Part shown: positions 1-64,000 of the stretch, piece by piece
Layout: every line of letters starts with the position of its first letter
How positions within the stretch are numbered: position 1 is the stretch's first letter
From: an uncultured Gammaproteobacteria bacterium
GTDB lineage: Bacteria; Pseudomonadota; Gammaproteobacteria; Enterobacterales; Psychrobiaceae
Reading direction: 5' to 3'
Length of the DNA: 64,000 bases
Assembly (NCBI GenBank): GCA_913060565.1
Contig: CAJXRU010000009.1
Span: 1-64,000, forward strand
Made by a program: the position numbers and the translations under genes
The notes under the pieces: model-generated
The model's database searches: none
What the model was told of the DNA's origin: nothing
What the model saw: the letters and a program-made list of their open reading frames with translations, nothing else

Positions 1-48
1 CGAGATCATGCCTAGTCTCGTGGGCTCGGAGATGTGTATAAGAGACAG
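1..48 (+). other. Illumina Nextera i7 adapter (non-genomic)
   Basis: Positions 15-48 are the Nextera transposase read-2 adapter: the constant part (15-29) followed by the 19-base Tn5 mosaic end AGATGTGTATAAGAGACAG at 30-48. Positions 1-6 match the end of the P7 primer and 7-14 (CATGCCTA) occupy the i7 index slot; I recognise this as the N706 index. Genomic sequence starts at 49. This is library-preparation sequence left at a contig end, not a mobile element of the organism. Confidence 0.97.
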
Positions 49-165
49 GTCATAGGTATCGGTAGTGATTTTATCAACCAGCAATGGCTTGGTAGCTTCA
101 TCGTTAGTAAACACACACGCCGTGAGGCATAAACAACACAATAAAACAGATAAAGACTTCAACAT
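49..165 (-). CDS. Lipoprotein, N-terminal fragment
   Basis: Only the first 39 codons are present because the contig starts inside the gene. The ATG (163-165, minus strand) has AGGGAA 6-7 bases upstream. The protein begins with a short basic, leucine-rich signal peptide and a lipobox (LTAC, Cys at residue 17), so it is exported and lipid-anchored after signal peptidase II cleavage. The residues after the cysteine (VFTNDEATKP) match no family I know. Function unknown; the rest of the gene is beyond the contig end. Confidence 0.6.
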
Positions 166-240
166 GACTTTCCCTAGCAAATACGATAACCGCTATAAAA
201 ATATAACGAATCGCCGTTAAAGTCTTTAATTTATTAGCTT

Positions 241-1398
241 TTATTTATCTATATAACATTCGCCAACCCAATCCCACACCAGTTTTTGATGTTGTCTAAT
301 CGGCTCTTCGCCGTGTAGTGCTGACGGGCCAATTTCAAATTGTGGACTTTGCATGGTTAGCTGTAATTGTTCGCATACGTAAATATCTTCTTGCATGAAG
401 TCGGCCGATCCTAGCGGATGGCTTGAATCTTCATTGCTATTCTTAGCCTTTACTTTCTTACTCCAAAAGCCAGCACTAATGGTGCTTTGTTTGATAAATT
501 CGTAACTCGATTTATTGGCTACCTTGGTGCGTATGATCACACGTGTTTTATCAACGGCTAACGGAACAATTTGGAACACTGACCAAGTCGATTCTGACTC
601 TGCCAGACCTATACCTGGGAATAACATTGGTACCCAGCTTCCTTGGTTCTCATCACTTGCTTCATACACTAATGGCATTGGCGAGTTCTTTGCTAAATTG
701 CGTTGATACTCATCAGACAGTGGCTCCCAAAATCTAAAGTGAGGGCCTTCGAAACCAAATTCCGCCTTTTTGTGGTTATACATATTGAGCGTGCCTGAAT
801 GCAGCTGTGCAAGGTGATAGTGGTCAATGTAGTTTTCCACCACAATTTTCCAATTGGCGTTAATTTCTTCAACAACAATCTCTCCTTTCGCTTCAACAAG
901 AGACTCGACATCGTGAGGGCCAAGATGGGGGGAGATCGGCGCGAACCATTGCGCTAATGCAACGGCATTAATGTCTGGATGCACCCAAATCATGCCACGC
1001 CATATTCCAACATTGGCAGGCGTGAGGTTATAACAAGCTTTATCGAGCCCAGCGAATTCTTGCTTTTGCTTTGGTAGCGATTTTAGCTCACCTTGCGAAT
1101 TGTAGGTCCAATCATGATAAGGACACACCAATTTACCTCGCGTATTACCTTTGCCATTAACGAGTTGCGTGCCACGATGGCGACAACGGTTGTGAAAAGC
1201 AAGTAATTGGCTGTCTGCGCCGAGAATAACAACGATATTATTTAACCCAGCTTGAACGGTGAGAAAGTCTCCTTCTGCCTTCAACTCTTCAATAAAACCG
1301 GCAAAAGCCCACGTTTGTGAAAAGATATGACGTTGTTCTAGCGCAAAGAACTGGGGATCTGTGTAAGCCGCAACGGGCAGCGAATCGTTTTTAGTCAT
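241..1398 (-). CDS. Rieske [2Fe-2S] aromatic ring-hydroxylating oxygenase alpha subunit
   Basis: 385-aa large subunit of a Rieske non-heme iron oxygenase, the class that includes aromatic-ring dioxygenases and choline/carnitine/betaine monooxygenases. The Rieske cluster ligands are visible as CRH (C72, H74) and CPYH (C92, H95). The mononuclear iron site follows as NYIDHYHLAQLH with D192, H195 and H200, and a later acidic residue in QEDIYVCE could be the third ligand. The open frame extends to a GTG at 1425, but ATG 1398 has GTGAGGA 8 bases upstream, and the GTG lies inside an operator, so 1398 is the start. No ferredoxin or reductase partner is adjacent, so electrons must come from elsewhere. 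It is divergent from a TetR gene and probably repressed by it. Substrate cannot be told from sequence. Confidence 0.88.
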   Translation of the reverse strand: MTKNDSLPVAAYTDPQFFALEQRHIFSQTWAFAGFIEELKAEGDFLTVQAGLNNIVVILGADSQLLAFHNRCRHRGTQLVNGKGNTRGKLVCPYHDWTYNSQGELKSLPKQKQEFAGLDKACYNLTPANVGIWRGMIWVHPDINAVALAQWFAPISPHLGPHDVESLVEAKGEIVVEEINANWKIVVENYIDHYHLAQLHSGTLNMYNHKKAEFGFEGPHFRFWEPLSDEYQRNLAKNSPMPLVYEASDENQGSWVPMLFPGIGLAESESTWSVFQIVPLAVDKTRVIIRTKVANKSSYEFIKQSTISAGFWSKKVKAKNSNEDSSHPLGSADFMQEDIYVCEQLQLTMQSPQFEIGPSALHGEEPIRQHQKLVWDWVGECYIDK

Positions 1399-1418
1399 GT
1401 TGAATTCCTCACCATAAA

Positions 1419-1433
1419 TTGTCACTCTGACAA
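1419..1433. promoter_or_regulatory. Palindromic operator 1 (TTGTCA-N3-TGACAA)
   Basis: Perfect dyad TTGTCA-CTC-TGACAA in the region between the divergent Rieske oxygenase and TetR genes. An identical-arm dyad lies at 1462-1476, 43 bp centre to centre, about four helical turns. Inference: binding sites for the adjacent TetR regulator, controlling both genes. Confidence 0.72.
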
Positions 1434-1461
1434 ATTATAGACTATACTGAGCCTAGTAATA

Positions 1462-1476
1462 TTGTCAACATGACAA
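1462..1476. promoter_or_regulatory. Palindromic operator 2 (TTGTCA-N3-TGACAA)
   Basis: Perfect dyad TTGTCA-ACA-TGACAA with the same arms and spacer length as the copy at 1419-1433. It lies about 50 bp upstream of the TetR start codon, where it could also serve autorepression. Confidence 0.72.
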
Positions 1477-1526
1477 ATAATAGGATTTTGATATAGTGTA
1501 ATCGTTAAATATTGAGGGGTTATTTT

Positions 1527-2111
1527 ATGGCACGGCCTAGTATGGCAGGACAACGCCGCGAAGAGATTTTAGATGCATTGGAACAATGTATTTTAAAGAG
1601 CGGTATTCAAGCAGCATCATTAGAAAATATTGCAGAAACAGCGGGTATGAAACGCACTATATTGCGTCATTACATCGGCAACAGAGACGATATTATTGTG
1701 GCGTTGAGTGAACGTTGGTCAGCAAAATATTCTCAGCAATGGCTTGATATTCTCTCGTGGTTACCGAAAACGAATCGCGTTGAAGCCCTGATAGATTCGC
1801 TGTTTTCCTCACGTTCGCAAGAGATGATTAACAGCACTATTATTGGTGAAGCGATTTTCTCAGAAGCCAAACGCTTAGATCCCATCAAAGCCCACCAACA
1901 GCAGACGATGCAAGAGTTTGTTGATCACTTTATTAATGAATGTCGCCAACAACACCCAGCTACTGATCAATCGCGTATTGAGCTTGTTGCCTATGGTGTC
2001 TACTCAAATTATTTAATGAATGAATCTATCTTGCCATTAGGTTTGTATGACGAAATGTATAAGCTTAAACAGGTTTCGATGTTACTTTGCTCACAGTTGT
2101 CTAACAAATAA
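1527..2111 (+). CDS. TetR/AcrR-family transcriptional regulator
   Basis: 194-aa regulator. Residues about 8-55 form the TetR helix-turn-helix (RREEILDALEQ, then IAETAGMKRTILRHYIGNRDD); the rest is a variable ligand-binding and dimerisation domain. The open frame starts at a TTG (1512), but GAGGGG at 1514-1519 sits 7 bases ahead of ATG 1527, which is the better start. The gene is divergent from the Rieske oxygenase, and two identical dyads lie between them, so it most likely represses that enzyme and itself until an inducer, perhaps the oxygenase substrate, binds. Ligand unknown. Confidence 0.9.
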   Translation: MARPSMAGQRREEILDALEQCILKSGIQAASLENIAETAGMKRTILRHYIGNRDDIIVALSERWSAKYSQQWLDILSWLPKTNRVEALIDSLFSSRSQEMINSTIIGEAIFSEAKRLDPIKAHQQQTMQEFVDHFINECRQQHPATDQSRIELVAYGVYSNYLMNESILPLGLYDEMYKLKQVSMLLCSQLSNK

Positions 2112-2193
2112 TCAAATCCAGTTTATTTTCTCTTTGACAATTTAATTTTAAAAAACTATATTGCCATTCATTGTTTATCAATGAGTGTTATCT

Positions 2194-2673
2194 ATGTTCA
2201 TCTTTAAATCACTACGTACTACATTAATCATCCTTATTGGCATATACGCATCAGGAGCAATGGCTGGTTCAGCAACTAAAATAACGCTGTCAGGCGTTGA
2301 TAAACGCAGTGCTATTACTCAAGTTCCTGAGTTATGGCTCGATTTTGAAAAAGCAAATTATCTTCACTCCACACTAAAATCAAGCCCACAAAAGGTGTAT
2401 GTTGTGTATGACGCCTTTGCTAAAGATTATCTACAAGCCGATGTGTTAATCGGTTATGACGTCCGTGATTTAAAACGATATAAACACAGTGAAGCTATTA
2501 ATGTAGATAAATTTACTCAGGTGCTTGCTAAAGGAATTTATTCAAGCAAGCAATTGACCGATGCGTGGCAGGCCTTTGATTATCGAAAACAAGTTAAAGC
2601 CGTATTAGAGATTCACACGCTAGCGAGTCTAGGTAATAAAGAGCAAGTTGCTCTCTATGTACAATATCAATAG
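2194..2673 (+). CDS. Secreted hypothetical protein
   Basis: 159 aa from ATG 2194 (a GTG at 2185 is also possible; neither has a strong Shine-Dalgarno). An N-terminal signal peptide (residues 1-about 24, cleavage after AMA) indicates export. The mature part, with segments like VLIGYDVRDL and AKGIYSSKQLTDAWQAF, has the alternating beta/alpha look of GyrI-like/AraC effector-binding domains (SOUL-like fold), but the similarity is weak and I would not name a family. The next gene, a small membrane protein, starts 9 bp later, so the two are probably co-transcribed. Confidence 0.6.
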   Translation: MFIFKSLRTTLIILIGIYASGAMAGSATKITLSGVDKRSAITQVPELWLDFEKANYLHSTLKSSPQKVYVVYDAFAKDYLQADVLIGYDVRDLKRYKHSEAINVDKFTQVLAKGIYSSKQLTDAWQAFDYRKQVKAVLEIHTLASLGNKEQVALYVQYQ

Positions 2674-2682
2674 GAGAAAATT

Positions 2683-2874
2683 ATGCGTTCATTTTGGCCA
2701 TTTATCGGCATTTTATTATTAATTTGGGTCGCCTATGATTTGTATGCTGGCTATACCATTCTTTGGGATGTTGTGTATAAAGAGGTTGAGCCAACCAAAT
2801 ATTGGGCAGTACTAGGCGGTTGGACATTATTAGCATTAAGTTGTTTCTTTTCTTGGGGCGGTGAAGAAGAGTAA
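2683..2874 (+). CDS. Small two-helix membrane protein
   Basis: 63 aa, starting 9 bp after the preceding secreted protein and preceded by a strong TAGGAGAAAATT Shine-Dalgarno. Two hydrophobic helices (about residues 4-26 and 41-58) flank a short charged loop, and the C-terminus is acidic (GGEEE). Aromatic-rich helices and the absence of polar motifs suggest a structural or accessory membrane protein. No family recognised. Confidence 0.6.
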   Translation: MRSFWPFIGILLLIWVAYDLYAGYTILWDVVYKEVEPTKYWAVLGGWTLLALSCFFSWGGEEE

Positions 2875-2888
2875 ACCTCAGTGACTAA

Positions 2889-2920
2889 GCAGGTGATTAA
2901 TTTAGTCACCTGCACAGAAA
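2889..2920. terminator. Hairpin between convergent genes
   Basis: GCAGGTGA (2889-2896) pairs with TCACCTGC (2906-2913) across a 9-base loop; a short T-run (2920-2924) follows on the plus strand. It sits between the plus-strand small membrane protein and the end of lepB and probably terminates the plus-strand transcript. The T-run is displaced by several bases, so it is not a textbook terminator. Confidence 0.5.
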
Positions 2921-2923
2921 TTT

Positions 2924-3838
2924 TTACCATGTGAATACAAGCTTTCCTACAATATTTTTCTGCGGTACAAATCCCCAATATCTACTGTCTAAACTATCAT
3001 CTCGATTGTCACCCATCACGAAAAATTGGTTGTCAGGGACAATCCATTCTCCGGGCATTAAATCATCTTGCCTAACAAAATGAGAGTCCATCGATGATGC
3101 GCCCATTTTTCGTTGCACCAAATACGACTTATCACCAATAGATTCTTTGATATATAACGTTATTAATTCAGTGCTGTAAGTTATAGAATTAACTACACTT
3201 TTGCATGGTTGGTTATCGATACAATCACTAAACACTCGCAGCACATTGTCTTGATAGACGACTTTATCACCAGGCAACCCAATAACTCGTTTTACATAAT
3301 CAATGCTCAAATCAGCAGGATATTGGAAAACAATAACATCTCCTCGTTCTGGTGACTTTGTCGGAATAGCCGACAAAATGGGCGCGCCAAACAAACGGTA
3401 ATTTCCATACCCCAGTTTTTCGATAACAATATGATTACCAACATTAAGTGTTGGTTTCATAGAGCTTGCAGGAATGCTAAAGGGTTCGTAAAAGAATGTA
3501 CGCACGGCAAGAATGGGCAGGAAAGTCAGCAGAATTGCTAACGTTGTGCGCCCGCCATGAGCAAACCATGTACGTGGCTGCTCAGTATTATATGTGCGGG
3601 CAATCAGTAAAGCATGAACTAGACAGGCCAGAAAAAACGTAATTCGAATTAAACCAATAAGCCAATCTGGCAGCCATTCTGGCGAGAAAACATTCATTTC
3701 CAATGCCATCAGTAGCAATAGAATAACGGTGTAACACCAAAACGTTTTTATACGGTTAACATACAAAAATACGAATTGCTGAAACACAAAGGCAAAGATA
3801 AATACCAACCAACCGTTAGGGCGCCACGTTCTATCCAT
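2924..3838 (-). CDS. lepB: Signal peptidase I
   Basis: 304-aa inner-membrane serine protease that removes signal peptides from exported proteins. Four to five hydrophobic segments occupy residues 10-115, then the S26 catalytic domain follows: box B SIPASSMKPTL with nucleophile S126, box D YVKRVIGLPGD with the general-base K183, and box E VMGDNRDDSLDSRYWG. ATG 3838 is preferred over ATG 3847 because AAGGA lies 9 bases before it but directly abuts the other. It is not in the usual lepA-lepB-rnc setting, so it is probably a second signal peptidase I with an unusual multi-helix N-terminus. Confidence 0.88.
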   Translation of the reverse strand: MDRTWRPNGWLVFIFAFVFQQFVFLYVNRIKTFWCYTVILLLLMALEMNVFSPEWLPDWLIGLIRITFFLACLVHALLIARTYNTEQPRTWFAHGGRTTLAILLTFLPILAVRTFFYEPFSIPASSMKPTLNVGNHIVIEKLGYGNYRLFGAPILSAIPTKSPERGDVIVFQYPADLSIDYVKRVIGLPGDKVVYQDNVLRVFSDCIDNQPCKSVVNSITYSTELITLYIKESIGDKSYLVQRKMGASSMDSHFVRQDDLMPGEWIVPDNQFFVMGDNRDDSLDSRYWGFVPQKNIVGKLVFTW

Positions 3839-3865
3839 CAACAACATTCCTTGTTTTAATTACTA

Positions 3866-4552
3866 TTATTGCTTGCGAAAACTCTTATTCCACGAATATA
3901 AACCGATAACTGCGAGCACTAAGAACACGCAATAAAGTATCGTCGTTGGGTAAAGCGCTTTTTGGAAATATACGCCAATAGCGACAATATCAATGACTAT
4001 CCATAACACCCAGTTAAATATCTGACGTCTGGTCATTAGCCACATTGCCAGTAAACTTGTTACAGAGGTAAATGCGTCAGCATAGGCAAAGCTCGCATCG
4101 GTATTGTTATCCATGAAATAGCCAAGGCTCACAGTGCCAAATGCACTGATAGCTAGCCAAAGGCTCATCAGTTTGACCGAACCCTTTTCAATAATGGGTA
4201 TAGCTTGTGGGTCTTGATGATGTTTCCAATTCCACCAGCCATAAATTTGCAGCCCCATAAAGACAACATGTAACGCGGTATCAGAATAGAGCTTTGCTTG
4301 ATAGAACACCCATACGAACAGGGTCACTTGAACAAAACCGAAAGCGAAATTCCAAATATTACGACGAATAAGCAGCAACACACAGATAAATCCTGAGATT
4401 GATGCCACCATTTCAATAACGCTAGCGCCTAAAAAGCCTGCGATAAACTGCTCGATTGTCATAAGAGTGTCGAAGATAGGTTGAATATTGGTGGGAAAAT
4501 ATACGGCAATTGATGGGCTTAAGAAAGAGAATGGACTATCGAAATAGCCCAT
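3866..4552 (-). CDS. pnuC: Nicotinamide riboside transporter PnuC
   Basis: Inner-membrane NAD-precursor transporter. The PnuC core is clear: NFAFGFVQVTLFVWVFYQA, then LQIYGWWNW, and the later NWVLWIVIDIVAIGVYF, spread over about seven membrane helices. The longest frame gives 228 aa; an internal ATG at 4462 would give 198 aa and start at MTIEQFIAGF, close to where many PnuC proteins begin. Neither start has a convincing Shine-Dalgarno, so the N-terminal 30 residues are uncertain. It lies 21 bp after ahpF and may be read through from it. No nadR or kinase gene is adjacent. Confidence 0.85.
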   Translation of the reverse strand: MGYFDSPFSFLSPSIAVYFPTNIQPIFDTLMTIEQFIAGFLGASVIEMVASISGFICVLLLIRRNIWNFAFGFVQVTLFVWVFYQAKLYSDTALHVVFMGLQIYGWWNWKHHQDPQAIPIIEKGSVKLMSLWLAISAFGTVSLGYFMDNNTDASFAYADAFTSVTSLLAMWLMTRRQIFNWVLWIVIDIVAIGVYFQKALYPTTILYCVFLVLAVIGLYSWNKSFRKQ

Positions 4553-4573
4553 ATAACGAGATCAGGATCACAC

Positions 4574-6166
4574 TTATGCAGCTTCGGTTTGGCTCGCGTC
4601 AGCTTGTGGAGTGCGAATGAGGTAATCAAATGCACCTAGTGCTGCTGTCGCGCCGCTTCCCATAGCGATAATGATTTGCTTATATGGCGTATTAGTTACA
4701 TCGCCTGCCGCATAAACACCCGCCATGCTCGTTTCGCCATTATTATTCACAATGATTTCACCGCGTGTTGTTAGCTCAACATTGCTGTCTTTTAAAAACT
4801 GGGTGTTAGGCACTAAGCCTATTTGCACGAAGATACCGGCTAACGCTAGGTTATGACTTTCACCTGTCGCACGGTCTGTGTAGTTAAGGCCATTTACTTT
4901 ATTGCCATCGCCAACCACGTCTGTCGTTTGTGCGTTCATAATAATATCGATGTTACCCATTGAACGGGCTTTCTCTTGTAACACGGCATCTGCACGTAGC
5001 GTCGTATCAAATTCCAATACTGTCACGTGAGACACAATGCCCGCTAAGTCAATCGCCGCTTCAATACCTGAGTTACCACCACCGATAACCGCAACTGATT
5101 TGCCTTTAAACAAAGGACCATCACAATGCGGACAGTATGCCACGCCTTTACCGCGATATTCTTGCTCGCCTGGCACGTTCATTTCACGCCATCTCGCGCC
5201 TGTCGCTAAAACCGCTGAACGAGTTTTCAAGGTTGCGCCATTTTCAAGTTCAACGGTGATCAAGCTACCCACCACGTCACTTTCAATAATGTTTTTAACG
5301 CGCTGACCATTCATGATGTCAACGTCGTAATCACGAACGTGTGATTCTAAGTTGGCCACTAATTTAGGGCCTGTTGTTTCATTCACTGAGATAAAGTTTT
5401 CAATCGCCATAGTGTCTTGTACTTGCCCACCGAAGCGATCAGCAACCACACCGGTGCGGATACCTTTACGTGCGCTGTAAATAGCCGATGATGCGCCCGC
5501 GGGGCCGCCACCAATCACAAGAACATCAAAATCTTCCTTGCTATCAAGTGCTTTAGCTTCACGGGCTCCTGCATTAACATCAACTTTCTTGAGTATTTCA
5601 GCCACTGAGATCCGGCCTTGTGCGAAGGCTTCACCATTAAGATAAACCGCTGGAACTGATAAGATATTTTTACTTTGTACTTCTTGACCAAACTCAGAGC
5701 CATCGATCATCACATTGGTGATATTCGGATTAATGGCCGCCATCATGTTTAATGCTTGCACAACGTCAGGACAGTTCTGACAGCTTAGTGAAACATAAGT
5801 CTCAAAGGTAAACTCACCTTCAAGCTGACGCACTTGCTCAATGATTGCTTCGTCAAGTTTAATTGGGTGTCCACCGCTGTGTAATAACGCCAAGATGAGT
5901 GATGTAAACTCATGGCCCATTGGCACACCAGCAAAACGAATTTGGGTATTTTTTTCTACCGATTTCACTAACATCGACGGTGCACGCTCATTAGCGTCAT
6001 CTAATTCGACGATTGAAATTAACGGTGACATTGTTGCAATTTCTTGCACTAATTCATTGAGTTCTTTTGATTTTACGCCTTGATCTAAGAAAACCGCCAA
6101 TTCAACAGGTGATTTTAAATTGGCTAAATAAGTGGCTAATTGTGTTTTTAATTGCGTATCTAACAT
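4574..6166 (-). CDS. ahpF: Alkyl hydroperoxide reductase subunit F
   Basis: 530-aa NADH-dependent flavoprotein disulfide reductase that recharges AhpC. Domain order: N-terminal tandem thioredoxin-like domain with redox pair SCQNC, FAD-binding [17 protein letters not shown], catalytic pair [15 protein letters not shown]-binding [10 protein letters not shown], and the C-terminal FAD motif [10 protein letters not shown]. The frame opens at a GTG (6208), but the family start is [10 protein letters not shown] at ATG 6166, with GGA 9 bases upstream. Length fits E. coli AhpF (521 aa). Partner ahpC lies 116 bp upstream with a hairpin in the gap. Confidence 0.95.
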
Positions 6167-6208
6167 GTTGAATATTCCGACGACTTTTAAAATTTGAGAG
6201 AGAGCCAC

Positions 6209-6244
6209 CTTGTCGCTGCGCGTTGTTCAAGGCACAACGACAAG
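6209..6244 (-). promoter_or_regulatory. Stem-loop in the ahpC-ahpF gap
   Basis: CTTGTCG (6209-6215) pairs with CGACAAG (6238-6244), with a second nested pairing GTTGT/ACAAC (6222-6226 with 6234-6238). There is no U-run, so it is not a simple terminator. Inference: an attenuating or transcript-stabilising hairpin that keeps ahpC expression above ahpF. Confidence 0.45.
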
Positions 6245-6282
6245 ATGAAGATATAAATCTAATTTCTAGCTAAAGCTAAGAC

Positions 6283-6852
6283 TTAGATTTTACCGACTAG
6301 GTCTAAAGATGGTGCTAGTGTTTCACCACCTGGCTGCCATGATGCTGGACATACTTCGCCGTCGTGATCTGCAACGTATTGAGCTGCTTGAACCTTACGA
6401 ACTAGTTCTTTTGCGCTACGACCAATACCTAAGTCATGAATTTCAGCAACTTTGATTTCGCCTTCAGGGTTAACAACGAATGTGCCGCGTAGTGCTAAAC
6501 CGTCTTCTTCAATCATTACACCGAAGTTGCGAGTGATAGCGCCAGTTGGATCACCAATCATTGGGTAGTTGATTTTACCGATAGTGTCAGAGCTGTCGTG
6601 CCATGCTTTGTGAGTGAAGTGTGTGTCAGTTGATACTGAGTAAACTTCAACGCCCATTTCTTGTAATTGTGCGTAGTGGTCAGCCATGTCGCCTAATTCA
6701 GTTGGACATACAAAGGTGAAATCAGCTGGGTAGAAGAAAAAGATTGACCATTTACCTGCAACATCTGCTTCAGTTACTTCAACGAAATCACCGTTGCTGT
6801 ACGCAGTCGCTTTAAATGGCTTTAATTGTGAGTTGATAATTGATTGAGTCAT
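6283..6852 (-). CDS. ahpC: Alkyl hydroperoxide reductase subunit C (peroxiredoxin)
   Basis: 189-aa typical 2-Cys peroxiredoxin that reduces hydrogen peroxide and organic hydroperoxides in the cytoplasm. The peroxidatic Cys is in FTFVCPTELGD and the resolving Cys in GEVCPASW near the C-terminus; the ending LAPSLDLVGKI is the AhpC signature. An upstream TTG (6864) is open, but ATG 6852 has TTGGAGC 8 bases ahead. It is the first gene of the ahpC-ahpF pair, and the region upstream has a promoter and an OxyR-like site. Confidence 0.97.
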   Translation of the reverse strand: MTQSIINSQLKPFKATAYSNGDFVEVTEADVAGKWSIFFFYPADFTFVCPTELGDMADHYAQLQEMGVEVYSVSTDTHFTHKAWHDSSDTIGKINYPMIGDPTGAITRNFGVMIEEDGLALRGTFVVNPEGEIKVAEIHDLGIGRSAKELVRKVQAAQYVADHDGEVCPASWQPGGETLAPSLDLVGKI

Positions 6853-6898
6853 GGTGTGCTCCAATGGTTTAAGTTGTGTTTCTGTTTAAGTTGGAACC

Positions 6899-6927
6899 AT
6901 TGTAGGGAATGACATTAAATTGGTAAA
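6899..6927 (-). promoter_or_regulatory. ahpC promoter (-35 TTTACC, -10 TACAAT)
   Basis: On the minus strand TTTACC (6927-6922) is followed after 17 bases by TACAAT (6904-6899), about 45 bp ahead of the ahpC start. The weak -35 directly abuts the OxyR-like site at 6928-6964, as expected of an activator-dependent promoter. Confidence 0.6.
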
Positions 6928-6964
6928 ATCGATATTAATTATCATATCGATAGGTTTTAGCAAT
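6928..6964 (-). promoter_or_regulatory. OxyR-type binding site upstream of ahpC
   Basis: Read on the minus strand the 37 bases fit ATAG-N7-CTAT-N7-ATAG-N7-CTAT as ATtG-N7-CTAT-N7-ATAa-N7-CgAT: 13 of 16 defined positions match with exact spacing. It ends immediately before the ahpC -35 element. OxyR activation of ahpCF is established in enterics; the regulator is not encoded in this window, so the assignment is inference. Confidence 0.6.
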
Positions 6965-6994
6965 AAAAAAGCGGCTAATGATAAGTTAGCCGCT
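6964..6994 (-). terminator. Rho-independent terminator of the TonB receptor gene
   Basis: Stem AGCGGCTAA/TTAGCCGCT (6970-6978 with 6986-6994), 7-base loop, followed on the minus strand by a run of six T (6970-6965). It lies 60 bp after the receptor stop codon. Confidence 0.88.
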
Positions 6995-7054
6995 GAAATA
7001 CTACAAATAAATTATCTAATACCTATGAGAGAAGTTAGGTATTAACTGTGTATA

Positions 7055-10000
7055 TTAAAACTCGTAGCTAATACCCACCGACATATAACGTGGTGACTGG
7101 AAGCTTGTAGGATTGCGATAATTCGGAGAATCAACGCCTTCTTCTTGCTCTGCAACATCGTTATACGTTAATGGTGTATCACCATCAAACACGTTATAAA
7201 CTTTGGCGTAAGCACTTAATGAGCCATATGACACATCAAATTTGTAGCTTAGGCTCAAGTCTAAGTTATAAATCCAATCGCTATGGCCATGTGAGCCACG
7301 CGCCGAAGGCTGACTGTTATAGTAAAAATCAGTACCACGAATATCACTACAATCTGTAATTTTAGGCTCTACAGCACACGAACCAACGCCCTGTGGGTGA
7401 TATCCTAATTTGTTGATCGGACGACCCGACTGCGCACTTGCATTAAAGCCAAGCGTTAAATCATCGATAATTTTGTAGGTACCGTATAACTTAAATCGAT
7501 GAGGAATATCATTCGATGTGCGTCCATATGAGTTATCCGTTAACTCTGGTGCGTCAAATGAACCAGACCAACCTGGATCCGCTTGAGAATGAACGCCACT
7601 AACTAATCCCTCAGTATTACCTTCTGAACGTGACCACGTATAAGATGCCGCAATATTAAGATCTTCAGTTACCTGACCAGTTGTCGTTAGCTCAATCGAT
7701 TTATACTTACGTTCAGCTTGTGGTAAACCTAGGTATTCAGCACTCCACTCTACATACTCATCACTCGCAACAGTGCCGTCTTCGTTAATATCGTAAGCAA
7801 GTTTAATATCATTACCCGGGTTCACAACGAGCGCCAACCAACCAACGTTCGTATTTAGTCCAAGTCGCTGAAGTTTTTCGAGCTCAGCTGGATTCTCTTT
7901 ACCCCATTTCTGAGTAAGCGCATAAACAAGGTTGGTATCTTCAATTGATGAAATTAGTTTTTGGTACGTAAATTTAGCACCGACAACCCAGTCTTCATTG
8001 ACTTCATGAGAAAATCCAAATGCAATTTCATCGCTATACATTGGCTCTAAATCTTTATCAACATAAGTTGAAATAGGCTGTGCTAATTCGCCGTCACTTG
8101 AAGTATCTGTGTAAAAAGCGTTGAAAGTACCAGGTTGATTAACATCGTTCAATTGCGCCGCATCATCATATAACGCATAAGCCGTACTATTTGTTTCAGG
8201 TAGCACCATACGCGCACTAGTATTAGGCGAAATAGGCATGAAATATCGGCCATAGTTAGCAAATAGTTTGGTTGAGCCATCGTCAAATAAATCGTACGTC
8301 ACGCCCAAGCGTGGTGCGATTTGATTACTCATCTCAACGTATTTTTCACCAGTGCCTGTGAAAGAATCGAATTCACTATTTCGCAAACCAAGGTTTAACG
8401 TCAATTGGTCGGTAACAGACCAGCTATCTTCGATATAGAAAGAAGTATAGTTACTTTCAGTTGAGCCTTTCTTGGTGTAAGTTCGGCCTGCAATATATTC
8501 TGCACCTTGTGGTAACGTCACCGGAGCGTAAGTGGTACCTAAACGCTCTGACTGCTTTAACAACTGTTCATTAAACCAATCTTCTGTACCACTGCCAGCA
8601 GAGTAAAGGTAATATTTTACACCGTCGCCAGAGTAAGACGTGTCATCATAGGTCGTTACTTTTTCTGTGCTGTAGCCGAATCGAATAGTATGGTCATTGT
8701 ATTCATAATCAAAATCAAAACGAAATTGCTTACGTTCGTTTTCTTGGATGGCACTCGCGTATTGATCTGTCCATGTACCAATGCGATACCAAGTCCCTGT
8801 GCGGTTATCCCATGCGGGGCTGATGTGGGCAGATGGGTTAATTGATTTAGAATCTTGCTTTGTTACACCGTAAACCGCTGAAACACTTAAATCATCAGTA
8901 ATAACACCACTGTAATTCACAGAAAATAATGAACCACCACTTTCAGATTGTGAAGGGTCGCCATATTCACCAGTTCTTTTTCCTGAGCCATCGGCAAATT
9001 CGTAATCAGCATTGCGCGTACCAAATTCCCACTCATTATTTAGCGCCGTAACCCCAAGGTTATGATTGTCATTAATCACCCAGTCGACTTTGGCGAACCA
9101 ATAATCTGCATCGGAATTTTTTTCACTGATGCTATTGGCGCCTGCCCATTTACTTTTTGATGTTTGCGGGTTTAATAACGCATAGAAAAATAACGTGTCT
9201 TCAATTAACGCGCCGCTAGCCCACACATTAACTTTACGATTACTGTAATAATCTTCTGTATTATTAATATCTAAAACACTAGGATAACTGCCATCATCAT
9301 TAGGATGACCAGTGTCAAATCGGTAAGTCGTTGGCGCATTACTGTTAAATACATGGCCTAAATCAGAGTTAACACTCACCCCAAATTTAAATTCATTACT
9401 ACCCGACTTTGAAACATAATCGGTTACACCGCCAATGAAGTTGCCATATTCAGCGCCAACACCGCCAGATATAACTGAAGAGCCGCCGATTGCTGCCCAA
9501 GGAATACTAATATTCCCTAATCCTTTACGAATATCAGTAATGTTTAAACCGTTAAGGAATACACCATTTTCAGCAACCGATGAGCCATTAAAAGAAACGC
9601 CACGTCCGTAATCACCACTGCCATCTGCCGCTAACGCGGTCGCTGGTGATAATAAAGCAATTGAAGAAGTATCTTGCGCTATTGGCAGAAGTGAAAGCTC
9701 TTCAGCATCAAAAGAAACTGCCGATGTTGAGCTAGCCATATCAATTCGTTGGATCATTTGCCCAGTGACAGAAATTGTCTCAACACCCACTTGTGACATG
9801 TTGATATCAAAGTTTGCTTTATTACCAGCTGAAACCGTTAATTGCGATTGCTTAATGGTTTGATAACCATTCTTAACAAATTCAATAGTGTACTGACCGA
9901 CAGGTAACGCTTTTAAATTGAATTTACCATCCGCATTAGTTTGTGTCGTTCGTGAAAAGCCCTTGCCATTATGCTTAATGACAACTGTTACATTCTCTAA

Positions 10001-10135
10001 ATTATTGCCACCAGACAATGCTACTTGTCCTGCAACACTGCCGTTATTCTTATCAGCCGCAAATGCACTACTAACTGTCATAGCGCTTGCTAAAGCCGAA
10101 GCAATGAGCGTGACTTTAAACGTTCGATTTTTCAC
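7055..10135 (-). CDS. TonB-dependent receptor, Oar-like, with carboxypeptidase-regulatory domain
   Basis: 1026-aa outer-membrane protein. A signal peptide (1-26, ending SSAFA) is followed by a carboxypeptidase-regulatory-like beta-sandwich (about 33-115: GSVAGQVALSGG, TNADGKFNLKALPVGQYTI), the plug (about 120-240) and a large beta-barrel ending in aromatic F (MSVGISYEF). Oar-like receptors take up peptides or other large ligands, or act in surface interaction; the substrate here is unknown. The start is GTG 10135, supported by AAAAAGGA 9 bases upstream and by the signal peptide; there is no in-frame ATG nearby. It stands alone, with its own terminator and a 12-bp palindrome upstream. Confidence 0.92.
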   Translation of the reverse strand: MKNRTFKVTLIASALASAMTVSSAFAADKNNGSVAGQVALSGGNNLENVTVVIKHNGKGFSRTTQTNADGKFNLKALPVGQYTIEFVKNGYQTIKQSQLTVSAGNKANFDINMSQVGVETISVTGQMIQRIDMASSTSAVSFDAEELSLLPIAQDTSSIALLSPATALAADGSGDYGRGVSFNGSSVAENGVFLNGLNITDIRKGLGNISIPWAAIGGSSVISGGVGAEYGNFIGGVTDYVSKSGSNEFKFGVSVNSDLGHVFNSNAPTTYRFDTGHPNDDGSYPSVLDINNTEDYYSNRKVNVWASGALIEDTLFFYALLNPQTSKSKWAGANSISEKNSDADYWFAKVDWVINDNHNLGVTALNNEWEFGTRNADYEFADGSGKRTGEYGDPSQSESGGSLFSVNYSGVITDDLSVSAVYGVTKQDSKSINPSAHISPAWDNRTGTWYRIGTWTDQYASAIQENERKQFRFDFDYEYNDHTIRFGYSTEKVTTYDDTSYSGDGVKYYLYSAGSGTEDWFNEQLLKQSERLGTTYAPVTLPQGAEYIAGRTYTKKGSTESNYTSFYIEDSWSVTDQLTLNLGLRNSEFDSFTGTGEKYVEMSNQIAPRLGVTYDLFDDGSTKLFANYGRYFMPISPNTSARMVLPETNSTAYALYDDAAQLNDVNQPGTFNAFYTDTSSDGELAQPISTYVDKDLEPMYSDEIAFGFSHEVNEDWVVGAKFTYQKLISSIEDTNLVYALTQKWGKENPAELEKLQRLGLNTNVGWLALVVNPGNDIKLAYDINEDGTVASDEYVEWSAEYLGLPQAERKYKSIELTTTGQVTEDLNIAASYTWSRSEGNTEGLVSGVHSQADPGWSGSFDAPELTDNSYGRTSNDIPHRFKLYGTYKIIDDLTLGFNASAQSGRPINKLGYHPQGVGSCAVEPKITDCSDIRGTDFYYNSQPSARGSHGHSDWIYNLDLSLSYKFDVSYGSLSAYAKVYNVFDGDTPLTYNDVAEQEEGVDSPNYRNPTSFQSPRYMSVGISYEF

Positions 10136-10212
10136 AATTTTATTCCTTTTTTTATTAGTACTGTTTAATAATCGAGCAGGATGTTATGACTATTTTTCAA
10201 ACATGTAAACAC

Positions 10213-10224
10213 ATTGTATACAAT
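10213..10224. promoter_or_regulatory. 12-bp palindrome upstream of the TonB receptor
   Basis: ATTGTATACAAT is a perfect palindrome about 80 bp ahead of the receptor start, followed by AT-rich DNA. It could be an operator for a regulator of receptor expression, but AT-rich palindromes of this size also occur by chance. Confidence 0.35.
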
Positions 10225-10414
10225 ATAATTTATATTTAATACAAAAGTACTAAATGTAAACGGAACTCTATCGAAATAACGAATAGATGAATAAGTGTTT
10301 AAATTTAATTAATCGATTAGATTTGCGATAGGAACAAATAAAGAAAATGGCTTCTAAAACCGTTGCTAATAAAAATAAATTTAAATAATTGATTTTACGC
10401 TATTTAGTATGCGC

Positions 10415-11305
10415 TTATTTACACTGACAGTAGTTTGCAGGAATGTTGGATAGTGTGATTTCGAATATGTCGTTAATAGACTCTTGAATGCAAAGCTCAC
10501 CTACTTCCTTGCTCTGTCGCGTTATCACATTGGTATAATTTTCAGCGAGATTCATTAGCTGTTGTCTCATTTCAATAAACTCAGCCGGCCAAGTGTCTTG
10601 TGATTTAATATTTTCTAATGTGCGAAATTCATAATAGAGGGTTCTACGTTTTTCATGTTGTTGCATTAGGCCTGAACGATGAACAACCATCGGGTTATGA
10701 ACAACAATATCACCTGCTTGCACATCAAATTCAGTGAGTTGACCTAATGGTTTGCCTCCATGAATAAGACCGCAAATATCTTGCTTTTCATTATGAGTAC
10801 CAGGAATAAATTGCACGTTACCATCACCAACTTGACTGTCGTCCAGATAAATACCAATGGTAATGATTGAATGAGTACTGCTGCTTTCAATAAAATCTTG
10901 ATGCCATGGAATTTCTGCCTGACTAAGTGCTTGCTTAAATATCATCATTTCAGCAGTTGGCAATGCGTCTTCACTGCATAATACTGATTTTATATGGTTT
11001 AACTGATCGCTCGTTAACAGCGCCAGTAGCGACAATGGTGCGTGTCGATGAATATGCTTAATTCGATGTAATACTGGCGTGAAAAGCTCTAGAGATATAT
11101 TGGAATCATCAAATAATGGCTTGTTTTGTCGTGACAGCGCCTGTTTTTCTAATGAATCAGCGATATCTCGCAGCAGGGCCAATTGCTGCTTATCCATTAC
11201 ATTCTTGAGATGTAAAACACCATTGTTGTGAAACTGCTTTATCTGCTCTTTAGTAATCATTGTTTTATCAAAGTGATTGAATTTGCTTTGATTATTATTC
11301 ACCAT
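10415..11305 (-). CDS. Phytanoyl-CoA dioxygenase (PhyH) family Fe(II)/2-oxoglutarate oxygenase
   Basis: 296 aa. The PhyH iron site is visible as HQD in EIPWHQDFIESS with the distal His in VVHRSG; nearby Arg residues (KRRTLYYEFR) fit 2-oxoglutarate binding, and FIPGTHNEK is typical of the family. Such enzymes hydroxylate small molecules, acyl chains or peptide side chains. It is divergent from the borosin methyltransferase with 32 bp between starts (77 bp if ATG 11260, MITKEQIKQF, is used; neither start has a good Shine-Dalgarno). The position makes it a candidate tailoring enzyme for the borosin peptide, but that is inference. Confidence 0.82.
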   Translation of the reverse strand: MVNNNQSKFNHFDKTMITKEQIKQFHNNGVLHLKNVMDKQQLALLRDIADSLEKQALSRQNKPLFDDSNISLELFTPVLHRIKHIHRHAPLSLLALLTSDQLNHIKSVLCSEDALPTAEMMIFKQALSQAEIPWHQDFIESSSTHSIITIGIYLDDSQVGDGNVQFIPGTHNEKQDICGLIHGGKPLGQLTEFDVQAGDIVVHNPMVVHRSGLMQQHEKRRTLYYEFRTLENIKSQDTWPAEFIEMRQQLMNLAENYTNVITRQSKEVGELCIQESINDIFEITLSNIPANYCQCK

Positions 11306-11337
11306 TAGTCATCACTTTAAAACATTAGAATAAAAAC

Positions 11338-12156
11338 ATGGAAAAAAAAGGTTCACTAGATGTAGTAGGGATTGGGTTAAGGGCTGGTGGAGATGTATGT
11401 GTTTCAGCCAAAGCTTACATAGAACAAGCTGACACCGTTTTAATCGTTGTTCCGGATTCATTTTCTAAAAACTGGCTCGCTACCCTTAATTCAAATGTTC
11501 AAGACTTAACAAATCTGTATCAACAAGGGAAGTCGCGAGCAAAAACATATCATGAAATGACTCAAAAGATCGTTGATGAAGTAAAAAGTGGACAAAAAGT
11601 TTGTGCCGTATTTTATGGTCATCCCGGTGTCTTTGTTAATGCCAGCCATCAAGCAATTAAAAGCCTTAAGAGTGAAGGGTTTCGAGCCCAAATGTTACCA
11701 GGGATTTCAGCAGAAGATTGGCTATTTTCAGATTTGAATATAGATCCAGGCACACATGGTTGTATGAGCATTGAAGCGACTCAATTCTTGCTATATGAAC
11801 GCCCTCATGACATCTATGCCTATACGATTTTATGGCAAATTGGACTCATTGGCGATCATACTCTAGCCCTATCGAAAACAAACCAATATCACCAAGGGTT
11901 AACATTACTCAAGTCAAAGTTGTTACGTGACTTTCCACTAGATCATGAATTAATAATTTACGAAGCATCAACACTATCAATTATTTCACCGCGCATTGAA
12001 CGGCTTTCTTTGAATGAGCTAACTGACGTAAAACTCACTGCCGCGTCGACACTCGTTATTCCACCAATATCAGATGCACCATTCAATCTAGAGATTTTGG
12101 CAGCATTAAATTTATCAAAAGATGATATAAAAGAACCATTAAAGATTGACGAGTAA
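11338..12156 (+). CDS. Split-borosin peptide alpha-N-methyltransferase (SonM/OphMA-like)
   Basis: 272-aa SAM-dependent enzyme of the tetrapyrrole-methylase fold, recognised as a borosin backbone N-methyltransferase rather than a corrin enzyme. Signature segments match the fungal OphMA methyltransferase domain: VCAVFYGHPGVFV, then GFRAQMLPGISAEDWLF, and IDPGTHGCM. The OphMA catalytic residues Y66, R72, Y76 and Y98 correspond with one constant offset to Y61, R67, Y71 (in YQQGKSRAKTY) and Y93. In OphMA the substrate is fused to the enzyme; here the protein stops after the methyltransferase domain and a separate 71-aa precursor gene follows 67 bp later, the split arrangement known from Shewanella SonM/SonA. 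No strong Shine-Dalgarno precedes the ATG, so it may be translated less than the precursor. Confidence 0.93.
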   Translation: MEKKGSLDVVGIGLRAGGDVCVSAKAYIEQADTVLIVVPDSFSKNWLATLNSNVQDLTNLYQQGKSRAKTYHEMTQKIVDEVKSGQKVCAVFYGHPGVFVNASHQAIKSLKSEGFRAQMLPGISAEDWLFSDLNIDPGTHGCMSIEATQFLLYERPHDIYAYTILWQIGLIGDHTLALSKTNQYHQGLTLLKSKLLRDFPLDHELIIYEASTLSIISPRIERLSLNELTDVKLTAASTLVIPPISDAPFNLEILAALNLSKDDIKEPLKIDE

Positions 12157-12223
12157 TAATTTTACATTAATATCGAGCATGCTTTACACATCTAAACAAT
12201 AATTATTTTGATAGGAAATCAAC

Positions 12224-12439
12224 ATGTCAGATAAACTCGTCGAATACATTTTAGAAATTAACGCTAATCCAGAGTTATTAGAAAAACATATGGATAATCC
12301 AGCTGAAAGTGCTAGTGATTACGGCTTACCCGCTGAAGACGTTGAGTTAATTGCTAATGATGATAAAGAAGCCATCAAAAAGCGCCTAGAGTCGCAAAAT
12401 TATGATGTAAAAGGGATGATGCTTGCTTTACACTCGTAA
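12224..12439 (+). CDS. Split-borosin precursor peptide (SonA-like)
   Basis: 71-aa peptide, the probable substrate of the adjacent methyltransferase. Residues 1-about 52 form a predicted all-helical borosin-binding domain (LVEYILEINANPELLEKHM, then NPAESASDYGLPAEDVELI) comparable to the leader of Shewanella SonA in length and in the L-x(n)-NP-x(n)-GL pattern. The C-terminal tail after a polar linker (SQNYDVKGMMLALHS, residues 57-71) is short and hydrophobic and is the likely core; the exact methylated residues cannot be told. AGGA 8-9 bases ahead of the ATG gives a strong ribosome site, consistent with excess precursor over enzyme. Nif11-type leaders look superficially similar, but the pairing with a borosin methyltransferase decides the call. 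Confidence 0.88.
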   Translation: MSDKLVEYILEINANPELLEKHMDNPAESASDYGLPAEDVELIANDDKEAIKKRLESQNYDVKGMMLALHS

Positions 12440-12473
12440 TTTTTAAATAAAACGAAAAACCTAGGTATCTCTT

Positions 12474-15293
12474 ATGCACCAAATAGTTAAGAAAGTAGCT
12501 GTATTTTTAACACTTTTTTGGTGCATTCAGGCAAATGCCTTCTTTGCTTCAACCATAGATAGTCGTCTTGATGAATTAGATAAATTATCGTGGACCAATA
12601 TTCCAAAAGCTCTCGAATTAGCTGAAGCGCTTAAAAACGAACTCAAAACCTCTCCTAACGATTATGCCCTAGCCAGACTATATAACTTAATTGGTTACAC
12701 ATCGTTACTCAATAGAGATTACAAAAACGCTTATAATCACATTAGCTTAGCCAAAGGTTATGCTGATAAATCTGGCAGCCTCAGAGAGCAAGCAGAGTCC
12801 AAGCGGTTATTGGCATCACTTTATGTCATGACAAATATGCTTCATGAAAGCTTGCCAATATTCCTTGAAGCGTTGGCACTGCATAAAGAAATAGAATCAG
12901 ATAAAGTATTTGAAACGCTACAAGGGATAAGCCTCTATTATCGTTCTATCGGAGATTTTGATAAATATTTAGAATACGGAAATCGACTCTTAAATCACCC
13001 TAGCGCTCAATCAGAAAATCAATTACGTGGCTTAGCTGAATACACCGTCGGCGAAGCGTTATTAAAATTGGGCAAATATGAACAAGCAAGAGTCCATATT
13101 AATCACACGATTCGAATACTTGAAAAAGTGTCATCGACGTGGGTGAGTGAGGGCTATGTCACGCTCGCGGAAATAGAGTTTGCGACTAACAATTTACCAA
13201 AAGCACTTGAGACAGTTAAACAAAGTAAAAAAATAGCCGAACAAGACAAGTATTATCTAGCGAGTTTGCAAGCTGAATTGCTAACTGCTGATATTTTACA
13301 AGCGCTTGATCGCCAAGAGGAAGCAATAACGTCATTAGAAGCCGCTATCGAACAGGCGGTTTATCACTCAGATAAAGCAACAGAGCAAAAAGCTAACCTC
13401 GCATTAGCCCAACTTTATGAAAATAGCGACCACCCCCAATTGGCACTGAATTTTTATAAAGAATATAAAAAGAATACAGATGACTTAGCTGAAAAAGCCC
13501 AAGAAACACAGTCGTCTTTTTACAATGCACAGTTGAACCTTGAGCACAAAGAACAACAAATCACTCAACTTGAAGCAACTCAAGCTCTGCAACAACTCGA
13601 ACTGTCACAAAAAGAAAAAACAGAACAACTACGTGATTCAATTCTCGCTTTACTAGTCATTATTTTAGTGTCATTAGCCTATTATGTCGTTCATACTAAA
13701 CGCACTAAAAACCGCATGAAAGCGTTGGCACAAGAAGCCAATTTGGCGAACAAAGCTAAAAGTAATTTCTTGGCCAAAATGAGCCATGAAATCCGCACGC
13801 CAATGAATGCCATTATAGGCCTTAGTCAATTAGCGTTAAATGCAAAGCTTAGCCCTAAGCAACGTGAAAATATTTCGATGGTGCATGCGTCTTCTCAGTC
13901 ATTACTCACCTTATTAAACGACATTCTAGATTTTTCAAAAATTGAAGCTAAAAAACTCGAACTAGAGCATGCTGATTTTTTAGTAAACAATTCAATTCAA
14001 CGGCTTCTCAATGTTTGTAGTTTTAGTGCCGATGAGAAACAGCTCAAGCTTAATGTTCGTATTGAAAATGATGTTCCTACGTCGTTAACTGGCGACGCGC
14101 TTCGTCTTGAACAAATACTCATTAATCTCGTTAATAATGCGATTAAGTTCACCGAGCAAGGTGATATCAATATTGTCGTGTCACTCGTTAAACAACACGA
14201 TAATATCAATACATTGAAGTTTTCGGTAACAGATGAAGGTATTGGCATTGGCGAAGAGCAGCTACAACGTCTGTTCAAAGCGTTTTCACAAGCTGATGTA
14301 TCCGTCACCAGACGTTATGGTGGCAGTGGTTTAGGTCTTACTATTTGTAAAGAACTCGTTGAGTTGATGAATGGCGCTATCAGTGTCGAAAGTGAACTAG
14401 GTAAAGGCTCCACATTTAGCTTTACAGTAGATATCGCCACCAGCAAAACGCTAACGGCTCAACTAACAAACGCTGATTTAAGTAACCTCAACAACCTTAA
14501 AATACTCATTGTTGATGATAGTAAAAGTTCCCGTACATTATTGTCTGAATCGTTAATTGATCTTGGTCTTGAATGCGCACAAGCGCGCAGCGGTATAGAA
14601 GCGTTAGAGCAAATCAAAGATGCTATAGATACTAAATCACCGTATGACATTGTATTGATGGACTGGCGTATGCCTGGTCTTGATGGTTTAGAAACCATTC
14701 GCATCATCAATCAGGTCGTTAATGAGCAGCTACCGAAATTCATTTTAGTATCGTCATTTGATAAAAGTGATGCCGTTAAACTTAGCCGTCATTTACCGAT
14801 TGAAGATGTCCTTGAGAAGCCAGTTAAGCCATCTCAATTAACCAGCAGCTTGCTGACTATTGTTAATGGAAAGCAACGACAAGTTGTGCCAATGTCGCCA
14901 TCACCGACATCCATCATTAGACGAGACTTCTCAAAAGTTAAACTGCTCATCGCAGAAGACAACAAAATAAACCAAAAAGTGATTTTAGGCTTTTTATCTG
15001 ACACCAATGCCACCGTTGATATTGTTTCAAATGGCGTAGAAGCGGTTGAAAAAGCAAAGAATAATGACTATCACATCATTTTAATGGATGTTCAGATGCC
15101 TGAAATGGATGGTTTAACAGCCACCAAACTTATTAGAGAATTTGATCTCAACACACCAATTATGGCCATGACGGCACACAGCTTGCCAGAAGACATAGAG
15201 CAGAGCATGGCAGCCGGCATGAACGAGCATCTCACTAAACCTATCAATGCCAACTTGCTCATTGAAACCATTACTAAGAAAATCAGTATTTAA
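12474..15293 (+). CDS. TPR-domain hybrid sensor histidine kinase with two receiver domains
   Basis: 939 aa. Order: signal peptide (1-24), periplasmic TPR array (about 30-340), coiled coil (345-385), one membrane helix (387-407), HisKA with phospho-accepting His in [16 protein letters not shown] (about 438), HATPase_c with [12 protein letters not shown], then receiver 1 (about 675-795, KILIVDDS, Asp in [11 protein letters not shown]) and receiver 2 (about 822-937, KLLIAEDN, Asp in [11 protein letters not shown]). No Hpt domain is attached. It starts 34 bp after the borosin precursor with no terminator in between, so co-transcription is likely. The TPR sensor suggests it reads a periplasmic protein or peptide; the borosin product as ligand is speculation. 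Confidence 0.92.
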
Positions 15294-15457
15294 CAGAAAA
15301 ACCAAACCGTAACTTCATGAATAAAAAGTTATTACTTTTTTATACACTCTACGCAAATTTGCTGATAAGGTTATTTAATAATCTATCATTTGTATGATGT
15401 CGACCGGACATTTGGCAAACCAAATGGACATTGGCTAGTAGTTTCATGGAGAAAGAA

Positions 15458-15844
15458 ATGACAACCCCCTTAAATATCCTTGTAGTAGACGACTCTCTTA
15501 GCATGCGTATTATTGCCACGCAAATTATCGAAGGTATTGGCCACAATATAGTTGCGCAAGCAGAGAACGGCAAAGAAGCCCTTAAGGCCTATATGGAACA
15601 TCGTCCAGACATCGTGTTACTTGATCTTGTTATGCCAGTATTTGACGGCAAGAAAACCCTCAAGAAATTGATGCAGGTCGATCCACAGGCGAAGGTTGTT
15701 ATTTGTAGCTCATTAGGCTCAGAAGGCGACATTGAATATTGCTTAAACGAAGGTGCGGCTTTTTATTTGCAAAAGCCATACGAAGAACAAGCCTTTGAAA
15801 CCGCTTTCGAAAGCATTACTACTAACACATCGCCAATTGCGTAA
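15458..15844 (+). CDS. CheY-like single-domain response regulator
   Basis: 128-aa stand-alone receiver: acidic pocket VVDDS, phospho-acceptor Asp in IVLLDLVMPVFDG, switch residue in VVICSS, and the conserved Lys in YLQKPY. No output domain is attached, so it signals by protein contact. The frame opens at TTG 15431, but ATG 15458 has GGAGAAAGA at the right distance. It lies 165 bp after the hybrid kinase and 9 bp before a CheX-type phosphatase, which together suggest a phosphorelay with its own switch-off enzyme. Confidence 0.93.
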   Translation: MTTPLNILVVDDSLSMRIIATQIIEGIGHNIVAQAENGKEALKAYMEHRPDIVLLDLVMPVFDGKKTLKKLMQVDPQAKVVICSSLGSEGDIEYCLNEGAAFYLQKPYEEQAFETAFESITTNTSPIA

Positions 15845-15853
15845 GGGATTACC

Positions 15854-16699
15854 ATGTCGAATAAATTTTTAGGTCAATTCCTGCTAGAGAAAGGAATCAT
15901 TACGCCAGCACAACTATTAAAAGCGCTTGAATTACAAAAAGAATTCAATCCAAGTTTAGGTCAACTAGCCATTAACCAAGGTTATATCGATAATGACGCG
16001 GCCAATAAAATAAATTTAGAACAACAGCGCACTGACCAGCGCTTTGGTGATCTCGCCATTAGCTTAGGCTATATGACGTTGACTCAAGTTGATGAGCTAT
16101 TTAGTGTGCAGCAAAGCACCAGAAAATTCTTTGGCGAGATTCTTGTCGAGCAAGGGTTTATTAATCAAGCAATGCTTGAAGATCAACTAAAAGAACATCA
16201 AGCGCTAAAGCAACAAGCAGAGTTATCGCTAGACAATGCAATTAGCAATCATCCACATCACGCACTCATTACTAACACCTTAGAAACATTCGTGAAGTCA
16301 TTTACCCGTATTCCGAAGATCCCAACACAGGTGTCAAATGTAATCACACAAATACCAGCATTAACGAATGATCAATATATCATTTCTCAACAAGCTAATT
16401 TGCCGCAAACATTTAAAATTGGCGTTATCGCACCAAGCGAATTAATGAAAACGTTAGGCACTAGCTTTTTAGGTTTTGACACCTCAAGCAATGAAGCATT
16501 GTATATTGATGCCGTAAGTGAGTTGCTCAATATCATTTTAGGAAATGTGCTGGTTATTAACGGTGAACAACAAACTGAACTGAGTCCTCCGCAAGTTGAG
16601 CGCAACAGTGATGATATTAGTCAATCATTTACCGAGTTTTTTGGCGTAGAAATGTCAGCAGGCGGCCACGATTTTAGCGTGTTTTTCATGTACAACTAA
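15854..16699 (+). CDS. CheX-family phosphatase with N-terminal GspE-type repeats
   Basis: 281 aa. Residues 1-about 115 contain repeated segments of the type II secretion GspE/MshE N-terminal kind (FLLEKGIITPAQLLKALELQ, LAISLGYMTLTQVDELF, ILVEQGFINQAMLEDQL). After a linker, residues about 140-281 form a CheX-like domain with the phosphatase motif E-x-x-N in SELLNIILGNVL. CheX-type proteins dephosphorylate CheY-like regulators; the response regulator gene ends 9 bp upstream, so that protein is the obvious partner. The GspE-type repeats bind c-di-GMP in MshE; whether these retain the binding residues is uncertain. Confidence 0.8.
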   Translation: MSNKFLGQFLLEKGIITPAQLLKALELQKEFNPSLGQLAINQGYIDNDAANKINLEQQRTDQRFGDLAISLGYMTLTQVDELFSVQQSTRKFFGEILVEQGFINQAMLEDQLKEHQALKQQAELSLDNAISNHPHHALITNTLETFVKSFTRIPKIPTQVSNVITQIPALTNDQYIISQQANLPQTFKIGVIAPSELMKTLGTSFLGFDTSSNEALYIDAVSELLNIILGNVLVINGEQQTELSPPQVERNSDDISQSFTEFFGVEMSAGGHDFSVFFMYN

Positions 16700-16713
16700 C
16701 TTGCGAGCCAACA

Positions 16714-16750
16714 TCTTGCAGCTAATTCCGATAACAGCTGCAAGATTCTT
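16714..16750 (+). terminator. Probable terminator after the CheX gene
   Basis: TCTTGCAGCT (16714-16723) pairs perfectly with AGCTGCAAGA (16736-16745) across a 12-base loop and is followed by TTCTT. The T-run is imperfect, but position 14 bases after the stop codon supports termination of the sensor operon. Confidence 0.6.
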
Positions 16751-16801
16751 AATCCCTACCTAAAACATACATAATCAATAAAATCAATCCCTTATTGTAT
16801 G

Positions 16802-16825
16802 TGACATGGTCAGTGTCATATGACA
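16802..16825. promoter_or_regulatory. Clustered TGACA/TGTCA half-sites
   Basis: TGACA (16802-16806), TGTCA (16814-16818) and TGACA (16821-16825) lie within 24 bp, forming the dyad TGACA-N7-TGTCA plus a third half-site. They are about 90 bp ahead of a membrane-protein/XRE gene pair. Candidate operator for that XRE protein; unproven. Confidence 0.4.
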
Positions 16826-16911
16826 TTTTGTGGTACAGTCACCTTTATGACGTTTGATGTTTTCTCATTTCTTGATTTACTAGCCCCATCAAACAACACG
16901 GAGCAGTCATT

Positions 16912-17331
16912 ATGAGCGACACCATTGAACAACCATCAGTTACTTCATCAATACGTAAAGGTATCAATTATTATTTTGAAGATGGCGATAATAAAATACG
17001 AGTGTTTTGCTCAATGGTTTCAGGAAAAGAAATCGTCTACCTTAATGATAAAGAAGTTAGCAATAAACGTTCATTGCGAACCAAAACTATTCATAAGTTT
17101 ACAAAAAACAAAGAAAAGTACGAAGTTGAAGTTGAGGTAACTAGTCTTTTACTTGGTCATATAGACTGTACATTGATTAAAGATGGGACACATTTAGAAA
17201 CCGCAAAATACGCTTTTACTAAAAGCTGGAAGTCATTAGCATCCACATTTACGAAAATGTTTTTAATCTCATTTGTTGTAGGCTTTGTTGTTGGTTATAG
17301 CCTCGTTACATTCGTTTTTAACGGAGGCTAA
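16912..17331 (+). CDS. Hypothetical protein with C-terminal membrane helix
   Basis: 139 aa, with CACGGAGCAG Shine-Dalgarno 9 bases before ATG. Residues 1-110 are soluble and beta-rich with charged stretches (TKNKEKYEVEVEVTSLLLG); residues about 116-136 form one glycine/valine-rich membrane helix (FVVGFVVGYSLVTFVF). The stop codon is 1 base before the ATG of an XRE-type regulator that also has a C-terminal helix, so the two are translationally coupled and probably work as a pair. No family recognised. Confidence 0.65.
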   Translation: MSDTIEQPSVTSSIRKGINYYFEDGDNKIRVFCSMVSGKEIVYLNDKEVSNKRSLRTKTIHKFTKNKEKYEVEVEVTSLLLGHIDCTLIKDGTHLETAKYAFTKSWKSLASTFTKMFLISFVVGFVVGYSLVTFVFNGG

Positions 17332-17332
17332 C

Positions 17333-17656
17333 ATGGAAGTGAATGCACAATTAATTAAAGAACATCGAACATCGCGGGCTTATACTCAGCAGCACTTAGC
17401 AGATGCTTGTAGTGTAAGTTTACGAACGATTCAACGTGTTGAACGCTACGGCGTAGCATCTCCCGAAACATTAATGAGCTTAAGCGCTGTATTTAGTGTT
17501 GAGAGTAGTCAATTATTAAGTATCAAACCCAAAGCAGTTGCGGAATCTAGTGAAGAAGAAACACTTAAAAAACAGATAAATATTTCGATAGTTTTTATAG
17601 CCACCACTATTGGCGCTGTTTTAGGCTCAGTAATTACTTATGCTGTAACACTGTAG
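17333..17656 (+). CDS. Membrane-anchored XRE-family helix-turn-helix protein
   Basis: 107 aa. Residues about 5-60 are an XRE/Cro-CI helix-turn-helix (LIKEHRTSRAYTQQHLADAC, then VSLRTIQRVER). A linker leads to a C-terminal hydrophobic helix (about 84-106, IVFIATTIGAVLGSVITYAV), so the DNA-binding domain is tethered to the inner membrane. ACGGAGG lies 5 bases ahead of ATG 17333, inside the end of the upstream gene. The membrane neighbour may control it, in the manner of other membrane-bound regulators; this is inference. Confidence 0.8.
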   Translation: MEVNAQLIKEHRTSRAYTQQHLADACSVSLRTIQRVERYGVASPETLMSLSAVFSVESSQLLSIKPKAVAESSEEETLKKQINISIVFIATTIGAVLGSVITYAVTL

Positions 17657-17684
17657 CGCACATAGAGTGTGCACTACACCGTAA

Positions 17685-18794
17685 TTACTTGTCAGGCTTA
17701 TTAAACGGATAAGCCTGTTGCTTCACCCAACCATCAGGCATTCCGCCGCCAACAATGCCGTATTTTTCAGGCCATTTATCTTCACCACGCACTGCTGTAC
17801 CTAATAAATAATCAATAAACGAAAAATGCGCTGCATAATTTCGATCGATTGCTGCTTTGTCAGATGCATGATGCCAATGGTGGAATTGTGGCGTTACTAT
17901 GATGTACTTGAGCCATCCCACATGAATATTGGCATTAGCGTGATTAAACACCGCTTGGAAGCCAACAATAATGATGTAGGTATCAATCACCGATTTTTCA
18001 AAACCAAATACAAATATTGGTAACAACACAAAACAACGCGTTGCGATTAACTCAAGAAAATGCTGACGAGAACCCGCTAACCAATCCATGCTTTCTACAC
18101 TGTGATGAACGCTATGGAAACGCCATAAGAAAGGCACTTCATGATAAGCACGATGTAATGAATACTGCATAATGTCCGCAAATAACAACACAGCAAAGAG
18201 CTGCATCCACCAAGGTAACGCCTGCACCCACGCTTGCAGCGCATCACTCACCGCCCAACCAAACAACTGATTTACAAATTGGTTCGTAGCTAAGAGTGCA
18301 AAACCTATCATCAGGTGATTAATCAAAAAATGCTGCATATCGGTTTGCCACTCAGGACGTAATACAGCTTGCTTGCGATGAGGAATAAGCTTTTCAATAA
18401 AGACAAAAATGAGTGTTGAGCCGAGTAAATCCAGAATGAACCAATCGAGTCCCAAATAAGGTGTGTTATCGGGGAAATCACCGACATCAACACGGTGCCC
18501 GCCCAGTGCAATAGTAATTACAACCAATGTCCATGCAATGAAAGCAGCGCGCTTATTGACATTGCGTATAACGTTCCATAAACCCAATGCGCCAGATACA
18601 ACTAAGGCAACAAACATCACAACACGAATTGTATCGACATCATAAGATTGACGTAATTCAGGCGTCGTCAAATACTGAGGAAAATGAAAAGCAATAACGC
18701 CTAAAAAACTAAGCAGCGCTAAAGTAACGGCAATGTATCCACTTAATCGACCATCACCTACTGCAAATTGGCCACCTTGAGGCTGTTGAATCAT
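17685..18794 (-). CDS. Sterol desaturase / fatty acid hydroxylase family protein
   Basis: 369-aa integral membrane di-iron enzyme. Six or more hydrophobic segments surround the histidine motifs HRAYHEVPFLWRFHSVHHS, later HAN, and QFHHWHHAS, the eight-histidine pattern of the FA_hydroxylase superfamily. Family members hydroxylate or desaturate sterols, carotenoids, ether lipids or fatty acids; the substrate here is unknown. ATG 18794 (MIQQPQGG) is chosen because AGGGAA precedes it by 6 bases; the open frame runs on to 18833. Convergent with the XRE gene, 28 bp between stops. Confidence 0.88.
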   Translation of the reverse strand: MIQQPQGGQFAVGDGRLSGYIAVTLALLSFLGVIAFHFPQYLTTPELRQSYDVDTIRVVMFVALVVSGALGLWNVIRNVNKRAAFIAWTLVVITIALGGHRVDVGDFPDNTPYLGLDWFILDLLGSTLIFVFIEKLIPHRKQAVLRPEWQTDMQHFLINHLMIGFALLATNQFVNQLFGWAVSDALQAWVQALPWWMQLFAVLLFADIMQYSLHRAYHEVPFLWRFHSVHHSVESMDWLAGSRQHFLELIATRCFVLLPIFVFGFEKSVIDTYIIIVGFQAVFNHANANIHVGWLKYIIVTPQFHHWHHASDKAAIDRNYAAHFSFIDYLLGTAVRGEDKWPEKYGIVGGGMPDGWVKQQAYPFNKPDK

Positions 18795-18909
18795 AACGTT
18801 CCCTGTTGTTATATATAAGTGAGACTGTACCAAAATTAAGCACAGTGTAGTCGCTTCACGCTATAAAGCCAAGGTTGAATAAAATTTGAACCACAAAGAT
18901 CAACAGACC

Positions 18910-19119
18910 CTATCCTTCGTCAAAATAAAATAATGATTCAACCGTCGTCTCAAAATGCTGAGCAATAGACAACGCAATGACAACTGACGGCGTAAAACGC
19001 CCAGTTTCCACGGTACTAATCGTCTTACGAGACACGCCAATGGCGTCGGCGAGATCTTGCTGCGATAGCTTGTGTTTAGCGCGAAACTTCGCGATGTTGT
19101 TGTCTAGTTCTCTATTCAT
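18910..19119 (-). CDS. Small XRE-family transcriptional regulator
   Basis: 69 aa, almost entirely a Cro/CI helix-turn-helix (FRAKHKLSQQDLADAIGVSR, KTISTVETGRFTPS) of the short type often paired with DUF2178-like membrane proteins. ATG 19119 lies within the last 8 bases of the upstream membrane-protein gene, so translation is coupled; GTGAAGA precedes it. It is the last gene of a four-gene operon whose promoter region carries three 20-bp-phased operators, and it is the natural candidate to bind them. Confidence 0.88.
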   Translation of the reverse strand: MNRELDNNIAKFRAKHKLSQQDLADAIGVSRKTISTVETGRFTPSVVIALSIAQHFETTVESLFYFDEG

Positions 19120-19594
19120 TATCTTCACGTAGTAATAACAATATTGTCGCGCCATACGCAGTTAAAACACTGCCAAATATTAACTCAAACATATAGCTAC
19201 CGAGTAGCGTTAGTATTTCATCAGTAACAAAGTTACTAATCAAACCAATGAGCAAAACAGCACTAAGCGCCGACGAGTTTGCGACGCTCGCAACATGCAC
19301 ACTATATTCGTCTTCAAAGCTGGCAACTTTACGCATTCCTTCTATTTTCCAGCTATCCACAACTAGTGAAATCGCTGCGTAAAAGATATAAATTACACTA
19401 GGAATACCAATCCAATATGAGATTTTTATTGCTGTGTCTGCCCACTGAGTATATTGCTCAATCAATGTATAGATTGGCCCACTAAGAAATCCGATTCCAA
19501 CAAGCAAACTAACCAACGCATTGCGTTTTAATAAACGAAACTCTTGCTCAGCAACAGATAGTTTAGGTATTTCCATCTCAGTTGATTTATTCAT
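19112..19594 (-). CDS. Four-helix membrane protein paired with XRE regulator
   Basis: 160 aa with four hydrophobic segments in two pairs (about residues 28-46, 57-80, 112-125, 135-155) separated by a charged cytoplasmic loop (GMRKVASFEDEYSV). The ending LLLREDNE resembles the ends of the two upstream proteins (LMMLRGDDHE, FYLLRKSA), so all three appear to be paralogues. The N-terminal motif AEQEFRLLKRNA parallels AELKYLRERMKA in the first gene. Starts 8 bases inside the previous gene with GGAG 6-7 bases ahead. Function unknown. Confidence 0.7.
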   Translation of the reverse strand: MNKSTEMEIPKLSVAEQEFRLLKRNALVSLLVGIGFLSGPIYTLIEQYTQWADTAIKISYWIGIPSVIYIFYAAISLVVDSWKIEGMRKVASFEDEYSVHVASVANSSALSAVLLIGLISNFVTDEILTLLGSYMFELIFGSVLTAYGATILLLLREDNE

Positions 19595-20003
19595 GGTCGT
19601 CTCCGCGCAACATCATCAATATAGATATTCCATACGAAAAGCTTGTTAATATGGCGATTATAACTACCATCGTATTTCCTGATATTTCATTACCATCTGG
19701 CGAGAAAGAGAATAGGAAGCCCAAAAAACCGAAAATTGCTGTTAGTGTGTACTTGCATGCTTTGGCATATAAGAAGCTATAGTATTCGTCTCTGCACTCT
19801 CCATTCCAGAATACATAATCCCAACCAGGTGTTACCCACATTAACCGGATAAATAGCCCCCCCATTATTAAGAGGCCGATAACCATGGCCAATCCGCCAA
19901 TAAGAAAACCTAGTAACCCACAACCTAAACCACACATTGCATGCGCACCAACCTTCAAAAAAAGCAGCTCTTCTCGTGGCGTTATTAATTTCTTATTTTC
20001 CAT
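19587..20003 (-). CDS. Four-helix membrane protein, paralogue
   Basis: 138 aa from ATG 20003, chosen over 20021 because CAGGGAG lies 8 bases ahead. Same layout as its neighbours: N-terminal PREELLFLKVGAHAM, two glycine-rich helices (about 22-55), a central charged loop around DEYYSFLYAKACKY, two more helices and a C-terminal MLRGDDHE. The loop pattern (D/E-E-Y-x5-KA-x-KY/H) recurs in the first gene as SDEYLNFIHHKAYKH. Function unknown; overlaps the next gene by 8 bases. Confidence 0.7.
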   Translation of the reverse strand: MENKKLITPREELLFLKVGAHAMCGLGCGLLGFLIGGLAMVIGLLIMGGLFIRLMWVTPGWDYVFWNGECRDEYYSFLYAKACKYTLTAIFGFLGFLFSFSPDGNEISGNTMVVIIAILTSFSYGISILMMLRGDDHE

Positions 20004-20036
20004 AACTTTCTCCCTGTTCATAAAAATCTACAATTA

Positions 20037-20492
20037 TTAAGCACTTTTACGTAATAAATAAAACACCGAAAATCCATATCCCAATCCCAAAGCCGCGATA
20101 ACAAGCGCTAAGCAAGATTGAGTTGAAAACATAAGGTCATCGTCTTTTGTGGACCAGTACCACATAAACCCAGTGACAACACAGGTAACATCGAAAGCAT
20201 GCTTATAGGCTTTGTGATGGATAAAGTTGAGATATTCATCGCTATAATTTCGAGAGTCGACATCTTTTTTATTCATGCTTTTTCCAATGTGCTGGCTAAT
20301 TATAATTGAATACATCACAACAAAAGCACAAGAAACCCCAAAAATTACCATCAACATTTTGATAGTTTCATCATCTGCTAATCCATATATTGCTATGAGT
20401 AACGCACCTAAACCAAACGCAATACTTGCTTTCATTCTTTCACGTAAATATTTCAATTCCGCATCAGGTTGTGTCAAATCATCAATATCCAT
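20037..20492 (-). CDS. Four-helix membrane protein, first gene of XRE operon
   Basis: 151 aa, first gene of the four-gene operon, with strong Shine-Dalgarno AGAAGGAG 7 bases ahead of ATG. N-terminal AELKYLRERMKASIAFGLG, two helices (about 22-63), a charged loop with SDEYLNFIHHKAYKH, and two more helices ending LGYGFSVFYLLRKSA. Resembles the two following proteins, so the operon carries three tandem paralogues plus one XRE regulator. DUF2178-like proteins share this architecture, but the assignment is tentative. Confidence 0.7.
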   Translation of the reverse strand: MDIDDLTQPDAELKYLRERMKASIAFGLGALLIAIYGLADDETIKMLMVIFGVSCAFVVMYSIIISQHIGKSMNKKDVDSRNYSDEYLNFIHHKAYKHAFDVTCVVTGFMWYWSTKDDDLMFSTQSCLALVIAALGLGYGFSVFYLLRKSA

Positions 20493-20515
20493 TTTATTTC
20501 TCCTTCTATAACCTT

Positions 20516-20571
20516 GACACCTTTAGGTATCATTAGATACCCAAAGGTTACAATTGATACCTAAAGGTGTC
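20516..20571. promoter_or_regulatory. Three phased 16-bp operators (GAYACC-N4-GGTRTC type)
   Basis: Three imperfect dyads start at 20516 (GACACCTTTAGGTATC), 20536 (GATACCCAAAGGTTAC) and 20556 (GATACCTAAAGGTGTC). Start-to-start spacing is exactly 20 bp, about two helical turns. The first is the exact reverse complement of the third; the middle one differs from the third at 3 of 16 positions. They lie 24-79 bp ahead of the membrane-protein/XRE operon and 125-180 bp ahead of the divergent M16 gene. Likely cooperative autoregulation by the operon's XRE protein. Confidence 0.75.
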
Positions 20572-20695
20572 AAATTAATAATCAAAAAAGATCCTGTTAC
20601 AGTTTTCAACCAACTGAAATCAATGAATGCACAACAACACTGGAAAAACCCACCTAGCCTACGCATAATAGCTTGGTCAAAAATGGAGAACGCTC

Positions 20696-23578
20696 ATGAA
20701 ATTTAAAAAAATTGCCATTGCTGTCACCACAGCATTAGCACTAAGTGCTTGTAACAGCACAATGATGGACACCAAAAAACAACACATGCCATCAAATGCG
20801 CAAGCTGCTATGCAAAACAAAGTATTTAGCCAAGACTATGTGATAGAAGAACTCGATAATGGCCTGAAAGTCATGATCGTTAAGACTGACTACCCTGATC
20901 TTGTATCATTACAAATTCCCGTTTCAACAGGTTCACGTAACGAAGTTGAAGAAGGGAAAACTGGCTTCGCTCATTTCTTTGAACACATGATGTTTAAAGG
21001 CTCTAAGAAGTTTCCACAAAAGATGTACGCGGATATATTTAAAAATGCCGGTGTCGATAATGGTGCATACACCACGAATGATTACACCAACTACCATCTA
21101 GACTTCTCAAAAGAACATTTAGAAAAGGTATTAGAAATTCAGGCTGATCACTTTCAAAACCTAGAATACACAGACGCCCAATTTAAAACTGAAGCGCTAA
21201 CCGTTAAAGGCGAGTACCTTAAAAACAACGCGAGCCCAATTCGTAAGTTATTGTCAGCGGTTCGCAATGAAGCGTTTGATAAACATACCTACAAACACAC
21301 AACTATGGGCTTCTTCAAAGACATCGAAGCAATGCCTGATCAAATCGCTTACGGCAAAACATTTTTCGAACGTTTCTATAAGCCTGAATACGTTTCTTTA
21401 GTCATTGTGGGTGATGTTGACCCTGCTAAAACGATGGATATGGTGAAGAAGTATTGGGGTGAATGGCAACGTGGCACCTTTGAAACCGTTGTTCCGCAAG
21501 AACCAAAGCAAATGGCACCGCGTTACAAACACGAAGTTTACCCAAACTTACCGGGTCACTGGTTATTGGTTTCTTACAAGGGCAGTGATTGGCAGCCAGC
21601 GAAGAAAGATCGCGCTGCACTTGATTTATTATCACAGCTTTATTTCTCAAGTAACTCAGCACTTTATCAAGAGCTTGTAGTGGACAAGCAGCTAGCTAGC
21701 CAAATGTTTACTTACAATCCTGAAACTAAAGATGCAGGTTTACGCCATGTGTTTGTAAAAGTTGATGACAAGAAAAACCTGACTGCAGTGCGTGATGCTA
21801 TTAATCGTACATACGCTAAAGCACGTACTGAATTAGTAGATAAGACAAAACTAGATAATCTAAAAGCGAATATCAAATATAGCTTCGTCAATGGCTTAGA
21901 TTCATCAGAGTCTATTGCTGGTACGCTAGCAAGCTACATGCATTTTGATCGTAACCCAGAAATGCTCAATGAGTTATACAACAGCATCGACGGTATTACC
22001 GCTGAAGATATCCGCACTATGGCTAACAAGTACTTCACCGACAATGGCCGCACCACGGTTACGATGTCAGCAGAAGATACCATTGCAGGCTTTGACAAAG
22101 AAGTTAACTTAAATGCAGCAGTCGTGAAGATGGCGACTAAGCCAAAATCAATCGACTTTGCCGTATTAGATAAAAGCAACAAGTCGCCGTTAATTGATTT
22201 AAACATTTTGTTCTACACCGGTGCTGCTGCTGATCCGGCAATGAAAAAAGGTACCGCGGCATTGATGGCAAGTATGTTGACTCAAGGCGGCAGCGCAACT
22301 AAATCTTATCAAGAAATCAAAAAAGCACTATACCCACTAGCGGGCAGCTTTGGCGCACAACTTGATAAAGAAATGATGTCGTTTAGTGGCCGTGTTCACA
22401 AAGACAATGCAGCTGATTGGTATGCATTGGTTAGCGAGCAACTGCTTAATCCAGGCTGGCGCGAAGATGACTTTAAACGTTTGAAGAAAGAGTTAGTTGA
22501 CGGCATTAAAGCCGGCCTTAAAGCGTCAAATGACGAAGAGCTTGGTAAAGAAGTGCTTTATAGCGAGTTATATCAAGGTCACAGTTATGAAAGCTACAAC
22601 TACGGTGACTTATCTGACATCGAGAGCATTACCCTTGATGATCTAAAAGCATTCTATAAATCACAGCTGACACAATCTAAATTACATTTAGGCTTTACCG
22701 GCGACGTGCCAAGTGATGTTAAACAAGCATTGATGAGTGACTTAGCAATGTTACCTAAAGGTGATGAAAAGCGCCTTAAGATTGTCGATGCGCCGGTATT
22801 AAAAGGTCATCACGCCACTATCGTTCAAAAGAATGCACAATCAACAGCGGTATCTTTCGGTTTCCCAATCGATACTATTCGTAGCGATAAAGACTGGGCG
22901 GCACTGTGGTTAGTACGTTCGTATTTCGGTGAACACAGAAGCTCAAACAGTTATCTGTACCAGAAAATTCGCCAAGATCGCGGCATGAACTACGGTGACT
23001 ACTCATACATTGAGTATTTCCCACGTGGCATGTTCCAAACTAAGCCTGATGCTAACTTAGGTCGTTCAAGCCAAATCTTCCAAGTTTGGTTGCGTCCACT
23101 ACGTTCAAACAACGATGCGCACTTTGCGACACGTGCCGCGTTATTTGAATTAGATAAGCTAATCAAAAATGGCATGAGCAAGAAAGACTTCGAAGCAACG
23201 CGTAATTTCTTGGTCAACTATGTGCCTCAATTAGTATCAAGCCAAGACAAGCAATTAGGTTACGCCCTAGATAGCGAATTCTACAACACTGAAGATTTCG
23301 TATCACTCGTTCGCAACCAGCTTAAATCGCTAACCGTTGAAGACATCAACCGTGTTATCAAAGAGAACCTACAAACGGATGATATCCAATATGTATTTAT
23401 CTCTGGCGATGCTAAAGACATGAAAAATCGTTTAGCGAATGAAACGCAATCGGTACTTAAGTACAACAGTGAAAAACCTGCTGATTTACTGGCTGATGAT
23501 AAAATCATTCAAGATTACAAGCTTACTATTCCATCAAAAGATATCGAGATTATCGATGTAAAAGATGTGTTTAAGTAA
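20696..23578 (+). CDS. M16 family zinc metallopeptidase, lipoprotein
   Basis: 960-aa two-lobed insulinase/pitrilysin-family peptidase. The N-terminus is a lipoprotein signal with lipobox LSAC (Cys at residue 19), so it is probably anchored to the periplasmic face of a membrane. The inverted zinc motif HxxEH is HFFEH (near residue 93), and a downstream Glu in LTVKGEYLKN fits the third ligand. The second M16 pair begins near residue 500 and lacks the zinc motif, as is normal. GGAGAACGCTC precedes ATG. Divergent from the XRE operon and followed by its own terminator. It probably degrades peptides in the periplasm. Confidence 0.93.
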   Translation: MKFKKIAIAVTTALALSACNSTMMDTKKQHMPSNAQAAMQNKVFSQDYVIEELDNGLKVMIVKTDYPDLVSLQIPVSTGSRNEVEEGKTGFAHFFEHMMFKGSKKFPQKMYADIFKNAGVDNGAYTTNDYTNYHLDFSKEHLEKVLEIQADHFQNLEYTDAQFKTEALTVKGEYLKNNASPIRKLLSAVRNEAFDKHTYKHTTMGFFKDIEAMPDQIAYGKTFFERFYKPEYVSLVIVGDVDPAKTMDMVKKYWGEWQRGTFETVVPQEPKQMAPRYKHEVYPNLPGHWLLVSYKGSDWQPAKKDRAALDLLSQLYFSSNSALYQELVVDKQLASQMFTYNPETKDAGLRHVFVKVDDKKNLTAVRDAINRTYAKARTELVDKTKLDNLKANIKYSFVNGLDSSESIAGTLASYMHFDRNPEMLNELYNSIDGITAEDIRTMANKYFTDNGRTTVTMSAEDTIAGFDKEVNLNAAVVKMATKPKSIDFAVLDKSNKSPLIDLNILFYTGAAADPAMKKGTAALMASMLTQGGSATKSYQEIKKALYPLAGSFGAQLDKEMMSFSGRVHKDNAADWYALVSEQLLNPGWREDDFKRLKKELVDGIKAGLKASNDEELGKEVLYSELYQGHSYESYNYGDLSDIESITLDDLKAFYKSQLTQSKLHLGFTGDVPSDVKQALMSDLAMLPKGDEKRLKIVDAPVLKGHHATIVQKNAQSTAVSFGFPIDTIRSDKDWAALWLVRSYFGEHRSSNSYLYQKIRQDRGMNYGDYSYIEYFPRGMFQTKPDANLGRSSQIFQVWLRPLRSNNDAHFATRAALFELDKLIKNGMSKKDFEATRNFLVNYVPQLVSSQDKQLGYALDSEFYNTEDFVSLVRNQLKSLTVEDINRVIKENLQTDDIQYVFISGDAKDMKNRLANETQSVLKYNSEKPADLLADDKIIQDYKLTIPSKDIEIIDVKDVFK

Positions 23579-23595
23579 CTAACCAATAAAAGAGC

Positions 23596-23630
23596 AAAGG
23601 CGCAATCAATTGATTGCGCCTTTTTATTTT
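23596..23630 (+). terminator. Rho-independent terminator of the M16 peptidase
   Basis: AAAGGCGCAATCA (23596-23608) pairs with TGATTGCGCCTTT (23611-23623), and the stem runs into TTTTTATTTT. A strong terminator 17 bp after the stop codon. Confidence 0.95.
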
Positions 23631-23721
23631 AGGAAAGGACAAATAATCGATATTAAAACTGGTAGATCGATAAATCGCTGCTACACTGAACAATATTTGC
23701 ACGGCAGCCTAATTTTCGACA

Positions 23722-24270
23722 ATGACGTTTTCAGCTTTATTTTCCCCACGACACAGTATTCTCTTATTGGCATTGCTTTGGCTTTTTACAGCAAACCACG
23801 CATTAGCCAGCGCTCCGAAAGCTTATCACCTTTCACCAGAAGTCAACGGCCAGTTGTTTCGACTCGACAAGCCACTATCCGGCATTGAAGTCGTTCGCAA
23901 ACTCAGTTACCCCAACGGTGAGGAAATTGTTGATACCACCACCACAGATCGCGCCGGTAAATTTACGTTTGCAGAAAAATCCGTTAGTGAGCTAGCGCAA
24001 GGGAGCAAGCACCACGAGTCGCAAGCAATTCAACTAATCGTTGCCAAATGGCGCAACAACTACCACACCCTATGGCTGCTACGCCCGTCAAGTGGACAGC
24101 AAGACACCACCATTACCCAAAAACTCGGTGTTCTGCGCTGCGACCTCACCGACACCGAAGCATCCTATATTCTAAAAAGTGACAAGTACGACAACAGCAA
24201 ACATCTGTTATATAGCGTCTGCGATATCGACGGTACGCGCGCCACACTGCGATATTCCTGGACCATGTAA
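23722..24270 (+). CDS. Secreted small protein, intact copy of a three-gene family
   Basis: 182 aa. Signal peptide (1-about 29, ending HALA); then LSPEVNGQLFRLDKPLSGIEVVRKLSY and DTTTTDRAGKFTF, which look like a short carboxypeptidase-regulatory-like beta-sandwich. The C-terminal half has conserved segments AKWRNNYHTLW, RCDLTD and HLLYSVCDIDG with two cysteines that may form a disulfide. The two following genes are paralogues that have lost their reading frames; this is the only intact copy. No Shine-Dalgarno is evident. Function unknown. Confidence 0.65.
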   Translation: MTFSALFSPRHSILLLALLWLFTANHALASAPKAYHLSPEVNGQLFRLDKPLSGIEVVRKLSYPNGEEIVDTTTTDRAGKFTFAEKSVSELAQGSKHHESQAIQLIVAKWRNNYHTLWLLRPSSGQQDTTITQKLGVLRCDLTDTEASYILKSDKYDNSKHLLYSVCDIDGTRATLRYSWTM

Positions 24271-24349
24271 ATAACCTGAAAAGGAAATTTGCAGTTCAAA
24301 AATCAGCTACTAAGCTCAATGGTATTCGCAAGGCAGCAACCCTTGAACA

Positions 24350-24897
24350 ATGACGTTAGAAAGTAGAAACAAATCATATTTCACAAAGCCTAAAATTTCG
24401 TTTGCCATCATTTCTATACTGTTGGTTGTTTTTGCCTTTTTAGCCACCACTGAGGCCACTGCAAAAATGTTCGGATTATTCAAAAAGCACGATGTTCATC
24501 TTTCACCAGCCGTCAGCGGCAAACTCTCCAAAGGCGACACGCCGTTAAAAGGAATTGCCGTTACACGTTCATTAACCTATGACAATGAACAAATTGATAC
24601 TGCAGTGACCGATGAGCAAGGACAATTCTCCCCGCTATTAGTACAGCATCGAGAAGTCCCAATAGCCCACTGCACGAAGCTCGCATCAGACAAATCATTA
24701 GCGTAGAGATTAACGATTCCACGTATGTGCTTTGGTACAACACGTCGTTTGGCATAAAAGAGCACGCTGCAATTAAAAAATTACTCAATCAACTGCAATG
24801 TGACATCAATGATAACGAGCAGTCTTTTGAAGAGCCCAGTATCGAATTTCCAAGCACAACACATTACATCCATTCAATTTGTCGATGGTCAAAATAA
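24350..24897 (+). pseudogene. Frameshifted paralogue of the preceding gene
   Basis: Codons 1-about 95 (to TDEQGQFS) match the upstream paralogue: N-terminal membrane/signal segment, LSPAVSGKLSKGDTPLKGI, and the regulatory-like domain. The original frame then ends at 24706. The other half continues in the next frame from about 24630 to the stop at 24897, with STYVLWYNTSFG, QCDINDNE and YIHSICRW matching the conserved C-terminal segments. A one-base loss near 24626-24643, around the CTCCCC run, restores the gene. Either a recent frameshift or a base-call error. Confidence 0.7.
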
Positions 24898-24909
24898 AAG
24901 GAGTTAGCC

Positions 24910-25265
24910 ATGCCAGTATTAAGCCCAAAGCTTGCATCATTACTAGCAGACGAGTCATACAACATCAAAGATAAATCAGTACAGAAAATCTTTCGCCAAC
25001 TCTGCATCATGAATCTTCAACATCACAGGTTATTCTTGCCAAATGGCGCAATGCTTATCACATCCTCTGGCAAGTTCGTCCTTCAAGTGCAGAAGAAGAC
25101 AGCGTCATAAGCAACCAATTAAACGATCTCACTTGTGATATTACAGACAACGAAGAGACCTACATTTTACAAAGCGACAAATATACAAATGCTAAACATT
25201 TACTCTATAGCATCTGTGACATCGATGGCACACGTACTACATTACAATACGTGTGGACATTATGA
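24910..25265 (+). pseudogene. Degraded third paralogue
   Basis: A good Shine-Dalgarno (AAAGGAG) precedes ATG 24910, and the first codons give VLSPKLASLLADES, but there is no signal peptide and the frame stops at 25110. In another frame from about 24987 the family C-terminus is intact: ILAKWRNAYHILWQVRPSS, TCDITDNEETYIL and HLLYSICDIDGTR, ending at 25265. So the N-terminal export signal is missing, the middle is shortened and the frame is shifted. The C-terminus is closest to the intact first copy (RPSS, DIDGTR, Y-W-T ending), as if from tandem duplication. Confidence 0.65.
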
Positions 25266-25271
25266 TAACGC

Positions 25272-26714
25272 TTAAACTTTTTTCTTAAGTTTCTTTATGG
25301 CTTTTTGCGCATTAGTATTGCTGCTATCCAACTTAAACGCCTGTTGATAGTGTCGTAAAGCCAGTTCATAATTTTTATTGGCGAAATAAGCTTCACCTAA
25401 ACTATCATACGTGTTGGAAGACTCAGGCGCTAGGTCGACTGCTAACTTAAAAAAAGCAATGGCCTCTGTCGTCATATTAACTTTTAACAGTTCATAACCA
25501 AAATAGTTCAGCCCTGCCTCTCCCAGTTTAACTCCTTCGGCATTCAACGCATGATATTTAGAAATTCCGGCTGTTAACCCTTTGTCCTTAATAAGGTTGA
25601 ATAATTTAGTATACAATCTGGGTTTTGCTTTTTTATACGGCTTTCCGTAAAGAATATTGGTTATCCCTGCAGTCATAGAGCGTAATGCTACGCCACCCGT
25701 ATTATTCAGAATAACGATCAAATACTCATCTTCGATATAACGAACAACATAGCTATGAAATCCCTTAATCATACCCGCGTGACTGATATTTGTGAGTGTT
25801 TTACCGTACTTATCCGCAGCGATCTCTTCAACAAACCAACCATAACCATAGTTTTTATGTGGCGAAACTTGATACATTTTTTCCACAAGAGACTTTTTAA
25901 GTAATTTACCACCGTGAAGCGCTCGTTCCCAACGCATTAAGTCTTCAACCGTCGAATAGATAGACCCTGATGCATAAGGAAGACTCATGTCATAATATTG
26001 TGCATTTTCAAATCCGTTGAAATTTTTAGAATAACCACTAGCTTCTCTTTTTTTAAGAGGCCCATGATAGTAGTATCCTGAATCATTCATTCCTAATGGC
26101 TTGAAGATCTTTTCTTCTAATAACGTTGAAAATGGCTTATCAGTAATAACTTCCATGATATGCCCAAGAATGGTATAGCCTGAATTACTATATCTCCAGC
26201 TCGTACCAGGTTGGAAATCAAGATCTTCACTACAAAATTGTTCTACAAATTCTCCAACAGAATACGGATTTTTACTAGGTAGCTCTCTTAATTTACGCAA
26301 TCTCAAAAAGTCAGGGATCCCAGACGTGTGATTCAGAAGCTGATGAATGGTAATTTCATCACCAGTGTCTTTCCGGTAATCCTTGAGATAACGAGTGATG
26401 GGGGCATTTAGATCGATTTTCCCTTCTTGTACCAACTGCATCACCAAGACTGCGGTAAAAGGCTTAGTTACCGATGCTATTTTATATTTAGTATCTACAG
26501 TACTCTTAATATCCCATTCAAAATTCGCATAACCATACGCTTTTTCAAAAACAATATCATTGCCTTTTGACACTAAAACTGTGCCGTTAAATTCTTTGAT
26601 ATCAACATAGCTTTGCATGAGTTTATCAATCTTTTTTGAGGCCTCGTTCGCGTGAAGTTGACCAGCCATTAGCGATATAAAAAATACCAGTAACGAGATA
26701 ATCTTTATTTTCAT
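25272..26714 (-). CDS. Serine hydrolase (class C beta-lactamase fold) with C-terminal TPR
   Basis: 480 aa, exported (signal peptide 1-22, ending LHA). The S12 fold shows S-x-x-K at S81-K84 (ASVTKPF), Y-x-N as YSN at 175-177, and a later HAGMIKG in the position of the KTG-type box. The last 110 residues are TPR-like (GLNYFGYELLKVN, YDSLGEAYFANKNYELALRH). Relatives are D-aminopeptidases, esterases and penicillin-binding-like proteins, not necessarily resistance enzymes. AAGGATAAGT precedes ATG. Divergent from a ToxR-type regulator with a palindrome between them. It has no close plus-strand partner. Confidence 0.88.
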   Translation of the reverse strand: MKIKIISLLVFFISLMAGQLHANEASKKIDKLMQSYVDIKEFNGTVLVSKGNDIVFEKAYGYANFEWDIKSTVDTKYKIASVTKPFTAVLVMQLVQEGKIDLNAPITRYLKDYRKDTGDEITIHQLLNHTSGIPDFLRLRKLRELPSKNPYSVGEFVEQFCSEDLDFQPGTSWRYSNSGYTILGHIMEVITDKPFSTLLEEKIFKPLGMNDSGYYYHGPLKKREASGYSKNFNGFENAQYYDMSLPYASGSIYSTVEDLMRWERALHGGKLLKKSLVEKMYQVSPHKNYGYGWFVEEIAADKYGKTLTNISHAGMIKGFHSYVVRYIEDEYLIVILNNTGGVALRSMTAGITNILYGKPYKKAKPRLYTKLFNLIKDKGLTAGISKYHALNAEGVKLGEAGLNYFGYELLKVNMTTEAIAFFKLAVDLAPESSNTYDSLGEAYFANKNYELALRHYQQAFKLDSSNTNAQKAIKKLKKKV

Positions 26715-26783
26715 ACTTATCCTTATTTCATTATTAAAGTGAGTGTTTATGTTTAACTAAGATTTTCGAATAATGACTATACT

Positions 26784-26814
26784 CATGATTGACCTTTTCT
26801 TGGTGACAATCATG
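26784..26814. promoter_or_regulatory. Long dyad between serine hydrolase and ToxR-like regulator
   Basis: CATGATTG (26784-26791) and CAATCATG (26807-26814) are perfect inverted repeats 15 bp apart, with an inner ACC/GGT pairing near the arms. Located between two divergent starts, 70-80 bp from each. Candidate operator for the wHTH regulator. Confidence 0.5.
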
Positions 26815-26893
26815 GTTCCTTTTGCTGACTTAAAGTGACACCTTGGTGAATCCGATGTAACATCTTGCTTTTAGAGGATTAAAAAGTTATGTA

Positions 26894-28447
26894 ATGAGTA
26901 AACATTTAATTGGTGATGACTTAACTATTGATACTGAGCAACGATTAGTCACCCAAGACGGCGTTGAACTGAAGCTACCTGAACTGTCATACCGCTTATT
27001 ACTTGCATTAGTTGAGCGGGCTCCTAATATTATTTCTCACGATCAGCTCATGACCGCAGTTTGGCAAGATAGAATAGTGTCAGATGAAAACTTAAAAAAG
27101 CGAGTCTCGCGCTTACGTGAATCTTTAGGAGACTCTTCTGACTCTCCCAAATATTTCATCGCCGAACGAGGGCTGGGTTATCGTTGCATCGCACCAGTTA
27201 AAGAGGCCTTTGAACAACCAATCGCCAATCAGCTCGAATTAACTCCCGGCTCAAAGATGGAAATCCATTTTCGTTATTTAATAGCCTTCATTAGTGTGCT
27301 CGCCGTTTCAGTCGCAATATTTCTAAGCAAGGATTCTACAGATAACGAAAACATTGAAAAATTAACATCAGCCGGTAGCACGTCATTTCAAGCTACTCAG
27401 TTTTATTATCGCTTTAATGATACAGATAACAATAAAGCGATGGCTTTATTTAAAAAAGCTATCACCGCAGATCCCGCTGTCAGCGTCAATTACAGTGGTT
27501 TAGCCAACGTTTATGCGCAAGGATACTATCAATTTGGAGAAAATGAGTTATGGCTTGATGAAGCACTATCTCTGTCAAAAATAGCAATAAGTAAAGCGCC
27601 TAAAAAACCATGGGGACACAACGCACTAGGCTTTTCTTATTATCTACAAGGTGATTATAAACAGGCATTAATAGCCTTTGACACAGCATATAGAATCGCG
27701 CCTGACTGGGGGTTAAATCAAGGTCAACTGGCACTTGCGCATTTGGCGCATAGCGAATATTTTCTAGGCTATAAACATGCAAGTGATGCATTGAAAAAAA
27801 TGCCAACTCAAGCTGAAACAAACACGATAATGGGGATCGTTTATCAAGAATTAAGCATGTCTCAACATGCAACAGCAATGTACAACAAAGCCCTAAAAAT
27901 CAATCCAAACTATCGGCTCGCCACAGCTAACTTAGCGCGCATTGCCATCACAGAGAGCAATAAACAGTTGGCACTTAAGTTATTGACTAAGCTCACTGAA
28001 AAATACCCGACACATCAGTTAAGCCACTGGTTATTTGCTCAATATCATTTGCAAAATAATAACATTGAATTGGCACTAACAAGCTTCTCTAAGGCAGCTG
28101 AACTTGGCGGACAGTATCAATTGCCGTCAAAAGTTTATAGCGCAATAATTAATGGTAATACAAATGATTTATTGCAGATTGGAGAAGAGATTTCGACCTT
28201 AGTAGCCTCAGGAAACCAATGGCCAGAACTTAAATTCAACAAGGCAATCATTGCACTTTCACTTAACAATGAAATGGCGAGTCAGTGGTTAACAACGGCT
28301 ATTAACGACGGGTTTAGCACGGAATATCGTCTTAAAAATATCCCAATTAAGTTAACGAGCAAACAGCAACGCATTATATCAAGCACACTCGAAGAGCTCC
28401 AAATACGTAACAAACAAAAACAGTTAAAACGAGCACCTGGTCAATAA
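26894..28447 (+). CDS. ToxR/CadC-like membrane-anchored transcriptional regulator with TPR
   Basis: 517 aa. Residues 1-about 105 are an OmpR-type winged helix (LVTQDGVELKLPELSYRLLL, LMTAVWQDRIVSDENLKKR, RGLGYRCIAPV). A single membrane helix follows (about 128-146, YLIAFISVLAVSVAIFLS), and the periplasmic part is a TPR array with AKKPWGHNALGFSYYLQGDY and similar repeats. This is the CadC/ToxR layout, where DNA binding is controlled from the periplasm. Divergent from the exported serine hydrolase, which is its likely target. ATG 26894 is preceded by AGAGGA at a longer than usual distance. Confidence 0.88.
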   Translation: MSKHLIGDDLTIDTEQRLVTQDGVELKLPELSYRLLLALVERAPNIISHDQLMTAVWQDRIVSDENLKKRVSRLRESLGDSSDSPKYFIAERGLGYRCIAPVKEAFEQPIANQLELTPGSKMEIHFRYLIAFISVLAVSVAIFLSKDSTDNENIEKLTSAGSTSFQATQFYYRFNDTDNNKAMALFKKAITADPAVSVNYSGLANVYAQGYYQFGENELWLDEALSLSKIAISKAPKKPWGHNALGFSYYLQGDYKQALIAFDTAYRIAPDWGLNQGQLALAHLAHSEYFLGYKHASDALKKMPTQAETNTIMGIVYQELSMSQHATAMYNKALKINPNYRLATANLARIAITESNKQLALKLLTKLTEKYPTHQLSHWLFAQYHLQNNNIELALTSFSKAAELGGQYQLPSKVYSAIINGNTNDLLQIGEEISTLVASGNQWPELKFNKAIIALSLNNEMASQWLTTAINDGFSTEYRLKNIPIKLTSKQQRIISSTLEELQIRNKQKQLKRAPGQ

Positions 28448-28454
28448 CCTTTCA

Positions 28455-28490
28455 GCCTACTGACTTTTTTGAAAGTCGTAGGCATTTTAA
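28455..28490. terminator. Bidirectional-looking terminator
   Basis: GCCTAC (28455-28460) pairs with GTAGGC (28478-28483); inner GACTTT/AAAGTC extends the stem after one mismatch. ATTTTAA follows. It separates convergent genes and probably serves the regulator gene on the plus strand. Confidence 0.65.
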
Positions 28491-28502
28491 ACAATTTCTA
28501 AC

Positions 28503-29027
28503 TTAAAACTGATAACTAATGGTCAAACCGCCTGCAGCACGCTCTTCTTTACTGTGAGATGCTTTGCCATATCCAGCTTCAAGACGTAAGCGCCAACCAG
28601 CGTTATTAATACCATTGAAGTAATAACTATAAGACAGACCAGCACCATTTAATGTTTCATCATCAAAAGCTTCTTTTAATGCGCAGCCGAAAATACTGCC
28701 AAAAGCCTCACCAATATTAGATGCGTCAGTCTTCGGCTCACAGTCATCTCCTTTGTAAATCCCTACAGCACCAACAAAACCGCCAAATGCGTGATTAAGA
28801 TTATTGCCATACCCCTGCTCAAAACCTGCAGAAAATCCATCATCGAGCCCCATCTTATAATTAGCAAACCAACGTTGAGATTTATCCTGTGTAGCCATTG
28901 ATCCTTCTAATGCTGCAAAATACGGATAACCAGCTCCTACTGAAAACCCAAATTCGTTAGCGGTTGCAGAATTCGACGTTAATAATGCTAATGCTGAAAA
29001 TGCCAAACCTGTCGCGATTTTTCTCAT
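28503..29027 (-). CDS. Small outer-membrane beta-barrel protein
   Basis: 174 aa from ATG 29027, chosen because AAGGAATTAGC precedes it; the open frame extends 20 codons further. Signal peptide 1-23 (ending TATA before NEFGFS). The mature protein alternates glycine/aromatic strands (FGFSVGAGYPYF, AGLSYSYYFNG, WRLRLEAGYGKA) and ends in aromatic F (GGLTISYQF), the outer-membrane barrel signature. Two cysteines in a loop (GDDCEPK, IFGCALK) could form a disulfide. Function unknown. Confidence 0.7.
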   Translation of the reverse strand: MRKIATGLAFSALALLTSNSATANEFGFSVGAGYPYFAALEGSMATQDKSQRWFANYKMGLDDGFSAGFEQGYGNNLNHAFGGFVGAVGIYKGDDCEPKTDASNIGEAFGSIFGCALKEAFDDETLNGAGLSYSYYFNGINNAGWRLRLEAGYGKASHSKEERAAGGLTISYQF

Positions 29028-29143
29028 GCTAATTCCTTGCTTAAATAAAAAGATTCTTACATTACAATTCATTAGCAGTAAGTACAATAGGAAAACACAA
29101 TTTGAAACAGTTCAATTTCTAGCCACTAATGATTAATAATCCT

Positions 29144-29157
29144 TTGATCTAAGTCAG
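29144..29157. promoter_or_regulatory. Imperfect FNR-type box
   Basis: TTGAT-CTAA-GTCAG fits TTGAT-N4-ATCAA at 8 of 10 positions. It lies between the divergent barrel protein and a small membrane protein, 58 bp ahead of the latter. Suggestive of oxygen-dependent control only. Confidence 0.3.
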
Positions 29158-29214
29158 TACACATATATTAGACAGGCCTAATATAGAGTTTAAGTAATCA
29201 CACAGGACAAGCTA

Positions 29215-29445
29215 ATGACTGACAAAAGACGTATCAGAATTTTGCAAATTATCATGATTATTGGTATTGGATTGATATTGTTAGGGCATTACTTTATTAG
29301 TTATGCGAACTTGCCGCAGAAGATGGGTGTTAGCGGAATTATCATCAGTGCTATGTGTGTTGCTCTAGGAATTATTTGCTCCTTACCGACCAAGATCTAT
29401 TTAACCATTCTTCTTATGCGGCAAGAAAAAGAACCAGAACATTAG
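29215..29445 (+). CDS. Small two-helix membrane protein
   Basis: 76 aa with CACAGGACA 7-9 bases ahead of ATG. Two membrane helices (about residues 9-30 and 38-65) joined by a short loop (ANLPQKMG); basic N-terminus (DKRRIR) and charged C-terminus (RQEKEPEH). Stop overlaps the convergent solute-binding gene by 4 bases. No family recognised. Confidence 0.6.
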   Translation: MTDKRRIRILQIIMIIGIGLILLGHYFISYANLPQKMGVSGIIISAMCVALGIICSLPTKIYLTILLMRQEKEPEH

Positions 29446-30152
29446 TTATTCTTTTGGCTTAGTAAGATTAGCCCCTTATCTAGCAAGTCGGCGTAATACT
29501 GAGCTTTAGGGTGACTTTTATTAAAGGCAACAAATAAAGGGACTTTCACAACACCAATACGATTATGCCCAATTAGCGAGTCAGGTGACAACCCCATCGA
29601 ATTTAAGTGAAATTCGACAACGCTTTCAGTCATATAGGCTAAATCAATGCGCCCTAATAACAACATTTTTATGAGGTTCTCGTCAGATTGTGCATGATGG
29701 CGAATAAAAGTGTAATCATAATATTCTTGATGATACATATATCCATTTACTTCACCGACATTGAGTTGAGAGTTGTTTAGATCTTGTGGCCCGTTAATAA
29801 TGACTGGAAACTTTTTTGCGGAAAAGAATTTAGTGACTACGTGATATATTGGCTGTTCACCAAATAAAAAAGCCTTTGTTCCTTCAGGCGTTTTGACCGT
29901 ACTAAACCCAGCAAGGCCACGACCATTTTTAAGCCATTGTTTTAACCGCGCGAATGGTAAGACTTGATACTTAACATCAACACCAACGAGGGCATATGCA
30001 TCAATCACCCTTTGGTTTACCAATCCACTCCCATCTTCGTTAGAAAAAGGAGTATAGCCGTTTTCAGCATAAATGGTGATGGTATCAGCTTGGGCTAAAC
30101 GACTTGAAAAACTAATAAGCAGGAACAAAGTAAACAAAGACGTTTTCAACAT
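29442..30152 (-). CDS. Periplasmic solute-binding protein (SBP_bac_3-like), orphan
   Basis: 236 aa from ATG 30152 (a G-rich GGGGGGTG lies 9 bases ahead; the frame opens at TTG 30170). Signal peptide 1-about 22 (ending AQA). Mature part begins with the family pattern ITIYAENGYTPFSNEDG and contains the hinge-type GRIDLAYMTESV. The family usually feeds an ABC importer for polar amino acids, but no permease or ATPase gene is near. Many stand-alone members in Alteromonadales act as sensors or have unknown roles. A paralogue lies at 40.1-40.9 kb. Confidence 0.8.
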   Translation of the reverse strand: MLKTSLFTLFLLISFSSRLAQADTITIYAENGYTPFSNEDGSGLVNQRVIDAYALVGVDVKYQVLPFARLKQWLKNGRGLAGFSTVKTPEGTKAFLFGEQPIYHVVTKFFSAKKFPVIINGPQDLNNSQLNVGEVNGYMYHQEYYDYTFIRHHAQSDENLIKMLLLGRIDLAYMTESVVEFHLNSMGLSPDSLIGHNRIGVVKVPLFVAFNKSHPKAQYYADLLDKGLILLSQKNN

Positions 30153-30297
30153 AATATGTGCACCCCCCAAATTATTACCAATTCCATTATTTAAGTGATC
30201 TTGTTGTGCTTAGGAAGAATTAACTCGAACAAGGCGCTCGATTGATCAATATAGTTGAAAAGCCATTACTGTGCGAGCATTGAGTTAAATTCAGGCA

Positions 30298-30325
30298 CAA
30301 AAAAAGCGCCCTTGGGCGCTTTTTT
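30298..30325 (-). terminator. Terminator of the ATP synthase operon
   Basis: GCGCCCTTGGGCGC (30306-30319) is a tight stem flanked by seven A on one side and six T on the other, so it can act in both directions. It lies 20 bp after the atpC stop codon. Confidence 0.92.
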
Positions 30326-30344
30326 AAATCATTAACTAAAAGGC

Positions 30345-30767
30345 TTAACCTTTCTTACGAACCATTTCTAGTACGCGTAATTGAGCTACTGCATTAGCTA
30401 ATTGCTTAGCTGCTTCTGCGTAGTCCATGTCACCTGAGTGATTGTTAATGTTTTCTTCAGCAAGACGCTTAGCTTCAACAGCTGCTTCTTCGTCAAGATC
30501 ACCACCACGGATAGCAACATCAGCAAGGATGTTAACTAGCGATGGTTGAATCTCAAGAATACCGCCAGAAAGGAAGATAACCTCTTCCTCTCCGTTCTGT
30601 TTTACTAGGCGAACCATGCCGGGCTTAATGCTTGTTAGTAATGGCGCGTGACCAGGCATAATACCTAGTTCACCAGCGTCACCTGAAACCTGTAAAGATT
30701 CCACACGGCCAGAGAAAATTTGCTCTTCCGCGCTAACAACATCAAGATGTACAGTCATAGCAGCCAT
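30345..30767 (-). CDS. atpC: F1Fo ATP synthase epsilon subunit
   Basis: 140 aa. N-terminal beta-sandwich ([39 protein letters not shown]) followed by a C-terminal two-helix part ([19 protein letters not shown]). It connects gamma to the c-ring in the central stalk and can inhibit ATP hydrolysis. Last gene of the operon, with TTAGGAGACAACT before ATG and a strong terminator behind it. Length is normal for the family. Confidence 0.97.
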
Positions 30768-30784
30768 AGTTGTCTCCTAAGCGA

Positions 30785-32176
<1,392 letters not shown>

Positions 32177-32202
32177 TCAAAGCTTATTGGTTATACGATT
32201 GC

Positions 32203-33069
32203 CTAAACAGCTGCTGCGCCGGCTACAATTTCACCCAATTCTTGAGTGATACTCGCCTGACGTGCTTTGTTATAAACAAGTTGTAAATCGTCGATCAAGT
32301 CTGATGCGTTGTCTGTGGCGCTTTTCATTGCCATCATACGTGCAGCCATTTCACAGGCAACATTTTCTACAACACCTTGATACACCTGAGACTCTACGTA
32401 ACGCGTTAGAAGTACATCGAGTAATTCTTTTGCGTCTGGTTCGTAGAGGTAATCCCAATGATGAGATTGCTCAGTATTACCTTCTTGTTTTGGCAAAGGT
32501 AGTAGTTGATCGATTGTTGGCTCTTGAACCATAGTGTTCACAAACTTGTTGTGTACCACGTATAAACGGTCCAATTTACCTTCGTCATATGCTTTCAGCA
32601 TAACTTGCACGCTACCAATAAGCTCTTGAAGTGACGGGGTATCGCCCAAACCTGAAGTTTGTGCAACAACGTCGCCGTTTCCAAAGCTATTGAAGAAGCT
32701 GATTGCTTTACTACCAATGAGTGCGAACTGTACGTCTGCGCCTTTAGTAGTCCATTCACCAGCATCTTTAGCCACTTTCTTGAACAAGTTAATGTTTAAG
32801 CCGCCACATAGGCCACGGTCACTCGAAATTACGATGTAACCAACACGCTTGACGTCACGCTCTTCCAAATAAGGATGGCGATATTCCAAGCTACCTTCTG
32901 CGATATGACCAATCACTGAGCGCATGTTTGTGGCATATGGACGTGACGAGTGCATGCGGTCTTGTAGACGACGCATTTTACTCGCAGCAACCATTTCCAT
33001 AGCGCTAGTGATCTTTTGAGTGTTTTTAACACTCGCGATCTTACTTTTTATCTCTTTTCCGCCAGCCAT
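32203..33069 (-). CDS. atpG: F1Fo ATP synthase gamma subunit
   Basis: 288-aa central rotor shaft of F1. N-terminal helix [20 protein letters not shown] and C-terminal helix [20 protein letters not shown] form the coiled-coil axle; [11 protein letters not shown] is the family signature. Length agrees with the E. coli subunit (287 aa). Start preceded by GGAGAAAGAAG. Lies between atpA (50 bp) and atpD (35 bp). Confidence 0.98.
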
Positions 33070-33119
33070 CTCTTCTTTCTCCAGTTAGTTAGGTGCTGTT
33101 ACCAACACCTATCACCGAC

Positions 33120-34661
33120 TTAGTAAGTCTGAGTTGCTACGAAGTTATCTAGCAGTGCTTTAAGACCAGATTCGATATCAGCGTCATATCCGCCTTTAAC
33201 GTTAATCTTAGCTAATAGCTCGCTACCTTCGCTGTTTGCGTAAGAAAGTAGAGACGCTTCAAAATCGACAACTTTGTTGATTTCAACGTCTTTCAAGTAA
33301 CCTTTTTCAGCAGCAAAGATAACAACACCTTGCTCAGCAACGCTCATAGGAGCATATTGCTTTTGCTTCATTAATTCAGTTACACGTTGACCATGCTCTA
33401 ATTGAGCACGAGTTGCGTCATCTAGATCAGAAGAGAACTGAGCAAACGCCGCTAATTCGCGGTATTGTGCTAGTGCAGTACGGATACCGCCAGAAAGCTT
33501 CTTGATGATCTTAGTTTGTGCAGCACCACCAACACGCGATACCGAGATACCTGGGTTAACAGCAGGACGTAAGCCTGAGTTAAATAGATCTGTCTCTAGG
33601 AAGATCTGACCATCGGTAATCGAGATTACGTTAGTAGGTACGAATGCAGAAACGTCACCTGCTTGAGTTTCGATAATCGGTAGAGCCGTTAACGAACCAG
33701 TTTTACCTTTAACTTCACCGTTAGTGAACTTTTCTACGTAATCTACGTTTACGCGAGAAGCACGCTCTAATAAGCGACTGTGAAGATAGAATACGTCACC
33801 TGGGTAAGCTTCACGGCCTGGTGGACGACGTAAAAGTAGAGAGATTTGACGGTAAGCAACAGCTTGCTTAGTCAGATCATCATATACGATTAGTGCATCT
33901 TCACCGCGGTCACGGAAGTATTCACCCATAGCACAACCTGAGTAAGGTGCTAAGAATTGTAGTGCAGCAGCTTCAGCAGCAGATGCAACAACAACGATAG
34001 TGTTTTCTAATGCGCCGTGCTCTTCTAATTTACGAACAACGTTCGAAATTGTAGAGTTCTTCTGGCCGATAGCTACGTATACACACTTAATGCCAGAATC
34101 TTTCTGAGCAATAATTGCATCTACAGCGATAGCTGTTTTACCAGTTTGACGGTCACCGATGATTAATTCACGTTGACCACGGCCAACAGGAATCATTGTA
34201 TCGATTGCTTTGATACCAGTTTGTACTGGCTCATCAACAGATTGACGGTCGATTACACCAGGAGCAATTACTTCTACTGGAGAGAAACCATCGTTGTCGA
34301 TAGCGCCTTTACCATCAATTGGCTCACCTAGTGTGTTTACAACACGACCTAATAGGCCACGGCCTACTGGTACTTCTAGGATACGTCCAGTTGATTTAAC
34401 TTTTACGCCTTCAGCAAGGTCAGCGTATGGGCCCATTACAACCGCGCCTACAGAATCACGCTCTAAGTTAAGCGCGATCGCGAAGCGACTGCCAGGTAGT
34501 TCAATCATCTCGCCTTGCATCACGTCCGCTAGGCCGTTGATGCGTAAGATACCATCGCTTACAGAAACGATTGTACCTTCGTTACGAGCTTCACTAACAA
34601 CTTCGAAAGATTCGATGCGTTGTTTGATCAGATCACTGATCTCAGTGGAATTTAGTTGCAT
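33120..34661 (-). CDS. atpA: F1Fo ATP synthase alpha subunit
   Basis: 513-aa non-catalytic nucleotide-binding subunit of F1. P-loop [27 protein letters not shown], the arginine finger in [14 protein letters not shown]. Length identical to E. coli AtpA. Start ATG 34661 is followed by MQLNSTEIS, the canonical N-terminus. Fourteen bases after atpH. Confidence 0.98.
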
Positions 34662-34675
34662 GCTCTAATCCCCAA

Positions 34676-35209
34676 TTACGATTGCAGCTGATTGCCAAGA
34701 CGTTCTAATTTTCCACGTACTGATCCGTCAATTAACAGATCCTCTACGCGAATAATTACGCCAGCAACCAGAGATTTATCAATACTTACGTTTAGCTTAA
34801 CTTTACGTGCTAGACGCTTTTCCAGTGACGCGGCCAAGTCGGCTTGTTGTGCGTCATTAAGTTCAGTAGCAGAAGTTACATCTGCGTCTACTTGCTTGTT
34901 ATATTCATCATAGAACTGTGCAAATAATACTGACACTTCAGGAAGTACCAATAAACGTTCATTTTGAGCCATTACTTTTACAAAGTTATGACCATTTTCG
35001 TTGAGTTGCTCACCGCCTAACTTGATCATCAAGTCAGCTGCGTCAGATGCCGCAGTGGTAGCTTTAAGCATTGAAACAACGGCATCTTCCGATACGATTT
35101 GACCCATAAAGGTGATCATTTCTAACCACGAGTCAACATTGTTACTCTCAACAGCAAAATCGAATGCTGCTTTAGCATAAGGTCGAGCGATGGTAGTGAA
35201 TTCAGCCAT
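34676..35209 (-). CDS. atpH: F1Fo ATP synthase delta subunit
   Basis: 177-aa peripheral-stalk subunit joining F1 to the b subunits. N-terminal six-helix domain begins TTIARPYAKAAFDFA; the C-terminal part has the signature VAGVIIRVEDLLIDGSVRGK. Normal length. Start preceded by AGAGGATAAGAGTA. Fifteen bases after atpF. Confidence 0.97.
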   Translation of the reverse strand: MAEFTTIARPYAKAAFDFAVESNNVDSWLEMITFMGQIVSEDAVVSMLKATTAASDAADLMIKLGGEQLNENGHNFVKVMAQNERLLVLPEVSVLFAQFYDEYNKQVDADVTSATELNDAQQADLAASLEKRLARKVKLNVSIDKSLVAGVIIRVEDLLIDGSVRGKLERLGNQLQS

Positions 35210-35224
35210 TACTCTTATCCTCTG

Positions 35225-35695
35225 TTATAGCTCGCCGACAAGTTTTTCAACAATGTCGTTCGCAGCAGCTTCATCGATTGAGCGCTCAAGAATTTTCTCA
35301 GCACCAGCAATTGCTAATGTAGCAACTTGTTGACGAAGATCTTCTTTAGCACGGTTACGTTCTGCTTCAACTTCTGCATAACCTGATGCGATGATTTTAT
35401 CACGCTCAGTCATGGCAGCTGTTTTTGCTTCATCAACGATTTGTGCTTTACGCTTGTTTGCTGCGTCAACGATAGATGCGGCTTGTGCTTTTGCATCTTT
35501 CAATTGATCAGTAGCAGACGCTTGCGCTAGCTCTAAATCTTTGGTGGCACGTTCAGCAGAGGCCAAACCGTCAGCGATTTTCGCTTGACGTGCTTCAATT
35601 GCACTCATTAGCGGTGGCCAGATATATTTCATACAAAATATAACGAACACTGCAAATGCAATCGATTGACCTAAAAGGGTTGCGTTCAAATTCAT
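35225..35695 (-). CDS. atpF: F1Fo ATP synthase b subunit
   Basis: 156-aa peripheral stalk: one N-terminal membrane helix (about 5-27, [20 protein letters not shown]) with the PPL motif after it, then a long charged coiled coil ([20 protein letters not shown]). Same length as E. coli AtpF. AGAGGACGACGTT precedes ATG. The protein works as a dimer. Confidence 0.97.
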
Positions 35696-35732
35696 AACGT
35701 CGTCCTCTAGTTAATTAAAGAGAGGTCGCTTA

Positions 35733-36008
<276 letters not shown>

Positions 36009-36104
36009 TTAAAGTTAAAAAATAAAAAATAAATTTGTTTCAACGCTAATATTCGATTGGCCGCGTTTCATGTAGTAACGAGGCGAAGAAATCGATATTA
36101 ACAA

Positions 36105-36893
<789 letters not shown>

Positions 36894-37286
36894 CTATCCC
36901 ACTTTTTTGGATTTAAAAATTAATGGTGAAAGCCAATGTAGAAATATTGCCAATGCGTATGTAACGAATAGTGGCAAATAAATCACGTCCAAAGTCTTAA
37001 ACACCACCCAAAATAGCACTATCACTAAAACAAGCTTGAGTGCTTCGCCTTTAAAGAAATCACTAAGAACCTCTTTAGCAGCGCTCGCTCCGGCATTGCG
37101 AAAAGCTAATGTTGCAAAAACAAAATTTGGAAAAATGGAAATTAACCCGCCACATAGTGCCGAAAGCCCTGCCATTACGCCATTTGTTAAGAAGAAAATG
37201 AGAGAGACCAACGTCACTGCCAGTGTTTGCAGACCTATCAACTTATACGCCGTTGAGCGACCTTGCGATGCCAGTTTATTGACCAA
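36894..37286 (-). CDS. atpI: ATP synthase assembly protein I
   Basis: 130 aa, four membrane helices, first gene of the atp operon. AtpI assists c-ring assembly or Mg2+ supply and is poorly conserved; the call rests on position, length and hydrophobic pattern (TLAVTLVSLIFFLTNGVMAG, SALCGGLISIFPNFVFA, the latter typical). Start is TTG 37286, supported by GCGGAGTAAATAAA with 8-base spacing and no in-frame ATG nearby. Confidence 0.92.
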   Translation of the reverse strand: MVNKLASQGRSTAYKLIGLQTLAVTLVSLIFFLTNGVMAGLSALCGGLISIFPNFVFATLAFRNAGASAAKEVLSDFFKGEALKLVLVIVLFWVVFKTLDVIYLPLFVTYALAIFLHWLSPLIFKSKKVG

Positions 37287-37372
37287 TTTATTTACTCCGC
37301 AACCTGCTTATTTTAGTGATGAGCCATTTTTCAAAAATAACTCAATATATCGCGCCGAAAAAAGCAAGCGGA

Positions 37373-37400
37373 AGTATACGTTTTCTGGCTAATATTGCAA
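37373..37400 (-). promoter_or_regulatory. atp operon promoter (TTGCAA / TATACT)
   Basis: On the minus strand TTGCAA (37400-37395) is followed after 16 bases by TATACT (37378-37373), which would start transcription about 80 bases ahead of atpI. The 365-bp gap 37287-37651 otherwise holds one hairpin near parB and nothing else I can support. Confidence 0.6.
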
Positions 37401-37600
37401 CTGAATAGCGGAGTGTTTTGACATAATAATACATAATTTGAGACTAAAGGAGGATGCTCCACTACATATTGTGTTACACATTCATGAAAATCACCAAACA
37501 AAGGCCAGATCGGATCTGTGACGGGTTAACGTTAAATATTTCAAGGAGTGAGGAAATTTTTGCGGGGCAGTCATTGAATAAAAAACAAACAATTTGATAA

Positions 37601-37634
37601 GTCATCAATAGCATCATTGTGAACTATTGACGAC
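37601..37634 (-). terminator. Hairpin after parB
   Basis: GTCATCAATAG (37601-37611) pairs with CTATTGACGAC (37624-37634) with one mismatch and a 12-base loop, 17 bp after the parB stop. The minus-strand sequence behind it is T-rich but broken, so termination is plausible rather than certain. Confidence 0.45.
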
Positions 37635-37651
37635 ATCACCAATTAAAATAA

Positions 37652-38557
37652 CTAATCTTGTAATTTTAGATGCGCTAACACACCTTCCAATTCATCATTC
37701 GATGTGTACGAAATAACAAGCTTGCCCTTGCCTTTTCCGTTGTCATTAATAGCAACTTTAGCACCTAAATGTTCTGTCAGGCGTTGTTGGAGATTAGCGA
37801 TATTAGGATCAACTGCTTTTTCTTTTTTCTCTGGTTCACCCTTTAATGCTTTTTGCACTAAGCGCTCTGTTTCACGCACTGTTAGGCTCTTGTCAGCAAC
37901 GACACGTGCATTATCACTTTGTAGCTCTCCGGTTAAACCTAGTAAAGCTCGAGCATGCCCCATGTCGATGTCGCCACGCTCTAACAGCAGTTTTACATCG
38001 TCGTTTAATGTATTGAGACGTAAAAGGTTACTAACAGTAGTACGAGATTTACCCACCTCATCAGCCACTTGCTGGTGAGTTAATTCAAATTCGTTAATCA
38101 AACGGTCTAACGCAACTGCTTCTTCCATTGCGTTTAAGTCTTCACGTTGAATATTTTCAATGAGCGCCATCGCCATCGTTGTTTGATCATCGACTTCTTT
38201 GACTAAACAGGGTACATCGCTCAATTTAGCTAACTGAGCAGCACGCCAGCGACGCTCACCAGCAATAATCTCAAATTGATTCTTTTTGCTCAATTGACGA
38301 ACGATAATAGGCTGAATAATACCTTGGGTTTTAATAGAGTTTGCAAGGTCATCAAGGGCATCTTCAGACATATCTTTACGCGGTTGGTATTCGCCACGTT
38401 GTAAAAATTCAACAGGAATTTGACGTAGTTCGCCTTCTTGTTTTTCGACAACAGGGTGGACTTGCTTGTCGGCTTCAACTTGTTTGGTACGTGCGGTATT
38501 ACTAGTACTTAATAAGGCATCTAAACTCTTACCTAAACCACGCTTTTTTACTGACAT
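37652..38557 (-). CDS. parB: Chromosome partitioning protein ParB
   Basis: 301-aa CTP-dependent DNA clamp that loads at parS sites near the origin. N-terminal KKRGLGKSLDALL (ParA-interacting), the ParB/Srx CTPase motif with ENIQREDLNAMEEA and GERRWRAAQ, a helix-turn-helix (LTHQQVADEVGKSRTTVSNL) and a C-terminal dimerisation domain. It follows parA by 44 bp. I found no perfect parS 16-mer in the window. Confidence 0.96.
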   Translation of the reverse strand: MSVKKRGLGKSLDALLSTSNTARTKQVEADKQVHPVVEKQEGELRQIPVEFLQRGEYQPRKDMSEDALDDLANSIKTQGIIQPIIVRQLSKKNQFEIIAGERRWRAAQLAKLSDVPCLVKEVDDQTTMAMALIENIQREDLNAMEEAVALDRLINEFELTHQQVADEVGKSRTTVSNLLRLNTLNDDVKLLLERGDIDMGHARALLGLTGELQSDNARVVADKSLTVRETERLVQKALKGEPEKKEKAVDPNIANLQQRLTEHLGAKVAINDNGKGKGKLVISYTSNDELEGVLAHLKLQD

Positions 38558-38601
38558 TTTTATTTAAACTCTATTATTATTTTTGATGACCGGTGTAACT
38601 A

Positions 38602-39393
38602 TTAACCGGCCAATGGCTTTTCTGGTTCTTGTTCGGCGCGTCGTAACATTTCACCAGCAAGTGCTAAGTAAGCTTTAGACCCCGTTGATGACTTGTCGTA
38701 ATACATTGCTGGCGCACCAAAACTAGGGGCTTCAGCTAAACGTACATTACGCGGGATCACGGTACGATAAACTTTATCACCAAAGTGTTGCTTGAGTTGA
38801 TCTGATACATCATTTGCCAAGCGATTACGCGGATCGTACATGGTACGCAAAATACCTTCGATGACTAAATCAGGGTTCACAACAGCTGCTAACTTGCTAA
38901 TGGTATCAACCAGCGCCGTTAAACCTTCCAATGCAAAATATTCACATTGCATCGGTACTAATACGCTATCAGCAGCAGACATTGCATTGATAGTTAGTAA
39001 GTTTAACGCAGGAGGACAATCGATGAATATGAAATCATAGTCGTCCTTAACTGGCGCTAAACCATTTTTAAGACGCATTTCACGGGCAAAAAATTCAATC
39101 AATTTAATTTCTGCGGCAGTCACATCGGCATTGGCTGCTACTAAGTCATAATGACCAGACGTATCTCTTACGATTACATCTTCAATTGGCATTTCATCAA
39201 CTAATAAGTCGTAAGCCGTGGTTGGCACTTCATATTTATCAACACCACTGCCCATCGTGGCATTCCCTTGGGGATCTAAATCAATCAATAAAACTTTACG
39301 GCGCGTTGCTGCCAAAGAGGCAGCAAGGTTTACGGCTGTTGTCGTTTTACCAACACCGCCTTTTTGATTTGCTACTGCAATAATTCTTGCCAC
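38602..39393 (-). CDS. parA: Chromosome partitioning ATPase ParA
   Basis: 263-aa Walker-type ATPase (Soj/ParA). Deviant Walker A KGGVGKTTTAVNLAA near the N-terminus, Walker A' LLIDLDPQGNATMG, Walker B FIFIDCPPALNLL. It drives segregation of ParB-bound origins. Short N-terminus means the chromosomal rather than plasmid type. Downstream of rsmG by 33 bp and upstream of parB. Confidence 0.97.
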   Translation of the reverse strand: MARIIAVANQKGGVGKTTTAVNLAASLAATRRKVLLIDLDPQGNATMGSGVDKYEVPTTAYDLLVDEMPIEDVIVRDTSGHYDLVAANADVTAAEIKLIEFFAREMRLKNGLAPVKDDYDFIFIDCPPALNLLTINAMSAADSVLVPMQCEYFALEGLTALVDTISKLAAVVNPDLVIEGILRTMYDPRNRLANDVSDQLKQHFGDKVYRTVIPRNVRLAEAPSFGAPAMYYDKSSTGSKAYLALAGEMLRRAEQEPEKPLAG

Positions 39394-39426
39394 AAGCTGT
39401 TCCTTTATTGTTGAGAAGTTATTGTC

Positions 39427-40047
39427 TTATGCATGCTTAATTACGACTAAATGGCGCTCACCGTCTAATTCAGGAACCACTAACGGATGAATGACATCTA
39501 ACGCTAATTCGGCTTTTAAGTGTGCTAATTCGGCATCAGGAATCACACCTTTCAAGGCATAAAATTTACCTTGTGAATGCGGTAAATGATGACACCAATC
39601 AAGCATGTCGTCCAGTGATGCAAATGCACGGCTAATTACGCCGTCAAACCCTTGATTATCTTGAAATTCTTCTACGCGTGATTGAACAGGTGTTACGTTC
39701 TTTAATCCCAAATCATGAATGACTTGCTTAATAAAACGAATGCGTTTACCTAGGCTATCCAATAAAAAGAACTCTTTATCTGGATTCAAAATGGCGAGTG
39801 GTAAACCTGGTAATCCAGGCCCTGTGCCAACATCAATAAAACGATTGCCGTCCAAATGCGACGAAACGACGACCGAATCCATAATATGCTTAACCAGCAT
39901 CTCTCGCGGATCTCTCACCGAGGTTAGGTTGTACGCTTTATTCCATTTGTTGAGCAATTCTACCAAAGACACTAATTGCGCTTGATGCGCTGGTGAAATA
40001 GTCAGATCTGTTTGATCAATTAATTGTTGTAATTGCTCTGTTAACAC
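39427..40047 (-). CDS. rsmG: 16S rRNA (guanine-527-N7)-methyltransferase RsmG
   Basis: 206-aa class I methyltransferase (GidB). SAM-binding motif [31 protein letters not shown] at the N-terminus, and [15 protein letters not shown]. Start is GTG 40047 with GAGCG upstream; no better ATG. In most gammaproteobacteria mnmG precedes it; here the next upstream gene is a solute-binding protein, so the block has been separated. Loss of RsmG gives low-level streptomycin resistance in other bacteria. Confidence 0.96.
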
Positions 40048-40120
40048 AATACGCGCTCACGAAATTTAAAGTGAGGCGAATTTTATAATGAATTGGCAAT
40101 ATAACCAAGCGCCGCGCCGT

Positions 40121-40894
40121 TTATCTTTGGATATTTAGACTTGCGTTGAAGTTCTGAATGAGTTTTTGATACTCGCCGGATTGCTTCAAGCTTGCTAAGC
40201 CATGCTCAAATTTACTCATCAAACGTTTATTTGCGGCATTTTTCTTCGAAAACATGACTGATAACGGCTCAATAAGCAACGGTTTGGAAGAATAATCGAG
40301 CGATTTTTTCTGCCGTTTTGAAAACTTACGTTGCAACATATCTTGCCCAACGGCTAGTGCGATAGGAAATGCATCAATGCGAGTACCAATAAGCTTCTTA
40401 AAGTTTATTTTGTCGGAATTAGCTAATTGCACTTTAATGCGCCCCTGCTGTTGTGCATGTTTGAACTCTTCACCATAGTAATATGTCTTGGTCGCACCAA
40501 ACACCGGAGTTTTATTAGCAGATAGGCTATCCCAATGAATTGGGTGGCTCTTTCGATAAAATAATACAACTTTAGGAGAGTATATTGGTGAAGAGAAAGC
40601 AGCGTATTTTTCACGATCAGTGGTAGGTGTCCAACCAACCGAAGCATCAACTTTACCGGCTTCAATTAATTTAAACGTTTTGCTCGAAGACATTGCTTTA
40701 AATTGAACATCGATACCTTCAAGTTCAAAAGCGCGCTTTACAATGTGATTTAACACGCCTTTATTCGGCAATGATTGAGAGATAAAAGGTTTATATTCGC
40801 TGTAAGCAATGGTGATAGATTGTGCTTGAACACTGTAACTAAATAGCCACGAAAAAGTCAGTAACCCAATGAAGAGAAGTATCTGATTTTTCAT
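40121..40894 (-). CDS. Periplasmic solute-binding protein (SBP_bac_3-like), orphan
   Basis: 257 aa. Signal peptide 1-24 (ending VQA) then ITIAYSEYKPFISQSLPNKG, and the ligand-domain segment EAGKVDASVGWTPTTDREKY typical of polar amino-acid binding proteins. No transport partners are adjacent; a related stand-alone protein lies at 29.4-30.2 kb. AAGGATAGTC precedes ATG. It occupies the place where mnmG would be expected. Confidence 0.82.
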   Translation of the reverse strand: MKNQILLFIGLLTFSWLFSYSVQAQSITIAYSEYKPFISQSLPNKGVLNHIVKRAFELEGIDVQFKAMSSSKTFKLIEAGKVDASVGWTPTTDREKYAAFSSPIYSPKVVLFYRKSHPIHWDSLSANKTPVFGATKTYYYGEEFKHAQQQGRIKVQLANSDKINFKKLIGTRIDAFPIALAVGQDMLQRKFSKRQKKSLDYSSKPLLIEPLSVMFSKKNAANKRLMSKFEHGLASLKQSGEYQKLIQNFNASLNIQR

Positions 40895-40966
40895 GACTAT
40901 CCTTATTTCAAATCTGTGAAGCTATTTCCATAGTACTAATATTAAACAAAAATTCAACCGTTAGAA

Positions 40967-42109
40967 CTAACTCATTGGTTTTGCTTTTTTATAAACCATA
41001 TCACGCCATAACTTCTCTAACGGACCCTGACCTTTATAGTGTTGCCACAAGTTGGCTAAAATGATTTGAATTATCGTCATAACACCAGCAATAGCCATCA
41101 AATGATGTAGTAACCAGTCGCCATGATTGTCAGCCAAAATAACTCTAAATAATAAAGCCATTGTTAATGATTGAAAGATATAGAGCGTAAACGCCATCTT
41201 GCCGCAATTTTGGAACAACATAAGCCATTGTGGTTTAGCTGTTACTATTTTAATTAAGCGTGACGACACGGCTAGGATCATCATTAAACCACCAACCCAA
41301 TTTAAAGAAGCACTAGTCCATAACATGTTTTGAAAATCAGTTTCAAAGATCATAATTAATTGAAACACACTTAACACACCGCCAACGGTGAACAACATTA
41401 GCTCATTTTTCAAACTAGTCCCTTTGATAAAGAACCCATTTTTCATAAGTGCCATACCAATCAGCATACCACCTGCCAAGGTCCAAAATATAACAGGGAA
41501 CATAAAGACTAAACTCAGACCCATCATAATGTTGTAATTAAAAAAGTTTTCAAAAGATCCAACCGGATTCATAAAGGATGGACTATTAGGATCCTGCTCC
41601 ATTGCACCTGCTGGCAGTAAAGACATTCCCCAAGCGATAGCCATTAGCAATAACGCACCAACGGCAATAAAAATAATGCCTCGACGCATTAAGAATTGAG
41701 GTTCTTTTTCACTCCATTTATAAATGATGATGCCTGTTAAACCATAATTCAATAAAATATCACCGAAGAATAATGTCGATAGATGAATAAAACCAAATAA
41801 CATCAATAAACTTAAACGATGAGACATAAGCGGGTAAGGTTCAAAGTTTTTAGCACGAGCACGCTCTAGAAACATCACGATACCAGCGCCAAACAGCACA
41901 CAAAAAAGAGATATAAAGCGTTCTTTCGCCAGTAGGAACTGAAAAATAAATGCCGTTTTTTCGGTATCTGTCGCCAAGCCATCGTAATTAACATTAGGGT
42001 AAGCTTCAAACGGCATAGCAAAAGCGACAATATTCATAAAGAGAATACCTAGAATCGCAATCCCTCTCAGTAAGTCTAAACTTACTACCCTATCCATTGA
42101 TGTATTCAT
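40967..42109 (-). CDS. DUF418 / YeiB-family membrane protein
   Basis: 380 aa with about ten membrane helices. The N-terminus RVVSLDLLRGIAILGILFMN is the family signature (heparan-alpha-glucosaminide-acetyltransferase-like acyltransferase superfamily), and the C-terminal DUF418 region has FQNCGKMAFTLYIFQSL and GPLEKLWR. GGAGGAATT precedes ATG. Members are thought to transfer acyl groups, but substrates are unknown. Confidence 0.88.
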   Translation of the reverse strand: MNTSMDRVVSLDLLRGIAILGILFMNIVAFAMPFEAYPNVNYDGLATDTEKTAFIFQFLLAKERFISLFCVLFGAGIVMFLERARAKNFEPYPLMSHRLSLLMLFGFIHLSTLFFGDILLNYGLTGIIIYKWSEKEPQFLMRRGIIFIAVGALLLMAIAWGMSLLPAGAMEQDPNSPSFMNPVGSFENFFNYNIMMGLSLVFMFPVIFWTLAGGMLIGMALMKNGFFIKGTSLKNELMLFTVGGVLSVFQLIMIFETDFQNMLWTSASLNWVGGLMMILAVSSRLIKIVTAKPQWLMLFQNCGKMAFTLYIFQSLTMALLFRVILADNHGDWLLHHLMAIAGVMTIIQIILANLWQHYKGQGPLEKLWRDMVYKKAKPMS

Positions 42110-42160
42110 AATTCCTCCGAAAAATACATATCAGCCCCATTCACTAATTTGGAGCTAGAA

Positions 42161-42188
42161 ATAAAAAGGCCTGAATAAATTCAGGCCT
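42161..42188 (-). terminator. Terminator of the 42.3-44.2 kb gene
   Basis: AGGCCTGAAT (42167-42176) pairs perfectly with ATTCAGGCCT (42179-42188); on the minus strand the stem runs into TTTTTAT. It lies about 80 bp after the large membrane protein gene. Confidence 0.88.
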
Positions 42189-42265
42189 AAGGAAAGTAAC
42201 ACAAATTTTACATAAACATCGTTAGATTTTTGAAACTATTTGTTTAAAAACGTAATTTCGCTTAT

Positions 42266-44179
42266 CTAGTTAGTCTTTTCGCTATCGTGATGCTCTTGTT
42301 CATTGCGCAGAAAACCAGCGGCTTGTTCTTCTTGTTGATGCCCAAGCTGACTAGAATTATAGCGAGACGCCTCATTTACTTTTAAGATATTTTCAGCGTG
42401 CTGCAAATCAACGGTATTGGTGAAGCCAGCAATGTTCTCACGATCACGTAAGAAACCTTTAATTTCATCGACAATACTGGTTAACTCACTGTCATTTTTA
42501 CTCATCGACATCACATAACGTGGCATTTCTACATTTTGACTGCCTGCCGTTGCAAAGGTGCTTGTTGTTACTCGCGAGCTAACAACCCATGGCGTAATTG
42601 ACGATTTAACCACAACATTTTCACTGCGCGTTGAATCATGGATAGACATCCCTGTTGAAATCTTAGATTCAGTGAAGGTACCTTCCGTCTTCATATACAT
42701 TAACAATGAATCAAACTGCAATTCAGCCCAAAATACATTGGCAAAATTTTCTAACATCCGGCCAATCGTTAATACGATTTGCCACATAAATAATGTACTT
42801 AATAGCGTAAACCCGATTGCAGCGCCCGCTTCAATGATAGGTTGGAGTGTCGACACTACCGCATTTTCACTACCGCGAGTTGATGGTGGGTTGGCCATCA
42901 GGTTCTTAATAAACTCGATGGCTGTGCCAATTTGATCAGCCAAACCAAAGAAAAGAACTGACGCAACAACCAATAATACTTGGCCCATCACAGTGCTAAC
43001 TAAACGCGCAGTTTTGAAGGATGAATCAGCATCTACGGGTTTAAACTCAGGCTGTGTTTCTACTAATAACTCACCAGAAAATGACCCTTTACCTTGGCTT
43101 TCTTCCATTAATTTGGGATCGAACGCACGATAAGTACGATTTGGAATTTCTTTGTAACGTCGATTTGCGAGCACGATATTTTCAATGTTGATGAAAATTT
43201 CATTCGGGTGAACAGACTCTTGTAGGTTTTCTCTAAACTCACTGACATCAGTCACAGGATTCGCATTTTTAGTGCGCACCGCCACCATGTATAGCACTAA
43301 TACACTGGTTAATACGCCTAATCCTAATAACAATAATAAACTTGGCCATGCAGAAAACACATCAACATTTTCAAACAAGCGCGCAACCGTATTATTACCA
43401 TTAAATTGCTCACTAACCGCTTGGTAAATGAAACCTATGATGACTGGAAACAGAATTGAAAACGCAATAACTTTCGCCAAACTCGCCGCACCAGCGCTTT
43501 GCAATGTTTTAACGCGATCGATACGCACTGCGTTGGCAGAGCTGCGCCATGAGCCCACTAAATACATCAGTAACAATAGTGAGAACGCCGGAATAATAAT
43601 GTGTCCCGCTTGACCAGCAAGGCCACTTGACGACACAAAATACGTTAAACCAAAGGCAATAAAGGCAACAACCGTTGTAACTAATACAGAAACGATTTCC
43701 TGTAAAATATTACGAAATTGATACGGTAAGAAAATAAGCTTTGGAAACAACGAATGAACTAAACGTCCCATCCAACCTTGCGGCTCAGTGAACGTAGTAT
43801 TCTTGCGTCCCATTAGCATAGACTCAAGATCTGCACCTTTATAAGCTAGTGACTTAGATTTTGCTTCTAATTTGGCATTATCGGCTTCACTTTGCGTAAA
43901 GTTATAAGCTAAAGAAGATGGTACAGAACGTCCAACAAAGAATTTAAATAGAAAATAAAGGCCACGACCCGCTCGACGCAAACCGGCAATAAGAAGCAGT
44001 AAACCTACAATGGCGTAAACCCATGCTTGCGTTAAGTCTTGTTCAATAACAGAGGTTGTTTTAAAAATACTAAACAAACCAATTGCCGCTGTTACAAAAC
44101 CGCCAATCGCGCGAATTACACCTTCTTGCTTGAAAGGGTTTTTTATCCCTAAACCTGAAGAGCCAAAATCAAATGCCAT
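42266..44179 (-). CDS. Large multi-pass membrane protein, unrecognised
   Basis: 637 aa. About eight hydrophobic segments: a pair near 20-70 (IRAIGGFVTAAIGLFSIF), a group at 160-305, and a third at 385-470. The segment 320-385 is soluble (HPNEIFINIENIVLANRRYK), and residues 490-637 form a charged cytoplasmic tail with no cysteine motif, ending QEEQAAGFLRNEQEHHD. AAGGAATAACTC precedes ATG, and a good terminator follows. It stands alone. I know no family; it could be a scaffold or a channel-like protein. No nucleotide-binding or protease motif is seen. Confidence 0.6.
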   Translation of the reverse strand: MAFDFGSSGLGIKNPFKQEGVIRAIGGFVTAAIGLFSIFKTTSVIEQDLTQAWVYAIVGLLLLIAGLRRAGRGLYFLFKFFVGRSVPSSLAYNFTQSEADNAKLEAKSKSLAYKGADLESMLMGRKNTTFTEPQGWMGRLVHSLFPKLIFLPYQFRNILQEIVSVLVTTVVAFIAFGLTYFVSSSGLAGQAGHIIIPAFSLLLLMYLVGSWRSSANAVRIDRVKTLQSAGAASLAKVIAFSILFPVIIGFIYQAVSEQFNGNNTVARLFENVDVFSAWPSLLLLLGLGVLTSVLVLYMVAVRTKNANPVTDVSEFRENLQESVHPNEIFINIENIVLANRRYKEIPNRTYRAFDPKLMEESQGKGSFSGELLVETQPEFKPVDADSSFKTARLVSTVMGQVLLVVASVLFFGLADQIGTAIEFIKNLMANPPSTRGSENAVVSTLQPIIEAGAAIGFTLLSTLFMWQIVLTIGRMLENFANVFWAELQFDSLLMYMKTEGTFTESKISTGMSIHDSTRSENVVVKSSITPWVVSSRVTTSTFATAGSQNVEMPRYVMSMSKNDSELTSIVDEIKGFLRDRENIAGFTNTVDLQHAENILKVNEASRYNSSQLGHQQEEQAAGFLRNEQEHHDSEKTN

Positions 44180-44319
44180 TGAGTTATTCCTTAGCTATAA
44201 ATTATTGGAAAACATACTAAATATTGGTTGCATAAAATACAGCAATCGTCCGATTTAAACAATTGTACACAAGCATAAATACTGACTTTTTATCACTCTC
44301 AATTCAGTTTCGATTCACT

Positions 44320-44333
44320 TTGATTCTGATCAA
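44320..44333. promoter_or_regulatory. Perfect FNR/CRP-family box TTGAT-N4-ATCAA
   Basis: TTGATTCTGATCAA matches the FNR consensus at all ten defined positions. The centre is 66 bp ahead of the oxidoreductase ATG, compatible with an activator site at about -41.5. The divergent membrane protein starts 141 bp to the other side. Confidence 0.6.
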
Positions 44334-44392
44334 AAAGTATCTTTTAGATTTAGGGTAGTGTTAGCCAATCAACTTCACTCTGGATTATTACC

Positions 44393-45439
44393 ATGGGCAA
44401 CACGTCAGCAACACCCCCCATCAAAACCGCACTGGTCGGTTTTGGTACCTCAGGCAAGCATTTGCATTTGCCATTGTTGCTTTCTGATGCAAATTTCCAG
44501 TTAGTTGCGGTATCAACTCATCGCAGCAATGTTTCAAATGCATTACCCCGTGGATGCAGCCAACGCTCGTTTACACAAGTCATTGATGACCCGATGATTG
44601 AATTGGTTATCATTGCCACCCCAAATGACAGTCATTTTGAATTAGCGAAGAAAGCGCTAGAACATGGTAAACATGTCGTTGTGGAAAAGCCTATCGCCTT
44701 AAATAGCAAAGATGCAGACACCTTACTTAAACTGGCACAGAAAAAAGAACGAACCATCACCAGTTTCCATAATCGTTTATGGGATTGTGATTTCTTGGCT
44801 ATTAAATCAATTGTTAATGACGATAAGCTTGGCAGACTACACTCTTATGCAGCTCGTGTTGATCGCTACCAACCGGATGTAGTCAATAATTGGCGAGATA
44901 ACCCTCAATTTGGCGGGGCGGTGTGGGAATTAGCACCTAACTTAATCGTGCAAATATTAACGTTGTTTGGCAAACCCAACAGTGTCTTTGCTGATGTTTC
45001 TACGTTGCGAGATAAAGCGAGAGCGCCTGACAATTTTTACCTACGATTAGCTTACCCAAAACTTAATGTTGAAATTAGAACGAGCTCATTGGTCAAACAT
45101 TCGGGCCCCCGTTTTGTTATTCATGGCGATTTGGGTAGCTTTATTAAACAAGGCATCGACCCCCAACATCAACAATTGAAAAACGGTGTAACACCTTGTG
45201 ATAACAAGTTTGGTAAAGAACAAATCGATGATTGGGGCTCGTTATACACCAACAATAGCGACGAAGAGATTTTAGTGCCGTCACCCGCTGGTGATTACTG
45301 TGCTTTCTATCGTCATCTGTTTGATACCATTAAGCATCAAGCGCCATTGCCTTGCGACAATCAATTAGCATTAGATATGGTGCAAATCATTGAAGCTTCA
45401 CAACAGTCAAATGAATCTAATCAGGTCATCATGCTCTAA
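44393..45439 (+). CDS. Gfo/Idh/MocA family NAD(P)-dependent oxidoreductase
   Basis: 348 aa. N-terminal Rossmann fold with TALVGFGTSGKHLHLPLL, then IATPNDSHFELAKKALEHGK and the catalytic-region VEKPIALN; C-terminal alpha/beta domain with NWRDNPQFGGAVWELAPNLI. The family oxidises sugars, inositols and related polyols; YdgJ-like members fit best. The gene is alone, preceded by an FNR-type box. No strong Shine-Dalgarno before ATG. Confidence 0.9.
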   Translation: MGNTSATPPIKTALVGFGTSGKHLHLPLLLSDANFQLVAVSTHRSNVSNALPRGCSQRSFTQVIDDPMIELVIIATPNDSHFELAKKALEHGKHVVVEKPIALNSKDADTLLKLAQKKERTITSFHNRLWDCDFLAIKSIVNDDKLGRLHSYAARVDRYQPDVVNNWRDNPQFGGAVWELAPNLIVQILTLFGKPNSVFADVSTLRDKARAPDNFYLRLAYPKLNVEIRTSSLVKHSGPRFVIHGDLGSFIKQGIDPQHQQLKNGVTPCDNKFGKEQIDDWGSLYTNNSDEEILVPSPAGDYCAFYRHLFDTIKHQAPLPCDNQLALDMVQIIEASQQSNESNQVIML

Positions 45440-45550
45440 TTTTTGTATAAAAGAAATAAGCAGAAACTTGCCCTAGCTCCCATGTAATTAGTAGAGCCGC
45501 TAATAATGCTATGTTATAGTATCACGTTGCCTAATTAACGTTCTTTATCA

Positions 45551-47269
45551 ATGATTTTACTACTAAGCATTTTGGCGCTGTTCATCGGTCCATTGCTATT
45601 TAACTACACAAGCAAAAACAACAAAATGCTCGATCTATTCGACGGCTTTATTTTTGTTGTTATTGGTGGTTTAGTCATTTTTCATATTCTTCCTGAAGCT
45701 ATCGAAACGGTAGGTTTATGGAGCATATTATTTGTTGGTTTAGGGCTCATAGGGCCAAGCCTCGCTGAACAACTATTTCACAAAGCGGCGGCTATCACGC
45801 ATAAATCGACGTTAATCCTCGGTGTCACAGGACTCGTGATTCACAGTCTGACCGATGGCGCTGCCATTGTTGATGATCCTAATTTTGACCAGTTAACGCT
45901 CATTATCGCTGTTATTGCCCACCGACTGCCTGTTGGATTAACCGTGTGGTGGCTTTTGCGTCCTCATTTCGGCAAAGGCGTTGCACTGGCGGTATTAGGA
46001 TTGATGGCTGTCGGCACTGGCTTAGGCTCAATGGTTGGCGAACAAGTGCTACCTCAACTCAATCCACAAACTATCGCACTTATCGAGAGTTTTATTGCCG
46101 GTTCAGTATTGCATGTTGTTTTTCATCGTCCATACGCTGAACATCACCACGATGAATCTAACGCAGAAACACATTTTGACGGCTTAGGTTCACTACTAGG
46201 TGTGATTTGTTTAGTGACAATTTTGATGACCGGCCACGAACATGACAATGTTGAAGCACACCAGCAATTAGATTTATTGGTGGAATTAGCCTTAATGCTA
46301 TCGCCATTTTTATTAGCGGCTTACTTTCTCTCGAGTCTTACCAAGCTACTATTTTCAGACAGCCATTCCATCAATGTCAGCACTGAGCGCCCAACAAAGT
46401 CACAAACATTGCGCGGTGCACTCCTCGGCTTACCCTTACCATTTTGTATTCCTGATGCCACCAAAGCCTATAAGTTGCTACAAAAGCAAGGCACCAACGC
46501 CACCATGGCATTAGCGTTTCTCGTCTCGGCACCAATTTTAGGGTTTGAATCGTTACTGGTTTCGCTGCCGTTATTGGGTGTTGAAACAACAACAGTAAGG
46601 TTGGCGTGTGCTCTTGTTATTATCGTTTGTATCGCGTTAATGTTGGCTCGTTTTATTCCTTCACAGCAGCCTGTAAAAGCTGAAAAACAAGCAGAAATAG
46701 CCAACAAGCTAAAGCATGCATTACGCCACGGATATGAACATTTACTTGATCATACCGCGCCATGGTTAATGGTGGGTTTGGTACTCGCGACGCTGTTAAC
46801 CTTTGGCGAGCATCAAGCTCAGTGGTATGACATTCTACTTGTCGCCGCCATCGCGTTACCATTTAGATTATGTGCAACCGGTATAACACCACTTGCAGCC
46901 GCTATGTTAATCAGTGGTTGGAGTCCGGGTAGCGCATTGACATTATTGTTGATAGGTCCTGCAATTAACATTGAATTACTGAAGTTTATTACCCAGCGTC
47001 ATGGCAAAAAGCTAGCCTGGGCATTTAGCTTGCTTCTGCCAGCTATCGTGATTACTTGTGGCTATATTGTCGATGCGACCTTTGCGTTATCTATACCTCA
47101 ATTACTCGATATCAATCATGCATCTGAGACAAACTTATTTGAAGTATTTTGTCTTGCAGTGATTTTATTACTTATTTCATGGTCTTTATTACGCCGTGGC
47201 GCTCGTGCTTTTGTGGCCGAGTTATTACCGAAATTTGAACTCTTTAGCCACAAACATCACCATCATTAA
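45551..47269 (+). CDS. ZIP-like metal transporter fused to a DUF318/ArsP-type permease
   Basis: 572 aa. Residues 1-about 200 resemble ZIP transporters, with metal-binding helices FHILPEAIETVG, VIHSLTDGAAIV and IAHRLPVGLTVW. After a His-rich linker (AEHHHDESNAETH) and further helices, residues about 260-560 match the permease family of YraQ/ArsP (DUF318), with LLGLPLPFCIPDATKAYKLL and FLVSAPILGFESLL and a second half HGYEHLLDHTAPWLMVGL. The C-terminus is KHHHH, a natural metal-binding tail. Zinc or another divalent ion is likely; direction of transport is unclear. No strong Shine-Dalgarno. Ends overlapping the convergent HIT gene by 4 bases. Confidence 0.75.
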   Translation: MILLLSILALFIGPLLFNYTSKNNKMLDLFDGFIFVVIGGLVIFHILPEAIETVGLWSILFVGLGLIGPSLAEQLFHKAAAITHKSTLILGVTGLVIHSLTDGAAIVDDPNFDQLTLIIAVIAHRLPVGLTVWWLLRPHFGKGVALAVLGLMAVGTGLGSMVGEQVLPQLNPQTIALIESFIAGSVLHVVFHRPYAEHHHDESNAETHFDGLGSLLGVICLVTILMTGHEHDNVEAHQQLDLLVELALMLSPFLLAAYFLSSLTKLLFSDSHSINVSTERPTKSQTLRGALLGLPLPFCIPDATKAYKLLQKQGTNATMALAFLVSAPILGFESLLVSLPLLGVETTTVRLACALVIIVCIALMLARFIPSQQPVKAEKQAEIANKLKHALRHGYEHLLDHTAPWLMVGLVLATLLTFGEHQAQWYDILLVAAIALPFRLCATGITPLAAAMLISGWSPGSALTLLLIGPAINIELLKFITQRHGKKLAWAFSLLLPAIVITCGYIVDATFALSIPQLLDINHASETNLFEVFCLAVILLLISWSLLRRGARAFVAELLPKFELFSHKHHHH

Positions 47270-47691
47270 TCGGCGATAAAATCTTGCTGCGTTGCTAACA
47301 CAGCAGCAATTTTTAATTTCATCGTCATTAATGCTTCGTCGCTATACGGCACCGCTTGACCAACACCCCATATTGGCCCAGGCCATGTTTCATCACTGAT
47401 AAACCTAACTACGTGATGAACGTGAAGTTGAGAAACTACATTTCCCAGCGCGGCAACATTCATACTATCGCCATTAAACTCGCCCATTAATGTTTCAGCT
47501 ACCATTGCTGATTCTAAACAGAGCTGGTGTTGTTGCTCCGCTGTAAGTTGATAGCTCTCCGTAATATTTGCGATGCGAGGCACTAAAATACACCACGGAT
47601 AACGGCTATCACGACTCATTAACACGACAGACAATGGAAAATTGCCAACAACAACAGTGTCGCTCGCTAATCGTTTATCTAACTCGAACAT
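47266..47691 (-). CDS. HIT-domain protein (histidine triad variant)
   Basis: 141 aa from ATG 47691, with GAGGG 5 bases ahead (frame opens at 47730). The triad region is QLHVHHVVRF (H90, H92, H93), so the third canonical histidine position (94) is Val, as in a gammaproteobacterial subfamily that reads H-x-H-V. ISDETWPGPIWG after it is characteristic. Such proteins hydrolyse nucleotide phosphoramidates or dinucleoside polyphosphates; activity is not assured. Overlaps the ZIP-permease gene end by 4 bases. Confidence 0.85.
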   Translation of the reverse strand: MFELDKRLASDTVVVGNFPLSVVLMSRDSRYPWCILVPRIANITESYQLTAEQQHQLCLESAMVAETLMGEFNGDSMNVAALGNVVSQLHVHHVVRFISDETWPGPIWGVGQAVPYSDEALMTMKLKIAAVLATQQDFIAD

Positions 47692-47810
47692 TGAACCCTC
47701 TTTATTACACATTATTTTTAGATCACTCAAGTGTCATACAAATGAAATCCTCTTGTCATATTCATCACATCTAATAGATGAAACGTATGGCAAATTAACG
47801 GACTTATCAT

Positions 47811-49754
47811 ATGAAAATAGCGACGCTTTCCAAACTATCAACCAGCCTATTGTTTGTGATTGCGATTACTTTGGCCGCTACGCTTTGGTGGAGTGCTAAC
47901 ACTTTACATGAACATGACCAACGCCAACAATCGTTTCTTAAAATACGCCAACAGTTCAGCATTGATATTCAGCGCATTATCGCTCAATACCTCACGAGTG
48001 GCGATGCCACAAAGCTCACTCAGGCCGAAGAAGAACTTGCCGCCATAGAAACCTCGTTAAGCCATTTCTATGAAGATGCAGCACAGTTACTCCCGTTAAT
48101 AAGCCAACTTAATACCGACATCAAACAAAAATACCGCGCCGCCGGTAAACTCAGTGGTAATGAACAGCAGCTACTAATGCATGCTGAGCAGGAAATTTTT
48201 GTTATTGGAGTAAGTATTGAAAACTACTTGCTTGATCACACCACCTCTCATACTAAAGAAGTCATGGATTATACCCATGCATTATCAGAGCTCATTTCCC
48301 TGAGTTATCAGCTGTCTTTGCAGCGTCAAAAATATTTCGATTCAAAATCTGAAAAAACGCTCAATTACATCAAGCAAATTAACGAGCAACAAAAATCATT
48401 GCTCGATAAGTTAACGGGGATTGAACACTACGGAGTAAGTGAGTCGCAATCAAATATTGAAGAAGATGACGACCCGCTTTCAAGCCTTGATGATGACGAA
48501 GAAGAAAACGTGCTGGAAGAACAGATGAGTGAATTAGTTGATCTACTTAATCGCTATCCAAGAGAATTGGCGAAAACAGAACAAAATATTCGTTCACAAA
48601 TCGAGATTATCAAAGAACTCAATAATGCACTCAATACCATTGATCACGAGCTAGCATTGCTTGGTCAATCAATCTCAACGTTACAAGAGTCGGTCAAACA
48701 GCAAGTAAATAGGGTGCAAGCAGCAATCACCGCCTTATTGTTAATTTTTGGTCTATTAACGTGGTTATTCCAACGCAAACATATCTTGTTGCCACTCAAA
48801 AAATTGAATATTGGATTTAGTCAACTTGTTGATAGCAATCTTAGCCAGCCGTTAGAACTAGCCAATAATGGTTCTGAGGTTGGAGACATCGCACATAAAT
48901 TTAACCTATTACTTGATAGAACTGAGTTAGAACAACAACAAAAAGAAAAGCAACTCAACACAGTGCAGCAAGAACTCTCACAGCTATTAGAAGAATTTCA
49001 ACAAGTCAGTGGCCATATTGCAGACGGCGTCAACGACGTAGAACAGGCTCAAGTATTAATGTCTCATGTCAAAGAACTAGCAGATGACGTAGACAGTAGC
49101 TCATCCCACATTCAAGAGTCAGCTTCTTCAACAGTAAGTGCCATTGATGAAAGTCAGGTATGCGTACAACAGGTTATCGCTTCGACACATTCTGCTAGCC
49201 AAGCCATTAAGAATAGCAAGAGCTCTATTGAAGCCTTACTTTCATCGGTGAACAGCGCAACAACGATTATCGATGTGATCAGTAATATTTCAGAGCAAAC
49301 AAATTTACTAGCACTCAATGCGGCTATTGAAGCAGCGCGTGCGGGAGAGCACGGCCGTGGTTTTGCCGTTGTTGCAGATGAAGTTCGACAATTATCTATC
49401 AAAACACAACAATCATTGGGCGATATTTTAACTATCTTAAAACAGCTCAAAACGTCATCCAACGAACTAGCCACTGACGTGACTCAAATGAGCAATACCA
49501 CAGAGCAGCAATATCAAGATTCAAATTCGCTGCTAAGCATGACAGAACAAGTGAGCGAACAAACTAAATCATCATTATCTGCTGCTCAAAATGGCGCAAC
49601 AAACGCTAGTAATCAGCGACGCAGTATCCTCGAATTCAACCAGTTAATGGACAAACTCAAAGAAAGCAGCGAACGCTCATCTCACACCAGCCAATCCATG
49701 GTTAATCAACTATCAACGCAAATCACTCGTATTGTTGCCACGTTTAATGGGTAG
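47811..49754 (+). CDS. Methyl-accepting chemotaxis protein
   Basis: 647 aa. Membrane helix 1 (about 10-29), a periplasmic helical sensor domain (30-300) with an unusually acidic stretch ([21 protein letters not shown], near 220-240), membrane helix 2 (304-322), HAMP (323-380) and the cytoplasmic coiled coil with hairpin tip [20 protein letters not shown] then [15 protein letters not shown] (about 491-526). No C-terminal CheR-binding pentapeptide is seen. Ligand unknown. Transcribed alone. Confidence 0.93.
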
Positions 49755-49779
49755 CAATAACCGGTATCATCTCAACAAT

Positions 49780-49863
49780 TAGTCTAACTTAGACTAAACC
49801 AGACTAAGAATTGGTTGAAATTCATTCAGCCAACTTCTAGGATGAATGGAAGTATAGACGTCT
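49780..49863 (+). promoter_or_regulatory. Met-box-like operator region upstream of metY
   Basis: AGACGTCT at 49856-49863 equals the MetJ met-box consensus, 21 bp ahead of the metY ATG. About 50 bp further upstream, TTAGTCTAACTTAGACTAA and CAGACTAAG give several degenerate copies. MetJ binds tandem 8-bp boxes as cooperative dimers; the single perfect box near the start is the strongest evidence. Confidence 0.55.
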
Positions 49864-49883
49864 AAAACAACCAAGGAAGTATA

Positions 49884-51161
49884 ATGAAAGCTGAAACTCT
49901 TGCCATTCACGCTGGCTATAGCCCAGAAGAGACAACCAAAGCAGTTGCGGTTCCTATCTACCAAACCTCAAGCTACGCCTTTGACAATACCCAACATGGC
50001 GCCGATTTATTCGACCTCAAAGTTGAAGGAAATATTTACACCCGCATTGGCAACCCAACACAGGCTGTTTTAGAACAACGCGTCGCAGCACTTGAAGGCG
50101 GAATAGCATCACTTGCCCTTGCATCTGGTATGGCGGCAATTACTGCAACCATTCAAACATTAGCGAGCGTTGGCGACAACATTGTTAGTATTAGCAAACT
50201 TTACGGCGGTACCTACAACCTTTTTGCTCATACCTTACCCAAACAAGGCATCGAAGTACGCTTTGTCGAGCAAGATGACTTCTCTGGCTTAGAGCAACTC
50301 ATCGATGAAAATACCAAAGCGGTATTTTGTGAATCCATTGGTAACCCCTCTGGTAATATCGCCGATATTGAAAAGCTTGCAGCCATTGCTCATCGCCATG
50401 GTGTGCCGTTAGTTGTCGATCATACCGTCGGCACGCCAGTATTATGTCGTCCATTTGACCATGGTGCCGATATTGTTGTGCACTCACTTACTAAATACAT
50501 CGGCGGTCACGGTACCTCGATTGGCGGTATCATTGTCGATTCAGGTAACTTCCCATGGGGTGATCACAAAGAGCGATTCGACCAGCTAAATACGCCAGAT
50601 CCGTCTTATCATGGCGTAAACTATGTTGAAACTTTTGGCGCTGCTGCATTTATTGCACGTGCTCGCGTCGTTCCTTTACGTAATATGGGCGCAGCCATTA
50701 CTCCTTTTAATGCTTTCCAAATTATGCAGGGCTTAGAAACATTAAGTTTACGCATGGAGCGCCACACCGAAAATGCCCAAAAAGTCGCGGAGTTTTTAGA
50801 AAACAGTGGCAGCGTGTCATGGGTCAACTACGCCGGATTAACGTCATCGCCGGATCATGAGCTGGCTCAAAAATATTATGATGGAAAACCAAGTGCTATT
50901 CTAAGCTTTGGTATCAAGGGCGGTGAAGCAGCTGGCGGTAAATTCATCGATGCGTTGAACCTGATTACCCGCTTGGTAAACATTGGTGACGCCAAATCAC
51001 TAGCCTGTCATCCTGCATCAACAACTCATCGTCAGCTAAACGCCCAAGAGCTGGAAAAGTCAGGTGTTAAACAAGAAATGGTGCGTTTATCTATAGGTAT
51101 TGAGCATATCGAAGATATTCTTGCAGATGTAGCTCAAGCATTAGTGGCAAGCCAAAGCTAG
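49884..51161 (+). CDS. metY: O-acetylhomoserine aminocarboxypropyltransferase (MetY)
   Basis: 425-aa PLP-dependent Cys/Met-metabolism enzyme that makes homocysteine from O-acetylhomoserine and sulfide. N-terminus MKAETLAIHAGYSPEETTKA, cofactor contacts in ALASGMAAI, the PLP lysine in VVHSLTKYIGGHGT, and CHPASTTHRQL. Length (about 425) fits MetY rather than MetB/MetZ (about 385-400). CCAAGGAAGTATA precedes ATG. Transcribed alone behind met-box-like sequence. Confidence 0.93.
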   Translation: MKAETLAIHAGYSPEETTKAVAVPIYQTSSYAFDNTQHGADLFDLKVEGNIYTRIGNPTQAVLEQRVAALEGGIASLALASGMAAITATIQTLASVGDNIVSISKLYGGTYNLFAHTLPKQGIEVRFVEQDDFSGLEQLIDENTKAVFCESIGNPSGNIADIEKLAAIAHRHGVPLVVDHTVGTPVLCRPFDHGADIVVHSLTKYIGGHGTSIGGIIVDSGNFPWGDHKERFDQLNTPDPSYHGVNYVETFGAAAFIARARVVPLRNMGAAITPFNAFQIMQGLETLSLRMERHTENAQKVAEFLENSGSVSWVNYAGLTSSPDHELAQKYYDGKPSAILSFGIKGGEAAGGKFIDALNLITRLVNIGDAKSLACHPASTTHRQLNAQELEKSGVKQEMVRLSIGIEHIEDILADVAQALVASQS

Positions 51162-51181
51162 TTTTTTCAAAGTGGTATGAT

Positions 51182-51207
51182 AGTGCATCTGTTAATTGAG
51201 ATGCACT
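51182..51207. other. Perfect hairpin between convergent genes
   Basis: AGTGCATCT (51182-51190) pairs with AGATGCACT (51199-51207). No T-run follows on either strand, but the position between metY and the CPBP protease gene fits a weak terminator or an end-stabilising hairpin. Confidence 0.45.
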
Positions 51208-51216
51208 GACAGTAAC

Positions 51217-52083
51217 CTAAACTGTTGAGGCTATATTACTATGGTTTGACGCTAATCTATCTCGGTATAAAACAAATAACGTCGCCAAAATAATTACCTG
51301 CGCTATTGTCGAAAGAATAGAGCCTTCGAATCCAAAAGCGCCACCATTGAGTAAATTTTCTTGAGTCATACTAATTTCGACAATCGAATAAGTATCTGTA
51401 CCGCTAACATTAAACCCAAGGTGCGTTTGGAAGAAATTCCAACCAAAGTGCAGTCCAATCGCCATCCATAGGTTTTTGGTATAAAGGAAAAAAGCCCCCA
51501 ACATAAAGCCAGCGACAAATAAATCAAATACACCCATTACGGACAAATTATCATTGCCTAAATGTACAAGAGTAAAGATAACCGATGAAGCAATTAGCGC
51601 AAACTTAGCGCTATATTGCAATTGTAATTGTAATTTCCGCATTAAAAAACCACGAAATATCAATTCTTCAGAATAGGCTACGGCTAAAAAACCGATCAGC
51701 GAACACAGTAAATCCAATAAGTTAATGGATATACCTTCAATGCTGATTTCTCCAAGTATAATCAAAATAGCAAATCCAAACGCCATAACCGCACCGCCTA
51801 TAGCAGTGCCGATAATAAAATCTCGACACTTATTATTCGCCGTTAAACCGACTTTAATAGGCGGGTTAGTATCATTAACTTTGACAAAGAAATACACCAC
51901 CACAGAAGCAATAATGGCAGATAGCACAGTCGTCACTAAAAACTCTGGTTCTGAAAAGACGAGGTCGCCGTCTAAGGAAATATCGGCGAGAATGATATAG
52001 ATGCCTTGAATGACAATTTCGGCACAAATATAAGTGAGAAAGAAAAAGAAAATACTGCCCCAAACCTGAGTTTGTTGAGTCAT
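51217..52083 (-). CDS. CPBP-family intramembrane glutamic endopeptidase
   Basis: 288 aa, eight membrane helices. The CPBP/Abi motifs are present: EE-x3-R in AYSEELIFRGFLMRKL, FTLVHLGND, and the third His box GLHFGWNFFQ. Relatives process prenylated proteins (Rce1) or confer bacteriocin immunity in Gram-positive bacteria. AAGGACTGT places ATG 52083 at a better distance than ATG 52086. Not associated with a bacteriocin gene here, and over 35 kb from the borosin locus. Confidence 0.87.
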   Translation of the reverse strand: MTQQTQVWGSIFFFFLTYICAEIVIQGIYIILADISLDGDLVFSEPEFLVTTVLSAIIASVVVYFFVKVNDTNPPIKVGLTANNKCRDFIIGTAIGGAVMAFGFAILIILGEISIEGISINLLDLLCSLIGFLAVAYSEELIFRGFLMRKLQLQLQYSAKFALIASSVIFTLVHLGNDNLSVMGVFDLFVAGFMLGAFFLYTKNLWMAIGLHFGWNFFQTHLGFNVSGTDTYSIVEISMTQENLLNGGAFGFEGSILSTIAQVIILATLFVLYRDRLASNHSNIASTV

Positions 52084-52229
52084 CATACAGTCCTTGTATA
52101 TACAGTGAAAAACAGAGTGTAGACCATTCTAATTTATTTTTCATTTAAATATCTCCCCTCAAAGATGAGAGGTATGTGCACTTCATAACACTACCTACAA
52201 GTACACGGTTTAGATATTTGGAGATACAC

Positions 52230-53030
52230 ATGAATAATGTATTAAAACTCAAAACAACAAGCTTAGCAATTTCGACACTTATTCTGATGGCTGGATGTAT
52301 GTCGACCAATTCAATAGATAAAAATAATGACAGCTTTTTTAACGACATAACAGCAATTGATGACTCAAGCTACCAAGGCTACCGGACAATCGATCCAATT
52401 CAGGATACATTAGTTACTATTTATGATTCTAAACTTGGTATTGAAAAAGATGTTCATTGGGAATCAATAATTAAAATTGACGAAAAGAGAAAGCTATTAC
52501 CCATTCAGTCCTCACAAATATCTGTTTCTCAAACAAACGAGCAAGGAAAAATAAGCTACCTAACGGCAGCTCTTACTAGAGAGAAAGGAAGTTACCTTAT
52601 TGTCATGGACTATATGAAATATAGAGTAGAAGCTATTTTTGATGAGTCGCAAGAATTCATCGGTAATGGTCGTGTAGGCATTGGAATTAGAATCAAGGCT
52701 GATGTAGAAACAACTAAGAAAGGGATTAATTTGGGCAGCATAATAGCTATTGGCGCAGCAGCAGAGAATGGTAGCCTATCAGGGGGGATTTCAGTCGACG
52801 TAATTGGAATAGACTCCAAAGATATAACTAACTTGATTCCAATGACATCTGAAATTAATCAAACAGCTATACAATCGGCGTTGCAAGCACTCGCTTCTGT
52901 CAACGCAAAACTATGGGAAGAGGACGTAGATATTACTCCACACTTGATCGCTATGACTAATACTACGAAAACAAATGAGTCAAAAATTCGTTCTATAGTA
53001 AAAGGCGAGCACCAACAAAAAATACAGTGA
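52230..53030 (+). CDS. Hypothetical lipoprotein
   Basis: 266 aa from ATG 52230 (GGAGATACAC ahead; frame opens at 52176). Lipobox LMAGC gives a lipid-anchored Cys at residue 25. Mature part has a hydrophilic first half and a small glycine-rich stretch (AAAENGSLSGGISVDVIGID). No family recognised. The gene stands alone between the divergent CPBP gene and rsmJ. Confidence 0.6.
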   Translation: MNNVLKLKTTSLAISTLILMAGCMSTNSIDKNNDSFFNDITAIDDSSYQGYRTIDPIQDTLVTIYDSKLGIEKDVHWESIIKIDEKRKLLPIQSSQISVSQTNEQGKISYLTAALTREKGSYLIVMDYMKYRVEAIFDESQEFIGNGRVGIGIRIKADVETTKKGINLGSIIAIGAAAENGSLSGGISVDVIGIDSKDITNLIPMTSEINQTAIQSALQALASVNAKLWEEDVDITPHLIAMTNTTKTNESKIRSIVKGEHQQKIQ

Positions 53031-53055
53031 TTAACTCACTAAACCAGGCTCTACA

Positions 53056-53838
53056 TTATATTGTTTGTTTAACCATCGCCGCCTGCACATAAACGTCAAA
53101 GCGATTGGCTTTAGAGTCTAATTGCATGCTTGGCTTCTTCTCGTTGAGGAAACCAGCGTAGCTTGGACGTTTGACGACAACGCGTTTAGTGGCGGCATTA
53201 ATAGCTAAATCTAACAAACCATCGGCGTCTGGGTCGGCACCGACTAGACTTTGAAATACACGCATTTCTTTTTTCACTTGCGCTGATTTCTTGCGATGGG
53301 GAAACATTGGATCAAGGTAAACCACATCATGACTATTGGTCAGTTGAGCTAACCCTTCTAAAGAATTATTGTGTGACAGCGTTAGGCGCTGTGACAACCA
53401 TTCGCCAATTTCAGGATCTTGGTAACCCCGCTCTAAACCATCATCAAGTAATGCAGCGACCACTGGCGAGCGCTCAAACATGGTAACCGTGCAACCTAAG
53501 CTCGCAAGTACGAAGGCATCGCGCCCCAAACCTGCTGTTGCATCAAGTACACTGGGGTTCGCGCCAGACTTTAAGCCACACGCTTTAGCAATAAGTTGGC
53601 CTCGTCCGCCGCCAAATTTGCGACGATGCGCTACAGCACCTTCAACAAAATCAACATAAACAGCGCCGAGTTTCGGCTCGTCTAATTTAACTAATTGCAG
53701 ACGCTCGCTGGTTAATTGCAACTGAAATTGATGGCTTTCGTCGGCGTGCGATGCTAATCCCCAACGTTTAGCAAGTAATGTAGCTTGAGGTATTAATGAT
53801 TCTTCCTCCGCTACAATGGCGATATTCACTGTTGTCAT
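53056..53838 (-). CDS. rsmJ: 16S rRNA (guanine-1516-N2)-methyltransferase RsmJ
   Basis: 260 aa. YhiQ family: [23 protein letters not shown]-binding [18 protein letters not shown], and catalytic-type [20 protein letters not shown]. It methylates the small-subunit rRNA. The start codon overlaps the stop codon of the glycosylase gene by 1 base, so translation is coupled. In E. coli rsmJ follows prlC directly; here a gene is inserted between them. Confidence 0.95.
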
Positions 53839-54566
53839 TATTGACTAAACCCAACGCGATTATCACCCACGCTATAGGCTAAAATCATGCTCATTTCAGT
53901 AAGCGATAGCCCACATTGCTTGTGCCATTCATTAAATTGATTTTGAATCGCTTTAAGGCTCGATTTTGATTGTAAGCCTCCGGTAATCACGCCACGAGCC
54001 CGCATATAAGCTTCAACATCTGACGATAACCTAAAGGTATCTTTGCCTAACGCCCGTAAAACGTTGTATGCGGTAAATCCACCGAGGCGACTACCGCGAC
54101 GTTTAAACAAATCACACAAGCCGATGATGTCGCTTTCAGGCCAATTAGCGATAAACTCGCCAATTGGGCCGTGTTCACGTTCGATATCGCTGATCAACAA
54201 TGCATTGTCGCGAATAGTCGCTACCTTTTTAAGGTTGCGAATGATTTTTGGGTCAGTGGCTTTTCGTTCGACCATTTCATCCGGCATCATTAATATTTTG
54301 CTAATATCAAAGTTAAAAAAGTGCTCTTCAAAGTCAGGCCATTTCGCTTCAACAACGCGCCACACAAAGCCCGATTGGAAAACAGATTTCGTCATTTGAG
54401 CCAAAACACGGTCATTTGTTATTGCCACAATGTCAGACGTTGGCAGAGGCTGATAGACTAAACTCGCTAACGCCTCTTCGCCGCCTTTACGCTCAGCAGC
54501 GCGGCTGATAATAGCCTCAAACTGCTCAACTTTAGCCTCGCCTGTTGGCTCTACTGTTTTATTCAT
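53838..54566 (-). CDS. DNA-3-methyladenine glycosylase I-like protein
   Basis: 242 aa. Helical protein resembling Tag: [20 protein letters not shown] and FFNFD match the Tag pattern of an aromatic base-binding pocket, and a helix-hairpin-helix-like GRLGG-type segment ([20 protein letters not shown]) follows. Tag removes 3-methyladenine from alkylated DNA. The zinc-binding Cys/His of classical Tag is not obvious, so the enzyme is a divergent member. Coupled by 1-base overlaps to prlC (upstream) and rsmJ (downstream). Confidence 0.78.
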
Positions 54567-56635
54567 TATGCCGCCTCAATCCCACTGTGACGCAACAGTG
54601 CATCAACTTTTGGCTCACGGCCCATAAAGTTTTTAAACAACGCCATAGGCTCTTGTGAACCACCTTGCTCTAGTACGCTTTCTAAGAACGATAGCCCAGT
54701 TTCACGATTGAAAATGCCTTCGTCTTCAAAGCGCGAGAACGCATCAGCTGACAGCACTTCAGCCCACTTATAGCTGTAGTACCCCGCGGCATAACCACCA
54801 GCAAAAATATGTGAAAAGCCGTGTTGAAAACGGTTAAAGCTTGGCGGAATAACCACTGAATATTGCTGACGGACTTCGTCGAGTACTTCACCAACACGCG
54901 CACCTGTTTGAGAGTCGAAATTAAGGTGTAATTTAAAATCAAATAACGAAAATTCTAATTGGCGGATCATTTGCATCGCACTGTGATAATTACGCGCCGC
55001 TAGCAACTTATCTAACATAGCTTTTGGCAGTGGCTCGCCTGTTTCAAAGTGACCAGAAATAAAAGCTAGCGCCTCTTCTTGCCAACACCAGTTTTCTAAA
55101 AACTGACTCGGTAATTCAACCGCATCCCATGGCACACCGCTGATACCAGATACCGCTGAGATATCAATTTTAGTCAGCATGTGATGTAAACCATGACCAA
55201 ATTCGTGGAATAAGGTAACAAGCTCATCATGAGTGAACAATGCCGGCTTATCACCAACAGGCTTATTAAAATTACAGGTTAAGAATGCAACAGGATCTTG
55301 CAGCTCACCACTTGCTTTAATACGGCGATCTAAGCAATCAGCCATCCACGCACCGCCACGTTTGTTTTGACGGGCGTATAAATCAAAGTAGAAGCCGCCA
55401 CGATGTTCACCGTTGCGATCGCTAATGTTGTAAAACTTAACATCTTTGTGCCAAACATCGACGTCTGTCTGTTCGGTGATGGTTAAACCATATAAACGCG
55501 ACACCACTTCAAATAAACCCGCAACGGCTTTATCTTCGGGGAAGTATGGACGCAGCTCTTCATCGCTAATGGCATAAGTGTGCTGTTTAAGTTTTTCGCC
55601 GTAATAGGCCATATCCCACACTTGCAAATCGGTTGCATTGTAATGCTCTTTTGCAAAGGCTTTTAACTCTGCCAAATCACGCTCGGCTTGCGGTTTAGAC
55701 TTAGCAGCTAAATCTTCAAGGAAATCGACAACTTGTTGTGGTTTTTCCGCCATTTTTGTCGCCAGTGATTTATCAGCAAAGCTATCAAATCCTAACAGCT
55801 GAGCGAGTTCATGGCGCAGCGCTAAAGTTTCATTAATAACGTCACTGTTATCCCATTGATTAGCATTTGGTCCTTGATCCGATGCTCTTGTGCTAAATGC
55901 TGTGTACATTTCTTCACGAAATTTTGCGTTATCAGCATAGGTTAAAACAGGTAGGTAACTTGGGAAGTCTAACGTAAATAGATAACCGTCTAATTCTTTG
56001 TCTTGGGCCATCGCTTTCGCCGCATCGATAGCGCTTTGAGGTAAACCAGCTAATTCTTTTTCATCGGTAATGACCTTAGTCCAGCCAGCCGTCGCATCTA
56101 ATACATTATTGCTAAAATTAGAGCCTAATTCTGATAAGCGCTTACTAATTTCTCCGTAACGCTGCTGTTGCTCTGGCGCTAACGCGATACCAGACAGTTT
56201 AAAATCACGTAATGCATCGTTAATTACCTTTTGCTGAACATCGGTCAGTTGCTTGAACTCCGCGCTATCAGCGATCTGTTGATAAGCTTGGTAAAGATCT
56301 GCATTTTGGCCAACCCAGGTGCTGTATTCACTAAGTGCCGGTAAACACGCTTCATAAGCTTGACGTAATTCTTCACTATTTAACACGCCGTTAAGATGAC
56401 TGACCGGAGAAAAAATACGGTTGAGCTTATCGTCGGACTCCTCAAGCGGTATCACTAAGCTATCCCACGTATAAGGCGCGCCTTGTGCCAGTACTTGCTC
56501 AATGCTTTCACGACATAATTCAATAGCGGCTTTAACGGCAGGTTCAACATGAGCAGGTGTAATCTTGCTAAATGGTGGTAATCCGGTCATCGTAAATAAC
56601 GGGTTATCTTGTAATTGCTGTGACGCATTGCTCAT
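54566..56635 (-). CDS. prlC: Oligopeptidase A (M3 metallopeptidase)
   Basis: 689-aa cytosolic zinc endopeptidase. Zinc motif HExxH in LFHEFGHGLHHML with the third ligand Glu in the following helix (FLENWCWQEEAL), and PSSRFQH-like C-terminal FNRFQHGFSHIFAGGYAAGYY. It degrades short peptides including cleaved signal peptides. Standard length (E. coli 680 aa). First gene of the prlC-glycosylase-rsmJ operon, divergent from gor as part of a conserved neighbourhood. Confidence 0.97.
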   Translation of the reverse strand: MSNASQQLQDNPLFTMTGLPPFSKITPAHVEPAVKAAIELCRESIEQVLAQGAPYTWDSLVIPLEESDDKLNRIFSPVSHLNGVLNSEELRQAYEACLPALSEYSTWVGQNADLYQAYQQIADSAEFKQLTDVQQKVINDALRDFKLSGIALAPEQQQRYGEISKRLSELGSNFSNNVLDATAGWTKVITDEKELAGLPQSAIDAAKAMAQDKELDGYLFTLDFPSYLPVLTYADNAKFREEMYTAFSTRASDQGPNANQWDNSDVINETLALRHELAQLLGFDSFADKSLATKMAEKPQQVVDFLEDLAAKSKPQAERDLAELKAFAKEHYNATDLQVWDMAYYGEKLKQHTYAISDEELRPYFPEDKAVAGLFEVVSRLYGLTITEQTDVDVWHKDVKFYNISDRNGEHRGGFYFDLYARQNKRGGAWMADCLDRRIKASGELQDPVAFLTCNFNKPVGDKPALFTHDELVTLFHEFGHGLHHMLTKIDISAVSGISGVPWDAVELPSQFLENWCWQEEALAFISGHFETGEPLPKAMLDKLLAARNYHSAMQMIRQLEFSLFDFKLHLNFDSQTGARVGEVLDEVRQQYSVVIPPSFNRFQHGFSHIFAGGYAAGYYSYKWAEVLSADAFSRFEDEGIFNRETGLSFLESVLEQGGSQEPMALFKNFMGREPKVDALLRHSGIEAA

Positions 56636-56829
56636 GGTTGAATCCCTAAATTTTGTTAGTGCTAAATAGAATGGGGATTTTTACTTCGTTATTCAAGCCA
56701 CTCGGTGAAAGAAATACCTAATAGCCTAGGTCTATCATAGCCATAGAAAACAGATCCTCGTAATAACGAAAAATCTCGTTATACTGAATCCATATTTTAT
56801 TTTCCATCTATTAACGATTAGGAATATCC

Positions 56830-58179
56830 ATGATTGAAGAATTTGATTACATCTCGATTGGCGGCGGCAGCGGCGGTATCGCTAGTGCAAACCGTGCTTC
56901 GATGCGCGGCGCTAAATGTGCCATTATTGAAGCCAAAGCTATGGGCGGCACCTGTGTCAACGTAGGCTGTGTTCCTAAAAAAGTCATGTGGTATGCAGGG
57001 CATATCGCCGAAGCACTAACATACGCACCGGATTACGGCTTTGAATTTAAACGCGAAGGCTTTAATTGGTCACAGCTTGTCAAAGAACGCGAAGCTTATA
57101 TTGGCCGCATCCACGACTCTTACGATCGCGTGTTAGGCAACAACAACGTTACCGTTATCAATGGTTACGCCCGCTTCGTTGACAAAAATACAGTCGAAGT
57201 TGATGGCAAACAATATCGCGCTAAACACATTACTATTGCTGTTGGTGGCACACCAGTAACGCCTGATATTCCAGGTGCAGAATTTGGTATCGACTCAAAC
57301 GGTTTCTTCGAACTAAAAGAGCAACCAAAGCGCGTTGCTGTTGTTGGCGCAGGCTACATTGCGGTAGAACTTGCAGGTGTAATGCACGCATTAGGTAGCG
57401 AAACTCACCTATTAGTACGTCGCGACAAGCCATTGCGTGCCTTTGACGACATGCTTAGTGATACGCTTGTTGAAATTATGGCAAGTGAAGGCCCAACGCT
57501 TCATACACAAAGCACACCTAAATCGGTCATCAAAAATGATGATGGTTCATTAACGCTTAACCTAGAAAGCGGTGAAAGCATCGATGTCGATTGTTTAGTA
57601 TGGGCTATTGGCCGTCGCCCAGTGACAGAAAACCTAAACCTAGGCGTTACTGGCGTAGAAACTGACGAACGCGGTTATATTCCATCAGACAAATACGAAA
57701 ACACCAATGTCGATGGTATTTACGCCCTTGGTGATGTGTGTGGCAAAGTTGAATTAACGCCCGTTGCAGTTGCTGCTGGTCGCCACTTGGCAGAACGCCT
57801 ATTCAACGGTCAAGATGATGCACATCTCGATTACACCGACATTGCAACCGTGGTATTTAGCCATCCGCCAATCGGTACTATCGGTTTAAGTGAAGCTGAC
57901 GCTATCGCAGCTCACGGTGAAGAAAACGTAAAAGTATATAATTCACAATTTACCGCGATGTATAGCGCTGTCACTCAGCACCGCCAACCAACACGCATGA
58001 AGCTTGTGTGTGCAGGTGACGATGAGAAAGTGGTTGGCTTACACTGTATTGGCTTTAACTGTGACGAAATCATCCAAGGTTTTGCCGTTGCCATTAAAAT
58101 GGGCGCCACCAAAGCTGACTTCGATCGCACCGTAGCGATTCACCCAACATCGGGTGAAGAATTCTGTACGATGCGTTAA
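56830..58179 (+). CDS. gor: Glutathione-disulfide reductase
   Basis: 449-aa FAD/NADPH disulfide reductase. FAD-binding [14 protein letters not shown], redox-active pair [13 protein letters not shown] (C42, C47), NADPH-binding [17 protein letters not shown] with downstream Arg residues ([10 protein letters not shown]) as NADPH specificity marks, and C-terminal catalytic His in [10 protein letters not shown]. Normal length (E. coli 450). The prlC/rsmJ neighbourhood of gor is conserved with E. coli. Confidence 0.96.
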
Positions 58180-58191
58180 TTTGTACAACTC

Positions 58192-58217
58192 AAGGCAGTT
58201 CATCTGAGCTGCCTTTT
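58192..58217 (+). terminator. Terminator after gor
   Basis: AAGGCAG (58192-58198) pairs with CTGCCTT (58209-58215), 10-base loop, followed by TT. The short T-run is weak, but position 12 bp after the stop supports it. Confidence 0.65.
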
Positions 58218-58233
58218 CAGCTCAGATAATATT

Positions 58234-58653
58234 TTGATTACCTACCAATTACTTCCATCAATAAAATCACCATTAGTTAATAAATACTATAAATCTCATC
58301 GTGTCAGTAGCAGTGCCGCGAGCAATAATGCCATTATGGTAGCTAGAGACAATAACGATATTGTGGGTGTTGCACGATTGGCCCCCATTAACAGTGAATG
58401 GTTTTTAACTGGGGTTCATGTTGATGAGCAATATAGAAATGCTGGTATTGCCGGCGAGTTAATCAATTGCTTAGCGAAACAACAACCCGTTATTTACTCA
58501 TTTCCTTATCAACATTTGGTGGCGTTTTATCAACGATTAGGCTTTGAACTTGTCACACCAGACAGCATACCGTGTGAGCTAGCGCAAAGGTTTAATGCCT
58601 ATGTAAAACAAGGACGCGAAATTGTTGTTATGATAAGAAAAAATAAACAATAA
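58234..58653 (+). CDS. GNAT family N-acetyltransferase
   Basis: 139 aa. GNAT core: [11 protein letters not shown] (beta 4), [20 protein letters not shown] (motif A with the acetyl-CoA loop, degenerate R-x-x-G-x-A), and [15 protein letters not shown]. The frame starts at TTG 58234 without a Shine-Dalgarno, and there is no ATG before residue 35, so the true start is uncertain (ATT is also possible). The stop is 10 bases before add, suggesting co-transcription. Acceptor unknown. Confidence 0.82.
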
Positions 58654-58663
58654 GGTGCCTGCA

Positions 58664-59665
58664 ATGATAAATAGAAACATTCCCCTGACCGATATCCACC
58701 GTCACTTAGATGGCAATGTTCGTTTGCAGACTATCTTAGATTTAGGCCGTCAATTTAACGTAGCACTTCCAGCCTATAACCTTATAGATCTAAAGCCCCA
58801 CGCTCAAGTTGTCGAAAAAGAGCCGTCATTGGTAGCTTTCTTAGCAAAGCTTGATTGGATGGTTGGCGTTATTGGCGATTTAGACGCGGCGCGCCGCATC
58901 GCTTATGAAAATGTCGAAGATGCTTTTAACGCAGGTTTAGACTACACCGAGTTACGTTTTAGTCCAGGCTACATGGCGATGAGCCACAAATTATCAGCAC
59001 AAGGCATTGTCGAAGCAGTCATTGACGGCGTTACTGCTGGCCAAGAAAAATTTGGCGTTCGCACTAATTTAATCGGCATTTTATCTCGCACCTTTGGTGT
59101 CGATGCTTGCCAAGTAGAACTAGACGCAATTGTCAGCCAACGAGATAAAATCGTTGCCGTTGATTTAGCAGGCGATGAGTTGGGCTTTCCAAGCGAACTG
59201 TTTGTTGGTCAATTTAAACAAGCACGTGATGCAGGTTTTAATATTACGGCCCATGCTGGTGAAGCCGCCGGTAGCGAAGCTATTTGGTATGCCATTGAAC
59301 AGTTAGGCGCAAGTCGAATTGGTCACGGTGTAAAAGCGATTCATGATCCGAAACTTATGGATTATCTGACAGAACATCAAATAGGCATAGAGTCTTGCCC
59401 AACAAGTAATATTCAAACCAGTACTGTTAACAGCTACCAAAATCATCCAATTAAGAAGTTTCTTGAGCATGGCATTAATGTGTCACTTAATACTGACGAT
59501 CCAGGCGTCAGTGACATTGAGATTGCTTACGAATATACGGTTGCTGCAAAGGCGATCGGGTTAAATGAAAGTGACTTATTCAAACTTCAACAAAATGGTT
59601 TAAAGCAAGCTTACTTATCAAACGATGAAAAACAAGCACTTATCAACAAGTGCCAAGCGCGTTAA
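58664..59665 (+). CDS. add: Adenosine deaminase
   Basis: 333-aa zinc amidohydrolase converting adenosine to inosine. Metal ligands in [17 protein letters not shown] and NTDDPGVS; the [10 protein letters not shown] segment is the family marker. ATG 58664 is preferred over GTG 58655 because AAGGTG is 7 bases ahead. It follows the GNAT gene by 10 bp and ends at a strong terminator. Confidence 0.95.
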
Positions 59666-59690
59666 GTTATATCGCTTTCTAATATTAAAT

Positions 59691-59716
59691 GGACATCGCT
59701 AGTGATGTCCTTTTTT
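59691..59716 (+). terminator. Rho-independent terminator of add
   Basis: GGACATC (59691-59697) pairs with GATGTCC (59704-59710), 6-base loop, then six T. Confidence 0.92.
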
Positions 59717-59726
59717 GTTTATCGTT

Positions 59727-60806
59727 CTATTTTGCTGAAGCAACACGTTTTTTGTCTGGCAAAGAATAGCGCAGAATACGTTTAACAACACCGCTGTATT
59801 GGGTCCAAAAGCTGCCAGTATTATAGGGCAGCCCATATTCTTTAAAGACGGCTTGTACCTGTGGCGCGACCTCTTGATAGCGTGAAGATGGTAAATCAGG
59901 AAATAAGTGGTGTTCAATTTGAAAACTCAAGTGACCCGTTAAAACATGAAACCAATGCTTACCTTGGATATTCGACGAACCTAGTCCTTGGCGATAATAC
60001 CAATGTCCCAAACTCTCATCTTTTATGGATTCCTCGGTAAATGTATGAACATGCTCGGTAAAATGGCCACAAAATATGATGGTTGATGTCCATAAATTTC
60101 TCAATAAGTTCGCCAACAAGTTACCAACAAAGACCCATAAGAATAATGGACCCGCAATGGCAGGGAACAATAAGTAATCTTTAATAAGTTGGCGTGCTCC
60201 CTTGCCAAAAAATCGGCGCTTTAATTCGCCATGATCAACATGATGATTTCGATTTTCATTTTTCTTACCAATGAACACTCGCTCTCCAGCAAGTTCATGA
60301 TATGAAATACCCCATTGGAACAGCACACTTAAATTAAGATAAGTTATAAACTGCCACAGGTTTTTAATACGCCATCTAAAATCACTGGATAATCGTAACA
60401 AGCCATAACCAAAATCGCGATCTTTGCCAATGACATTAGTGTAAGTATGGTGCTCAAAATTATGGACTCGATTCCAACTTGCGCCGTCACAGGCAATATC
60501 CCATTCATAGGCTCTTGAGTTAATATGCTTGTCATTCATCCAATCATATTGTCCATGCATCACATTATGACCAATTTCCATATTCTCTAAAATTTTGGCC
60601 AAGGCTAGCAGTAATACACCAATGCCCCACATCGCCGGATGGATAAGACCACACATCAATAGAATGCGCCCGCCCCATTCACAATAACGTTGACGCCTGA
60701 TAATAGAGCGAATGTAAGTAGCGTCTTCAGCGCCAACCTTTGCCAAGGTCGTTTGCTTAATATTTTTAATAGCTGATTCAAAAGCTTTAAAGTCTATTGG
60801 ATTCAT
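59727..60806 (-). CDS. Membrane fatty acid desaturase (DesB-like)
   Basis: 359 aa. Three histidine boxes: HNVMH, HNFEHHTYTN and QIEHHLFPDLP, with the Gln-containing third box found in front-end and acyl-CoA desaturases. Four hydrophobic segments. It overlaps the upstream reductase by 4 bases (ATGA), so the two are one unit: the reductase supplies electrons, as in the Pseudomonas DesB/DesC pair. It would introduce a double bond into long acyl chains. No acyl-CoA or acyl-lipid preference can be told. Confidence 0.9.
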   Translation of the reverse strand: MNPIDFKAFESAIKNIKQTTLAKVGAEDATYIRSIIRRQRYCEWGGRILLMCGLIHPAMWGIGVLLLALAKILENMEIGHNVMHGQYDWMNDKHINSRAYEWDIACDGASWNRVHNFEHHTYTNVIGKDRDFGYGLLRLSSDFRWRIKNLWQFITYLNLSVLFQWGISYHELAGERVFIGKKNENRNHHVDHGELKRRFFGKGARQLIKDYLLFPAIAGPLFLWVFVGNLLANLLRNLWTSTIIFCGHFTEHVHTFTEESIKDESLGHWYYRQGLGSSNIQGKHWFHVLTGHLSFQIEHHLFPDLPSSRYQEVAPQVQAVFKEYGLPYNTGSFWTQYSGVVKRILRYSLPDKKRVASAK

Positions 60807-61819
60807 ATTGATAGCTCCAAATCACTGATAGGTTGCGATACACACAGTTGAATCAATTGCTCACCAGCACCAGACAGGTCACCAGTACGAATATCCTTAA
60901 CAATGCCTCTTTTTTTAACACACTGACATTGATGACACACTCCAATACCACAACCTCGAATAACAGGTTGTTGTTGGTGCTCTAGCTCTTCAAGCAAGGT
61001 GCGCTGATTGGTTATTGTTAATTCATTTGTACCCAATGACACCTTAAATTCTTGCTGCTGCAAATTTACCATGGGTGTAAACGAGAACTGCTCTTGAAAG
61101 TAATTGAAACCCAGTGCCTGCGCTTTCAATTTAATGCCGTTCATTAGACTCGCGGGACCACAGCAGTAAACATCTCGCAATTGCTCATTAGTGAAAAGCA
61201 GCATATTTTTATGCTGCTCCCTATCGACTAAATCGAATTCGAAATGACTGAACTGAGCGCGAAGCTGAGACAACAAATCAACAAAATAATGTTGGTTGTG
61301 CGATGCAATATAACGCAAGTAGACAGACTGCTTTATCGTACTTAAATGCTGCGACAACATCGAAATAATAGGTGTAACTCCCGAGCCTGCTGCGATCATA
61401 GTAATGGGTAATTCACTCTTTTCTAAAACAAAATCACCCTGCGCTTTGGAGATATTAAGCCACTGATCTATTTTTATAATTTCAGCTAGCTGCCCTGTAA
61501 ATTGTCCTTGTTTTTGACGCTTGATCAACAAGGTAATTTTCTGATCTTGTTTATAAAGGTCGGGAGATGAAGCAACGGTGAAGGTGCGCGTTAATAATCG
61601 TCCATTGTGTTCAATGGTTAGCTGAATATGTTGTCCAGCAGTATGCACAGGCCAGCCGCGCTGAAGCTTAAGCGTCACTAAACTGTAATTTGAATCACTG
61701 TGCTCCACGTCAATGACCTTGCCACGATAACTATCGCTGCGCCATGCAGGTAGCCAATATTGCACGACAGGTTCGAGGTATGAAGCAAAACTATGATGAT
61801 GAAAAAACCACTGACTCAT
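60803..61819 (-). CDS. Ferredoxin-NAD(P)H oxidoreductase with 2Fe-2S domain (DesC-like)
   Basis: 338 aa from ATG 61819 (MSQWFFHHHS). FAD-binding TAGQHIQLTI and RTFTVASSP, NAD(P)-binding MIAAGSGVTPIISML, and a C-terminal plant-type ferredoxin with cluster cysteines in RGCGIGVCHQCQC. It passes electrons to the coupled desaturase. The longer open frames (to 61843 and 61966) are less likely because a 17-bp inverted repeat and the likely -10 element overlap 61843-61893. No strong Shine-Dalgarno ahead. Confidence 0.85.
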   Translation of the reverse strand: MSQWFFHHHSFASYLEPVVQYWLPAWRSDSYRGKVIDVEHSDSNYSLVTLKLQRGWPVHTAGQHIQLTIEHNGRLLTRTFTVASSPDLYKQDQKITLLIKRQKQGQFTGQLAEIIKIDQWLNISKAQGDFVLEKSELPITMIAAGSGVTPIISMLSQHLSTIKQSVYLRYIASHNQHYFVDLLSQLRAQFSHFEFDLVDREQHKNMLLFTNEQLRDVYCCGPASLMNGIKLKAQALGFNYFQEQFSFTPMVNLQQQEFKVSLGTNELTITNQRTLLEELEHQQQPVIRGCGIGVCHQCQCVKKRGIVKDIRTGDLSGAGEQLIQLCVSQPISDLELSI

Positions 61820-61842
61820 CTTATTAAAGCACTTAGAAATCA

Positions 61843-61907
61843 TTTTAGAGTACACTTGTAAGCTGAATTTGAGCGCACAAGTGTACTCTAAAAAATAGAG
61901 ATGTAAA
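61843..61907 (-). promoter_or_regulatory. Promoter with paired operators upstream of the desaturase pair
   Basis: TTTTAGAGTACACTTGT (61843-61859) and its exact reverse complement (61877-61893) flank a 17-bp spacer; centres are 34 bp apart. On the minus strand TTTACA (61907-61902) and TACACT (61885-61880), 16 bp apart, form a promoter whose -10 lies in the upstream arm. Each arm contains TACACTTGTA-like half-palindromes. A TetR-type lipid regulator such as DesT or FabR is plausible; none is encoded nearby. Confidence 0.65.
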
Positions 61908-61953
61908 CGTGCGTTTTCCAATGAAACGTAATGCATTGAAAATAAAGAACATA

Positions 61954-61983
61954 CAAAAAACGCCACTAACGAATTAGTGGCGT
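61954..61983 (-). terminator. Rho-independent terminator of speD
   Basis: ACGCCACTAA (61960-61969) pairs perfectly with TTAGTGGCGT (61974-61983), tetraloop CGAA, and the minus strand continues in six T. It lies 21 bp after the speD stop. Confidence 0.93.
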
Positions 61984-62004
61984 AAAATTAGGAAAGGAAG
62001 AAAA

Positions 62005-62445
62005 TTAACCGCGGGCGATATTTTTTAATTCAACGCGAGAAGGCGTAAAAATTGATTCGAGTAACGCAATAGCTTTTTCCGGCTGCGCATCACCACACAT
62101 AAACGCATCAAAGGCTGCATACTCTAATTCTGGCCACGTATGCACACTAATATGAGATTCAGCTAATAATGCAACTCCAGTTATTCCACCACCAACGAAC
62201 GTATGGATATGGATATGTAACAGCGTTGCACCAGAAATTTCAGCAGCTTGCGTTAATGCATCTTCCATTAACTCAATATCATTGAGTTGCGAAGCGCCAT
62301 AAAAATCAGCAATTAAATGTTGCCCCGTGCTTGTCGCAGCACACTCGCTGGTTGTTACGTTATCATCTTCAACCAAATTAACTTGATAAGATTTGCTAAC
62401 TTGTTGCTCAACAAGAGAAGATGTGATTTTTTTTGAAGCAGTCAT
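62005..62445 (-). CDS. speD: S-adenosylmethionine decarboxylase proenzyme
   Basis: 146-aa short-form (SpeH type) enzyme that supplies aminopropyl groups for spermidine. It self-cleaves to a pyruvoyl enzyme at E96-S97 in LLAESHISVHTWPEL; DAFMCGDAQPEKA follows. Residues 1-38 are an extra polar N-terminus before TGQHLIADFYG, longer than usual for the class. No speE is adjacent. It has its own terminator. Confidence 0.92.
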   Translation of the reverse strand: MTASKKITSSLVEQQVSKSYQVNLVEDDNVTTSECAATSTGQHLIADFYGASQLNDIELMEDALTQAAEISGATLLHIHIHTFVGGGITGVALLAESHISVHTWPELEYAAFDAFMCGDAQPEKAIALLESIFTPSRVELKNIARG

Positions 62446-62485
62446 CGATAATAGAGCTCATAATTCAAGAAAATACGCATGCATC

Positions 62486-62914
62486 TTAATGCACGGCGTT
62501 ACGGGCATTATACTGACGTAATCCCATTAGGTGTAGCATGCCATAAAATAAACAAATGACAGAGCTCCATAACCAAAAAGAACTGCCTTGCTCAGTCACA
62601 GAAGATATTAAGAATAATCCTCCTACTCCGCGGATTAAAAATAGACTAGTAATTCCAACTAAGCCAATCTTTAATAAGGGTAATTTTCGAATAACATTGG
62701 CTGCCGATAATGCGTACATCGAAAAGATACAAAGCACAATAACAATGAAACTGGTAATGATTGTTGGGCGCATACTTCCTTGCTCAGCCCAAGCAGACAT
62801 TTGCTCGCCTGCTCCGAAAAAGCGATACCAACTGGCGCCAAATATAATACAGCCAACATGAAGTAGAGCAGCCAGTCCATTACCAATAGCTGCGGCGATT
62901 AAAAATCCGTTCAT
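62486..62914 (-). CDS. Four-helix membrane protein
   Basis: 142 aa with four membrane helices (about 4-26, 50-70, 80-103, 112-133) and CAGGGATTCGTC before ATG. Segment FGASWYRFFGAGEQM after helix 1 is a recurring pattern in uncharacterised proteobacterial membrane proteins. Function unknown; not clearly linked to neighbours. Confidence 0.65.
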   Translation of the reverse strand: MNGFLIAAAIGNGLAALLHVGCIIFGASWYRFFGAGEQMSAWAEQGSMRPTIITSFIVIVLCIFSMYALSAANVIRKLPLLKIGLVGITSLFLIRGVGGLFLISSVTEQGSSFWLWSSVICLFYGMLHLMGLRQYNARNAVH

Positions 62915-63034
62915 GACGAATCCCTGTTCATAGTCATTTAATCGAAAATACCTATTTTAGCTTGCAGAATGACAATTATTAATAAGCGATAGTCAGATTT
63001 GAATCAGCACAAAACTGCTTGGCCAAACATAACA

Positions 63035-63427
63035 TTATTCTTTAAATGAATTAAGCCATTTATTCAACAACGAAGATAAACCACTAAAGATTATAATTCC
63101 AGCTAAATCAGCAAGATAATCATAGATATCTAAAGTTCTAGTCGGTAAAAAATGTTGGCTAAGCTCTTCAATTGTAACAAATATCCAAACTGCCAAGCTG
63201 CCCCAATATATAGAGAGTTTTTTGATTTTTAACGTTCGACATCGAGTCGCTAAATTCGCAAACAGGGTTAACATTCCAAATAGACAAAAATGGCCAATTT
63301 TATCTCCGTAAGGAAGCGTACTAACTAACTTGAATAGCCCATTAGATTGGCCCGTATTAGCTACATAAATAGCCCAAAGTATGAAAACAAAAAAGCAGAT
63401 TGCGAGGGAAGTTAGGTACTTTTGCAT
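63035..63427 (-). CDS. VanZ-family membrane protein
   Basis: 130 aa from ATG 63427 (the frame opens at a GTG 63478; no Shine-Dalgarno helps to decide). VanZ-like features: GDKIGHFCLFGMLTLFAN, ending in EELSQHFLPTRTLDIYDYLA before the last helix. VanZ gives teicoplanin tolerance in enterococci, but Gram-negative members have no known role. Confidence 0.82.
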   Translation of the reverse strand: MQKYLTSLAICFFVFILWAIYVANTGQSNGLFKLVSTLPYGDKIGHFCLFGMLTLFANLATRCRTLKIKKLSIYWGSLAVWIFVTIEELSQHFLPTRTLDIYDYLADLAGIIIFSGLSSLLNKWLNSFKE

Positions 63428-63515
63428 AAAGTGGGGTTCGTAAATTGAATAAGTTAATCGTGTAATTCTAATTACCACAAACTGTATTCAATCTGTACAA
63501 AGTCACCAACTAAAG

Positions 63516-63555
63516 AATAAAAAGGCGCTGGTCATAGTTAGGACATGACCAACGC
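63516..63555 (-). terminator. Terminator of ccoG
   Basis: GCGCTGGTCAT (63525-63535) pairs with ATGACCAACGC (63545-63555) with one mismatch; the minus strand continues CCTTTTTATTC. Lies 38 bp after the ccoG stop. Confidence 0.82.
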
Positions 63556-63592
63556 AAAACTTACAAACTAAGATCTCAAAAATTAGAAATAG

Positions 63593-64000
63593 TTATTCAC
63601 TATAGAAACGTGATTCATGGCTGATCACCACTTCACCTGACTCCATATCACGAATGATTAATTCCACAGGCAACACTCGGCGCGGTAAATTCACTGGATC
63701 GGCGGTTAAGGTAATAACCAATGATGACATTTCACCGGAATCAATGGAGAACGACTTATTCAAACTAGATTCAATGCCATCAATACCTTTAGCTTGAACA
63801 CTAAAGCTTCTAGCGGTTGGTTCTTTATTTAACAGCTTAATTTGATAGCTGTTTTCAATAAAATCATCATTATTTACCCGATAGAGAACATTACGATCAC
63901 GCAGTACTGTTAACTCAACGGTTGAACGAGTAAACCAATAACCCGTCATTGCAGCAAAAACCACAAAACAAATGACGGCGTAGCCAATAATTTTCGGTCT
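63593..64000 (-). CDS. ccoG: Cytochrome c oxidase accessory protein CcoG, C-terminal part
   Basis: The 135 codons in the window are the C-terminal end; the gene continues past the right edge. A membrane helix (about YAVICFVVFAAMTGYWF) is followed by the FixG/CcoG immunoglobulin-like domain: TVELTVLRDRNVLYRVN, YQIKLLNKEP, and the closing VELIIRDMESGEVV. CcoG is a [4Fe-4S] membrane protein needed for copper handling during cbb3 oxidase assembly; the iron-sulfur part is outside the window. A ccoNOPQ cluster probably lies beyond. Confidence 0.88.
   Translation of the reverse strand, partial: RPKIIGYAVICFVVFAAMTGYWFTRSTVELTVLRDRNVLYRVNNDDFIENSYQIKLLNKEPTARSFSVQAKGIDGIESSLNKSFSIDSGEMSSLVITLTADPVNLPRRVLPVELIIRDMESGEVVISHESRFYSE

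Follow-up and report, generated by a model that had tools for sequence, protein, structure and literature searches.

A borosin-type methyltransferase gene followed by a small gene for a separate precursor raises the question of what a bacterium does with the resulting peptide. To our knowledge, the use that bacteria make of split borosin peptides is still open, and one such product has reportedly been described, in work by Crone from 2023. That the class exists, as an earlier note on this DNA had said, is documented in the accessible parts of three papers (PMC8429565, PMC11285071, PMC11395268). According to the part available of the first of these, the 2021 discovery paper, no split borosin pathway had then been tied to a final natural product.

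The locus analyzed here lies in a stretch of 64,000 nucleotides (the window), which is contig C9 of a 4.35-Mb genome. In the genome collection used, the family consists of a single genus with nine genomes, and searches at the genus and the family level cover the same nine. Our main reading is that the methyltransferase gene borM, the precursor gene borA and a gene for a TPR hybrid histidine kinase form a three-gene peptide-signalling cassette; sensing of the peptide is inferred, and we give this reading a probability of roughly 0.55. The features are as follows:

10254..13515, no strand: divergent stretch with PhyH, borM, borA and the sensor domain (DNA alignments to G001 and G007)
10415..11305, reverse strand: PhyH-family Fe/2-oxoglutarate dioxygenase, transcribed divergently (PF05721, 6.3e-18; in 2/4 congeneric loci)
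11338..12156, forward strand: borM, predicted borosin peptide-backbone alpha-N-methyltransferase, 272 aa (SonM match; PF00590, 1e-14; SonM residues kept)
12224..12439, forward strand: borA, separate borosin precursor, 71 aa (homologues at the same place in relatives, AF2 model, SonA ranking in the PDB)
12224..12394, forward strand: borA leader, predicted five-helix borosin-binding domain, residues 1-57 (modelled helices 4-14, 16-24, 26-33, 37-44 and 48-57)
12407..12436, forward strand: presumed borA core, residues 62-71, VKGMMLALHS (inferred from SonA core 62-71; low-confidence modelled helix)
12474..15293, forward strand: TPR-sensor hybrid histidine kinase, 939 aa (Pfam TPR_12, HisKA, HATPase_c and two Response_reg stretches)
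12549..13637, forward strand: TPR sensor domain of the kinase, residues 26-388 (identity drop against G007, AF2, PDB matches)
15431..15844, forward strand: single-domain response regulator adjoining the cassette (PF00072 only)
15854..16699, forward strand: CheX-like protein adjoining the cassette (PF13690, 2.5e-6; in 3/6 other congeneric genomes searched)

Organization of the locus

The three genes of the cassette are located on the same (forward) strand with intergenic gaps of 67 bp between borM and borA and 34 bp between borA and the kinase gene. The first two were found as the earlier note had reported them, as open frames of 272 and 71 aa with the second starting 67 bp past the first stop. 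The adjoining response regulator (15431..15844) is a possible, unproven partner of the cassette kinase. It has no DNA-binding domain, and in the stretches fetched from G004, G005 and G006 it occurs together with the CheX-like protein in the absence of PhyH, borM, borA and the TPR kinase. No transporter or protease gene was seen within the cassette and Rfam gave zero matches in the window at gathering scores. Pattern scans for promoters (23 vs 17.5, sd 3.6) and terminators (3 vs 3.6) were close to the level of shuffled sequence and were left unused.

The methyltransferase and its precursor

In a comparison with PDB sequences, the best solved relative of BorM was SonM (E 1.6e-66), and chains of the OphMA type (dbOphM, OphA, MroMA) matched with E 8e-53 to 2e-47. 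The signature stretches VCAVFYGHPGVFV and MLPGISAEDWLF, on which the assignment to the borosins had originally been based, are present in the 272-aa frame, as are the four residues named with them: Y61, R67, Y71 and Y93, which align to Y58, R67, Y71 and Y93 of SonM. F99, E146 and W166 are likewise kept in the pairwise alignment, in which the residue offset between BorM and SonM is +3 ahead of a 3-residue gap and 0 past it; the constant offset given in the earlier note refers to OphMA. Substitutions were found at the SonM positions E173 (D in BorM), Q178 (L), F179 (S), Q55 (T) and R68 (A). The roles of the SAM- and core-binding residues of SonM were taken from the accessible part of PMC8429565. 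In NCBIfam, neither BorM nor BorA reached any family cut-off. Sequence and fold place BorM with SonM among the backbone N-methyltransferases; its methylation activity is a prediction.

For BorA alone the sequence match to SonA was weak (E 0.38-0.77), ranking below two unrelated chains (0.032 and 0.18), and no Pfam family was above the cut-off for the 71-aa protein. Despite this marginal match, the identity of the frame as a precursor is settled by its relatives behind borM: frames 48-49% identical to BorA follow borM in the congeners G001, G002 and G007, and weaker relatives are found at this place in Alteromonas. An AF2 model built from ten sequences (pLDDT 80.5) displayed five helices and a low-confidence helical tail. 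Searching 350,542 PDB chains with this model using Foldseek, places 1-29 were all occupied by SonA-length chains of SonM-SonA entries (E 0.55-2.6, probability up to 0.97), with DesB next and OphA from place 38. These E-values are not significant on their own, and we consider the ranking of the SonA chains in first position to be the telling part. The relatives at the same place, the five-helix model and this ranking agree with the proposal of the earlier note that the 71-aa protein is a SonA-like precursor with a helical leader. Sequence and fold likewise identify BorA as a discrete precursor in which a leader of the SonA type is followed by a short core at the C-terminus, and the assignment of the locus as a split (type IV-like) borosin pair is supported, with backbone methylation being inferred. 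The core limits follow those of SonA (62-71; PMC8429565, accessible part). Which residues of BorA correspond to the methylation sites of SonA differs between an ungapped alignment to SonA and counting from the C-terminus.

Since BorM matches the superfamily PF00590, it could in principle be a corrin or tetrapyrrole methylase of the CbiE/CobL kind that happens to lie next to an unrelated 71-aa frame, and a better alignment with such enzymes than with SonM was one of the two outcomes that the earlier note had named as a refutation. Corrin methylases in the PDB sequences reached only E>=0.25, compared to 1.6e-66 for SonM, and the precursor fold ranks SonA first. We therefore rejected this candidate, for which practically no room is left, and regard the enzyme as being of the borosin type.

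G001 encodes two tandem precursors with different cores (L045:11664-11858 and L045:11890-12108) behind one methyltransferase. One of them, which is 30% identical to BorA overall, ends KDVKGLMLTIHS, close to the YDVKGMMLALHS of the window, and the other (49% identical to BorA) ends LDTSNAILGFFNQ, as do the precursors of G002 and G007. The PhyH gene is present in the window and in G001 and absent from the stretches of G002 and G007. It tracks the HS-ended core in 4/4 congeneric loci, which is a lead and not a test, and the dioxygenase is a possible second tailoring enzyme.

Two unusual relatives were noticed during the survey. L012:8906-9445, on a MAG contig (JACPFT010000008.1), encodes a borosin-type precursor that has about ten 10-residue cores in tandem (like AAIIKGYAPD) behind its leader, and the next gene downstream encodes an HD-domain (HD-GYP-like) protein with a possible c-di-GMP-related output. 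In L048:600-2516, a borosin-methyltransferase domain is embedded in a 638-aa frame that extends beyond it at both ends and may represent a fusion.

A sensor protein downstream of the precursor

The borM-borA pair is a further case of a known class, and the less expected part of the locus is the kinase gene downstream. The kinase has hydrophobic segments at residues 8-26 and 390-408, giving an architecture of an N-terminal hydrophobic segment, a TPR domain, one transmembrane (TM) segment, HisKA-HATPase and two REC domains; the periplasmic location of the TPR domain is an inference. An AF2 model of residues 1-425 (pLDDT 83.3) showed repeated helices, the last of which is a long one. The first PDB matches of the model were TPR domains of the eukaryotic protein LGN, many of them solved with bound partners, and Rap chains, several with peptides, followed from place 16 and apo NprR at place 34 (identity 12-16%). 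As TPR folds are mutually alike, these matches allow peptide binding but do not show it.

Third genes were surveyed behind 90 borM genes (91 rows minus one duplicate record, L085, which is the same record as L007 and was dropped). The first 20 stretches had been picked before the gene context was known and a further 60 after kinases had been seen downstream of some borM genes, with the aim of covering a range of families. For L085-L087, which belong to the 60, a kinase was already visible in the short versions when they were picked. The stretches cover part, not all, of the order-level borM matches. L012, L054, L062 and L099, where a simple gene caller gave no borM, are outside the counts; L069 and L074, from different genomes, contribute nearly identical borM genes, and the tandem borM genes of L050 have one kinase between them.

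For 76/90 borM genes, the 1.6 kb downstream contain a gene of at least 350 aa on the same strand; these amount to 75 distinct genes including that of the window. These encode 46 GGDEF proteins, 26 histidine kinases and 3 proteins that are neither. The remaining 14 borM genes lack a large downstream gene, 11 of them due to an intervening gene on the opposite strand. With 52 GGDEF and 59 HATPase matches, signal transducers of these kinds make up about 3% of an assumed 3,900 genes in the genome of the window, so their presence in 72/75 third genes is far above chance. A strongly hydrophobic segment near residue 320-440 is present in 72/75, an N-terminal one in 59/75 and both in 56/75; one kinase, that of L097, is multi-TM instead.

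Pfam was run on 18/75 third genes. A clear TPR was detected in 7/8 kinases (the window, L004, L051, L101, L102, L108 and L110), the exception being L104, which is truncated by the contig end. The nine GGDEF proteins were divided equally between a TPR over the cut-off (L055, L057, L120), weak TPR only (L052, L103, L117) and none (L065, L088, L089). The label TPR sensor is hence well founded in the kinase clade, and for the GGDEF proteins it rests in part on inference. The eighteenth protein, a TPR-TM protein without an output domain, occupies the sensor place behind borM and the precursor in L063 (L063:5568-6749).

The earlier note had held that the surroundings of the pair might be new. The kinase, the fact that it is kept with the pair in several families, and the differences between the cassettes of congeners lay beyond what it covered. 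In the literature searched, we found neither a kinase-coupled borosin clade nor a role in signalling described. This literature does not include the subscription papers on split borosin clusters, so priority cannot be claimed for this clade. The link to GGDEF is in print, as this domain is among the borosin architectures in the legend of Figure 1 of PMC11395268, which was available in part.

Distribution and co-inheritance

Matches to borM (E<=1e-20) were detected in 4/9 genomes of the genus, and at the order level in 94/394 sampled genomes and 24/115 genera. Twenty plasmid records carry distant relatives, all below 60% identity. A phage origin was rejected, as no relative was confirmed in viral contigs, searched with patterns derived from a single sequence, and phage records yielded none either.

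The sensor of the window (E<=1e-20) was found in 5/394 order genomes, beside borM every time. Within the genus it is present in 4/4 genomes with borM vs 0/5 without, with the reservation that at most four candidates were scored per genome, so that copies may be missed, and that two of the five borM-less genomes are 82-88% complete. The order of the three genes is kept across several families, with enzymes about 37-50% identical to BorM of the window.

Tree distances of sensor and borM correlated with r 0.81 (n=74 borM genes), compared to permutation maxima of 0.11 for free and 0.38 for within-family shuffling (2000 each). In the midpoint-rooted sensor tree, 25/26 kinase tips cluster together (support 0.98), and the cores that go with them are short and non-acidic. 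A second group combines GGDEF proteins with SonA-type precursors and GGDEF proteins with acidic-tailed, often PAEDE-like precursors, and includes L104 as the 26th kinase tip. Two output changes are enough on either tree, that of the sensor or that of borM. L085, L097 and L107 were excluded from the trees. Relatives with SonA-like precursors, the genus of which is presumably Shewanella, have GGDEF proteins in third place except for L066, whose third gene has a TM segment but no output domain that we could find; the kinase-coupled loci are a separate clade. Beyond the similarity in borM, precursor and sensor similarity were also related (partial rank r 0.26, permutation maximum 0.10, 65 loci). 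Physical linkage alone would explain part of these co-inheritance signals, and neither linkage nor co-inheritance proves that the peptide binds the sensor.

Divergence between species of the genus

Comparing the window to G007, the identity is 43.0% for the TPR domain, 83.8% for the linker, 93.5% for HisKA-HATPase, 86.2% for REC and 53.3% for BorM. The flanks are more conserved, with 85% for the TonB receptor on the left and 95% (response regulator) and 82% (CheX-like protein) on the right, and three genes further right are merely 39-51% alike. Against G001, BorM reaches 60.7% and the sensor 42.4%, compared to 72-99% for the proteins of the left flank. In G002, where the cassette has a different neighbourhood, the values are 55.9% for BorM, 44.9% for the sensor, 74.5% for the kinase domain and 54.4% for REC.

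At the DNA level, the alignments to G001 and G007 both end at 10253, and only patches of similarity follow up to 13516. Similarity resumes inside the kinase gene, at 13516 for 4 kb in G007 and at 13680 in G001, there for the last 119 bp before the contig end. Such limits would also be expected of a mobile or recombining island, in which the co-evolution is merely apparent because the genes are inherited as one block, and the sharp left limit, the return of similarity near 13516 and the different neighbourhood in G002 fit this idea. If the genes were merely linked and had no joint function, their order should decay, yet the three-gene order persists across several families, and the sensor is present in every borM-carrying genome of the genus and was found in none of the others among the candidates scored. 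We consider the island an improbable explanation.

Divergent sensors over a conserved output were also seen in GGDEF proteins of other loci. In L088/L089, the output is 88%, the sensor 28% and borM 81% identical, and in L120/L121 the values are 85%, 21% and 65%, in both cases resembling an exchange of the sensor half. The borM value of L088/L089 speaks against strict matching, since a change in the sensor need not be accompanied by one in borM. L045, L063, L066, L085, L097 and L107 were excluded from this comparison of pair identities.

As controls, kinases of G000 and G007 were paired as reciprocal best matches among 15 + 15 kinase loci, with orthology resting only on reciprocity within those 30 loci. 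Two queries were not reciprocal. The 13 pairs obtained are that of the window, 9 controls with a kinase domain identity of at least 69% and 3 below this value (L130, L144, L152), which were set aside. In 8/9 controls the sensor is at most 12 points below the kinase domain. The control pair L138/L131 (L155:2972-5794(-) and L156:8185-10995(+)) has a sensor identity of 41% with a kinase domain identity of 86%; both are TPR hybrid kinases by Pfam, and no borM was found in the stretches fetched around them. A divergent sensor over a conserved kinase is uncommon among the kinases, yet it is common to the cassette and to a borosin-free TPR kinase. This equal divergence leaves less weight for the pattern as evidence of a borosin receptor, and it led us to lower our estimate for peptide sensing slightly.

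It adds to the case for a more conventional explanation, namely an ordinary split borosin product, for instance an antagonist peptide or a metal ligand, with a TPR kinase that regulates production or reports on the target and does not read the peptide. RiPP clusters are commonly regulated by two-component systems, a kinase or GGDEF output could set the timing of peptide production, and the gene linkage fits equally well. Less easily accommodated are the signal transducers in 72/75 third genes although the type of output varies, the tracking of precursor similarity by sensor similarity, and the lack of any further gene that we saw kept across the compared loci besides enzyme, precursor and third gene, a comparison that was not exhaustive. 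An ordinary product is a possibility that we do not dismiss but find rather doubtful.

Comparison with known systems

The closest described system is the type IV split borosin SonM-SonA of Shewanella oneidensis (PMC8429565, accessible part), which shares with the window a discrete N-methyltransferase and an adjacent precursor of about 70 aa with a five-helix leader and a short core. The window differs in its core, VKGMMLALHS, and in the TPR hybrid histidine kinase encoded downstream.

A second likeness is to comQXPA, where enzyme, precursor, histidine kinase and response regulator are also encoded next to one another on one strand and where the N-terminal sensor half of the kinase is far more variable than the cytoplasmic half (PMC4008528, accessible part). 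The comparison of the window with G007 resembles this (43 vs 93.5%), that with G002 does so less (45 vs 74.5%), and one of nine control kinase pairs, also TPR, gives a similar picture (41 vs 86%). The window has a methyltransferase instead of an isoprenyl transferase, a TPR instead of a multi-TM sensor and no DNA-binding response regulator. With this enzyme and a response regulator without any other domain, the locus does not qualify as comQXPA proper and is no member of that family. It may work like comQXPA, by analogy and not by homology.

The TPR domain is shared with the Rap/NprR (RRNPP) peptide receptors; these are cytoplasmic proteins and no membrane kinases. RcbAB of Vibrio vulnificus offers another likeness, a GGDEF protein whose output is governed by a TPR domain. 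There the partner is a TPR protein, and the part of PMC12282931 that was available mentions no borosin genes.

A model for peptide sensing

In the mechanism that we propose for the cassette, the BorA leader would dock on BorM, which would then methylate backbone amides of the core, with candidates within M65-L69; this step is inferred, and we are nearly certain of it. The methylated core would next be freed, reach the periplasm or the outside, bind the TPR domain of the kinase and alter the phosphorelay. For release and sensing, also inferred, we see an even chance. How the peptide would be exported is speculative: backbone methylation may aid membrane crossing, membrane permeability being among the effects of this modification in the abstract of PMC8429565, or housekeeping systems may act. 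It is equally speculative that the PhyH oxygenase further modifies the HS-ended core. The species-specific alleles of enzyme, precursor and sensor would fit private signal-receptor pairs.

A wider generalization is that bacterial split borosins are pheromones, i.e. N-methylated peptides read by a TPR receptor of the same cassette, with exchangeable outputs (a kinase in one clade, a diguanylate cyclase in others). In this genus, matched alleles of signal, enzyme and receptor domain would be swapped upstream of a kinase that is itself conserved, which would give Gram-negative bacteria a counterpart of comQXPA that uses a RiPP methyltransferase. We offer this only tentatively, as a conjecture that may well fail.

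Implications

If peptide sensing by the cassette is true, it would bring a new chemistry and a receptor architecture based on TPR into Gram-negative peptide signalling, and the matched peptide-receptor alleles would be usable in engineering. With a sensor encoded beside most precursors, the function of the peptides becomes directly testable via the kinase or c-di-GMP output. That the kinase is inherited together with the borosin pair in related bacteria points to a possible role of these peptides, whose purpose is unknown, as signals read by the cells.
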